Shown here: positions 1-33,599 of the stretch, piece after piece
Layout: each line of letters opens with the position of its first letter
Position numbering within the stretch: position 1 is the first letter of the stretch
Origin: an uncultured Ectothiorhodospiraceae bacterium
GTDB lineage: Bacteria > Pseudomonadota > Gammaproteobacteria > XJ16 > Halofilaceae
Assembly (NCBI GenBank): GCA_913055615.1
Contig: CAJXKK010000029.1
Location: 1-33,599, forward strand
DNA: 33,599 nt
Reading direction: 5' to 3'
The notes under the pieces: model-generated
Database searches by the model: none
What the model was told of the DNA's origin: nothing
The model's input: only the letters and a program-made list of their open reading frames with translations
Position numbers and translations under genes: made by a program

Positions 1-54
1 GCCGTGCTGGACTGGAAAACGCCTTACGAGGCATTTGAAGAACTGTTGCACTGA
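1..54 (+). CDS. Transposase C-terminus (partial, integrase-core type)
   Basis: The window opens inside a reading frame ending AVLDWKTPYEAFEELLH and a TGA stop. The W-K-T-P-x-E-A-F pattern just before the stop is typical of the extreme C-terminus of DDE integrase-core transposases such as IS30- or IS3/IS481-like elements. Only 17 residues are visible, so the IS family and the integrity of the gene cannot be judged. No terminal inverted repeat was recognised downstream. If the call is right, the element's right end should lie within the next few dozen bases. Confidence 0.5.
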   Translation, partial: AVLDWKTPYEAFEELLH

Positions 55-359
55 CCGGTTGAGGCCGCAACAGATAAAAGTCAAAGACGGTCGATGCCAG
101 GCCGCAAGGGGCATGAATCCCACCCTATCCGGGTTTTTGACCTTATCTGTGTTTATCTGTGGTTCAAAAAGAGCCTCATTCCGCGAAGACACTTCAACGA
201 AGCTCCAGAAGCGCTAATGCTTTAGAAGCGCTATTCGTGTCCATTGCTCGGCGCGTCCCTGCGCCTCGCCCCTTCGGAGCTGACGCGAAGATTCGCTCCC
301 GGCGAATCTTTCGTGTTCATTCGTGGTTCAGAAAAAAGAATCCGGGCCCTGTACCGTAT
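55..359. other. Gene-free spacer with degenerate repeats
   Basis: I see no credible gene in these 305 bases; the open frames here are antisense or too short. The stretch contains two related T-rich motifs of the form TCTGTGTTTATCTGTGGTTC (143-170) and TTTCGTGTTCATTCGTGGTTC (about 309-336). Each is followed by an A-run. A repeated AGAAGCGCT word lies near 207 and 226. This looks like decayed intergenic repeat DNA next to the transposase end. Confidence 0.4.
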
Positions 360-1724
360 TTACATCCGCTCGAAACAGCGGATGCGTTCCCAGTCGGTGA
401 TGGCGCTGTTGAACGCCTGGAGTTCGATCTCCGCCATGTTCAGGTAGTGGTCGACCACGTCTGTGCCGAAGGCCTCCTGTGCGATTTCGCTGCCGGCGAA
501 CAGGTCCCGGGCATCGCGCAGGGTGTCCGGGACGCGCGGTTTGTCGGCCTCGTAGGCGTTGCCGTCGAAGGCCGGTTCCAGCTCCAGCTCGTTGTCGAGG
601 CCGTGGATGCCGCCGGCGATCATCGCGGCCAGCGCGAGGTAGGGATTGACGTCGCCGCCCGGCACGCGGTTCTCGATGCGCAGGGATGGGCCGTGGCCGA
701 CCAGGCGCAGGGCGCAGGTGCGGTTATCACGGCCCCAGCTGACGGCCGTCGGCGCGAAGCTGCCCGGCACGTAGCGCTTGTACGAGTTGATATTCGGCGC
801 AAGGAAGAGGGTCATCTCGCGCAGGCTCTCGAGCATGCCCGCGACGAAGTGTTCACCCCTGCGCGACAGGGCATGGCCGTCGGCCATCACCGGCTCGCCG
901 TCCGTCGAACGGACGCTGAGGTGGATATGGCAGGAATTGCCCTCACGTTCATTGTATTTCGCCATGAAGGTCAGGGCATAGCCCTGCTGGGCGGCGATCT
1001 CTTTGGCGCCGTTTTTGTACAGCGCGTGCCCGTCCGCCGTTGCGAGGGCCTCGTCGTACTGGATGTTGATCTCGTGCTGGCCGAAGTTGCATTCGCCCTT
1101 GGCGTCCTGCACCTCCAGGCCGGCGCCGCGCATCTCGTTGCGGATGCGCCGCAGCAGGGGCTCGAGCCGCGGGGTGTCCAGCAGCGCATAGTCGACGTTG
1201 TAGCGGGTCGCCGGCGTGAGGTCGTTGTAGCCCTGGTCCCATGCTTGCTCGTAGCTGTCACGGAAGATGATGAACTCGAGCTCGGTCCCCGCGTGGGCGA
1301 CCAGGCCGCGCTCGGCCAGCCGATCGATCTGTCGCCGCAGGATCTGGCGCGGCGAGACGGTGACCGGGCTGCCGTTATCCCAGGCGAGATCGCTCATCAC
1401 GAACGCGGAGCCGTCGTGCCAGGGCATCCAGCGCAGCGTGGACAGATCCGGCACGAACGAGAAGTCGCCGTAACCCGTGGACCACGACGCATGGCGGTAG
1501 CCCGAGACCGGGTTCATCTCGACATCCACGGCCAGCTGGTAGTTGCAGCCCTCGGCGTGGGCATCGGCGATGTCGTTCAGGAAATGCTCGGCCGCCAGGC
1601 GCTTGCCCTGGAGGCGCCCCTGCATGTCCACCATGGCCATGGTGACGGTATCGACGTTGCCGTCCAGGACGGCGTCCTGCAATTGCGCGAGGGAGAGGTA
1701 CCCCCTGCGTTCCTGATTGGTCAT
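360..1724 (-). CDS. Glutamine synthetase family protein (gamma-glutamyl ligase type)
   Basis: This 454-residue protein belongs to the glutamine synthetase superfamily, which uses ATP to ligate ammonia or an amine to the gamma-carboxyl of glutamate. Visible family motifs are TELEF (about 147-151), ECNFGQHEIN (about 211-220), GNSCHIHLS (262-270), the block around SWGRDNRTCALRL (329-341) and ENRVPGGDVNPYLA (351-364). The GNSCHIHLS form, rather than the classical NGSGMHxHxS, fits the PuuA/GlnA-like side branch that glutamylates amines better than the main nitrogen-assimilating GlnA. The start at 1724 was chosen because AGGGAG lies 9 bases upstream; an extension to 1871 has no family resemblance. 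A class I glutamine amidotransferase is divergently transcribed, which recalls the PuuA/PuuD pairing of polyamine breakdown. The substrate is not proven by sequence. Confidence 0.85.
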   Translation of the reverse strand: MTNQERRGYLSLAQLQDAVLDGNVDTVTMAMVDMQGRLQGKRLAAEHFLNDIADAHAEGCNYQLAVDVEMNPVSGYRHASWSTGYGDFSFVPDLSTLRWMPWHDGSAFVMSDLAWDNGSPVTVSPRQILRRQIDRLAERGLVAHAGTELEFIIFRDSYEQAWDQGYNDLTPATRYNVDYALLDTPRLEPLLRRIRNEMRGAGLEVQDAKGECNFGQHEINIQYDEALATADGHALYKNGAKEIAAQQGYALTFMAKYNEREGNSCHIHLSVRSTDGEPVMADGHALSRRGEHFVAGMLESLREMTLFLAPNINSYKRYVPGSFAPTAVSWGRDNRTCALRLVGHGPSLRIENRVPGGDVNPYLALAAMIAGGIHGLDNELELEPAFDGNAYEADKPRVPDTLRDARDLFAGSEIAQEAFGTDVVDHYLNMAEIELQAFNSAITDWERIRCFERM

Positions 1725-2045
1725 TTTCTGGTACTCCCTGCGTTCGTTCTGGAGTAATCCCGGGCGATTTCCGGTCTGGGCTGCGACTTCGACGTGCTCC
1801 GTCCGGTAGAGTGGATCTTCCGGCCTGCTGGACGCCTGGAGGCGCAGTGAAGGCCGAATCACTCGGTTCAAAGCCGTACACGTTGCCGAGGTCTGATAAT
1901 ATCCGCGCCCGTCAGTGTACGGCGATCACCGTCGACTGCACGCGATCTCCGTAGGCGGGTTTCGAGGGCCGCATCCGCGATCCTGCGCGGATCGCGATCA
2001 CCTCGAGTCCCGCCCGCTGACGGCCCCAAAACCCGAAACGGACCC

Positions 2046-2774
2046 ATGAACATGCGCCTCGGTATTCTGCAGTGCGACTCCGTACGGCCCGAACTGCAAC
2101 CGGAGTTCGGTGATTATCCGGAAATGTTCCAGCATCTGCTCACGACAGAGGCCGTGCAGCCCGAATTCCGTGTGTACGACCTGACCCGGGGGGAATTCCC
2201 CGAATCGCCGGATGAGTGCGATGCGTGGCTGTTCACCGGCAGCAAGTGGAGCGTCTACGATCCGGATGAATGGATCGCCGACGCGCATGAATTCGCGCGT
2301 CGGCTGCACGCCGCGCGCCAACCGACCGTGGGGGTCTGTTTCGGTCACCAACTGATCAGCCGTGCACTCGGTGGGCGCGTGGAGAAGGCGCCGATCGGCT
2401 GGGGGGTCGGCGTGCACACGGCGGACATACTGCGGCATGAGCCCTGGATGCGACCGGATCGTGATTCGCTATCACTGCTCGTGAGCCACCAGGACCAGGT
2501 GATCAAGCCGCCTGAGGGGTCCGAACTGCTGGCCGGCCACGAGTTCTGTCCGCACGACATGTTGCGGATCGGTGATCACATCCTGACCTTCCAGGGGCAC
2601 CCGGAATTCGGGCCCGGCTACTCGCAGGCGACCATGGATATGCGCCGCGACACGCTTGGCGAGGATACCTATCGCGCCGGCGTCGCCTCGCTGGACACGG
2701 CCATCGATCCCGACGTCGCCGCCGCGTGGATCCACTCGTTTATCGCCCGCGCACGCGGAGAAACCGCTGACTGA
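2046..2774 (+). CDS. Class I glutamine amidotransferase-like protein
   Basis: This 242-residue stand-alone class I (triad) amidotransferase domain resembles the GMP-synthase-like GATase family. The nucleophile elbow is GVCFGHQ with Cys98. The His-Glu pair lies in GHPEF (His185, Glu187), so the catalytic triad is complete. Such proteins hydrolyse gamma-glutamyl amides; free-standing members act on glutamine or on gamma-glutamylated amines. It is divergent from the glutamine-synthetase-like gene with about 320 bases between their starts. A joint role in making and hydrolysing a gamma-glutamyl intermediate is a reasonable inference. A second ATG lies two codons downstream at 2052, so the exact start is uncertain. 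Confidence 0.8.
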   Translation: MNMRLGILQCDSVRPELQPEFGDYPEMFQHLLTTEAVQPEFRVYDLTRGEFPESPDECDAWLFTGSKWSVYDPDEWIADAHEFARRLHAARQPTVGVCFGHQLISRALGGRVEKAPIGWGVGVHTADILRHEPWMRPDRDSLSLLVSHQDQVIKPPEGSELLAGHEFCPHDMLRIGDHILTFQGHPEFGPGYSQATMDMRRDTLGEDTYRAGVASLDTAIDPDVAAAWIHSFIARARGETAD

Positions 2775-2854
2775 GTAGAGGATCGCCGCGTTGCGGCGGG
2801 CCTGACGGTCTCAGTAAAGAGGTTCTCGCCACGGCGCGGAGGGCGCCAACGGAC

Positions 2855-2880
2855 TGCAGGAGCGGCCTTGGCCGCGAACC
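2855..2880 (+). repeat. REP-like palindrome, copy 1
   Basis: The 26-base unit starts TGCAGGAGCG and ends CGCGAACC. Its core is a six-base stem GCGGCC with a TT loop and GGCCGC return. The unit resembles the GTAGGAGCGAGCTTGCTCGCG family of REP sequences known from pseudomonads and relatives. It is paired with an inverted copy at 2982-3007. Confidence 0.6.
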
Positions 2881-2981
2881 GGTCTCGGCGCCTTCGCGGT
2901 TCTCATTGGCTGAGCCGCACAACGTTGCTGACCAAGCCCGTTACCGGATCGATTGAACCGAGCCTCGCAGCAGCCGACGAC

Positions 2982-3007
2982 GGTTCGCGAGCAAGCTCGC
3001 TCCTACA
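2982..3007 (-). repeat. REP-like palindrome, copy 2 (inverted)
   Basis: Read on the minus strand this is TGTAGGAGCG, then the stem GCGAGC-TT-GCTCGC, then CGAACC. Relative to copy 1 it differs at one flanking base and at two stem positions on each side. The stem changes (GC/GC against AG/CT) are compensatory, so the hairpin is preserved. Confidence 0.6.
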
Positions 3008-3059
3008 ATGTTTCGCGTTCTTTGCGTCCCCTGGCGCCCTCGGCGCCTTGGCGAGAACC

Positions 3060-3269
3060 CTGACCTGCACTGCGCCGGAAACCCCACCTTCGCTGCACGA
3101 AGTCCATGGCGGCACGCGCCTGTTCATCACACGACGGAATCGAGCCGCACTGGCGCCGGACATTACACTCCGGTAATATTTCGTGCTGTTTAATTCCAGA
3201 GGGAATAAACTTTCGATGCCGTAAATGGCGAAATTATTTAATAAAACACTGTAAAATTGGAGAAAACCG
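3060..3269. other. AT-rich leader upstream of the putP operon
   Basis: No gene is seen. From about 3160 the base composition drops sharply to AT-rich, unlike the surrounding GC-rich coding DNA, which is typical of a promoter region. A TAATAT word at 3174-3179 and TAAAAT at 3252-3257 could act as -10 elements, but neither has a convincing -35 partner at normal spacing. The region most likely carries the promoter for the small peptide and PutP. Confidence 0.35.
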
Positions 3270-3389
3270 GTGGAAGATTCTCTTACTGCCGCAACCTGGT
3301 TCTGGTTGCTCGTGCCCATGCCGCTGTGCGTGCTGTTAGCGGTCATTACCTGGCTCCGCGAGCGCCCGGAGGGCCATTCCAATGAATGA
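3270..3389 (+). CDS. 39-residue membrane peptide overlapping putP
   Basis: A GTG-initiated frame of 39 codons encodes a single hydrophobic helix (about residues 8-28, rich in W, L, V, P and C). Acidic residues precede it and a basic/polar tail, WLRERPEGHSNE, follows. A TTGGAG ribosome-binding site lies 9-10 bases before the GTG. The frame overlaps the PutP start by eight bases, which suggests translational coupling. Very small accessory membrane peptides encoded just upstream of sodium:solute symporters are known in bacteria. That this is one of them is an inference from position, topology and RBS; I do not recognise the sequence. Confidence 0.6.
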   Translation: MEDSLTAATWFWLLVPMPLCVLLAVITWLRERPEGHSNE

Positions 3390-4872
3390 AGTCGCGATGA
3401 ACGTCCCCACGCTTACGACCTTCGCGGTCTATCTGCTCGCCATGCTCGGCCTCGGCGTACTCGCCTACCGGGCGACCAGCAATCTCTCCGACTACGTGCT
3501 CGGCGGCCGCAGCCTCGGCCCCGGGGTCGGTGCGCTGTCCGCCGGCGCGTCGGACATGAGTGGCTGGCTGCTGCTCGGCCTGCCCGGCGCGATCTACGCC
3601 TCCGGCATGAACCAGGTCTGGATCGGTATCGGCCTCACGGTCGGGGCCTATCTGAACTGGCAGTTCGTGGCGAAGCGCCTGCGTATCTATACCGAGGTGG
3701 CCAGTGACTCGATTACCGTGCCGGATTACCTTGAGAACCGCTTCGCCGACCACAGCAAGGTGCTCCGTGTCATCTCCGCGGCCGTGATCCTGCTGTTCTT
3801 CGCCTTCTATACCTCGTCCGGTCTGGTCGCCGGTGCGAAGCTGTTCGAGGCCAGTTTCGGCATGACCTATACGACGTCGCTCTGGGTCGGCGGTCTGGTA
3901 ATCATCTCCTATACATTCCTCGGCGGCTTCCTCGCGGTCTCCTGGACCGACTTCGTCCAGGGCATCCTGATGTTCGCCGCGCTCGTATTGATCCCCGCGA
4001 TCGCGATCAACCTGTTCGGCGGCGTCAGCGAGCTCGGCGGCTGGGGCGAGGCCGTGCAGCGCGTGGGCGAGATGGATGCTAGCCGCAACGACATCATGAG
4101 CGGCATGACCACCTTCAGCATCATCTCCCTGATGGCGTGGGGGCTCGGCTACTTCGGTCAGCCGCATATCATCGTCCGCTTCATGGCCCTGCGCTCCGCG
4201 GCGGACGTGCCGAAGGCCCGCCTGATCGGCATCACCTGGATGGTCGTCGCACTGTTCGGCTCCATCTTCACGGGCTATATCGGTTTCGCGTATTTCGCCG
4301 ACAACCCGCTGCCGGACGGCGAGAAGGTCTTCATCGCCCTGGCGACGACTCTCGCCAATCCCTGGGTGGCCGGTGCCCTGCTGGCGGCGATCCTCTCGGC
4401 GATCATGTCGACCATCGACTCGCAGCTGCTGGTCTCCTCGAGCGCGCTCGCCGAGGATATCTACAAGCCGTTCATCCGCCCGCAGGCGTCGCAGAACGAA
4501 CTCGTGTGGGTCGGGCGCCTGGCCGTGGTCGGCATCGCCGTGATCGCACTGCTGATCGCCAGCGATCCGGACGCCGGGGTACTTGCACTCGTGTCCTATG
4601 CGTGGGGTGGCTTCGGCGCCGCGTTCGGTCCGGTCATCATCCTGTCGCTGTTCTGGCGCGGCATGACCCGCAACGGTGCGTTGGCCGGCATCATCGTCGG
4701 TGCGGCGACGGTCGTGATCTGGAAGCAGCTCTCGGGCGGTATGTTCGACATGTACGAGATCCTGCCGGGCTTCATCCTCTGCGCCATCGCGATCGTGGTG
4801 GTCAGCAAGATGGGCCAGCCGGAGCGGTCGGTGACCGAAGAGTTCGACAAGGCCGCGAAGCAGTGGACCTGA
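3382..4872 (+). CDS. putP: Sodium/proline symporter
   Basis: This 496-residue integral membrane protein of the sodium:solute symporter (SSS) family imports L-proline with Na+ across the inner membrane. It shows the family-wide hydrophobic segments (about 13). It also has characteristic stretches such as DYVLGGRSLGPGVGALSAGA near the N-terminus, SDMSGWLLLGLPG in helix II, and SAIMSTIDSQLLVSSSALAEDIY around residues 335-357. The length is normal for PutP. GGAGGG lies eight bases before the ATG at 3382; a second ATG at 3397 is possible. It follows and overlaps the small membrane peptide and ends just before a strong terminator. Proline uptake fits osmoprotection in a salt-adapted organism or use as nutrient; no proline dehydrogenase is present here. 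Confidence 0.93.
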   Translation: MNEVAMNVPTLTTFAVYLLAMLGLGVLAYRATSNLSDYVLGGRSLGPGVGALSAGASDMSGWLLLGLPGAIYASGMNQVWIGIGLTVGAYLNWQFVAKRLRIYTEVASDSITVPDYLENRFADHSKVLRVISAAVILLFFAFYTSSGLVAGAKLFEASFGMTYTTSLWVGGLVIISYTFLGGFLAVSWTDFVQGILMFAALVLIPAIAINLFGGVSELGGWGEAVQRVGEMDASRNDIMSGMTTFSIISLMAWGLGYFGQPHIIVRFMALRSAADVPKARLIGITWMVVALFGSIFTGYIGFAYFADNPLPDGEKVFIALATTLANPWVAGALLAAILSAIMSTIDSQLLVSSSALAEDIYKPFIRPQASQNELVWVGRLAVVGIAVIALLIASDPDAGVLALVSYAWGGFGAAFGPVIILSLFWRGMTRNGALAGIIVGAATVVIWKQLSGGMFDMYEILPGFILCAIAIVVVSKMGQPERSVTEEFDKAAKQWT

Positions 4873-4896
4873 TCCCGACCTGATCGGCGATCACCA

Positions 4897-4926
4897 ACGG
4901 GCGGCCTTTGGGTCGCCCGTTTTTTT
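4897..4926 (+). terminator. Rho-independent terminator after putP
   Basis: A ten-base stem ACGGGCGGCC, four-base loop and GGTCGCCCGT return (one G-T pair) is followed directly by a run of seven T. It starts 25 bases after the putP stop and is oriented to end the putP transcript. Confidence 0.9.
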
Positions 4927-4944
4927 GTCTGGTGATTTTGATCA

Positions 4945-5001
4945 GGGGAGTTCAAAGGCGGGCTCTCTGCGCCTCTGCGAGAAACCGCCTTTGACTTCCC
5001 C
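4945..5001. repeat. Long imperfect inverted repeat
   Basis: The arms at 4945-4961 and 4985-5001 are 17 bases each and match at 15 positions (left arm GGGGAGTTCAAAGGCGG). They are separated by 23 bases. There is no T-run, so this is not a classical terminator. It lies between the putP terminator and the next gene and may be another palindromic mobile repeat. Confidence 0.5.
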
Positions 5002-5130
5002 GATGCACCCGCGCACATCACGCACACTGATTGCATCTGGCAAAGCGTCCCCGTCGGTGGGACGATCACGGTTTTCGTCTGGCGGAGACGTTTTCGTGAA
5101 TGGTCCTGCGGATTACCCCGGCGGCGACGC

Positions 5131-6138
5131 ATGGATTCTCTGAGTCAGGCGGCGCTCGGCGCCGCGGTCGGCGGTGCGGTGATGGGGCGCCGGGCGGGCT
5201 GGCGCGCGTTCGCGATCGGGGCCGGTGTGGGCACCCTGCCGGATCTCGACAGTTTCGTCCCGTTCGGCGGCGCGGTGGCCGATTTCACCTATCATCGCGG
5301 CTATACGCACGCCCTTTTCGTGCAGACGCTGGCCGCGCCGCTGATCGCCTGGCCGATCGGGCACTGGCGCCAGCGCCACGGTGAGTCGTATCGCCGCTGG
5401 CTGCTCGCGGTCTGGCTGATCCTGATCACGCATGCCCTGCTGGATGCCGTGACGATCTACGGCACGCAGCTGTGGCTGCCGTTCAGCGATTACCCGGTGG
5501 GGCTGGGCAGCGTGTTCATCATCGATCCGCTCTATACGCTGGCGTTGTTGATCGGGATTGGCGTGGCCGCGGCCAATCCTTGGCGGCGCGGTCGCTGGAA
5601 CAGCGTGGGGCTGGCCGTATCAACCGCCTACCTCGCCTGGGCGCTCGTCGCGCAGCAGGTGGTGGAGCAACGGGCCGAGGCCGCCCTCGCCCGCGCGGGG
5701 CTCCCGGTCGAGCGACTGCTGGCGACGCCGGCACCATTCAACACCCTGCTGTGGCGCGTGGTGGCGGTCGGTGAAGATGCGCACTGGGAGGGCTTCTATA
5801 CGGTGGGCTCGGGCAGGGCGATCGATTTCAATCGCTACCCGAATTCACCGGACCTGCTCGACGGCATCGAGGATGCCTGGGCGGTCCAGCGCCTGCAGTA
5901 TTTCACCAAGGGGTTTTACGCGGTCAACGAGCGCGAAGGCTCGGTGGTCATGACCGATCTGCGCATGGGGCAGGCCCGGTTCTACGCCTTCGGCTTCCGC
6001 GTGGGACAACGAAAGGACGGCCGCACGATCGCGCGCGAAGATGCGCGTTACGAGTACCCGCGTCCGCCGATGACCACGGTATTCCGGGAGCTTTATGCCT
6101 GCGGCCGCGACCGCTCGACCGAGGTTATCGACTGCTGA
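5131..6138 (+). CDS. YdjM-family membrane-bound metal-dependent hydrolase
   Basis: This 335-residue protein begins MDSLSQAALGAAVGGAV, the characteristic start of the YdjM/DUF457 family of inner-membrane proteins annotated as metal-dependent hydrolases. Conserved features are GTLPDLDSF (about 33-41), with Asp residues, and the HRGYTHAL motif (about 55-62). Histidine and aspartate occur again in HALLDAVTIYG (about 97-107). Several hydrophobic segments follow (residues about 65-80, 90-105, 125-150, 155-175). The C-terminal 160 residues are soluble and of unknown role. The substrate is unknown for the family; the E. coli member is SOS-regulated. The gene is followed head-on by the pbpG-like gene. 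Confidence 0.8.
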   Translation: MDSLSQAALGAAVGGAVMGRRAGWRAFAIGAGVGTLPDLDSFVPFGGAVADFTYHRGYTHALFVQTLAAPLIAWPIGHWRQRHGESYRRWLLAVWLILITHALLDAVTIYGTQLWLPFSDYPVGLGSVFIIDPLYTLALLIGIGVAAANPWRRGRWNSVGLAVSTAYLAWALVAQQVVEQRAEAALARAGLPVERLLATPAPFNTLLWRVVAVGEDAHWEGFYTVGSGRAIDFNRYPNSPDLLDGIEDAWAVQRLQYFTKGFYAVNEREGSVVMTDLRMGQARFYAFGFRVGQRKDGRTIAREDARYEYPRPPMTTVFRELYACGRDRSTEVIDC

Positions 6139-6184
6139 GCCGGATGTGCTCTGCAACGCCCGCGGCCGGCGGGGTCGCCCCGCG

Positions 6185-7123
6185 TTACTGTACCGTCGCC
6201 TCAGCGTGCTGCGTCTGCTCAAAGGCGGCGGCGCGCCGCTGCTCATACCGCCGGGCGGCCTGTGCGATCGCGCCGCCGTCGCCCGTGCGCAGCCAGCTGC
6301 GGATGCGCCCGGCGTCGCCGATCGGCGAGCGCTTGCCGAACGAGTCCAGCAGGACCATCCCGATCCGGCGGCCGTCAATCTCGGTGACCATGACGAGACA
6401 GCGGCCGGCCTCGTTCAGGTAGCCGGTCTTGCTCAGACCGACCTGCCAGTGGTCGCGGTAGACCAGCACGTTGGTGTTACCGTAGTTCAGGCTGTATCGG
6501 GGGTGCTGGAAATCCGCGCGGAAGCGCCGGGTCCGGGTGTACTCGCGGATCGTGTCGTACTCCTGCGCGGCGCGCACCATCACCAGCAGGTCCGCGGCGG
6601 TGGAGCGGTTGCCGGCATCGAGACCGCTGGGACCGACGAACCGGGTGTCGTTCATCCCCAGTGCCGCCGCCTTATCATTCATCGCCTCCACGAAGGCCGA
6701 AAAGCCCCTCGGATGGTGCCGCGCGAGCAGGTAGGCGGCGTGATTCTCGGATGACATGAGGGCGAGGCGCAGCAGATCCCCCCGCGGCAGCCGTGAGCCG
6801 ATACGGATACGGGTGAAGGCGTTGTTGGCCGCCGGGGTGTCCCGTTTCACCGCGGTCAGCGATTCGCCCAGGGGCTCGCCGGAATCGAGTACGACCATCG
6901 CCGTCATCAGTTTCGTGACCGAGGCGATGGGGACGACGCGACGTTCGCGTTTGCGGTACAGGACCGTACCGGAGTCGAGATCGGCCACGGCGGCCTGTAC
7001 CGAGGCCAGTTCGATGCCGGCGGGATCGGGGGCTACGCCGTTGTTATTGTCGGCGGCCGTAAGCGCGGGTGTCGTCAGCGCGAACAGCGTGATGCAGAGG
7101 CAGCGCGTGATGGTGCGGTACAC
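6185..7123 (-). CDS. pbpG: D-alanyl-D-alanine endopeptidase (PBP7-like)
   Basis: This is a 312-residue periplasmic penicillin-binding protein of the S11 serine peptidase family. It cleaves D-alanyl cross-links in peptidoglycan. An N-terminal signal peptide spans about residues 1-23. All three catalytic boxes are present: S-V-T-K at 68-71, S-E-N at 125-127 and K-T-G at 232-234. The short length and the absence of a C-terminal amphipathic anchor fit PbpG rather than DacA/DacC carboxypeptidases. The predicted start is GTG at 7123. It is transcribed convergently with the YdjM-type gene and in the same direction as the zinc peptidase gene upstream. Confidence 0.88.
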   Translation of the reverse strand: MYRTITRCLCITLFALTTPALTAADNNNGVAPDPAGIELASVQAAVADLDSGTVLYRKRERRVVPIASVTKLMTAMVVLDSGEPLGESLTAVKRDTPAANNAFTRIRIGSRLPRGDLLRLALMSSENHAAYLLARHHPRGFSAFVEAMNDKAAALGMNDTRFVGPSGLDAGNRSTAADLLVMVRAAQEYDTIREYTRTRRFRADFQHPRYSLNYGNTNVLVYRDHWQVGLSKTGYLNEAGRCLVMVTEIDGRRIGMVLLDSFGKRSPIGDAGRIRSWLRTGDGGAIAQAARRYEQRRAAAFEQTQHAEATVQ

Positions 7124-7279
7124 GATGGCGCAATCCGTTGTGGACGGGCTGAGGCAAAGATGAATGTAGCACGGTCAATGGGGGGCCGCGATGGATGCCG
7201 TCGCGGGCATGCGATGCCGCAGCGTCCGGCCGTCGCGTGGGCCGAGCCGTTCAGCGGTACCGGTAATGAGCGGCCGACG

Positions 7280-7963
7280 TCAGCGGCGGACGAGCGCCCA
7301 CCAGCGCGCGACGTTCAGGAGGCTCATCAGCGAGGCCGATACATAGGTCAGGGCGGCGGCCGTGAGGAGTCTGCGCGCGTGGCGGCCATCCGGCTGTTTC
7401 AGGATCCCGTGGCGCTGCAGGATCGGCAGGGCGCGATTGAAACTCGCATCGAACTCGGTCGGCAGGGTGACCAGGTGCACGAGCACCGACGAGCCCAGGC
7501 TGAGCATACCGCCGAAGAAGGTCAGCAGACCGATGGACGGTGCGCGGCTCAGCATGCCGATAAACGGGGCCGCCATCATCAGGCCGGCGCCGACGCGCTC
7601 GGCATTGCGCGTGGCACCGATCAGCCGCGTGCGCCAGCGCAGCGGGGCGTAGCCATCCCGGTCCTGGAGCGCGTGGCCGACCTCATGGGCCGCGACCGTG
7701 ATTGCCGTCAGCGAACGCCCGTCGAACTTGTCGGCGGTCAGGCGGATGACGCCCTGCGTGGGGTCGTAGTGGTCTCCCGTCTCCGTGCGTTCGACCCGCA
7801 GATCCGGGAGGTCGAGCCGCTCCGCCAGATGGCGGACCAGTTCCGCACCGGTGCCCGGGTAGCGATCGGCCGGCTCGCTGTAGCGGTGCATGACATGGCG
7901 CACCCACAGGCCGGGGCCAAAGACCAGCGCGAGGAGGATCAGACCGAAGATCACGAAGTGCAT
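7280..7963 (-). CDS. Zinc metallopeptidase, YugP family
   Basis: This 227-residue membrane-associated protein carries an HEVGH zinc-binding motif (His93, Glu94, His97). The family signature DHYDPTQGVIRLT (about 64-76) lies just before it. An N-terminal membrane segment covers residues 2-22, and further hydrophobic stretches occur at about 125-145 and 150-170. A later LPTEFDASFNRALP segment (about 175-188) supplies the conserved acidic residues. These features define the neutral zinc metallopeptidase family typified by Bacillus YugP. Substrates are not known. The gene sits alone on the minus strand between a CDF transporter and pbpG. Confidence 0.85.
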   Translation of the reverse strand: MHFVIFGLILLALVFGPGLWVRHVMHRYSEPADRYPGTGAELVRHLAERLDLPDLRVERTETGDHYDPTQGVIRLTADKFDGRSLTAITVAAHEVGHALQDRDGYAPLRWRTRLIGATRNAERVGAGLMMAAPFIGMLSRAPSIGLLTFFGGMLSLGSSVLVHLVTLPTEFDASFNRALPILQRHGILKQPDGRHARRLLTAAALTYVSASLMSLLNVARWWALVRR

Positions 7964-8231
7964 GCACAGCGTCCATCACGCGCGGGGGACTGAATCGGTG
8001 AACCGGCTCGGATCCGGACGGCCCTGACTGCAGGCCGCACGAAACTGTATCCCGTCGAAACCGTCATCGCGAGCGACCGGGAGGAGTGCGGCGATCCAGT
8101 GACTGCGCGGCACCGAGATGCCAATGCGTGGTCCCATCACCATTCACTGGTAGTCTTGGGCGGCACGATCCAGGCCAATGGCCATCGACCCGTACCCGCC
8201 GCCGACCGCGGCGGCGGACCCCGGAGCAGTG

Positions 8232-9173
8232 ATGAAGACCGAACGCGGTGCACTCCGTCTGTCCTGCGGGACCGCACTTCTCATGGCGGTCCTGGGGCTC
8301 GTGTTCGCGTTCATCACGAACTCGCGCGCGATCATGCTCGACGGCGTGTTCAATCTGATGTACTTCGGCATCGCCCTGCTGACACTGCGGATCGAACGCC
8401 TGACCAGTCGGCCCGACAACGCCCGCTTCCCGTTCGGCCACGCGTATTTCGAATCCCTGGTCAATGCCGGCAAGGGGCTGATGATCCTCGGAATATCGGC
8501 GGTCGCGCTGGTCGACTCCGGGCTGTCCCTGTTGTCGGGTGGGCGCGCGATCGCGGCCGTTCCCGCGATCGGCTACGCGCTGGCCGCCACGATCGTGTGC
8601 TCGCTGACGGCATTCATCCTGCGTCGTGCGCAGCGCTCGCTGGACAGCCCCCTGATCCGGGCGGACGCGGCCAATTGGGTGCTCGATGCCGTGATCTCGG
8701 CGGCCGTGCTGGGCGCGTTCTGCCTGGCGCCGATCTTCCATGCGCTGGACTGGGTGACGGCGGCCCGCTATATCGATCCGGTGCTCGTGGCCGCGGTCGT
8801 AGTCCTGTTCCTTGGGGTGCCGGTGCGTATGGCGCGCGATGCGATACTTGAACTGCTCAACCGCTCGCCAGATGCCAGGATCGAGCGGCCGGTAACGGCC
8901 GCCGTCGATGAGGTGCTGGCGCATCTGCCGGTCCAGCAGCGCTTCGTGCGTATGGTCCGTCCGGGACGGGTGCTGTACGTCACCGTCCACGTGGCGCTGG
9001 CCGAGGATTTCGCCGACCAGAGCCTGGTCGCGCTCGACCGCCTGCGCGGCGAGATCGATGCGGCCGTCCGCGCGGTCCATCCGCGTTCGGTCGTGGATAC
9101 GCTGTTCACGGCAGACGTACGCTGGGCCGCGCCCACCGCGGGCCTGGCGGCCCCCGGCGCCGACGGGGCTTGA
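8232..9173 (+). CDS. Cation diffusion facilitator family transporter
   Basis: This 313-residue (from 8232) integral membrane protein is of the CDF family, which exports divalent metals such as Zn, Fe, Co or Mn in exchange for protons. Six hydrophobic helices are visible. Characteristic segments are the helix II region AIMLDGVFNLMY, the RFPFGHAYFESL loop, and the helix V region RADAANWVLDAV, where Asp residues supply the metal site. A soluble C-terminal domain of about 100 residues follows. I chose ATG 8232 because GGAG lies five bases upstream and the first helix starts soon after; an in-frame ATG at 8178 would add 18 proline-rich residues. The helix V His usual in zinc-type CDFs is not evident, so the metal cannot be assigned. 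Confidence 0.82.
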   Translation: MKTERGALRLSCGTALLMAVLGLVFAFITNSRAIMLDGVFNLMYFGIALLTLRIERLTSRPDNARFPFGHAYFESLVNAGKGLMILGISAVALVDSGLSLLSGGRAIAAVPAIGYALAATIVCSLTAFILRRAQRSLDSPLIRADAANWVLDAVISAAVLGAFCLAPIFHALDWVTAARYIDPVLVAAVVVLFLGVPVRMARDAILELLNRSPDARIERPVTAAVDEVLAHLPVQQRFVRMVRPGRVLYVTVHVALAEDFADQSLVALDRLRGEIDAAVRAVHPRSVVDTLFTADVRWAAPTAGLAAPGADGA

Positions 9174-9231
9174 ACGACCCGCGCGGTCGATCGGGGGCCG
9201 ATCAACGCCCTCGCGGACGGGCCCCGAAACG

Positions 9232-9360
9232 CCGCAGGTCGGGAACTCCGTAAGGTGGGGACCCCGTAGGTCGGGCTTCAGCCCGACACTCGAAAGCCGT
9301 TCGTCTGCCGGGCTGAAGCCCGACCTGCGGCGCCACCTCTCGGGCTGAAGCCCGACCCAC
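9232..9360. repeat. Cluster of GTCGGGCT/AGCCCGAC palindromes
   Basis: Three copies of a REP-like hairpin occur. The first (9266-9287) reads GTAGGTCGGGCTTCAGCCCGAC, with an eight-base stem and two-base loop. Inverted copies lie at 9309-9328 and 9341-9360 (CGGGCTGAAGCCCGACC). A half unit, GCAGGTCGGG, starts the cluster near 9234. The cluster fills most of the gap between the CDF gene and the convergent small membrane protein gene, a typical REP position. Confidence 0.7.
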
Positions 9361-9390
9361 TGGGCTCCGCGAGACCGGGATTCCAGCGCT

Positions 9391-9741
9391 TCAGCCACCC
9401 ATCGTCAGCCCGACCCAGAGCAGCGCCAGCGCCGTCACCGCCGTACCGGCGTGCAGCACGATCATGAACCCCGGTGGGGATTCCTTCTGCAGACGGAAGA
9501 TCAGCAGGAAGGCGCCGCCGATCAGGGCGATGAAAAAGAACAGCAGCGCCGCGTTCACCACCAGCGGCTGGGTGTAGCGGCTGACGGCGAGGCTCAGCAG
9601 AACGAGGCCCGCCACGGCGACGCCCGCGTGGACCAGCCCGAGTGCGAACGGCACCCGCAGCCGGCGCGCATGCGCCTGTGCGAGCAGGGCGCCGCCGATG
9701 ACGGCGGCGCTAAGGACGATGGCGGCGATCGGTGTCAGCAT
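9391..9741 (-). CDS. Small four-helix membrane protein, unknown function
   Basis: The 116-residue product is almost entirely hydrophobic. Four membrane segments lie at about residues 3-20, 31-54, 62-84 and 94-114, with short charged loops such as QAHARRLR and RLQKESPPG. GGGGAG lies six to seven bases before the ATG at 9741, which supports this start. I do not recognise the family. The much longer open frame that continues upstream on this strand is antisense to the neighbouring genes and is not coding. The gene is divergent from the DUF411 gene and ends beside the REP cluster. Confidence 0.6.
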   Translation of the reverse strand: MLTPIAAIVLSAAVIGGALLAQAHARRLRVPFALGLVHAGVAVAGLVLLSLAVSRYTQPLVVNAALLFFFIALIGGAFLLIFRLQKESPPGFMIVLHAGTAVTALALLWVGLTMGG

Positions 9742-9905
9742 CGATTCTCCCCGGGAGCGGCGCGGTCGTGCCGCTGCGATTGTACGCGGACAATGGCCCA
9801 CTGCATTTCGTGCCACTTGCCGCGGACGCCGTTGTCGGCGACGATCGCATTGACGCGTTGAATCTTTCCGATCGTTGAGCAGCCCGCCGGGGCCGGAGGT
9901 GTTGC

Positions 9906-10379
9906 ATGTCACTGATCCGCCGTACCGCCAGACTGCGTTCCCTGTGCCTGCGGGGCGCATTGTTCGGCGCCATGTTCGTGGCCACGCCACTGCATGCGGC
10001 CGCCATGACCGTCTACAAAACGGCCACCTGCGGCTGCTGCAGCGCGTGGGTGGATCACGTCCGTGATGCGGGTTTCGAGGTCCAGGCGATCGATGTCGAA
10101 CAGGCCCGCCTGATCGAACACAAGAAGGAAGCCGGTGTCGATCAGCGGCTTTCGAGTTGCCATACCGCGCTGATCGACGGGTACGTGATCGAGGGGCACG
10201 TGCCGGCCGCGGATATCCGGCGCCTGCTGGAAGAGCGGCCCGATGTGGCCGGACTGGCGGTTCCCGGCATGCCGACCGGATCGCCGGGTATGGAGTACGG
10301 CGACCGGGTGGATCCGTACCGGGTGATCGCGTTCGGCGATGAGGGCGGCATGCGGATCTTTGCGGAGTACGGCGACTGA
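9906..10379 (+). CDS. DUF411 metal-binding periplasmic protein
   Basis: This 157-residue secreted protein has a signal peptide (about residues 1-33, ending TPLHAAA). The DUF411 domain begins at MTVYKTATCGCCSAWVDH, with Cys42, Cys44 and Cys45. A further cysteine occurs in the SSCHTALIDGY segment, and the C-terminal half carries the family stretch VPGMPTGSPGME. DUF411 proteins have a thioredoxin-like architecture with a CxCC-type site and are often found with copper or other metal resistance genes, so periplasmic metal binding is likely. Here the neighbours are not copper genes. A hairpin follows the stop. Confidence 0.85.
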   Translation: MSLIRRTARLRSLCLRGALFGAMFVATPLHAAAMTVYKTATCGCCSAWVDHVRDAGFEVQAIDVEQARLIEHKKEAGVDQRLSSCHTALIDGYVIEGHVPAADIRRLLEERPDVAGLAVPGMPTGSPGMEYGDRVDPYRVIAFGDEGGMRIFAEYGD

Positions 10380-10386
10380 AGCCCCA

Positions 10387-10420
10387 CCGCCGCAGGGATG
10401 CGGCGGGCCGTTTCATTACC
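10387..10420 (+). terminator. Possible terminator after the DUF411 gene
   Basis: An eight-base perfect stem (CCGCCGCA / TGCGGCGG) with a GGGA loop lies eight bases after the stop codon. It is followed by a weak pyrimidine tract, GCCGTTTCATT. The T-run is poor, so termination efficiency is uncertain. Confidence 0.45.
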
Positions 10421-10473
10421 CCGAGGACTGGTAAAGCGGCGCGTGCCCACACGCCGCATCCCCGGCGACGCTC

Positions 10474-11799
10474 ATGAATGCGATCTTCTTCGGCATCGTC
10501 TTCATCGCCTTCACGGTCGCCGCCTGGCGCCAGGCCGGCTGGAGCGCGCCGCGCGATGATCCTGATGCGCAATCCCCCATGGAGGCACTCGGTCTCGGCA
10601 TGATCGACTCGGCCGAGGGCGCCGTCACGCTCGCGCTCGGGCTGATCGGCGTGATGGGGCTGTTCCTCGGCCTCATGAAGGTGGCCGAGTACGGCGGACT
10701 CCTGCGCGTCATCGCCAAGGTGCTGCGGCCGCTGCTGGTGCGGCTGTTCCCGGAGGTGCCGGCCGATCATCCGGCGATGGGCGCGGTGGTCATGAACCTG
10801 TCGGCCAATGCGCTCGGGCTGGGCAACGCCGCGACGCCCTTCGGCATCCGGGCGATGCAGGAACTCGATCGCCTGAACCCGCACAAGGGCACCGCGACCA
10901 ACGCGATGGCCCTCTTTCTCGCGATCAACACGTCGTCGATCACGCTGCTGCCGACCGGCGTGATCGCGCTGCGGGCGGCCGCCGGCTCGAGCGATCCGGC
11001 CGGGATCGTTCCGACCACGCTGGTGGCCACGCTGTGCTCGACCATCGTCGCCATTACCAGCTGCAAACTGCTGCAGCACCGCTTCGCGACCCCAACGCCC
11101 GATCCGGTTCATGCCGATGGTCCGCAAAGCGAGTCCGCCGCATATGAGGAGTCGCCTGTCGAGGCCCCGCTGCCGGAGACCACGGACGAGGCCTATTCCA
11201 CCCGGGTATCGGTCGCGGTATTGCTCGGGCTGCTGGCGCTGATCCCCGTCACCGTGGTCTGGGGCAAGGCGATCGCCCCGTGGATCGTGCCGGGCCTGAT
11301 GGTGTTGTTGCTCGGGTTCGGGGCGGTCAAGCGCGTGCGTGTGTATGAGGCCTTCGTCGAGGGTGCGCGCGACGGCTTCAATGTTGCTGTGCGCATCATC
11401 CCGTATCTGGTCGCGATCCTCGTCGCGGTCGGGATGTTCCGCGCCTCCGGCGCCATGGAACTGCTGATCGCTCCACTCGGCGCGGTGACGGCACTGGTCG
11501 GGCTGCCCACGGATGCCCTGCCGATGGCGCTGCTGCGGCCGCTGTCCGGTTCCGGCGCCTATGGCGTGCTGGCGTCCATCATCCAGGATCCGGCGGTCGG
11601 CCCGGACAGCTACACCGGGTACCTCGTGAGCACCATGCAGGGCTCGACCGAGACGACGTTCTACGTGCTGGCCGTCTACTTCGGGGCGGTCAATGTCCGG
11701 CGTGTGCGCCACGCGCTGCCGTGCGCGCTGATGGCGGACGTGGCCGGTATCGCGGGTGCGGTCGCGATCTGCCTGGTGCTGTATGGCGGTCTGGTCTGA
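10474..11799 (+). CDS. SpmA-SpmB fusion, nucleoside-recognition (Gate) membrane protein
   Basis: This 441-residue membrane protein has two Gate-type domains. The N-terminal half (about 1-200) resembles spore maturation protein A, including VVMNLSANALGLGNAATPFG (about 109-128) and the AINTSSITLLPTGVIALR stretch. The C-terminal half (about 245-441) resembles SpmB, with ARDGFNVAVRIIPYLVAILV and the MQGSTETTFYVLAVYFGAV stretch. A hydrophilic linker of about 45 residues joins them. In Bacillus, SpmA and SpmB act in spore core dehydration. Fused homologues are common in non-sporulating proteobacteria, where the function is not established; transport of a nucleoside-like or other small solute is a guess. 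No sporulation genes are in the window. Confidence 0.8.
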   Translation: MNAIFFGIVFIAFTVAAWRQAGWSAPRDDPDAQSPMEALGLGMIDSAEGAVTLALGLIGVMGLFLGLMKVAEYGGLLRVIAKVLRPLLVRLFPEVPADHPAMGAVVMNLSANALGLGNAATPFGIRAMQELDRLNPHKGTATNAMALFLAINTSSITLLPTGVIALRAAAGSSDPAGIVPTTLVATLCSTIVAITSCKLLQHRFATPTPDPVHADGPQSESAAYEESPVEAPLPETTDEAYSTRVSVAVLLGLLALIPVTVVWGKAIAPWIVPGLMVLLLGFGAVKRVRVYEAFVEGARDGFNVAVRIIPYLVAILVAVGMFRASGAMELLIAPLGAVTALVGLPTDALPMALLRPLSGSGAYGVLASIIQDPAVGPDSYTGYLVSTMQGSTETTFYVLAVYFGAVNVRRVRHALPCALMADVAGIAGAVAICLVLYGGLV

Positions 11800-11820
11800 A
11801 CGCCGTTCTCCCCATACCCT

Positions 11821-12102
11821 TCAGGGATCGGGGAAGTCGCCCGCATGGCGGCGGATCCATTCCCGGGCGGCTTCGTCGCGCGCGACCTCGCGCCCCTCGG
11901 CGCGCGCCAGCTCCTCGCGGAAACGCTCGATCGCGATGACCTGCTCGAGCAGGCGCGAGCGGTAGGCGTCTTCGGGGTTTTCGAAGCGCACGCCGATCCG
12001 GTAGCCCTGTCCTTCCGGCTGACACCAGGCGACGAAGGCCCTCGCATCCAGGGATTTTTCATCCCCGCTGATGCGGATATGCAGCAGTGTGCCGGCTTTC
12101 AC
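11821..12102 (-). CDS. PilZ-domain C-terminal half, probably 5'-truncated
   Basis: The 93 codons from a GTG at 12102 match the second half of a PilZ c-di-GMP receptor as I know the family. There is a beta-strand region (LDARAFVAWC), then YRIGVRFENPEDAYRSRLLEQV, then a helical tail ending EWIRRHAGDFP. The first half of the domain, with the c-di-GMP-binding RxxxR and DxSxxG motifs, is missing, and a stop codon closes the frame about 22 codons upstream. No good ribosome-binding site precedes the GTG. Immediately upstream lies a GGDEF-tail relic. I infer a deletion that removed the PilZ N-terminus; the remaining frame is intact but probably non-functional. Confidence 0.6.
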   Translation of the reverse strand: MKAGTLLHIRISGDEKSLDARAFVAWCQPEGQGYRIGVRFENPEDAYRSRLLEQVIAIERFREELARAEGREVARDEAAREWIRRHAGDFPDP

Positions 12103-12122
12103 GGGCGTCGGGTGCCGCCGGT

Positions 12123-12239
12123 TTATTCGCGGCAGCGGTGTGTCCCGTCGGCCACCACGACCCGGTCACGACGATTCGCCTTGGCCTCGTACACGGTCGC
12201 GTCCCGTAGCAGATGATCGAATGCGGCCCTTTGCGCCGG
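12123..12239 (-). pseudogene. Diguanylate cyclase (GGDEF) C-terminal remnant
   Basis: Directly after the oligopeptidase B stop, and in the same frame, the minus strand reads QRAAFDHLLRDATVYEAKA then NRRDRVVVADG and ends RCRE-stop. This matches the last helix and strand of GGDEF domains (consensus ADxALYxAKxxGRNRVVxA). Only about 38 codons exist, with no start, RBS or GGDEF motif. It is best read as the tail of a lost diguanylate cyclase gene that once adjoined the PilZ gene. Confidence 0.45.
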
Positions 12240-14357
12240 TCAGCCCGGCCGCGCCACGGCTGGCAGCGGTTCGACCTCCATGCGGCCGTACACCTGCAGC
12301 AGGAAGGCGTAACGGAAGGCGACCTCCTCCAGGTAATCGAAGCGCCCGGCGGCGCCGCCGTGGCCCGCACTCATATTCGTGCGCAGCAGCAGCAGGTGGT
12401 CGTCGGTTTTGAGCGCGCGCAGGCGCGCGACCCACTTGGCGGGCTCCCACCAAGTGACCCGGGGGTCGCTGACACCGGCGGTGACCAGCAGATGCGGGTA
12501 CGCCTGCGCCTGGACGTTGTCGTACGGCGACCAGGCGAGGATCCGCCGATAGGCATCCGGACCCTCGATCGGATTGCCCCACTCGGGCCACTCGGGCGGC
12601 GTGAGGGGGAGTTCCGCGTCGAGCATCGTGTTCAGCACGTCCACGAACGGCACGTCGGCCACCGCCGCGTGGAATAGTTCCGGGCGACGGTTCAGTACGG
12701 CGCCGACCAGCATGCCACCGGCGCTGCCGCCGTGCAGGGCGATGCGCCCGGTCCCGGTATAGCCCGCGGCGATCAACGCCTCGGCCGCGGCGATGCAGTC
12801 GATGAACGTGTTTTCCTTGTACGCCAGCTTGCCCCTTCGATACCAGCGATCGCCTTTCTCCTTGCCGCCACGGACGTGGGCGATGGCGTAGACGAACCCC
12901 CGGTTGACCAGGCTCAGGCGATTGGGTGAGAAGGCCGGCAGTTCCGACATCCCGTAGGCGCCATAGCCGTAGAGGATCAGCGGCGTGTCGGCGTCGGGCG
13001 CGATGTCCCGGTGGTGGAACAGCGAGATCGGTACCGATTCGCCATCCGGCGCGGTGGCCGTAACCCGATGGCTGATGTACTGATCGGGATCGTGACCGCT
13101 CGGGATCTCTTCCTCCTTGCGCAGCACCCGTTCATGGGTGGCCAGATCGCAGTCGTAGATTCGATCCGGGATGGCGAACGCGCTGAAGGCGACGCGCAGG
13201 GTCGTGGTCGCGTATTCGTATCCCGGGACCAGATCGAGATCGCAGAGGTCTTCGCCGAAGTCGAGCACTTGTTCGCCCCCGTCGGCCCAGCGGCGCACAA
13301 CGATCCGGGGCCGCGCATCGACCATCTCCAGGCGCACGAGCCAGTCGCGGAAGTCGAGCATGCTCTGGACCAGGGTGCCCGGGCGGTGGGGCACCAGGTC
13401 CCGCCAGCGCGCGGGCTCCGATGCGTCCAGCGGCGCCGTGACGATGCGGAAGTCGTCGGCCCCGCCGCGATTGGTGAGGATGACCCAATGGTCATCGTGA
13501 TCGGTCACTTCGTACTCGACGCCGGGCTCACGCTCGAGCAGGCAGCGCGCCGGCTCGGTCGGCCGATCGGCGGGGATGACGCGGACCTCGGTGGTCTCGG
13601 GGTCGCGGCTGCCGATCAGGATGAAACGCCCGCTCTCGGTATCATCCACACCGACGAAAAAGCCGGGATCGGTCTCCTCGAAGACCAGCGTATCGGCGCC
13701 GGCTTCGAGATCGCGGCGGTACACCCAGCGCGGGCGGTGGTCTTCGTCGAGTACGGTGTAGAACAGGTGGCGGCCGTCCGCGGACCAGGCGAGGTCGCCC
13801 TGCGCGTCCTCGATCGTGAACCCGAGCCACTCGCCGCTGTGCATATCCCGCACGCGCACGCTGCAGCGTTCGGCGCCGCTGTAATCGACCGCGCAGGCGA
13901 GCAGCCGGTGGTCGGGCGCATGCGCCGCCGCGACCAGGCGGAAATAGTCGCGGTCGCGGGCCTGCTCGTCGCCGTCAAGCAGGACGGTCTCGCGCGCCTC
14001 GGCGTCGCGCGGGCTGCGGCAGATCAGGGGGTGTTGGCCACCTTCACGGTAGCGCAGGTAATACAGCCACGGTCCGTGCGGCTGGGGCACGGTGCTGTCA
14101 TCCTCGCGGATGCGGGCGCGCAGTTCGGCGGTGAGCCGCTCGCGCAGCGGTTTCGCGTCCGCCGTCGCGGCCTCCGCCCAGGCATTTTCGGCCTCGAGGT
14201 GGTCGCGGATGTCGGCGGGGAGCTGGCGGGGGTCCTGCATCGCCTCGCGCCAGTTGGCCGAACGCAGCCACGCGTATGGATCGATCCGGCGGTGGCCGTG
14301 ATGGACCGACTCGACCGGAGCGGTCGCGGCGAGGGGCGCTTGCGGGGGTGTCTGCAC
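12240..14357 (-). CDS. Oligopeptidase B (S9A serine peptidase)
   Basis: This 705-residue cytoplasmic prolyl-oligopeptidase-family enzyme cleaves short peptides after basic residues. The N-terminal part (about residues 20-430) is the seven-bladed propeller, with the family opening HHGHRRIDPYAWLR. The C-terminal alpha/beta hydrolase domain has LILYGYGAYG, the AHVRGGKEKG segment, and the catalytic triad Ser545 (GGSAGG), Asp631 (SDPRV) and His666 (AGHGG). The start is GTG at 14357, chosen because GGAG lies five bases upstream and the length then fits the family; the frame stays open to 14561 without similarity. It is divergent from the metX-like gene. Confidence 0.88.
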   Translation of the reverse strand: MQTPPQAPLAATAPVESVHHGHRRIDPYAWLRSANWREAMQDPRQLPADIRDHLEAENAWAEAATADAKPLRERLTAELRARIREDDSTVPQPHGPWLYYLRYREGGQHPLICRSPRDAEARETVLLDGDEQARDRDYFRLVAAAHAPDHRLLACAVDYSGAERCSVRVRDMHSGEWLGFTIEDAQGDLAWSADGRHLFYTVLDEDHRPRWVYRRDLEAGADTLVFEETDPGFFVGVDDTESGRFILIGSRDPETTEVRVIPADRPTEPARCLLEREPGVEYEVTDHDDHWVILTNRGGADDFRIVTAPLDASEPARWRDLVPHRPGTLVQSMLDFRDWLVRLEMVDARPRIVVRRWADGGEQVLDFGEDLCDLDLVPGYEYATTTLRVAFSAFAIPDRIYDCDLATHERVLRKEEEIPSGHDPDQYISHRVTATAPDGESVPISLFHHRDIAPDADTPLILYGYGAYGMSELPAFSPNRLSLVNRGFVYAIAHVRGGKEKGDRWYRRGKLAYKENTFIDCIAAAEALIAAGYTGTGRIALHGGSAGGMLVGAVLNRRPELFHAAVADVPFVDVLNTMLDAELPLTPPEWPEWGNPIEGPDAYRRILAWSPYDNVQAQAYPHLLVTAGVSDPRVTWWEPAKWVARLRALKTDDHLLLLRTNMSAGHGGAAGRFDYLEEVAFRYAFLLQVYGRMEVEPLPAVARPG

Positions 14358-14521
14358 GGGGACTCCGGCGGGTGTGGACAGGGCACGTAACCTGACAGCA
14401 GCGCGTCGCGGCGTCCAGCGTGTAGACGCTGATGGACGGTTCCGGGAAGATTGCGCGCTTGTTTTGGCGCCAGCGTCCGCGCGGCGCCAATGATGCGTGA
14501 GCCAACAGGAGCAGTGTACGG

Positions 14522-15631
14522 ATGTCGGATGCCCGTCGTTACATCCAGATCGAAGCGCCATTCGCGATGCATCGCGGCGGGCAGCTGGCGCAGGCCACGG
14601 TCGCGTACGAGGCCTGGGGCGAGCCCGTCGGCCGTGGCGACAACGCGATCCTGCTGTTCACCGGCCTGTCGCCGAGCGCGCACGCCGCGTCCTCGGCGGA
14701 CGACCCGTCGCCCGGCTGGTGGGAGTACATGATCGGTCCCGGCAAACCGATCGATACCGACCGGTTCTTCGTCATCTGCATCAACTCGCTCGGCAGTTGC
14801 TTCGGCTCGACCGGGCCGGCATCGAACGACCCCGAGACCGGGCAGCCGTATCGGATCGGGTTCCCGCTGCTGTCGGTGGAGGACATCGTCAGCGCCGCCC
14901 GCTCGGCCTGCGTGGCGCTCGGGATCGATCATTTCCATACCGTCGCCGGCTGCTCGCTCGGGGGCATGGATGTGCTCGCCTACGCGGCCATGTATCCGGG
15001 CACCTGCGAGAACCTCATCAGCATCTCGGCCGCGGTCCATGCGACGCCGTTCGCGATCGGGATCCGCTCGCTGCAACGCGAGATGATCCGCAGCGATTCC
15101 GAGTGGGCCGATGGCTGGTACGCCGATGACGCGGGTCCGAAAGAGGGTATGCGGCTCGCGCGCAAGCTCGGCGTGATGTCCTACCGCTCGGGCGAGGAAT
15201 GGCAGCAGCGCTTCGGGCGTAATCGGCTCGCCGACAGCGGGCGTGCCGGTGCGGTCCCCCTCGGCCCGGAGTTCGAGATCGAGGGGTATCTCGAATACAA
15301 CGCGCGCCGCTTCGTCGGCGGCTTCGACGCCAACTGCTATCTCTACCTGTCGCACGCGATGGACCTGTTCGATATCGCCGATCACGGTGCGGGCTCGCTG
15401 GAGGCGGGGATGCGCCTCATCGACGCCCGGCGCGCGCTGGTGGCCGGCGTGACCACGGACTGGCTGTTCCCGGTGTCCCAGCAGCGCGAAATCGCAGAGT
15501 TGCTCAAGGGGGCGGGCGTCGATGTTTCGATTTACGAGCTCGAGTCGATCCAGGGGCACGACTCCTTTCTCATCGACCACGAACGCTTCGCGCCCATGGT
15601 GGAGCACTTCCTGCGCAGGGACATGCCCTGA
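14522..15631 (+). CDS. metX: MetX-family O-acyltransferase (homoserine or serine)
   Basis: This 369-residue alpha/beta hydrolase-fold acyltransferase transfers an acyl group from a CoA thioester to the hydroxyl of homoserine (methionine pathway) or serine (cysteine pathway). The triad is Ser145 (AGCSLGG), Asp313 (TTDWLFP) and His346 (QGHDSF). MetX hallmarks include INSLGSCFGSTGPAS (about 88-102). The segment LFTGLSPSAHAASSADDP (about 45-62) differs from the usual LTGDxH form of homoserine acetyltransferases. It resembles, from memory, the subgroup shown to be L-serine O-succinyltransferases. Substrate and acyl donor therefore remain open. An AGGAG site lies about ten bases before the ATG. It is convergent with the MFS gene. 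Confidence 0.8.
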   Translation: MSDARRYIQIEAPFAMHRGGQLAQATVAYEAWGEPVGRGDNAILLFTGLSPSAHAASSADDPSPGWWEYMIGPGKPIDTDRFFVICINSLGSCFGSTGPASNDPETGQPYRIGFPLLSVEDIVSAARSACVALGIDHFHTVAGCSLGGMDVLAYAAMYPGTCENLISISAAVHATPFAIGIRSLQREMIRSDSEWADGWYADDAGPKEGMRLARKLGVMSYRSGEEWQQRFGRNRLADSGRAGAVPLGPEFEIEGYLEYNARRFVGGFDANCYLYLSHAMDLFDIADHGAGSLEAGMRLIDARRALVAGVTTDWLFPVSQQREIAELLKGAGVDVSIYELESIQGHDSFLIDHERFAPMVEHFLRRDMP

Positions 15632-15641
15632 AGCGGCGCCC

Positions 15642-16922
15642 TCAGCCCCCCGTGTCGCGTTCTGGCGCCTGGCGTCGGTCGCCTGCCGCCTCGGCCTCAT
15701 CCTCCTCGTGCCAGTACGGATTCCATTCCGGGATCTGCGGCGAGGCCGGAACCGCATGGAACGGCTCCTGCTGGGCCTCGCGCGGACCGGCGCGCCGCAG
15801 TAGCCGCCAGGCGACGAATGCCGCGAACAGGCCGCTCACCGCGATGAAGAAGATCCAGATGCCGGCCGGGCCGAGCAGCCTTATGGCGCCGGTCGCAAGC
15901 ATCGGCCCGACCGTGCTGCCGGTGGCCCAGACGACGAGGACGGTCGAGGACACCACCACGTAATCGCCGGTCCGCGTGCGGTCGTTCGCGTGCGCGGTCG
16001 ACACCGCGTAGATCGATTCGGCCAGCCCGCCCCAGAGCCCGAACAGGAAGACCAGCAGCAACAGCGTCGCGTCTCCCGCGACGAGGATCGCGAACGAGAC
16101 GACGACCACGCAGAAGGCGGCGCCCACGATCACGTAGCGCCGGTCGGTGCGGTCCGACAGCCAGCCGAGCGGCCACTGGATCGCCAGATTCCCGACCTGC
16201 AGCGCCGCCATCGTCAGCGCGATGTCCTGGGCACTGAGGCCGATCGCCGTGCCGTACATCGGCCCCACGCCCATCATGGTCATGCCCAGTGAACCGGAGG
16301 CGTAGGCCCCGACCAGGCCGACCGGCGAGATGCGGTACACCTCGCGCAGGCGCACGGCGATGCGTTCCGGTGCCGGCGGCGTCTGCAGCCGTGTCAGCGC
16401 GATCGGGATGACGGACGCCGCGTACAGCCCGGCGTGGATCAGGAACGGGGTGGCCGTGTCCGCCGCCACCCGGCTCATGATGAGCGCGCCCAGACCGAGC
16501 GAGACCGTGTAGCCGAGGTAGAACATCGACATGACGCGGCCGCGGTAATCCGTCTCGCAGACCTCGTTCAGCCACGACTGGGCGGTGATGAACATGGCCG
16601 TGGTACAGAATCCGCCGGCCAGACGCAGGACAAGCCACATCGGCACCGTGACCCAGCCGCTCATCAGCAGCGTGGCGATCGTCCCGATGGCGGCGAAGGC
16701 CGTGAAAGCACGGATATGCCCAACGGCGCGGATCAGGTGCCCGGAGAAAATGCAGCCGAGCAGCATGCCCACGGCGTAGGCCGTGACGACGACACCGACC
16801 GCATCCTGACTGCTGCCGGCCAGGTCGAGCCGGATCGGCACGAACGTCGCCATCATGCCGTTGCCGGCCGCGGTCAACGCGGTCGCGACGATCACGGTGG
16901 CGATGTACAGCCAGGCGCGCAT
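15642..16922 (-). CDS. MFS transporter, YcaD-like
   Basis: This roughly 426-residue twelve-helix major facilitator protein of the inner membrane resembles the YcaD subgroup. Typical stretches are ATFVPIRLDLAG in the first loop, QSWLNEVCETDYRGRVMSMF around residues 118-137, PLGWLSDRTDRR (the motif A repeat, about 248-259) and GLWGGLAESIYAVSTAHAND. A hydrophilic C-terminal tail of about 45 residues is rich in acidic and basic residues. The start at 16922 places GGAGGG five bases upstream; an ATG at 16934 is in frame but overlaps that site. The substrate is unknown. It lies tail to tail with the metX-like gene, with a gap of only 10 bases. Confidence 0.85.
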   Translation of the reverse strand: MRAWLYIATVIVATALTAAGNGMMATFVPIRLDLAGSSQDAVGVVVTAYAVGMLLGCIFSGHLIRAVGHIRAFTAFAAIGTIATLLMSGWVTVPMWLVLRLAGGFCTTAMFITAQSWLNEVCETDYRGRVMSMFYLGYTVSLGLGALIMSRVAADTATPFLIHAGLYAASVIPIALTRLQTPPAPERIAVRLREVYRISPVGLVGAYASGSLGMTMMGVGPMYGTAIGLSAQDIALTMAALQVGNLAIQWPLGWLSDRTDRRYVIVGAAFCVVVVSFAILVAGDATLLLLVFLFGLWGGLAESIYAVSTAHANDRTRTGDYVVVSSTVLVVWATGSTVGPMLATGAIRLLGPAGIWIFFIAVSGLFAAFVAWRLLRRAGPREAQQEPFHAVPASPQIPEWNPYWHEEDEAEAAGDRRQAPERDTGG

Positions 16923-17424
16923 CAAGCCCTCCATACCGGCGATTTCTGGCCGGGCGACGCGAGGCTACGCTGTTTCGTCGCCGGTTTGTAGAGGTGCTGG
17001 ACTGGCGGGACAGGACTTCGGGGACCGAGCGGTTGATCCTGTTGTCCTCGCAGAGCCGCGAAGTACGCAAAGAGGAAGAAACAAGTGGAGTCATTTCGCT
17101 TCTGCCGTCCCAGCGGGGCCTTTACCAATGTTCGGGTCAGTAAAGGGTCTGCGCTTCACGCCATGGGTCTGTACGTCCTTCGCGCTGCACCAGGCGGGGG
17201 CGAATGAGCCGGGCGTGATTTACCCAGCGGCAACATCAAGCTGCCGGGTCATGGAAGCTTGGTATCATCCCTGTCCCGTTTGAATGGCACCAGAACGATG
17301 CCGGTGTGAACGATTTGCATCGGGCAGATGATGCAAACAGAATCCGTTACTCAGCGCTTTCTCACCCGCGGGCGACATGGTCGCGTTCCATGCCGTTCGA
17401 CCCGACAGTTACAAGGAGGCCTTC
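16923..17424. other. Intergenic region between MFS gene and egtC
   Basis: No supported gene lies in these 502 bases. Possible promoter elements include TATCAT near 17263, and an inverted repeat at 17314-17337 lies shortly before egtC. A short stretch near 17050-17080 (GCAGAGCCGCGAAGTACGCA) resembles degenerate intergenic repeats seen elsewhere in the window. This is presumably the divergent control region for the MFS and egt genes. Confidence 0.35.
17314..17337. promoter_or_regulatory. Inverted repeat upstream of egtC, possible operator
   Basis: Perfect eight-base arms TTTGCATC and GATGCAAA are separated by eight bases. The repeat ends 87 bases before the egtC start. Size and symmetry fit a dimeric regulator site, but no regulator gene is adjacent. 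Confidence 0.25.
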
Positions 17425-18204
17425 ATGTGCCGCATGGCGGCCTACACCGGCGATCCTATCCGGCTCCACGATCTTTTGTGCGCGCCACCGCACAGCCTGA
17501 TCGAGCAGGCGCATGCACCCGCCGAGACCGTCTCGGCGACGGTCAACGCCGACGGGGTTGGCATCGGCTGGTACGCCGACGACGCCCGCGCGGCGGCCTA
17601 TCGCTCGCCGTTGCCAGCCTGGGCGGACCCGAACCTCGACGGTCTGGGCCGCTCGCTCACGCGCGGGGTCTGGGTAGCCAACGTACGAAGTGCGACCGAA
17701 CCGCTATCCAACGGCACGGCGAATACGCAGCCGTTCACGGATACGCATCGGCTGTTCCTCCACAACGGCTTCATCGAAGACTTTGCCGGCTCGATCCGGC
17801 GGCCATTTCGGGCCGCGCTTGCCTCCGACTACGAGGCCGGCATCAACGGGACCACCGACTCCGAGTACCTCTTCGCTCTGGTTCGCCAATATGCGGATGA
17901 GCAAAACGATCTTGTCGCGGGGCTGCGTGCGGCCACCCGGCGCCTGCACGGGTGGCTCGGCGAGACCGGTGGTGGGGCGTTATGCAATGTCATCGTCGCC
18001 CAGGGGGAGCGCTTGGTAGCGCTCCGCCACGCCCATCGCCGTGAACCGCCCAGTCTCTACGTCCATGCGCGCCACCCCGGCTTCGCCGACGGCGCACTGG
18101 TGGCCTCGGAGCCCCTCGACGCGGATCCGGGGTGGGTGGCAGTTTCACCCGACCATATCGTCACACTGAGGCCCGGTAGCCATGCCGACACAGTCGCCCT
18201 GTGA
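17425..18204 (+). CDS. egtC: Ergothioneine biosynthesis glutamine amidotransferase-like hydrolase EgtC
   Basis: This 259-residue class II (Ntn) amidotransferase-fold enzyme starts MCRMAAYTG, so Cys2 becomes the N-terminal nucleophile after methionine removal. Family features follow: NADGVGIGWYADD (about 50-62), a VANVRSATEPLSNGTANTQPF stretch (about 92-112, substrate binding) and HNGFIEDF (about 119-126). EgtC removes glutamate from the gamma-glutamyl-cysteinyl-hercynine sulfoxide intermediate. A strong AAGGAGG lies five bases before ATG 17425, which decides this start over the upstream ATG at 17377. It overlaps egtB by 23 bases, so the two are co-translated. Confidence 0.85.
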   Translation: MCRMAAYTGDPIRLHDLLCAPPHSLIEQAHAPAETVSATVNADGVGIGWYADDARAAAYRSPLPAWADPNLDGLGRSLTRGVWVANVRSATEPLSNGTANTQPFTDTHRLFLHNGFIEDFAGSIRRPFRAALASDYEAGINGTTDSEYLFALVRQYADEQNDLVAGLRAATRRLHGWLGETGGGALCNVIVAQGERLVALRHAHRREPPSLYVHARHPGFADGALVASEPLDADPGWVAVSPDHIVTLRPGSHADTVAL

Positions 18205-19390
18205 CAACGACTCGGCCTGTGTCGTCGGGCGTTCACCGCTTGCGGCTTTGGCGAAACATCAGGCTCGGGCGCGCGGTGTCGCCGAGGCGTTGCCCGAGCG
18301 CACGCTCTGGTCGCAGTACCATGCCGAGCTCAGCCCGATCGGCTGGCATATAGGCCATTGCGCTCTTGTCGAGCACTATTGGCTGGCCGAGACGATCCTG
18401 GGCGAGACGCCGGACCGCGACGCGCATGCGCTGTATTTCCCCGAGAACAGCACGAAATCATCCCGGGGCGGGCATCTGCCCGATCGCGAGACGCTGCTGG
18501 CTTGGACGGCGTCTGTCCATGAGCGCACCCTCTCGCTGCTGATCGACCCCCCGATCCGGCTCGCCTCCCACTCGCTGATGGCTGAGGACTACCTGCTGCA
18601 TTTCCTGGAGCAGCACTTCGCCCAGCACCACGAGACGCTGCGCTACTGCCTGGCCGCGCGGGTCAGAGCGATCGATGCGGCCGGCGACACCATACCACCT
18701 TCGAAGGCCGTCCTCGCCGACCCGAGCCTGCCGCCGACGGTGGCGCTTGAACCAGGCGCACGGCGCGTGGGCACCGACGACGTCCGCGGTTACGACAACG
18801 AGCGCCCCAGCCATACCGTCACGCTTGCGGGCGCCGTGCTCGCCGAGCGTCCGATTACGAACGCACAATGGATCGCGTTCATGGACGCCGACGGGTACAC
18901 CGAGCCGGTTTACTGGTCCGATTCGGGTTGGGCCTGGCGCCGACGGTGTGGGATCGAGCGGCCGTGGCCCTGGCACCTGGATGCGGGTGGGCGCTATACA
19001 TGGTCCGGCCCAGGGGGCTGGGCGCCGCTCGATGCCGACGCGCCGGTCAGCGGCATCAGCTTTTATGAGGCCGAGGCGTTCGCCGCCTGGGCCGGGGCGC
19101 GGCTACCCCATGAGCACGAGTGGGAGGCCGCGGCACGCGAGCAGCGCCTCCGCGGTACGGGTGTCGTCTGGGAATGGTGTGCCAACGCACTCGCGCCATA
19201 CCCGGGATTTACAGCCTTCCCCTACGAGGGCTACTCGACGCCCTGGTTCGATGGCCGCCACGTGGTACTGCGCGGCGGCAGCCGCGATACAGATCCGGGG
19301 CTCAGGCGGGTAACGTTCCGCAATTTCTTCGAGGCACATGTGCGCCACCAGTTCGCGGGTCTGCGTCTGGCCTGGGACTGGCCCGAATAG
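18182..19390 (+). CDS. egtB: Ergothioneine biosynthesis sulfoxide synthase EgtB
   Basis: This 402-residue non-haem iron enzyme couples hercynine with a cysteine thiol (gamma-glutamylcysteine when EgtC is present) to give the sulfoxide. An N-terminal DinB-like helical domain (about 15-165) contains WHIGH (55-59) and the HxxxH pair His145/His149 in EQHFAQHHE, the expected iron ligands. The C-terminal FGE-sulfatase (SUMF1-like) domain (about 190-400) shows GYDNERPSHTV, WEWCANALAPYPGF and VVLRGGSRDTDPGLRR, ending AWDWPE. The start lies inside the end of egtC. The histidine methyltransferase EgtD is not within the window, so hercynine must come from elsewhere in the genome. Its final codons form the left edge of a direct repeat with 26095-26585. 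Confidence 0.85.
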   Translation: MPTQSPCDNDSACVVGRSPLAALAKHQARARGVAEALPERTLWSQYHAELSPIGWHIGHCALVEHYWLAETILGETPDRDAHALYFPENSTKSSRGGHLPDRETLLAWTASVHERTLSLLIDPPIRLASHSLMAEDYLLHFLEQHFAQHHETLRYCLAARVRAIDAAGDTIPPSKAVLADPSLPPTVALEPGARRVGTDDVRGYDNERPSHTVTLAGAVLAERPITNAQWIAFMDADGYTEPVYWSDSGWAWRRRCGIERPWPWHLDAGGRYTWSGPGGWAPLDADAPVSGISFYEAEAFAAWAGARLPHEHEWEAAAREQRLRGTGVVWEWCANALAPYPGFTAFPYEGYSTPWFDGRHVVLRGGSRDTDPGLRRVTFRNFFEAHVRHQFAGLRLAWDWPE

Positions 19391-19698
19391 CCGCTCCGCC
19401 CGCTGAAGCAGCCGCGGTCACGTCAGTGCCCGGCGGTTTCCGAGCAGTGCGGATAGTCGCTGCGCAGTTTCTCCATCCCGAAGTGCTCCTCGACCCACTC
19501 GATCCTTGCCGGCGCGGGGTCGAGCTCGCGCGGGTGGTCCGGGTTGGACAGCTCGAAGGCGCGGAGGATCTCGCCGTCGGGATGGTGCCAGCGGATGGGG
19601 GTGTTCAGGCTCGACTCGCGCTTGGGTTCGCCCAGTGGACCGATCCGCTGGCGCACGCTCGCTTCGCGGTCGGCCCGGCTCAGGATGAGCGCGCCACA
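19370..19698 (+). repeat. Left copy of direct repeat (egtB end plus gene X 3' part)
   Basis: From the last codons of egtB (AWDWPE-stop), through the short spacer, into the 3' part of the gene X copy, this stretch is clearly homologous to 26095-26585 in the same orientation. The stop-codon region matches 18 of 21 bases. The stretch starting TCAGTGCCCGGC is near-identical for about 80 bases. The left copy lacks about 160 bases that are present in the right copy. Confidence 0.75.
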
Positions 19699-19746
19699 GG
19701 GCAAAAGCAGCCAATCCGTATGGGCGAGCCATTTGCAAGAGATCAC
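19423..19746 (-). pseudogene. Truncated, internally deleted copy of gene X (26148-27287)
   Basis: The frame ends EWVEEHFGMEKLRSDYPHC and then SETAGH, and contains ALILSRADREASVRQRIG and PIRWHHPDG. These are clearly homologous to the last 145 residues of the gene at 26148-27287. It begins only at the ALILSRADRE region. It also lacks about 54 codons corresponding to the putative zinc-site segment (SSHYGAGAAD and flanks), in frame. A GTG at 19746 overlaps the antiporter stop codon (GTGA), so a 107-residue product could be made, but it would lack the functional core. I therefore call it a gene fragment created by the duplication that flanks the phosphate block. Confidence 0.75.
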
Positions 19747-20909
19747 GCAGTCTCCCCAGCCCTGCGGAGCGCCAGTCGTGTCAGCGGCGGTCCGGCGATC
19801 TCGAACACCACGGTCGAGGCGAGTACGACCGAAAGCAGCACGTCGGCTCGCTCGGGGAACCGCTGGGCGGCCAAGAGGGCCATGCCTACGGCGATGCCTG
19901 CCTGGGGCAACAATGCCATACCCATCCACGGACCCGTTCCCGCGCGCAGGGTGCGCCACCGTGCACCGGCCGAAGCGCCAAGCAGGCGGCCGCAGACCCG
20001 AGCGACAATGTATCCGGCGCCAAGCCACCCCACCGCTGGCAGGGCCTCCAATTCCAGCGCTGCACCAGCGAGCAGGAAGAAGACCAGCATGAACGGCCAC
20101 TGGATGTGCTCGATGGCATGGAACGGTCGTTTGTGGTGGCGGGCCATGTTGGACACTATTGCGCCCATGACCACGGCGGCGAGCAGGAACGACACCTCCA
20201 GCCAGCGGGCCGCCCCCAGGCATAAGAAGACAAGCCCGAGTGCCTCGGCCAGGGTCGGGTCACCACGCGAGATACGGCCCGTGGCGAATGCGGCCGGTAT
20301 ACCCAGGACCACGCCAAGGCCCACTGCACCGCCGATCTCCCACGCCCCGTGGGTCAGCGCGGTCATCCCGTCGCCGCCATCGAGGACCGCCACCGCGGCC
20401 ATCACCAGACTGAACGTGAACACGCCCCAGACGTCGTCCACGGCGACCACGCCCAGGAGGGTCTCGGTAAACGGTCCCTTGGCGCCGCTCTCCAGCACAA
20501 CATCCGTGGTAGCCGCCGGTGCTGTAGCGGTCGCCAGGGCGCCCAGCAGCAAGGACAGGCCGAGGTCGCCGGACAGCAGCCAGGTCGCCGCGAACACCAA
20601 CACGGCGGTAAGCGCGACGACCGCGATCGACAACGCCAGCACATCGGCGCCGTGTCGCTTGAGGTTCCGGCGGGTCAAGTGACCTCCCAGCAGGAACCCG
20701 ACCATGGTCAGGGCGACCTGGGACACGACGTTGAACCACTGTGTTCCAGCGGGCACCAGCCAACCCGTCAGTGACGGACCGAAGGCCACACCGGCGATGA
20801 TCAACAGCGTCACCCGAGGAAGCGGTGTCCTCCGGCCAAGCAATTCCGCAGCCAGGCCGACCATCAACACGAGCCCCAGAAGGAAGATCATCTCGGTTAC
20901 ATTGGCCAT
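19743..20909 (-). CDS. Cation:proton antiporter (CPA family)
   Basis: This is a 388-residue integral membrane antiporter with about 11-13 hydrophobic helices. It starts MANVTEMIFLLGLVLMVGLA. Family signs are LPRVTLLIIAGVAFGP (about 33-48), GFLLGGHLTRRNLK, the TAPAATTDVVLES region and GVVAVDDVWGVF with the paired aspartates expected for Na+/H+ or K+/H+ exchange. The start at 20909 coincides with the first hydrophobic segment; a longer frame to 21017 adds only polar residues. It lies downstream of ppk2 on the same strand with about 230 bases between them, so co-transcription is possible but not shown. Ion specificity is unknown. Confidence 0.8.
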   Translation of the reverse strand: MANVTEMIFLLGLVLMVGLAAELLGRRTPLPRVTLLIIAGVAFGPSLTGWLVPAGTQWFNVVSQVALTMVGFLLGGHLTRRNLKRHGADVLALSIAVVALTAVLVFAATWLLSGDLGLSLLLGALATATAPAATTDVVLESGAKGPFTETLLGVVAVDDVWGVFTFSLVMAAVAVLDGGDGMTALTHGAWEIGGAVGLGVVLGIPAAFATGRISRGDPTLAEALGLVFLCLGAARWLEVSFLLAAVVMGAIVSNMARHHKRPFHAIEHIQWPFMLVFFLLAGAALELEALPAVGWLGAGYIVARVCGRLLGASAGARWRTLRAGTGPWMGMALLPQAGIAVGMALLAAQRFPERADVLLSVVLASTVVFEIAGPPLTRLALRRAGETA

Positions 20910-21141
20910 GGCGACCCCGGAAGCCGGATAGTGATATGACGATACCCCGTCGCCCTCGCTGGCGGAACGTTCGCGCGAACGCGGGTTCGCACCGAAGGCC
21001 ATCGTCGGTGCGAGCATGCGCGAGGTGGCGTATCTGATCTACGGCGTCGTGTGTTTCGCCCGCGTGATACCGCGAAGCAGTGGGACGCAATTCCTGCAGG
21101 TTCCAGCAGGGCTGAACATCAGGAGCGGTTCGGACGACGCC

Positions 21142-21975
21142 TCAGTACAGCCGCTCGACATAGGACTCGTTCGGTTTTGGCACGCGGTTGTCCTCGTCGC
21201 CCACCCAGGTGCGCGGCGGCAACTCGGGCTGCGGCGGTGGACTCCTGCGATAGTCGATCTGCTGCAACAGGTTGCTTATGCAATTCAGGCGGGCATGGCG
21301 CTTGACGTCGGAGTCGACCATTCTCCAGGGGGCGTATGGGAGGTCCGTATATTGCAGCATCTCGTCCTTGGCCTGCGAGTATTCGTGCCACAGCTGCCGG
21401 GATTGCAGGTCCATCGGCGAAATTTTCCACCGTTTGGTGGGATCCGCCGCGCGTGCCTGGAACCGCGCCTCCTGCACTTCCTCGCTGACCGAGAACCAGT
21501 ACTTGATCAGGATAATGCCGTCTTCCACAAGCATGTGCTCGAATTCCGGGCAGGTGCGCATGAAAAGATCGACCTGCTCGGGCGTGGCGAATCCCATGAC
21601 GCGTTCGACACCGGCCCGGTTGTACCATGAGCGATCGAACAGCGTCATTTCACCCGCGGCCGGGAGGTGGGGGACATATCGCTGGAAATACCACTGGCTC
21701 TTTTCCCGATCCGAGGGCGTGCCAAGCGCTACGGTGCGTACAACGCGAGGACTGGTCCTCTCGGTGATACGCTTGATTACGCCTCCCTTGCCGGCGGCAT
21801 CACGCCCCTCGAACACGACCACGATACGGAGTCCGTCCTCGGTGATGGTCCGCTGCAGCTTGGCGAGTTCCACCTGCAGTCGCGCCAGTTCCTGCTCGTA
21901 GATCTTCTTTTTCAGTATACCTTTCCTGTTGTAGGCGTCGTCGTCGAAACGGCGACCCGGTGAAAGTGGCTGCAT
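21142..21975 (-). CDS. ppk2: Polyphosphate kinase 2
   Basis: This 277-residue class I PPK2 uses polyphosphate to phosphorylate nucleoside diphosphates (or the reverse reaction). Visible motifs are the Walker A loop GRDAAGKGG (57-65), the lid region ERTSPRVVRTVALGTPSDREK (about 72-92) and the Walker B block FDRSWYNRAGVERVMGF (about 113-129). YTDLPYAPWRMVDSD lies near residue 220. The start at 21975 has GGAGG six bases upstream; the in-frame extension to 22008 has no family similarity. It is divergent from the Na/Pi cotransporter gene across a 157-base region containing a Pho-box-like site, which fits induction under phosphate limitation. Confidence 0.9.
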   Translation of the reverse strand: MQPLSPGRRFDDDAYNRKGILKKKIYEQELARLQVELAKLQRTITEDGLRIVVVFEGRDAAGKGGVIKRITERTSPRVVRTVALGTPSDREKSQWYFQRYVPHLPAAGEMTLFDRSWYNRAGVERVMGFATPEQVDLFMRTCPEFEHMLVEDGIILIKYWFSVSEEVQEARFQARAADPTKRWKISPMDLQSRQLWHEYSQAKDEMLQYTDLPYAPWRMVDSDVKRHARLNCISNLLQQIDYRRSPPPQPELPPRTWVGDEDNRVPKPNESYVERLY

Positions 21976-22025
21976 GCAAATCCTCCAGGCGATCCGCGCT
22001 ACGCCCACGTGCCGATTTCGCTGTA

Positions 22026-22043
22026 ATTACAAAAATGTGACAA
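22026..22043 (-). promoter_or_regulatory. Pho-box-like PhoB site
   Basis: On the minus strand this reads TTGTCAC-ATTT-TTGTAAT. These are two seven-base half-sites with an 11-base period and an AT-rich four-base spacer, close to the PhoB consensus CTGTCAT-AWAW-CTGTCAY. Each half matches at five of seven positions. It lies 50 bases upstream of the ppk2 start in ppk2 orientation and 89 bases upstream of the divergent Na/Pi gene. No clear -10 element was found. Confidence 0.45.
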
Positions 22044-22132
22044 AATTACTACACCGGAACAGTTTGACCACATACCGCGCCGTTACGCAACTAACGGGAT
22101 CCGTGCCCGGATTGGCCGGTATCGGGGAAACA

Positions 22133-23962
22133 ATGAACCACTACCGCCGCATCCTCGCAGCCGCACTCGTTGCCGTTCTCGGCTATCTGCTCTGGGCGAG
22201 CCCCGAGTTCAAGGAGATTGCCGCCGGCGTGGCGATCTTCCTGTTCGGCATGCTCACGCTCGAAAACGGTTTCCGTCAGTTTACCGGCGGGTTGCTGGAA
22301 AGAATCCTGCGCCGGACCACGGACAATACGGCGAAGAGTCTCGGTTTCGGGATCGTCAGCACGGCGTTGATGCAATCCAGTTCGCTTGTATCGGTCATCA
22401 CGATATCGTTTCTGAGCGCGGGGCTGCTCCCGCTCATCGCGGGCATCGGCATCATCTACGGGGCCAATCTGGGAACCACGACGGGCGCGTGGCTGTTCGC
22501 TACGATCGGTATGAAAATGAGCCTGTCGACCTTCGCGTTGCCGATGCTGGTGTTCGGGGTCGTGCTCAATTTTCAGCCGGCCCGCGCGGTAAAGGCAGTG
22601 GGCGCGATCCTCGCCGGTCTGGGCTTTCTGTTCCTCGGCATCGATTTCATGAAGGCGGGGTTCGAGAGCTTCCAATCGGCGGTCGATCTCAGCGAATACG
22701 CAATGACCGGCATGCCCGGGCTGCTGGCGTACACGGGGCTCGGGATCCTGGCGACGGTGATCATGCAGTCTAGCCACGCGACGCTGGCCCTGACTTTGGC
22801 CGGCCTGGCCACCGGCCAGATCACCTACGAGAACGCGCTCGCGCTCGCGATCGGCGCCAATATCGGCACAACGGTGACGGCCCTGATCGGTGGCGTCAGC
22901 GCGAACACCGCGGGCAAGCGTCTCGCCGGGGCCCATCTGCTGTTCAATCTGGCGACCGCGGCGATCGCTTTGGTGCTGATCGAGCCTCTGCGCTGGTCCG
23001 TTGACAGCCTGTCGGCCGTGATGTCCATCGCGACCGATGATTACACGGTCAAGCTCGCCGTATTCCACACTCTGTTCAACGTACTGGGCGTTACCGTGAT
23101 GCTGCCGCTGATGCCGAGGATGGCGGGCGCACTGGAACGCTGGCTGCCGGAGGCCGCGGCAGAGGCCGCGGCGGAGCCCAAATACCTGAGCACCGCGGCC
23201 ATGGATTCGCCTGACAGCGCGGCCGCCGCCGTGCGTCGGGAAGTCTGGCACCTGTTCGATGAGGCCTTCATCATACTCGCGCACGGTCTCCATCTGCACC
23301 GCGAACAGGTACGCGACAGCGATGATCTTGAGGCGACCATCCATGAGGATCGCGAGCGCATCGATATCGATATCGACTCCGTCTATGCCCGCAGGGTGAA
23401 GCGACTCTACAACGCCATTCTCGATTTCATTTCCGGGCGCATGAGTCGCGCCGTGTCTCCCGGTTCGACCGACCAGCTCCACCGCCTCCAGCAAGCGGCC
23501 GCCGGTATGGTTGAAGCCATCAAGCACGTCAAGCATCTGCGCAACAATCTCACGAAGTACCTTGTTTCCGATAATGAGGCCATCCGCCGCGAGTACAATG
23601 ACCTGCGGCTGCGCATGGCGCTGGTCCTTCGGGAAACCGACCGGCTTTCCGCGGGGCGCTATGATGATGCCACCTCGGCCATATTGGAGCTGGATGAGAT
23701 CGCCGTGCGCGCCCGCGTTGATCGCGAATCCATGATCTCCCGGGTAACGGAACTGGTGCAGTCCGGGCAGGTCGATTCCGGGATGGCAACTTCGCTGCTC
23801 AACGATTCGGCCTATGCGGGTGAGACTGTGGACGCCATACTGATGGCCACACGTTCGCTCCTGACCGCTGGTGATGAACAGGCGGCGCGCACCGCGGAAG
23901 CCTTGTCGGTCAGTGATGAGGGCCAGGCAGAGGTCACGCGCCGCCACGCCACTGGCTGGTGA
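22133..23962 (+). CDS. Na/Pi cotransporter family protein with PhoU-like tail
   Basis: This is a 609-residue NptA/YjbB-type sodium-phosphate cotransporter. The N-terminal membrane domain (about 1-320) contains the two inverted-repeat signature sites, LMQSSSLVSV (about 80-89) and IMQSSHATLAL (about 209-219). The second has His where Ser is usual (QSSS). GANLGTTTG and GANIGTTVTALIGG follow the two signatures. The C-terminal 240 residues are helical and charged like PhoU domains. The family moves phosphate with sodium; E. coli YjbB is linked to phosphate export under high polyphosphate. The start at 22133 follows a GGGG stretch. Divergent ppk2 and the downstream helical protein suggest a shared phosphate role. 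Confidence 0.88.
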   Translation: MNHYRRILAAALVAVLGYLLWASPEFKEIAAGVAIFLFGMLTLENGFRQFTGGLLERILRRTTDNTAKSLGFGIVSTALMQSSSLVSVITISFLSAGLLPLIAGIGIIYGANLGTTTGAWLFATIGMKMSLSTFALPMLVFGVVLNFQPARAVKAVGAILAGLGFLFLGIDFMKAGFESFQSAVDLSEYAMTGMPGLLAYTGLGILATVIMQSSHATLALTLAGLATGQITYENALALAIGANIGTTVTALIGGVSANTAGKRLAGAHLLFNLATAAIALVLIEPLRWSVDSLSAVMSIATDDYTVKLAVFHTLFNVLGVTVMLPLMPRMAGALERWLPEAAAEAAAEPKYLSTAAMDSPDSAAAAVRREVWHLFDEAFIILAHGLHLHREQVRDSDDLEATIHEDRERIDIDIDSVYARRVKRLYNAILDFISGRMSRAVSPGSTDQLHRLQQAAAGMVEAIKHVKHLRNNLTKYLVSDNEAIRREYNDLRLRMALVLRETDRLSAGRYDDATSAILELDEIAVRARVDRESMISRVTELVQSGQVDSGMATSLLNDSAYAGETVDAILMATRSLLTAGDEQAARTAEALSVSDEGQAEVTRRHATGW

Positions 23963-24006
23963 TCGCGTTAGCCAACAGGGAATTTTCGAAAACAGGGGGC
24001 TGGACA

Positions 24007-24240
24007 ATGGGGTTCAAGGACCTGGTGACGACGCTCGACGATGTCTTCGGCAAGCACGACAAGGGCAAGTCGCTCAAGCACAAGAAGCTGAAGCGGCTCG
24101 AGAAGGCGCTGGAGAAGAAACAGGCGAATTACCGAGAGCGGCTCGAGTCCGGCTCGTCAACGGAGAAACCGTTTCAGACCGAGCTGCGCCTGCACGTGGT
24201 GGAAGCGCAGCTGGAAAAGCTGCGCGAGCTCCTGAAGTAG
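24007..24240 (+). CDS. Small highly charged helical protein, unknown function
   Basis: The 77-residue product begins MGFKDLVTTLDDVFG and then becomes a lysine/glutamate-rich helix (KSLKHKKLKRLEKALEKK) and a second amphipathic helix ending EAQLEKLRELLK. A helical hairpin or coiled coil is likely; there is no signal peptide or membrane segment. GGGGG lies about seven bases before the ATG. It starts 44 bases after the Na/Pi gene stop and is very probably co-transcribed with it. I do not recognise the family. The neighbourhood suggests an accessory or polyphosphate-binding role (lysine-rich), but that is speculation. Confidence 0.65.
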   Translation: MGFKDLVTTLDDVFGKHDKGKSLKHKKLKRLEKALEKKQANYRERLESGSSTEKPFQTELRLHVVEAQLEKLRELLK

Positions 24241-24265
24241 ATCGATCGCCGGCGCGCATGGCCCA

Positions 24266-25774
24266 CTAGAACTGGACGATGTCGAGAGCGCGGATGGCCA
24301 AGGCGAGGAGTCCGGCCATAAGGGCGGTCGCCGGCACCGTTATGATCCAGGCGCCCACGATCGTTACGACGTGATAACGGCGCACAAGGTAGCGCTTTCG
24401 CGCCTTGGCAACGGTTTGGGCCGACACCTGCTCCGCATCGACATCGGGATCCGTTTCGGGGTTTGGTGGCCGCAGCGGCAATGCCCGCATGGCATCGCGA
24501 TTCGCCAGAAACTCGCGCAGGAAGCCGACGCCGAACAGCGCGCCGATCGCGGTATGGGTGGAACTGATCGGCAGGCCCAGGGAGGAGGCAATAATTACGG
24601 TGATTGCGGCCGAGACGGTGACGCAGAACGCACGCACGCGGTTGAGCTTGGTGATCTGGGAGCCGACCGTGCGGATCAGCTTCGGACCGAAAAGCAGCAG
24701 TCCTGTCGAGATGCCGAGTGCACCGACAACCAGCACCCAACTCGGGACCGCGGCCCGGGTGGCCAGCTCGCCCTCTGACACCGAGGTATAGATGGCTGCC
24801 AGCGGGCCGATGGCGTTGGCGACATCGTTTGAGCCGTGGGCGAACGACAGCAGGCATGCACCAGCGATCACGGGGATCGTGAACAGTTCCCCGACCGATT
24901 GCTTGCGTTCGTCGAGTTCGGCGAGCTTGCGGGAGATCAGGGGCCGGATCAGCGGTGTGGTTATGATGAGCACGATCACACCGAAAATAACCGCCAGCCA
25001 TAGCGGTACGGCCCAGAAGCGTTCCATCACCTTGACCAGCAGGTAGGCGGCAAAGGCTCCCCCCATGAATCCGACCAGAGAAGGTACCCGGCGCTCGGCC
25101 TGTTGTCGACGGTCGTCCGCCGACATGATGGTGTATTCGATGTAGGCGAGCAGCAGGGCGGCGACCACGCCTCCCATGACCGGGGAGATCACCCAGCTGG
25201 CCACGATCTTGCTTACTACGCCCCAGTCCGCCACCCCGAAACCGGCCATGGCGATGCCGCCACCGAGCACCCCGCCGACAATGGAGTGCGTGGTTGATAC
25301 CGGCGCGCCGACCGCGGTGGCGATATTGATCCAAAGGGCGGCGGCAAACAGGGCCGCGAGCATCCCGGTGACGAAGTCGTTGGTGTTCGGGATCAGGTCG
25401 GGGTCAATGATGCCCTTGGACACGGTCGATACGACATCGGCGCCGGCGATCAGGGCACCTGCTGCCTCGAAGACCGCGGCGATCAGCACGGCCACGCCGA
25501 TCTTCAGCGCGCGCGAGCCGACCGCTGGCGCCATGTTGTTGGCGACGTCGTTGGCCCCGATATTGAGGGCCATGTAGCCGCCGACCACCGTTGCCCCCAC
25601 GATAATGGCCCAGCCGGGAGCCATCCCCGTCATCGAGAACGCGGCGAGGCCGGCAAGTACGAGGAAGGTCAGGGCAATCGCATACGGCAGCATGCCCTCC
25701 GACGTTTCCTGGAGGTACTGCTCAAGACGGTTGAGCCGTTTGAGATCCTTGTCGAGCGCGGTTTTGCGGAACAT
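24266..25774 (-). CDS. Inorganic phosphate transporter, PiT family
   Basis: This is a 502-residue low-affinity phosphate (metal-phosphate/H+ or Na+) symporter. The two PiT signature repeats are present: GANDVANNMAPAVG (about 73-86) and GSNDVANAIGP (about 315-325). PVSTTHSIVGG and PISSTHTAIGA mark the duplicated second motif. About ten to twelve helices are visible with a cytoplasmic loop in the middle. The start at 25774 has GAGGTGG just upstream; the extension to 25825 is unsupported. The gene faces the small helical protein gene tail to tail, with 25 bases between them. Confidence 0.88.
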   Translation of the reverse strand: MFRKTALDKDLKRLNRLEQYLQETSEGMLPYAIALTFLVLAGLAAFSMTGMAPGWAIIVGATVVGGYMALNIGANDVANNMAPAVGSRALKIGVAVLIAAVFEAAGALIAGADVVSTVSKGIIDPDLIPNTNDFVTGMLAALFAAALWINIATAVGAPVSTTHSIVGGVLGGGIAMAGFGVADWGVVSKIVASWVISPVMGGVVAALLLAYIEYTIMSADDRRQQAERRVPSLVGFMGGAFAAYLLVKVMERFWAVPLWLAVIFGVIVLIITTPLIRPLISRKLAELDERKQSVGELFTIPVIAGACLLSFAHGSNDVANAIGPLAAIYTSVSEGELATRAAVPSWVLVVGALGISTGLLLFGPKLIRTVGSQITKLNRVRAFCVTVSAAITVIIASSLGLPISSTHTAIGALFGVGFLREFLANRDAMRALPLRPPNPETDPDVDAEQVSAQTVAKARKRYLVRRYHVVTIVGAWIITVPATALMAGLLALAIRALDIVQF

Positions 25775-26147
25775 GTATCCACCTCTACCCGGGCCGTAAG
25801 GCGGATGCCCGGTCCCGGGAGCCAACCGTCATCCTGTTGTAATAGAGGTGTAACCGGTGACCAGTCTCCCGCAGAAAATTGGTGACGGCAAGGCGTGTTT
25901 GCATCGGTCATGGAGCCCCGGGGAGCACAGGGTATCGCCCATGACCGGCCTTCTGCCCTGCACGGAGAGGCGGAGCGATGTCCATGATTCATCGGCGCGT
26001 TCGGCCCTTAACGCCTCCCATGAGTATTGTCAGGTCTCAGAGCCATTGCGCCGCCGGCTCATGGCGTTGCGCTCCCGCAACGTGTCGACAGCATGCATGG
26101 GGCTGGCCGGAATAGCCGCTTTGCCGGGTGAATCAGGTGGGGTCTTG
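25775..26147. other. Spacer with egtB C-terminal remnant
   Basis: No complete gene is present in this 373-base gap. It contains the upstream region of the PiT gene. From 26095 it carries the codons AWGWPE-stop, which match the last codons of egtB (AWDWPE-stop), followed by spacer homologous to that after egtB. An 18-base 7-4-7 repeat TTGTAAT-AGAG-GTGTAAC (25837-25854) vaguely resembles a Pho box but points away from the PiT gene. Confidence 0.55.
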
Positions 26148-26585
26148 TCAGTGCCCGGCCGTGTCCGACCAGTGCGGATAGTCGCTGCGCAGTTTCTCCA
26201 TCCCAAAGTGCTCCTCCACCCACTCGATCATCGCCGGCGCGAGGTTGAGGTCGCGCGGGTGGTCCGGGTCGGACAGATCAAAGATGCGGCGGGTCTCGCC
26301 GCCGGGGGCGGTGAGGGTGACCTCGCGCGGCAGGCCCATCGCCGCGAAGTCGGCGGCGCCGGCCCCGTAATGGCTGGAGTAGCGGGCGCCGGCACGCGTC
26401 GCGTAGACCACGTTGTAGGCATTCGCCATCGCCTCGGCCGCGTCGACGGTCGCGCGCCAGCCATCCGGATGGCGCCAGCGGATGGGGATGTCCAGGCCCC
26501 ACTCGCGGTTGAGTTCGACCAGTGTCCCGATCCGCTGGTTCACGGTCTCCTCGCGGTCGGCCCGGCTGAGGATGAACGCGCCGTA
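26095..26585 (+). repeat. Right copy of direct repeat flanking the phosphate block
   Basis: This is the partner of 19370-19698, in the same orientation. It begins with the six-codon egtB remnant and covers the spacer and the 3' third of gene X. It retains about 160 bases deleted from the left copy. The two copies bracket about 6.4 kb holding the antiporter, ppk2, Na/Pi, small helical protein and PiT genes. Confidence 0.75.
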
Positions 26586-27287
26586 GATCAGGTAGCCGCG
26601 CTCGCGGCTGCGCACCGTGGAGAATACCCAGGCTTCGGCTCCCTGCGCGCGGAACTGCTCGAGCAGGTTGCGAATCCGATCCGCGAAATCCGCGCCGCCG
26701 GCAGCAGCCAGTGCCTCCAGCATCGATTCCTCGTCCGCGGGGTTGCGGTAGCGCGCCGTCCATCGGGGGCCCAGCGGATCGTTATCGGCGGCGGGTTCGA
26801 GGTCGGCCGGGCGCTTCGGCCGGTAGATGGCGAGGCGGGCGCTGCCGTAATGCCGCGGTTGCCCGTCGAACACGTCGCCGGGATGGAGCAGGATGCCGGC
26901 GACGCGGGCGCGGCCCGAGGGCAGGTAGATCGTCTGCTCGCGCAGGCCCGTGTCGGCGGCCGCGGCCAGGTCGTCCAGCAGATACAGGAAATCGGTCAGA
27001 TCGACGGGGCGCCCGACACGCTCGCGTACCGCTCGCAACAACGGTTCGTCGTCCGGTGTCGCCGCGAGCTCAGCGAGCAGGTCTGGATCCAGCGGTACGC
27101 CGGCCAGGCGGATCGGCCAGTCACCGATCGTCTCGGCCGCTGCGGCCAGGGTGGCGCGCGCGCCATCGCGCTCCGGCGCCGGGAGGCCCTCCCACGCGCG
27201 ATCGGTCTCGATCCAGCGGCTGGCACCGGGCGCGGGCGTCGCGATACCGGTGAGCGTGAGTACAACAACGAGCAGTGAGCGCATCAT
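26148..27287 (-). CDS. Exported protein with M15-like DD-peptidase motif (gene X)
   Basis: The 379-residue product starts with a signal peptide (about 1-22: MMRSLLVVVLTLTGIATPAPG). Most of the chain is unrecognised. The C-terminal part contains SSHYGAGAAD (about 304-313) and later EWVEEHFGMEKL and DYPHW. The SxHxxxxAxD spacing followed by an ExxH-like segment recalls the zinc site of the M15/VanY DD-peptidase (hedgehog-like) fold, though the usual Gly of SxHxxGxAxD is Ala. A cell-wall or peptide-processing role is only a suggestion. A shortened copy lies at 19423-19746. The start is uncertain; the frame is open to 27335 and no strong RBS is visible. Confidence 0.65.
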   Translation of the reverse strand: MMRSLLVVVLTLTGIATPAPGASRWIETDRAWEGLPAPERDGARATLAAAAETIGDWPIRLAGVPLDPDLLAELAATPDDEPLLRAVRERVGRPVDLTDFLYLLDDLAAAADTGLREQTIYLPSGRARVAGILLHPGDVFDGQPRHYGSARLAIYRPKRPADLEPAADNDPLGPRWTARYRNPADEESMLEALAAAGGADFADRIRNLLEQFRAQGAEAWVFSTVRSRERGYLIYGAFILSRADREETVNQRIGTLVELNREWGLDIPIRWRHPDGWRATVDAAEAMANAYNVVYATRAGARYSSHYGAGAADFAAMGLPREVTLTAPGGETRRIFDLSDPDHPRDLNLAPAMIEWVEEHFGMEKLRSDYPHWSDTAGH

Positions 27288-27391
27288 GGCGCGAGTGTAC
27301 GCATCTGCGTGGCCGATCCGCAGCCGATTGCCCACGTGCCGTGCAGCCGCCGGGTGTGTGCACCGTGAACATCAGGATTCATGCCGTTCTA

Positions 27392-28897
27392 TCAGCGCCG
27401 CTGCCGGCGCTTGCGGCTGCCGTGTTTCGTGTACAAGCGCTGCGCCTCGGCGCGCTGTGCGGGATTGCGCCGCAGGCTGGCGATGCATTCCCGGGCCGCC
27501 CGGTAAGCGGTTTCCGGGTCGACGGCCGGCGCCGGGTAGTCGCTGCCGATCCGACAGCCATACCGCGCCTGCAGATTGGCCGGCATCCGGTAGGGCTCGG
27601 CAAGCCAGCTGTCGGGCACATCGCTGAGCGCGGGGATCCACCGACGAATGAAATGTCCAGCGGGATCATGGTCGCGGACCTGCTTCGCGGGGGAATAGAT
27701 ACGGGGCGCGTTGATACCCGTGGTGCCGGTCTGCATCTGGGCCTGGCTGTAGTGGATGCCGGGTTCGTAATCGGTGAACAGCCGTGCGAGATGGATCGCG
27801 GGTTGGCGCCAGTGGAGCCAGAGCTGGTAGCCCGCGAACGACATCAACATCGCCCGCATGCGGAAGTTGATCCAGCCGTGTGCATGCAGCGCCCGCATGC
27901 AGGCGTCGACCATCGGGAAACCCGTCTGGCCGTCACGCCAGCCCTCGAAGGCGGCACGCTCCTGATGCGTCCACATCGAAGCGTCTTCGGTGCGCAGACC
28001 GTCGCAGCTGCGGTCGAGATTGCGCCACTCCAGCTCCGGCTCGTCTTCGAGCTTCTGGATGAAGTGGCAGTGCCAGCGCAGGCGCCCCGCAAAGGCCTTG
28101 AGCGAATCGAGATGCCCGGGCAGCCGGTCGTTCGATCCGCGCAATGCAGCCCGCTTGGCCTCCAGCGCGTGATGCGCCTGGCGGATCGACAGGCAACCCA
28201 GGGCCAGATGGGGGCTGATGCGGCTGCAACCGTCGAATGCCGTAACCGGGCTCGACATGGCATGGCGGTACTCGACCCCCCGGTGGTCGAGGAAGCCCTC
28301 GAGCAATGCCCATGCGTTGGCCTCGCCGCCCTGTTGGAGGGATCGATGGGTGGCCGGTGACAGCGGTAATGCGCTCAGCGGCGGGATGCCGTCATCCAGC
28401 CGCGCGCACGAGGCGTCGACGATGGCGGATGGCGCCGGCAGCGGCTGCGGGGCCATGCGCCGGTCCCAATGACGGGACCAGCGATCGCGTGTGCCAAGGC
28501 CTCGGACGACGCCGTTCGCGGGCCACTCGTGCAACGGGATGGCGCGTCCCCTGAGCCAGCCACGGACACATTCGTCACGCGCGTGCGTCCATGCGGCGCC
28601 GGTTTCCTCATGGGCATATACGGCGTCGATGGTGCCGAGATCGTGCTCGATGCGGGCGAGGGCGTCCGGCATGTCCATGTGCGTCACGCACAGCCGGGCG
28701 CCGCGAGCCGCCAGAGCCCGCCGCAGCGATTCAAGACATTCCGTGAGGAATGCGTAATGCCGTGCATCCGCCTCCGGTTGCTGCCACGCCTCGGGCTCGA
28801 AGGCATAGAGACACAGTACGTCGCCGGCGGCCGCGGCCGCCGACAGCGGTTCATGGTCCGTGACCCGGAGATCGCGTTTGAACCAGACAATGTGCAA
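27392..28897 (-). CDS. Deoxyribodipyrimidine photolyase / cryptochrome family protein
   Basis: This 501-residue flavoprotein of the photolyase/cryptochrome family repairs UV-induced pyrimidine dimers with blue light, or acts as a photosensor. The N-terminal Rossmann domain opens HIVWFKRDLRVTDHEPL, the standard family start. The C-terminal FAD domain shows SRISPHLALGCLS (about 227-239), GWRDGQTGFPMVDACMRALH (about 322-341), HGWINFRMRAMLMSF and the GIHYSQAQMQTGTTGIN stretch. The basic tail GSRKRRQRR is unusual but harmless. The start codon is TTG at 28897, directly preceding the HIVWF motif. The FAD-site segments look complete. Class I photolyase is the likeliest type, but cryptochrome function cannot be excluded. 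Confidence 0.85.
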   Translation of the reverse strand: MHIVWFKRDLRVTDHEPLSAAAAAGDVLCLYAFEPEAWQQPEADARHYAFLTECLESLRRALAARGARLCVTHMDMPDALARIEHDLGTIDAVYAHEETGAAWTHARDECVRGWLRGRAIPLHEWPANGVVRGLGTRDRWSRHWDRRMAPQPLPAPSAIVDASCARLDDGIPPLSALPLSPATHRSLQQGGEANAWALLEGFLDHRGVEYRHAMSSPVTAFDGCSRISPHLALGCLSIRQAHHALEAKRAALRGSNDRLPGHLDSLKAFAGRLRWHCHFIQKLEDEPELEWRNLDRSCDGLRTEDASMWTHQERAAFEGWRDGQTGFPMVDACMRALHAHGWINFRMRAMLMSFAGYQLWLHWRQPAIHLARLFTDYEPGIHYSQAQMQTGTTGINAPRIYSPAKQVRDHDPAGHFIRRWIPALSDVPDSWLAEPYRMPANLQARYGCRIGSDYPAPAVDPETAYRAARECIASLRRNPAQRAEAQRLYTKHGSRKRRQRR

Positions 28898-29063
28898 AGA
28901 GAACGGCCCGCTGAGTCACATGCGAGGTATTCGAGCGGGGCGTGGCAGCGGTTTTGCCGTTGATCGCGAACAGCTGGATCAGGCTCTTGATATGCCCGCG
29001 TTCATTACCGGCTGCAGCGGCAAGTGGTCGAATAAGCCGAGCGGGTTGAAAGCCGGTTGCCAG

Positions 29064-29366
29064 TCAGCGCCGGCGGGAGATCCCGCGGCCTCGCTCGTCG
29101 ACCAGCTGGCGGGCCTTGAGCAGCGACATCTGCACCGCTTCGTCGTGGTCGGCCATGGTGTCCGCGCGGACAAAATCCTGCGCCTCGGCCGCGTCGCCTT
29201 CGCCGCTGCGCACGGTGCCGGCCACACGCCAGACGTTCCCCTCCCGGATCGGGCGCGCCAGCAGTTCATAGCCCTCGTAGCGTTCCTGCGCGGCGGTCGC
29301 GCCTGGTTCCAGCGGGCCGGATGACTGCCTGGCGGCGTGGCGACCACCGAAAAGTTTGCTCAGCAT
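29064..29366 (-). CDS. HlyU family protein
   Basis: This 100-residue soluble protein begins MLSKLFGG. The HlyU-domain core follows: YEGYELLARPIREGNVWRV, then DFVRADTMADHDEAVQMSLL and KARQLVDERG. The domain is named after a Vibrio haemolysin activator, but most members in proteobacteria have no demonstrated role, so the name should not be read as a virulence function. AGGA lies about nine bases before the ATG. It is upstream of the photolyase on the same strand with 166 bases between them. Confidence 0.8.
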   Translation of the reverse strand: MLSKLFGGRHAARQSSGPLEPGATAAQERYEGYELLARPIREGNVWRVAGTVRSGEGDAAEAQDFVRADTMADHDEAVQMSLLKARQLVDERGRGISRRR

Positions 29367-29576
29367 GGCTTCAGTCCTGTCTGCGATTGGCCACCATCAT
29401 CCACGACGCGGCGGCATTGGCAAGCATTATCATACGCCGCTGAGGGATCATGGCGGGTAGGGGGAAGGGCTTATTCCAGCGCCCGTGCGCGTATGCGACC
29501 CTTTGCTCCCACCAGTTGCATCGGCCCGGCCAGGCAATCGGTCGCCGACCCATGGCGCCCCCTGAGCGATGCAGTA

Positions 29577-30752
29577 ATGCAGCGGATGGAAGAACTCGAT
29601 CGAGATATCCTGCTGGCGGGTCTGAACGCGGTCGGCGACGCCGTACTCGTGACGGACACTCGACTCGAGGGGTCGGGTCCTACCATCCTGTACACCAATC
29701 CGGCGTTCGAACGCCTTACGGGAGACCGCCGGAGGATGTGGTCAACACGCCCGTCAGCGTGCTCATGGGCGTCGGGACGGATGCCGCGGTCATGGCCGAC
29801 TGCCGGGCCAAACTCGCCGTCGGCCGGGCGTTCCGGGCCGAGATCATCAGTTACGGCCATGACGGGCAGCCGCTGCGGCTCGAATGGCACATCCAGCCGT
29901 TCCCCGCGGCTGCGGCGCCGACAAGGTTCATCGCGGTCGTCCGCGACGTGAGCGAGTTGCGGGCGCTCGAGGAGCGCCAGGCCCGGCTCGAGGCGCTGAC
30001 GCGCACGCAGAGTCGGGTGGCCACCGCTGGCTACGATCTCGATGCCCTGCAGGCTACCTGCGAGCGTATCGGTTTTCGCTCCGGCATCATCGCGCCGCTG
30101 ACGGGTGGGATACGCACGTTCGGTGTGCTCAAGGTCTATTCGGCGCGCCCGCGCGCCTTCCTGGATGGCGATCTGCAGGTGTTGCGCTGGGCCTCCGGGG
30201 TGCTCGCGGCGTCGCTGGAGGACGCCTGGCACCACGAGCACGAACGCCAGCGGCGTCAGCTGCTGGTCGATGCCCTGCCCGTGCTCGTGTCCTGCGTCGA
30301 TCGCGACAAGTGCTACCGGGAGGTCAATGATGCCTACCGGCAGTGGTTCGGGCTCGATCGCGCCGAGATCATCGGCCGGCATGTGCGGACGATCCTTGGT
30401 GACGAGGCCGTGGTGGACCGGGTGCTGGAGGGCGTGGCGGCTTTGCTGCAGGAGGAGGTGCGGGATGCGGATACGGTCTGTCGTTGGCGCGGCGAGGAAT
30501 TCGCCGTGCTGTTGCCGGAGACCGGGGCGGCCGAAGCGGCGACCCTCGCGCAACGCATGCGGCAACGCATCGGGGAGACCCCGTTCCCCCGGGGTCGCGG
30601 GCATCACCGCCAGTTTCGGCATCACGGAACTGCAGGCCGGACAGACCCGGGATGCGTTCGTGGGTGAAGCGGATCGGGCGCTGTACCGCGCCAAGGACGA
30701 GGGGCGCGATCGGGTCGTGATAGGCCTGGCGGCGGCCTCGGCCGGCAGCTGA
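29577..30752 (+). pseudogene. Decayed PAS-GAF-PAS-GGDEF diguanylate cyclase
   Basis: Translation in successive frames reconstructs a sensor diguanylate cyclase. There is a PAS domain (ILYTNPAFERLTG to FIAVVRDVSELRALEERQ), a short GAF-like remnant (CERIGFRSGIIAPL, then GVLKVYS), a second PAS (LPVLVSCVDRDKCYREVNDAYRQW) and the back half of a GGDEF domain. One-base shifts are needed near 29729 (TGDRR to PPEDVV) and near 30590 (ETPFP to GVAGITASFGIT). About 70 residues of GAF appear missing near 30055, and the front half of GGDEF is missing near 30415. The motif itself reads RGEEF instead of GGDEF/GGEEF. ATG at 29577 or 29586. Several independent lesions argue for a true pseudogene. Confidence 0.75.
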
Positions 30753-30829
30753 GACCGGCGGATGTCGCACGGGCGCAGGGACGTCCGTTCAGGGTATGGG
30801 ATGACCCGAGCCGGGATTGACGCCCCGGT

Positions 30830-31147
30830 TCAGGCAGTCTCCGGGCTTTGGAGATTCGCCAGGAAACGTTCGAGTTCCGGCCCATTGGACAGATCGCCAT
30901 ACAGCACCGTGGGTTCGCCGCTCGCGCGGACGTGGATCAGTGCCGGCGTGGCGAACATGCCGTATTCGGCAACGCCCGACGTGTCCTGCAGCAGATCGAT
31001 ATGCCGGACCGTGAGGCGGTTGTCCGCGATGTCTTCCACGGCAGTCGCGAGGTTGGCGCGCGCGCGCAGCGAGCGGGGCGAATCGCCCGTCACGAACAGA
31101 ATCAGGTCGGTATTGGTACCGGTCTCCCGATCGTTTTTCCCATTCAT
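30830..31147 (-). CDS. kaiB: KaiB-like protein
   Basis: This 105-residue thioredoxin-like protein has the KaiB signature: LILFVTGDSPRSLRARANL (about 15-33), TVRHIDLLQDTSGVAEYGMFATPALI (about 45-70) and YGDLSN (about 83-88). In cyanobacteria KaiB is a fold-switching partner that binds KaiC in the clock cycle; in other bacteria KaiB-KaiC pairs are tied to stress responses. Its ATG overlaps the last base of the kaiC stop codon (TAATG), so the pair is translationally coupled. The frame is intact, unlike its partner. No KaiA is present. Confidence 0.8.
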   Translation of the reverse strand: MNGKNDRETGTNTDLILFVTGDSPRSLRARANLATAVEDIADNRLTVRHIDLLQDTSGVAEYGMFATPALIHVRASGEPTVLYGDLSNGPELERFLANLQSPETA

Positions 31148-32867
31148 TATTCGGTCCCCCGGTCCTTGCCGGTCGTCGGTCCATCGGCGGCTCGCCGGCG
31201 CTGGATATCCTGTCTGTGCTCGGCGGCGTTGTGTTTGGTTTCGGCGTTGCCCTGGCGTTCGCGCTCCAGCACCTCGGTCAGGCGCTCGGCCTCGCTCTGC
31301 GCCTCCTCCATGCGCAGGCGTGCCTGCTGGATATTCCGTTCCAGATCCCGCTGGCGCTGCGCGCGTTCCACATACTGGCGTCGGTGGCGCTCGGCGACCT
31401 CGTGCTCTTCCTCGATCCGGGCCGTGCCCATGAGGACCTTGGGGCCGTATTCGTAGACGTCGGCGAGGTCCACGCCGGAGCCCGATAGCAATAGCTCGCG
31501 CACCTGGTTTGAGTGGGCGGAACCGCGGGATTTCACGATCGACAGGGCGCGATTGCGTTCGCCACCGTGGATCCGGTATTCAAGAGAAATCCAGCTGTCG
31601 GCCAGGGTCGAGGCATGACTGAGGGTCGTCTCGGTCTGCGGCTTGTCGGTATCGATCAGCGAGGTCAGCAGGGTCGTGATCCCGCGCGCGCGGGTCTCGT
31701 CGAGGATCCGCTCGGTGGTCATGTAGGCGCTGTCGGCGCTGGCGGCTTTCAACAGGGCCGAGACCGGGTCGATGACCAGGCAGTCGGGCTGGAACGCGTC
31801 GATCCAGCGGTGGATGGTGATGAAATGTTCCTCGACCAGCGAGTTCCAGGCCTGGCGCGATTCGATTTTCAGCAAGCCCGAATCGATGGCCGGCTGCAGC
31901 CGGAGCCCGATCGACGCGGCGTTGCGCACGATGCGGTCGTCGAGCTCGTCGAAGGTCAGGTAGAGCACCCGTTCGCCCCGATCCGCCGCCGCCAGTGCGA
32001 AACTGACACCGAGCGTGGTCTTCGCGGTACCGGGCGCGCCGGAGACGAGCACGGTCGAACCGCGGTAGATGCCGCCCCCCAGGATGCGGTCGAGCCGCAA
32101 GATGCCCATGCCGATGCGCTCCTGCGAGGCGGCCGTCCGTGCCGCCTCGCTGGCCGCACTGTAGGGCAGGTGCAGCCCGGCATCGTCCATCACCAGCGGC
32201 AGTTCGTCGGTGATGTGGGCGCTTCCGCGGTACTTCGCCACCCGGAAGCGCCGGTTCAGGCGCCGCCCGACCAGTTCCGTGGCCAGCACCAGCACGGTCG
32301 AGAGCATGAATTCGACGCCCTCGAGATCGAGCGGCTGCGAGCCGTCGGAACGGGTCTGCTTGCCGGTCAGAAGGAGGGTGATGCGGCGTGCCTGGCACCA
32401 GTCGTTGAGGTGTCTGACCTGATCCAGGGCGGCCCGCGGGTCGGGCTCCAGCGACAGCAGCTGATCGATGCCGTCCAGGATCAGCCAGCCGCCACCAAGG
32501 CCCTCGAGGCGGTGCTCGGCCATCGCCAGCACACCGTCGAGATCGAACCCGCCCGAGGCGGCGGCGTCGATGGGTGGGCGGCCGTCGAGCAGTGCCCATG
32601 CATCCGAGTCGGTGAGGGCCTTGCCCACTCGAATGACCCGGCATCGCGCAGAATCTGTTCCGGCTATTCCTCGAACGAGATGAACAGCCCGCCTCCGCCC
32701 TGCGCGATGATGCTGGCGAGGATCTGCAGCCCGAGTATGGTCTTGCCTGAACCGGGGCCGCCCAGCACGAGCACATCGCCGGCATCGGGTAGACCGCCGC
32801 GGGTCACGGCGTCGAGGCCGGCGATGCCGGTCGGGCGTTTGGTCAAAGCGGTGTCACCTTGCCCCAT
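31147..32867 (-). pseudogene. kaiC: KaiC-like ATPase/kinase with amber codon and frameshift
   Basis: This is a double-domain RecA-like ATPase of the KaiC family. CI starts at 32867 and has the P-loop GGPGSGKT (36-43). CII has its own P-loop, GAPGTAKTTLG. HASTLADSW carries the Ser-Thr pair in the position of the autophosphorylation sites. The C-terminal 90 residues form a charged coiled coil not found in cyanobacterial KaiC. After LFISFEE the frame hits TAG (32664-32666), where relatives have a residue such as Ser. PEQILRDAGSFEW follows. A one-base loss in a G-run near 32625 then shifts the frame. A GTG at 32628 could start a shorter product lacking the CI P-loop. Two lesions so close together suggest a recent pseudogene or local sequence error. 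Confidence 0.78.
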
Positions 32868-32913
32868 ACGTTGGCTATCCTGTTGTTCGAGGGAGCAGGT
32901 AGTGCGTGGCGCA

Positions 32914-33599
32914 CTAACCGCCGGCGCGCGAAATCGGCAGACGGGACCGCTGCTCCAGCAGCCAGCGGAAATCCTCGGACTCCAGCGGCATGCTGTAGTA
33001 ATAGCCCTGGCCGATGCGGCAGCCCATTTCCAGCAGGCAGTCGCGCTCGGCCGGGCTCTCCACGCCCTCGGCGATGACCTCGGCGTTCAGGGCGCCGGCC
33101 ACACCGAGGACCATGCTCACGATCTGACGGCTGTACGTGTCCTCCAGCATGCGCCGTACGAAACCCTGATCGATCTTGATCTCATCGAACGGGTAGCGCT
33201 GGAGGTACAGCAGCGACGAATAACCGGTCCCGAAGTCGTCGAGCGACAGCCGTACGCCCATGTCGTGCAGCCGTCTCAGCTGCTGGTTCAGGCTCTGCGA
33301 TTCGCGCTCGAATACGCTCTCCGTGATCTCCAGCGTCAGCGCATTGGGGGGGACGTCATGGCGCTGCAGCGCCGAGCGGACCGTCTCGGGGAAATCCCCC
33401 ACCATGAACTGCACCAGCGAGACGTTGACCGCCACGCGCACGATGTGCAGACGGGCATCCTGCCATTCGCGCAGGTACCGGCAGGCCTCGTTGAGCGCCC
33501 AGTCGCCGATCGGCCCGATCAACTGGCTCTGCTCCGCGATCGAGATGAACTTCGCCGGCGGGCGCAGGCCATGCTCGGGATGGTACCAGCGCAGCAGCG
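32914..33599 (-). CDS. EAL-domain c-di-GMP phosphodiesterase (5' end outside window)
   Basis: The visible 228 residues are the C-terminal part of an EAL domain that hydrolyses c-di-GMP to pGpG. The window edge cuts just after the EAL/ExL motif position: the first residues read LLRWYHPEHGLRPP. Catalytic and metal-site motifs follow: AVNVS, LEITES (metal-ligand Glu), LDDFGTGYSSL (loop 6 and the metal-binding Asp pair), IKIDQGFV (catalytic Lys), AEGVES and QGYYYSMPL. All expected active-site residues within view are present. N-terminal sensory or GGDEF domains are likely but off the window. It lies 46 bases upstream of kaiC on the same strand, so EAL-kaiC-kaiB form an operon-like set. Confidence 0.9.
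   Translation of the reverse strand, partial: LLRWYHPEHGLRPPAKFISIAEQSQLIGPIGDWALNEACRYLREWQDARLHIVRVAVNVSLVQFMVGDFPETVRSALQRHDVPPNALTLEITESVFERESQSLNQQLRRLHDMGVRLSLDDFGTGYSSLLYLQRYPFDEIKIDQGFVRRMLEDTYSRQIVSMVLGVAGALNAEVIAEGVESPAERDCLLEMGCRIGQGYYYSMPLESEDFRWLLEQRSRLPISRAGG

Follow-up and report, generated by a model that had tools for sequence, protein, structure and literature searches.

A GTAG-type REPIN with a RAYT in the genome, nested in inverted arrays that probably bound non-autonomous GxxExxY-type elements

Introduction

Bacterial genomes commonly carry REP sequences and further palindromic repeats; to our knowledge, the source of those that are not REPs is often obscure. The nuclease gene GxxExxY, which enters the analysis below, is poorly studied.

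Several described structures resemble the locus presented here. GI doublets, as given in PMC3116915, consist of conserved 16-mers with 71 bp between them, compared with about 100 nt between the REPs of our locus. In A. variabilis (GTAG-15) and H. neapolitanus (CGTC-1), REP dimers were reported to be inserted within long palindromes; reportedly, none of these palindromes turned up without REPs, and no gene was associated with them (PMC3733652). Nesting as such is therefore not new.

The DNA analyzed ("the window") is a stretch of 33,599 nucleotides from an uncultured Ectothiorhodospiraceae bacterium (contig CAJXKK010000029.1), in which a nested inverted-repeat element occupies positions 2821-3059. 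We compared it with the rest of its own genome (G000; 3.0 Mb, 87 contigs), with a sister species (G002) and with a second congener (G001).

Results

Anatomy and copies of the nested element

The element and its neighbours are arranged as follows:

2046..2774, plus strand: upstream neighbour, open frame of 242 aa, with an orthologue in G002
2821..2854, plus strand: left-hand outer arm of the frame (a "B" arm), an array of degenerate 8-10-nt units (profile match 2822-2854)
2856..2880, plus strand: left REP, GCAG-tagged variant, stem GCGGCC/GGCCGC, GCAGGAGCGGCCTTGGCCGCGAACC
2881..2981, no strand: REPIN spacer of ~100 nt, missing at the orthologous site in G002
2982..3006, minus strand: right REP, GTAG-tagged with outward-facing tag, stem GCGAGC/GCTCGC, GTAGGAGCGAGCTTGCTCGCGAACC (minus strand)
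3019..3059, minus strand: right outer B arm, an inverted copy; 42 nt match copies elsewhere
3382..4872, plus strand: downstream neighbour, open frame of 496 aa

As judged by reading their sequences alone, the upstream neighbour is presumably glutamine amidotransferase-like and the downstream one sodium/solute symporter-like. The left B arm is truncated on its inner side. The outer 27-base inverted arms described in the initial annotation of this DNA indeed match at 25 of 27 positions (2821-2847 and 3033-3059), and at 30 of 34 when extended to 2821-2854 and 3026-3059. Its two inner inverted REPs with compensatory stem changes were likewise borne out: the two window stems differ by two paired changes, and both variable pairs are kept in 80 of the 81 REP copies fetched from G000. 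The two REPs are inverted tagged hairpins with outward tags, as in a REPIN, the left tag being GCAG. The annotation had suggested an RNA fold prediction; folded as single-stranded DNA, the element reached -79.1 kcal/mol versus -52.2 for shuffles (z -7.84), and 0 of 200 shuffles were as good. The anatomy of the nested structure is firm. A scan of the window against Rfam gave 0 matches at gathering score. Reading the frame as a terminator or promoter was rejected, as there is no T-run terminator there; two weak sites lie downstream (3155 and 3217).

The element is not confined to the window. We found at least 92 matches at E<=0.001 in G000 (40 of 155 first-look candidates were scored) and 161 REPs at <=2 mismatches, with 0 for the reversed control pattern. 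The search for other copies proposed in the initial annotation therefore returned a multi-copy element with many REPs, and not a single copy without REPs elsewhere in the genome. Among the REP copies fetched from G000, the variable pairs occur in three paired variants, with 37, 35 and 8 copies. There are many element copies in the sister species and few in the second congener. The copy at C3:45912 has a spacer ~84% like that of the window, inverted relative to it.

The inner part is a REPIN with a RAYT in the genome

Five Y1 transposase matches were found in G000. The protein encoded at C61:3611-4084 is a REP-associated tyrosine transposase (NCBIfam NF047646; 142.6 bits, cut-off 80), and its gene is flanked by the window-type REP, inverted and 26/26 identical. 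Because this RAYT is flanked by the identical inverted REP, we conclude that the inner part of the element is a REPIN of GTAG-type REPs with its RAYT in the genome, and this RAYT would be expected to mobilise the window-type REPIN. The RAYT locus is missing at the orthologous place in G002. Three further Y1 genes are flanked by other REP types (GTAGCCCGGATG..., GTAGGCCGG...), and at the fifth match a comparison of one flank with the other showed no REP. Around the Y1 transposase-family match at C8:5113-5436 (L021) there are no GTAG REPs; short inverted CGGGATCAGAGTAAAAAC repeats are present instead.

One REPIN spacer family occurs both within frames (L134, L128) and outside them (L271), which suggests that the REPIN can move apart from the frame. 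The L271 spacer is 87% identical to that of L134, and the homology stops within a few bases of the REPs. Among the exact REPs of G000, 31 of 62 have a B arm no more than 70 nt away on their GTAG side (profile E <0.05 for 28, and weak for 3, E 0.065-0.35), and 31 of 62 have none.

The initial annotation had suggested that all 239 bases might be a MITE or REPIN mobilised by a RAYT. The RAYT it had proposed to look for exists, flanked by the same REP, and the idea holds for the inner part. It does not extend to the whole element, since the outer arms are a separate family found without the REPIN, and the REPIN is found without them. As B arms and REPINs each occur without the other, the RAYT accounts for the inner doll and not for the outer one. 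We accordingly regard it as quite unlikely that a RAYT mobilises all 239 bases as a single unit, a long REPIN with B arms in its ends. Such a unit would explain why the window and the C3:45912 copy are similar throughout (B arms 0.85 and 0.86, middle 0.86), and some B-to-REP linkers are common to several copies, so that frame and REPIN may also travel together. It was already disfavoured by the separate occurrence of arms and REPINs; moreover, the REPs flanking the C61 RAYT have no B arms, and B arms are also found around other REP types and around a GxxExxY gene.

The outer arms form frames of their own

The B arms are inverted arrays, ~40 nt long, of degenerate 8-10-nt units such as CGCCAAGG or CGCGAAGG. 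They carry no GTAG and are not REPs. That they are REPs of another RAYT was considered and dropped: the GTAG tag is missing, and in a two-flank comparison they were not the shared flanking repeat at any of the five Y1 matches. A solo frame of 111 nt without a REPIN is present at L055, and B frames also enclose other REP types. At some loci, a frame of one flavour encloses a frame of another (L039 and L049; L280-L282 against L106). In the class Gammaproteobacteria, the B-arm pattern was found in 26 of 369 genomes, often as inverted pairs, with 0 for the reversed control.

Further arrangements were seen at single loci. L039:515-859 has three layers, with CAGAGG-flavour arms enclosing CCAAGG-flavour arms, which enclose a REPIN. 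Bare tandem heptamer arrays (GTTCGCC, GGGCCAA) lie beside REPs and within nested frames at L040:4245-4290 and L106:17300-17480.

Arms persist at orthologous sites with changed interiors

At the orthologous site of the window in G002, the B arms (0.91 and 0.81 identity) and the flanks (0.83, 0.93) are kept, and the middle is different, with no REPIN and no REP. The G002 spacer is only 21 nt after trimming, so the verdict for this pair rests on separate site comparisons. We compared 17 pairs of orthologous frames, hand-chosen from BLAST where both species had a frame, with approximate coordinates for a few (L153, L118 second site). The spacer was directly homologous in 7, borderline in 1, inverted in 3 (0.71-0.86 identity in the aligned part) and unrelated in 6. 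At L119/L100, the B-to-REP linkers and outer REP parts were kept and everything between was exchanged; at L137/L160, the arms at one site differ in flavour between the species. These nests are dynamic: the arms stay as the middle is swapped or flipped, so that members of one genus can differ in an intergenic hairpin, with the neighbouring genes unchanged.

It is very improbable that the interiors differ merely because unconstrained intergenic DNA has diverged past recognition. One 60-nt flank is indeed near the random level at some sites (0.49-0.59; random mean 0.46). At the window site, however, the middle shares nothing between flanks as well conserved as those given above, and the three inverted interiors are still alignable. 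Inverted interiors would rather fit the two inverted arms recombining or serving as sites of template switching; exchanged interiors would fit the copying of one dispersed copy into another, or successive rounds of insertion and loss. No target-site duplication or clean empty site was seen among the sites compared, where two 22-nt hairpin remnants were found. This hairpin, GGTTCTCGCCAAGGCGCGAACC, is present in G000 where G002 has a frame, twice independently (L119 ~5141-5165, L151 ~2305-2327).

The outer arms are linked to GxxExxY nuclease genes

A GxxExxY gene with arms of the window flavour is located in G000 at C5:74917-75258. Its arms were recognised at E 6e-8 and 2e-7 by a frame profile built from gene-less frames, with the C5 arms not among the input. 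The terminal inverted arrays of the window frame therefore share their flavour with those around a GxxExxY gene of its own genome. The second GxxExxY gene of G000 (C6:15829) has arms of another flavour. In G312, a B frame holds an intact 133-aa open frame for a GxxExxY protein (TIGR04256, PF13366 PDDEXK_3), and in G086 a B frame holds a decayed piece of one (the same two families).

In the search across the class, GxxExxY was present in 62 of 369 genomes. Flanking inverted arrays (p<=0.01, mononucleotide shuffles as null) were detected at 28 of 30 gammaproteobacterial GxxExxY loci, these being the best-scoring ones and not a random draw; among random segments taken from the same DNA, 4 of 120 had them. 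Of 20 further hand-picked loci, 18 were testable and 16 had a flanking array. For the 42 of 49 loci with a detectable array, arm composition correlated with protein distance between host families (Mantel r 0.26, 0/5000 permutations, 835 pairs), and the arm flavour of the window is common to a group of GxxExxY proteins whose hosts belong to at least four families. This covariation is no proof of recognition, since joint inheritance of gene and arms would yield it too; it could be plain joint inheritance.

The B pattern and GxxExxY also co-occur: the gene was found in 15 of 26 B-positive and 47 of 343 B-negative genomes (p 9e-7), and in 12 of 23 versus 47 of 343 when the own genus was left out (p 4e-5). 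Counting against the link, 11 of the 26 B-positive genomes have no GxxExxY match; G057 and G266 are B-rich (32 and 23 B sites) yet have none. In addition, only 2 of 76 frames in G000/G002 loci hold the gene, and these are the orthologous pair L208 and L210. There is no GxxExxY gene or remnant in the window frame, which can thus be at most a non-autonomous derivative. No credible remnant was found in other G000/G002 frames; a weak match at L147 is 30% identical with gaps.

In a different view of their origin, the frames would be palindromes that the host maintains, such as transcription terminators or sites bound by proteins, and mobile elements including GxxExxY genes would insert into them by chance. 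The persistence of frames at orthologous sites with changing interiors would be expected in that case, and the reported REP dimers within long palindromes agree with it (PMC3733652). We nevertheless consider it unlikely, given the patchy spread of the pattern over the class, the tracking of the GxxExxY tree by arm sequence across host families, the flavour difference at L137/L160 and the lack of a T-run terminator in the window frame. We conclude from the sequence comparisons that the outer arms, a separate repeat family, probably bound a non-autonomous element and are likely of the GxxExxY type.

The closest named relatives of the G000 GxxExxY protein, with the records of its own genome excluded, come from Wenzhouxiangella MAGs (66%). 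The G000 protein is 129 aa long, and D67, E77 and K79 are its predicted catalytic residues. At two Wenzhouxiangella loci, the array test failed though several B arms surround the gene; in L258:400-1110 and L259:400-1165, the GxxExxY gene lies amid several B-type arms, frame beside frame. For a GxxExxY protein, single-sequence structure prediction did not succeed (mean pLDDT 40.4), and no credible relative was found among solved structures (best E 1.4). Three scans of viral contigs turned up no close GxxExxY relatives, and anti-phage defence models did not match any of three GxxExxY proteins.

Genes for a four-helix-bundle protein (TIGR02436) in other gammaproteobacteria (L228-L257) are also flanked by inverted arrays, in 27 of 30 loci; gene ends were guessed at six of the 30 (L229, L237, L239, L246, L252, L256). 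These arrays consist of tandem units, mostly heptamers (e.g., AGGGAGT, GTGAGGG), in parallel to GxxExxY.

Discussion

We consider it fairly probable that the element consists of two nested mobile repeats, a non-autonomous GxxExxY-type frame having served as a landing site for RAYT-mobilised REPINs. In this scheme, the GxxExxY nuclease, encoded once in the window flavour (C5:74917-75258), would be the candidate trans-acting enzyme, and its action on the arms may have spread the gene-less frames. The RAYT at C61:3611-4084 would mobilise the GTAG REPIN, and REPINs of the window type and of other REP families would land at the centre of frames, probably since a single-stranded palindrome, once folded, presents its hairpin loop. 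The arms would then persist. The simplest way for interiors to be exchanged or flipped would be recombination or template switching, with the inverted arms and the dispersed copies as partners.

Should the outer arms prove to be the termini of GxxExxY elements, a single family of small nucleases would explain a class of dispersed repeats; the link is directly testable. More tentatively, and as a possibility we would hold at somewhat less than even, GxxExxY genes with inverted unit arrays may be a widespread, undescribed minimal selfish element: a ~125-aa PD-(D/E)XK protein would recognise tandem 8-10-nt units and spread gene-less frames in trans, and these frames would be landing pads with swapped or flipped interiors. 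The four-helix-bundle genes with their heptamer arrays would then be a parallel class.

Our searches of open-licence PMC papers turned up no account of GxxExxY genes being flanked by inverted arrays, nor of a gene for the outer palindrome of such nests. The window frame resembles MITEs in being short, non-coding and multi-copy with terminal inverted repeats, and differs from them in that small units arranged in arrays make up its arms and that we saw no target-site duplication. With GxxExxY genes (TIGR04256 / PF13366 PDDEXK_3), it shares arms of the flavour that flanks the gene in G000, the window copy being without the gene. With REPINs and GTAG REPs as described (PMC3116915, PMC3733652), it has in common the inverted pair of GTAG-tagged hairpins with outward tags, the compensatory stems and a RAYT flanked by the same REP; unlike these, the window REPIN is enclosed by a further palindrome, which belongs to a different family. 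Closest are the GTAG-15 and CGTC-1 cases, where a REP dimer likewise lies in the middle of a palindrome; in contrast to what was reported there (PMC3733652), the frames described here are also found empty of REPs, can contain any of several REP families, and resemble the ends of a nuclease gene.

Follow-up and report, generated by a model that had tools for sequence, protein, structure and literature searches.

Kai loci outside the cyanobacteria

According to De Luca et al. (2011), nearly every kaiC-kaiB cluster outside the cyanobacteria is followed immediately downstream by a histidine kinase gene or a GGDEF/EAL gene (PMC3164672). In Rhodobacter sphaeroides, KaiBC acts as an hourglass timer that needs no KaiA and is driven by the ATP/ADP ratio (PMC10076222), and a KaiA-less kaiC-kaiB-histidine kinase cluster has been described in Rhodopseudomonas palustris (PMC4794148). 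A link between Kai proteins and c-di-GMP has also been reported in the reverse direction, since a changed c-di-GMP level shifts the phase and period of the clock in a cyanobacterium (PMC13001216).

Because De Luca et al. described the general association, the locus analysed here is a member of a published pattern. It shares with their loci a kaiC-kaiB cluster adjoining a GGDEF/EAL gene and the ST-type phosphosites; however, their partner gene lies immediately downstream, whereas in the window and its nearest relatives it lies immediately upstream of kaiC (PMC3164672). The R. sphaeroides system (PDB 8DBA, 8FWI, 8FWJ; PMC10076222) is alike in having no KaiA, in the long C-terminal extension of KaiC and in providing the nearest KaiB sequence. 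However, the phosphosite of R. sphaeroides is S-S (S413/S414, PMC10076222), whereas it is S-T in the clade of the window; in addition, unlike R. sphaeroides, this clade has a GGDEF-EAL gene in the operon, and the kaiC gene of the window is broken. The locus of R. palustris is also KaiA-less, with a PAS sensor gene predicted to be co-transcribed and a longer KaiC C-terminus, but its output partner is a histidine kinase and not a c-di-GMP enzyme (PMC4794148). The reading that we favour, and consider fairly probable, is that the present locus represents a KaiA-less KaiBC operon that was inactivated recently; a membrane-type GGDEF-EAL sensor gene would be transcribed together with kaiC and kaiB, and in intact relatives the operon would serve as a timer setting c-di-GMP.

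Organization of the locus

The window, that is, the whole stretch of DNA that was analysed, is one entire contig (C29, 33,599 bp) of a draft genome of 3.0 Mb in 87 contigs. On the minus strand near the contig end, an EAL gene, kaiC and kaiB were found to be contiguous in that order, as had been claimed from the sequence alone; the EAL stop and the kaiC start lie 46 nt apart, and the kaiC stop and the kaiB start share TAATG. On the plus strand, PAS, GAF and GGDEF pieces lie at about 29560-30752, facing kaiB convergently. The original prediction compared this arrangement with a kai operon described in Legionella, which contains a PAS/GGDEF/EAL gene. The features of the locus are as follows.

29560..30752 (start approximate), plus strand: diguanylate cyclase gene remnant (PAS-GAF-PAS-GGDEF), in convergent orientation to kaiB
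30830..31147, minus strand: kaiB, 105 aa, intact (PF07689, 27.6 bits, 2.4e-6)
31147..32628, minus strand: 3' part of kaiC, in the other frame, with the rest of CI, the whole of CII and the C-terminal extension
32664..32867, minus strand: 5' part of kaiC, codons 1-67 of CI with Walker A and FEE, ended by an in-frame TAG
32914..33599, minus strand: gene for a sensor GGDEF-EAL c-di-GMP phosphodiesterase, last 227 residues (PF00563, 2.6e-62)

In the genome of the sister species (G002), a HAMP-PAS-GGDEF-EAL gene, kaiC and kaiB form one tight operon accompanied by a whole diguanylate cyclase gene, and all of these genes are intact. Since the window is a whole contig, its EAL gene breaks off where the contig ends; the Pfam profile is covered from 34 to 236 of 236, and the first part lies off the contig. 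The encoded sequence retains the catalytic motifs DDFG, IKID and EGVE and is 90% identical to residues 1114-1340 of the sister orthologue, a 1342-aa HAMP-PAS-GGDEF-EAL protein that possesses EALLR, DDFG, IKID and EGVE. Residues 3-645 of the sister protein are matched at 71% by sequence lying at the end of contig C49, and no match to the middle of the gene was found in the genome of the window. Because the first ~645 residues match the end of C49 and the last 227 lie in the window, the gene was probably split by the assembly between C49 and C29, with the C49 sequence as the putative other half of the same gene.

The KaiB domain match is just above the cut-off. The nearest sequence in the PDB was the KaiB of 8fwj, from the R. 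sphaeroides system, and a structural model (pLDDT 80.5) showed a thioredoxin-like topology resembling fold-switched KaiB (TM 0.70-0.90), with matches to 5jwo_B, to 8fwj_M and to Lpp1115 of Legionella pneumophila (PDB 4kun). The protein therefore has both the KaiB domain and, as modelled, the thioredoxin-like (fold-switched) topology.

The gene beside kaiB had been expected to be a PAS-GAF-PAS-GGDEF gene lying head-on to it. Its pieces and its convergent position were recovered, but what remains of the gene carries two internal deletions and two frameshifts. Compared with its sister counterpart, which is an intact PAS-GAF-PAS-GGDEF protein of 616 aa, it has a 1-nt deletion near 29726, a 222-nt deletion near 30043 in the GAF region, a 345-nt deletion near 30404 across the PAS/GGDEF junction and a 1-nt insertion near 30586. 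No complete GGDEF domain with GG(D/E)EF in one frame was found in this frameshifted and deleted sequence; only positions 53-114 of the 161 in the profile were matched, and the motif reads RGEEF, against GGEEF in the sister. Between the cyclase gene and kaiB, the sister genome carries a 993-aa PAS-GGDEF-EAL gene and a C92-type amidase gene (~4 kb), both of which are missing in the window, where fewer than 100 bases (30752-30830) occupy this place.

Two further observations concern the same contig. A segment of about 9 kb (17007-26147) has no counterpart between two blocks that nearly adjoin in the sister (L038 2714 and 3046), and a photolyase/cryptochrome-family gene with an open frame lies near the Kai locus (27392-28897). 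The third genome of the genus (G001) was dropped as a syntenic comparison; it is without kaiB, and its sole photolyase match is 30% identical.

Lesions in kaiC

A KaiC-family sequence spans 31147-32867 on the minus strand. No continuous kaiC reading frame able to make a protein was found in the window, because codon 68, which directly follows the FEE motif of CI, is a TAG (32664-32666), and because 1 nt has been deleted relative to the sister near 32625, about 40 nt past the TAG in a G run. Both lesions lie within the CI domain, and downstream of them another frame stays open for the remaining 493 codons. At the sequence level, the two KaiC ATPase domains with their P-loops and catalytic Glu are present, split over two frames; they are intact in the sister, whose undamaged KaiC of 574 aa is 80% identical to that of the window. 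The 3' part contains the CII motifs GAPGTAKT and TFDE, the motif with the S/T pair of the CII phosphosite reads SHAST in the window and SHVST in the sister, and the C-terminal extension, a candidate for the coiled coil of an hourglass KaiC, is present and could be aligned with 8dba as far as the C-terminal tail. In the comparison with intact relatives, the kaiC lesions were seen in the genome of the window alone.

The selective constraint on the locus was evaluated against the sister. The dN/dS ratio was 0.16-0.17 for kaiC, 0.09 for the EAL part and 0.24 for the cyclase remnant, and relative-rate counts provided no significant excess of changes on the lineage of the window (31 v 18, p = 0.09; 24 v 20; 21 v 21), so relaxed selection on kaiC was not supported by these tests. 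A dN/dS value for HlyU and a row for the kaiB of Thiohalocapsa were left out, both having been read in a wrong frame. The low ratio and the lack of a significant rate excess suggest that selection maintained kaiC until recently, or that its two lesions are errors. In the latter case, the stop and the frameshift would have arisen in sequencing or assembly, the phosphodiesterase-kaiC-kaiB operon would be whole and working, and the loss would be limited to the neighbouring cyclase gene. The two lesions could be such errors because kaiC differs in length from the sister gene solely by the 1-nt deletion, a base lost in a G run, and by one 3-nt gap near the 3' end, and because it shows a dN/dS of 0.17 and no clear acceleration. 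However, the TAG stands where the sister has TCC, so that two bases differ; the 222- and 345-nt deletions in the adjacent cyclase gene cannot be base-call errors; and the remaining long frames of the contig appear open. We thus regard an origin of the kaiC lesions in sequencing or assembly as unlikely, and recent inactivation of the operon as the better account.

Arrangement upstream of kaiC

To place the KaiC of the window, we used a tree of 92 KaiC proteins, which is a quick tree with many weak forks in which joined long branches were flagged. In this tree, the window KaiC grouped with those of the sister, Methylohalomonas lacus, Thiohalocapsa halophila and Halochromatium salexigens. In each of these four relatives, kaiC is directly preceded by a GGDEF-EAL gene, whose stop lies 58, 34, 37 and -4 nt, respectively, from kaiC. 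The same arrangement was also observed in G172, Salinisphaera and Devosia, at 5, 5 and -4 nt. A 4-nt overlap of kaiC and kaiB was present in the sister, M. lacus, T. halophila, H. salexigens, G172 and Salinisphaera, and in Devosia kaiB begins about 70 nt after kaiC. The tight spacing of GGDEF-EAL, kaiC and kaiB supports their co-transcription, and the gene order suggests that they may form a dedicated unit in the clade of the window. In the open-licence papers searched, we found no description of the tight upstream arrangement.

On the same tree, the upstream label requires 6 changes and the c-di-GMP label at least 16, indicating that the association with c-di-GMP genes arose or was lost repeatedly. 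A stronger proposal is that a gammaproteobacterial KaiC clade, with its divergent KaiB and upstream GGDEF-EAL sensor, constitutes a dedicated unit in which a KaiA-free timer would directly gate the breakdown of c-di-GMP and which could be lost as a module; we hold this to be possible but rather doubtful.

Frequency of c-di-GMP genes next to kaiBC

The original prediction proposed a survey of EAL or GGDEF genes near kaiBC, a count through which the suggested link could have failed. Two sets were used. The first comprised the KaiB matches from 369 genomes of the class, and the second consisted of 80 KaiC relatives drawn from named genomes. KaiC, KaiB, EAL, GGDEF and histidine-kinase domains were marked by iterated profile searches; loci were counted when kaiC and kaiB were adjacent and had enough flank, and a neighbour was a GGDEF or EAL domain within 3 kb. 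Such c-di-GMP genes accompanied kaiBC at 13/19 loci of the class set and at 19/53 loci of the named set, the latter having been picked by KaiC similarity, not by neighbours, and not being a random sample. On the basis of how densely GGDEF matches occur in 22 genomes of the class, the expected rate was 5-7%, and the 5-10 kb flanks of the named set gave 9.7%; the resulting p values lie between 1e-11 and 5e-13 for 13/19 and at about 3e-7 for 19/53. The 5-10 kb flanks of the class set also show enrichment, and the stricter baseline of 24% that they provide gives p = 6e-5. After near-copies were removed, 16/44 loci still had a c-di-GMP neighbour (p = 1.8e-6).

These frequencies bear on the idea that the neighbourhood merely reflects chance gene order in a genome rich in GGDEF and EAL domains. 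The genome of the window does have about 23 GGDEF and 14 EAL matches, but this density predicts only ~5% of loci with such a gene within 3 kb, far below the fractions observed with or without near-copies. The survey, together with the density of GGDEF genes across the genome, therefore led us to reject chance, which we consider extremely improbable.

Histidine kinases, however, are equally or more common neighbours: they were found within 3 kb at 29/53 loci of the named set, against 19/53 for c-di-GMP genes, and one or the other was present at 46/53 loci of the named set and 17/19 of the class set. Because histidine kinases are at least as frequent, the Kai link appears to be one with signalling outputs generally. 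The conserved connection to second-messenger signalling that had been predicted thus stands as an association above chance, but it is neither new nor confined to c-di-GMP genes. KaiBC might accordingly be tied to sensors and signalling genes of any kind, with c-di-GMP enzymes as interchangeable partners and without a specific mechanism from Kai to c-di-GMP, and the at least 16 changes of the c-di-GMP label on the KaiC tree agree with this. What speaks against it is the clade of the window, where a tightly spaced GGDEF-EAL gene lies upstream in every nearest relative. We regard general signalling as a serious possibility, albeit one less probable than the KaiA-less c-di-GMP timer that we favour for the intact relatives.

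Two other patterns were seen in the survey. At many loci (L137-L184), kaiC is followed by two tandem kaiB genes, in most cases close to a histidine kinase. In addition, G118 and G330 carry several close copies of kaiB and kaiC (L074, L075 and L082), one kaiB adjoining a GGDEF domain.

A possible KaiA-independent c-di-GMP timer

The locus had been predicted not to be a clock on the grounds that KaiA is absent. A search for KaiA (PF07688) found none in the genome of the window (G000) or in three relatives (G001, G002 and G142), with control matches in Synechococcus only. The absence itself was thus borne out, but it excludes no timekeeping, because the KaiBC of R. sphaeroides is an hourglass that works without KaiA (PMC10076222). 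The closest solved KaiC to that of the sister is the dodecameric R. sphaeroides structure 8dba, with an alignment of residues 9-573 that extends into the C-terminal tail (E = 1.3e-88).

In the intact relatives, KaiC would autophosphorylate without KaiA, and KaiB, with its thioredoxin-like fold, would bind phosphorylated KaiC and promote its return to the unphosphorylated state. We infer that the phosphorylation or KaiB-binding state of KaiC may alter c-di-GMP turnover by the co-transcribed GGDEF-EAL sensor, so that a slow, energy-dependent KaiBC timer would set c-di-GMP levels. With both kaiC and the diguanylate cyclase gene broken, the locus in the window probably cannot work in this manner, and its own copy most likely no longer acts as a c-di-GMP timer. 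What is new locally is the apparent loss of the KaiBC/c-di-GMP module in this genome, which also cautions against inferring function from domain matches without checking that the frames are open. The recurrent tight GGDEF-EAL/kaiC/kaiB operon provides a concrete candidate output, c-di-GMP turnover, for KaiBC outside the cyanobacteria, and T. halophila, H. salexigens and M. lacus are strains in which this output is testable.

A second KaiC-like gene

The genome of the window also encodes a KaiC-like protein of 490 aa on contig C5 (L039:3068-6863). There is no kaiB nearby, and the gene adjoins a GGDEF-EAL gene on the same strand, the two frames overlapping and both being open; a GGDEF gene lies upstream of the pair on the other strand. 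Similar pairs of KaiC-like and GGDEF-EAL genes were observed in G001 (L040) and G002 (L191).
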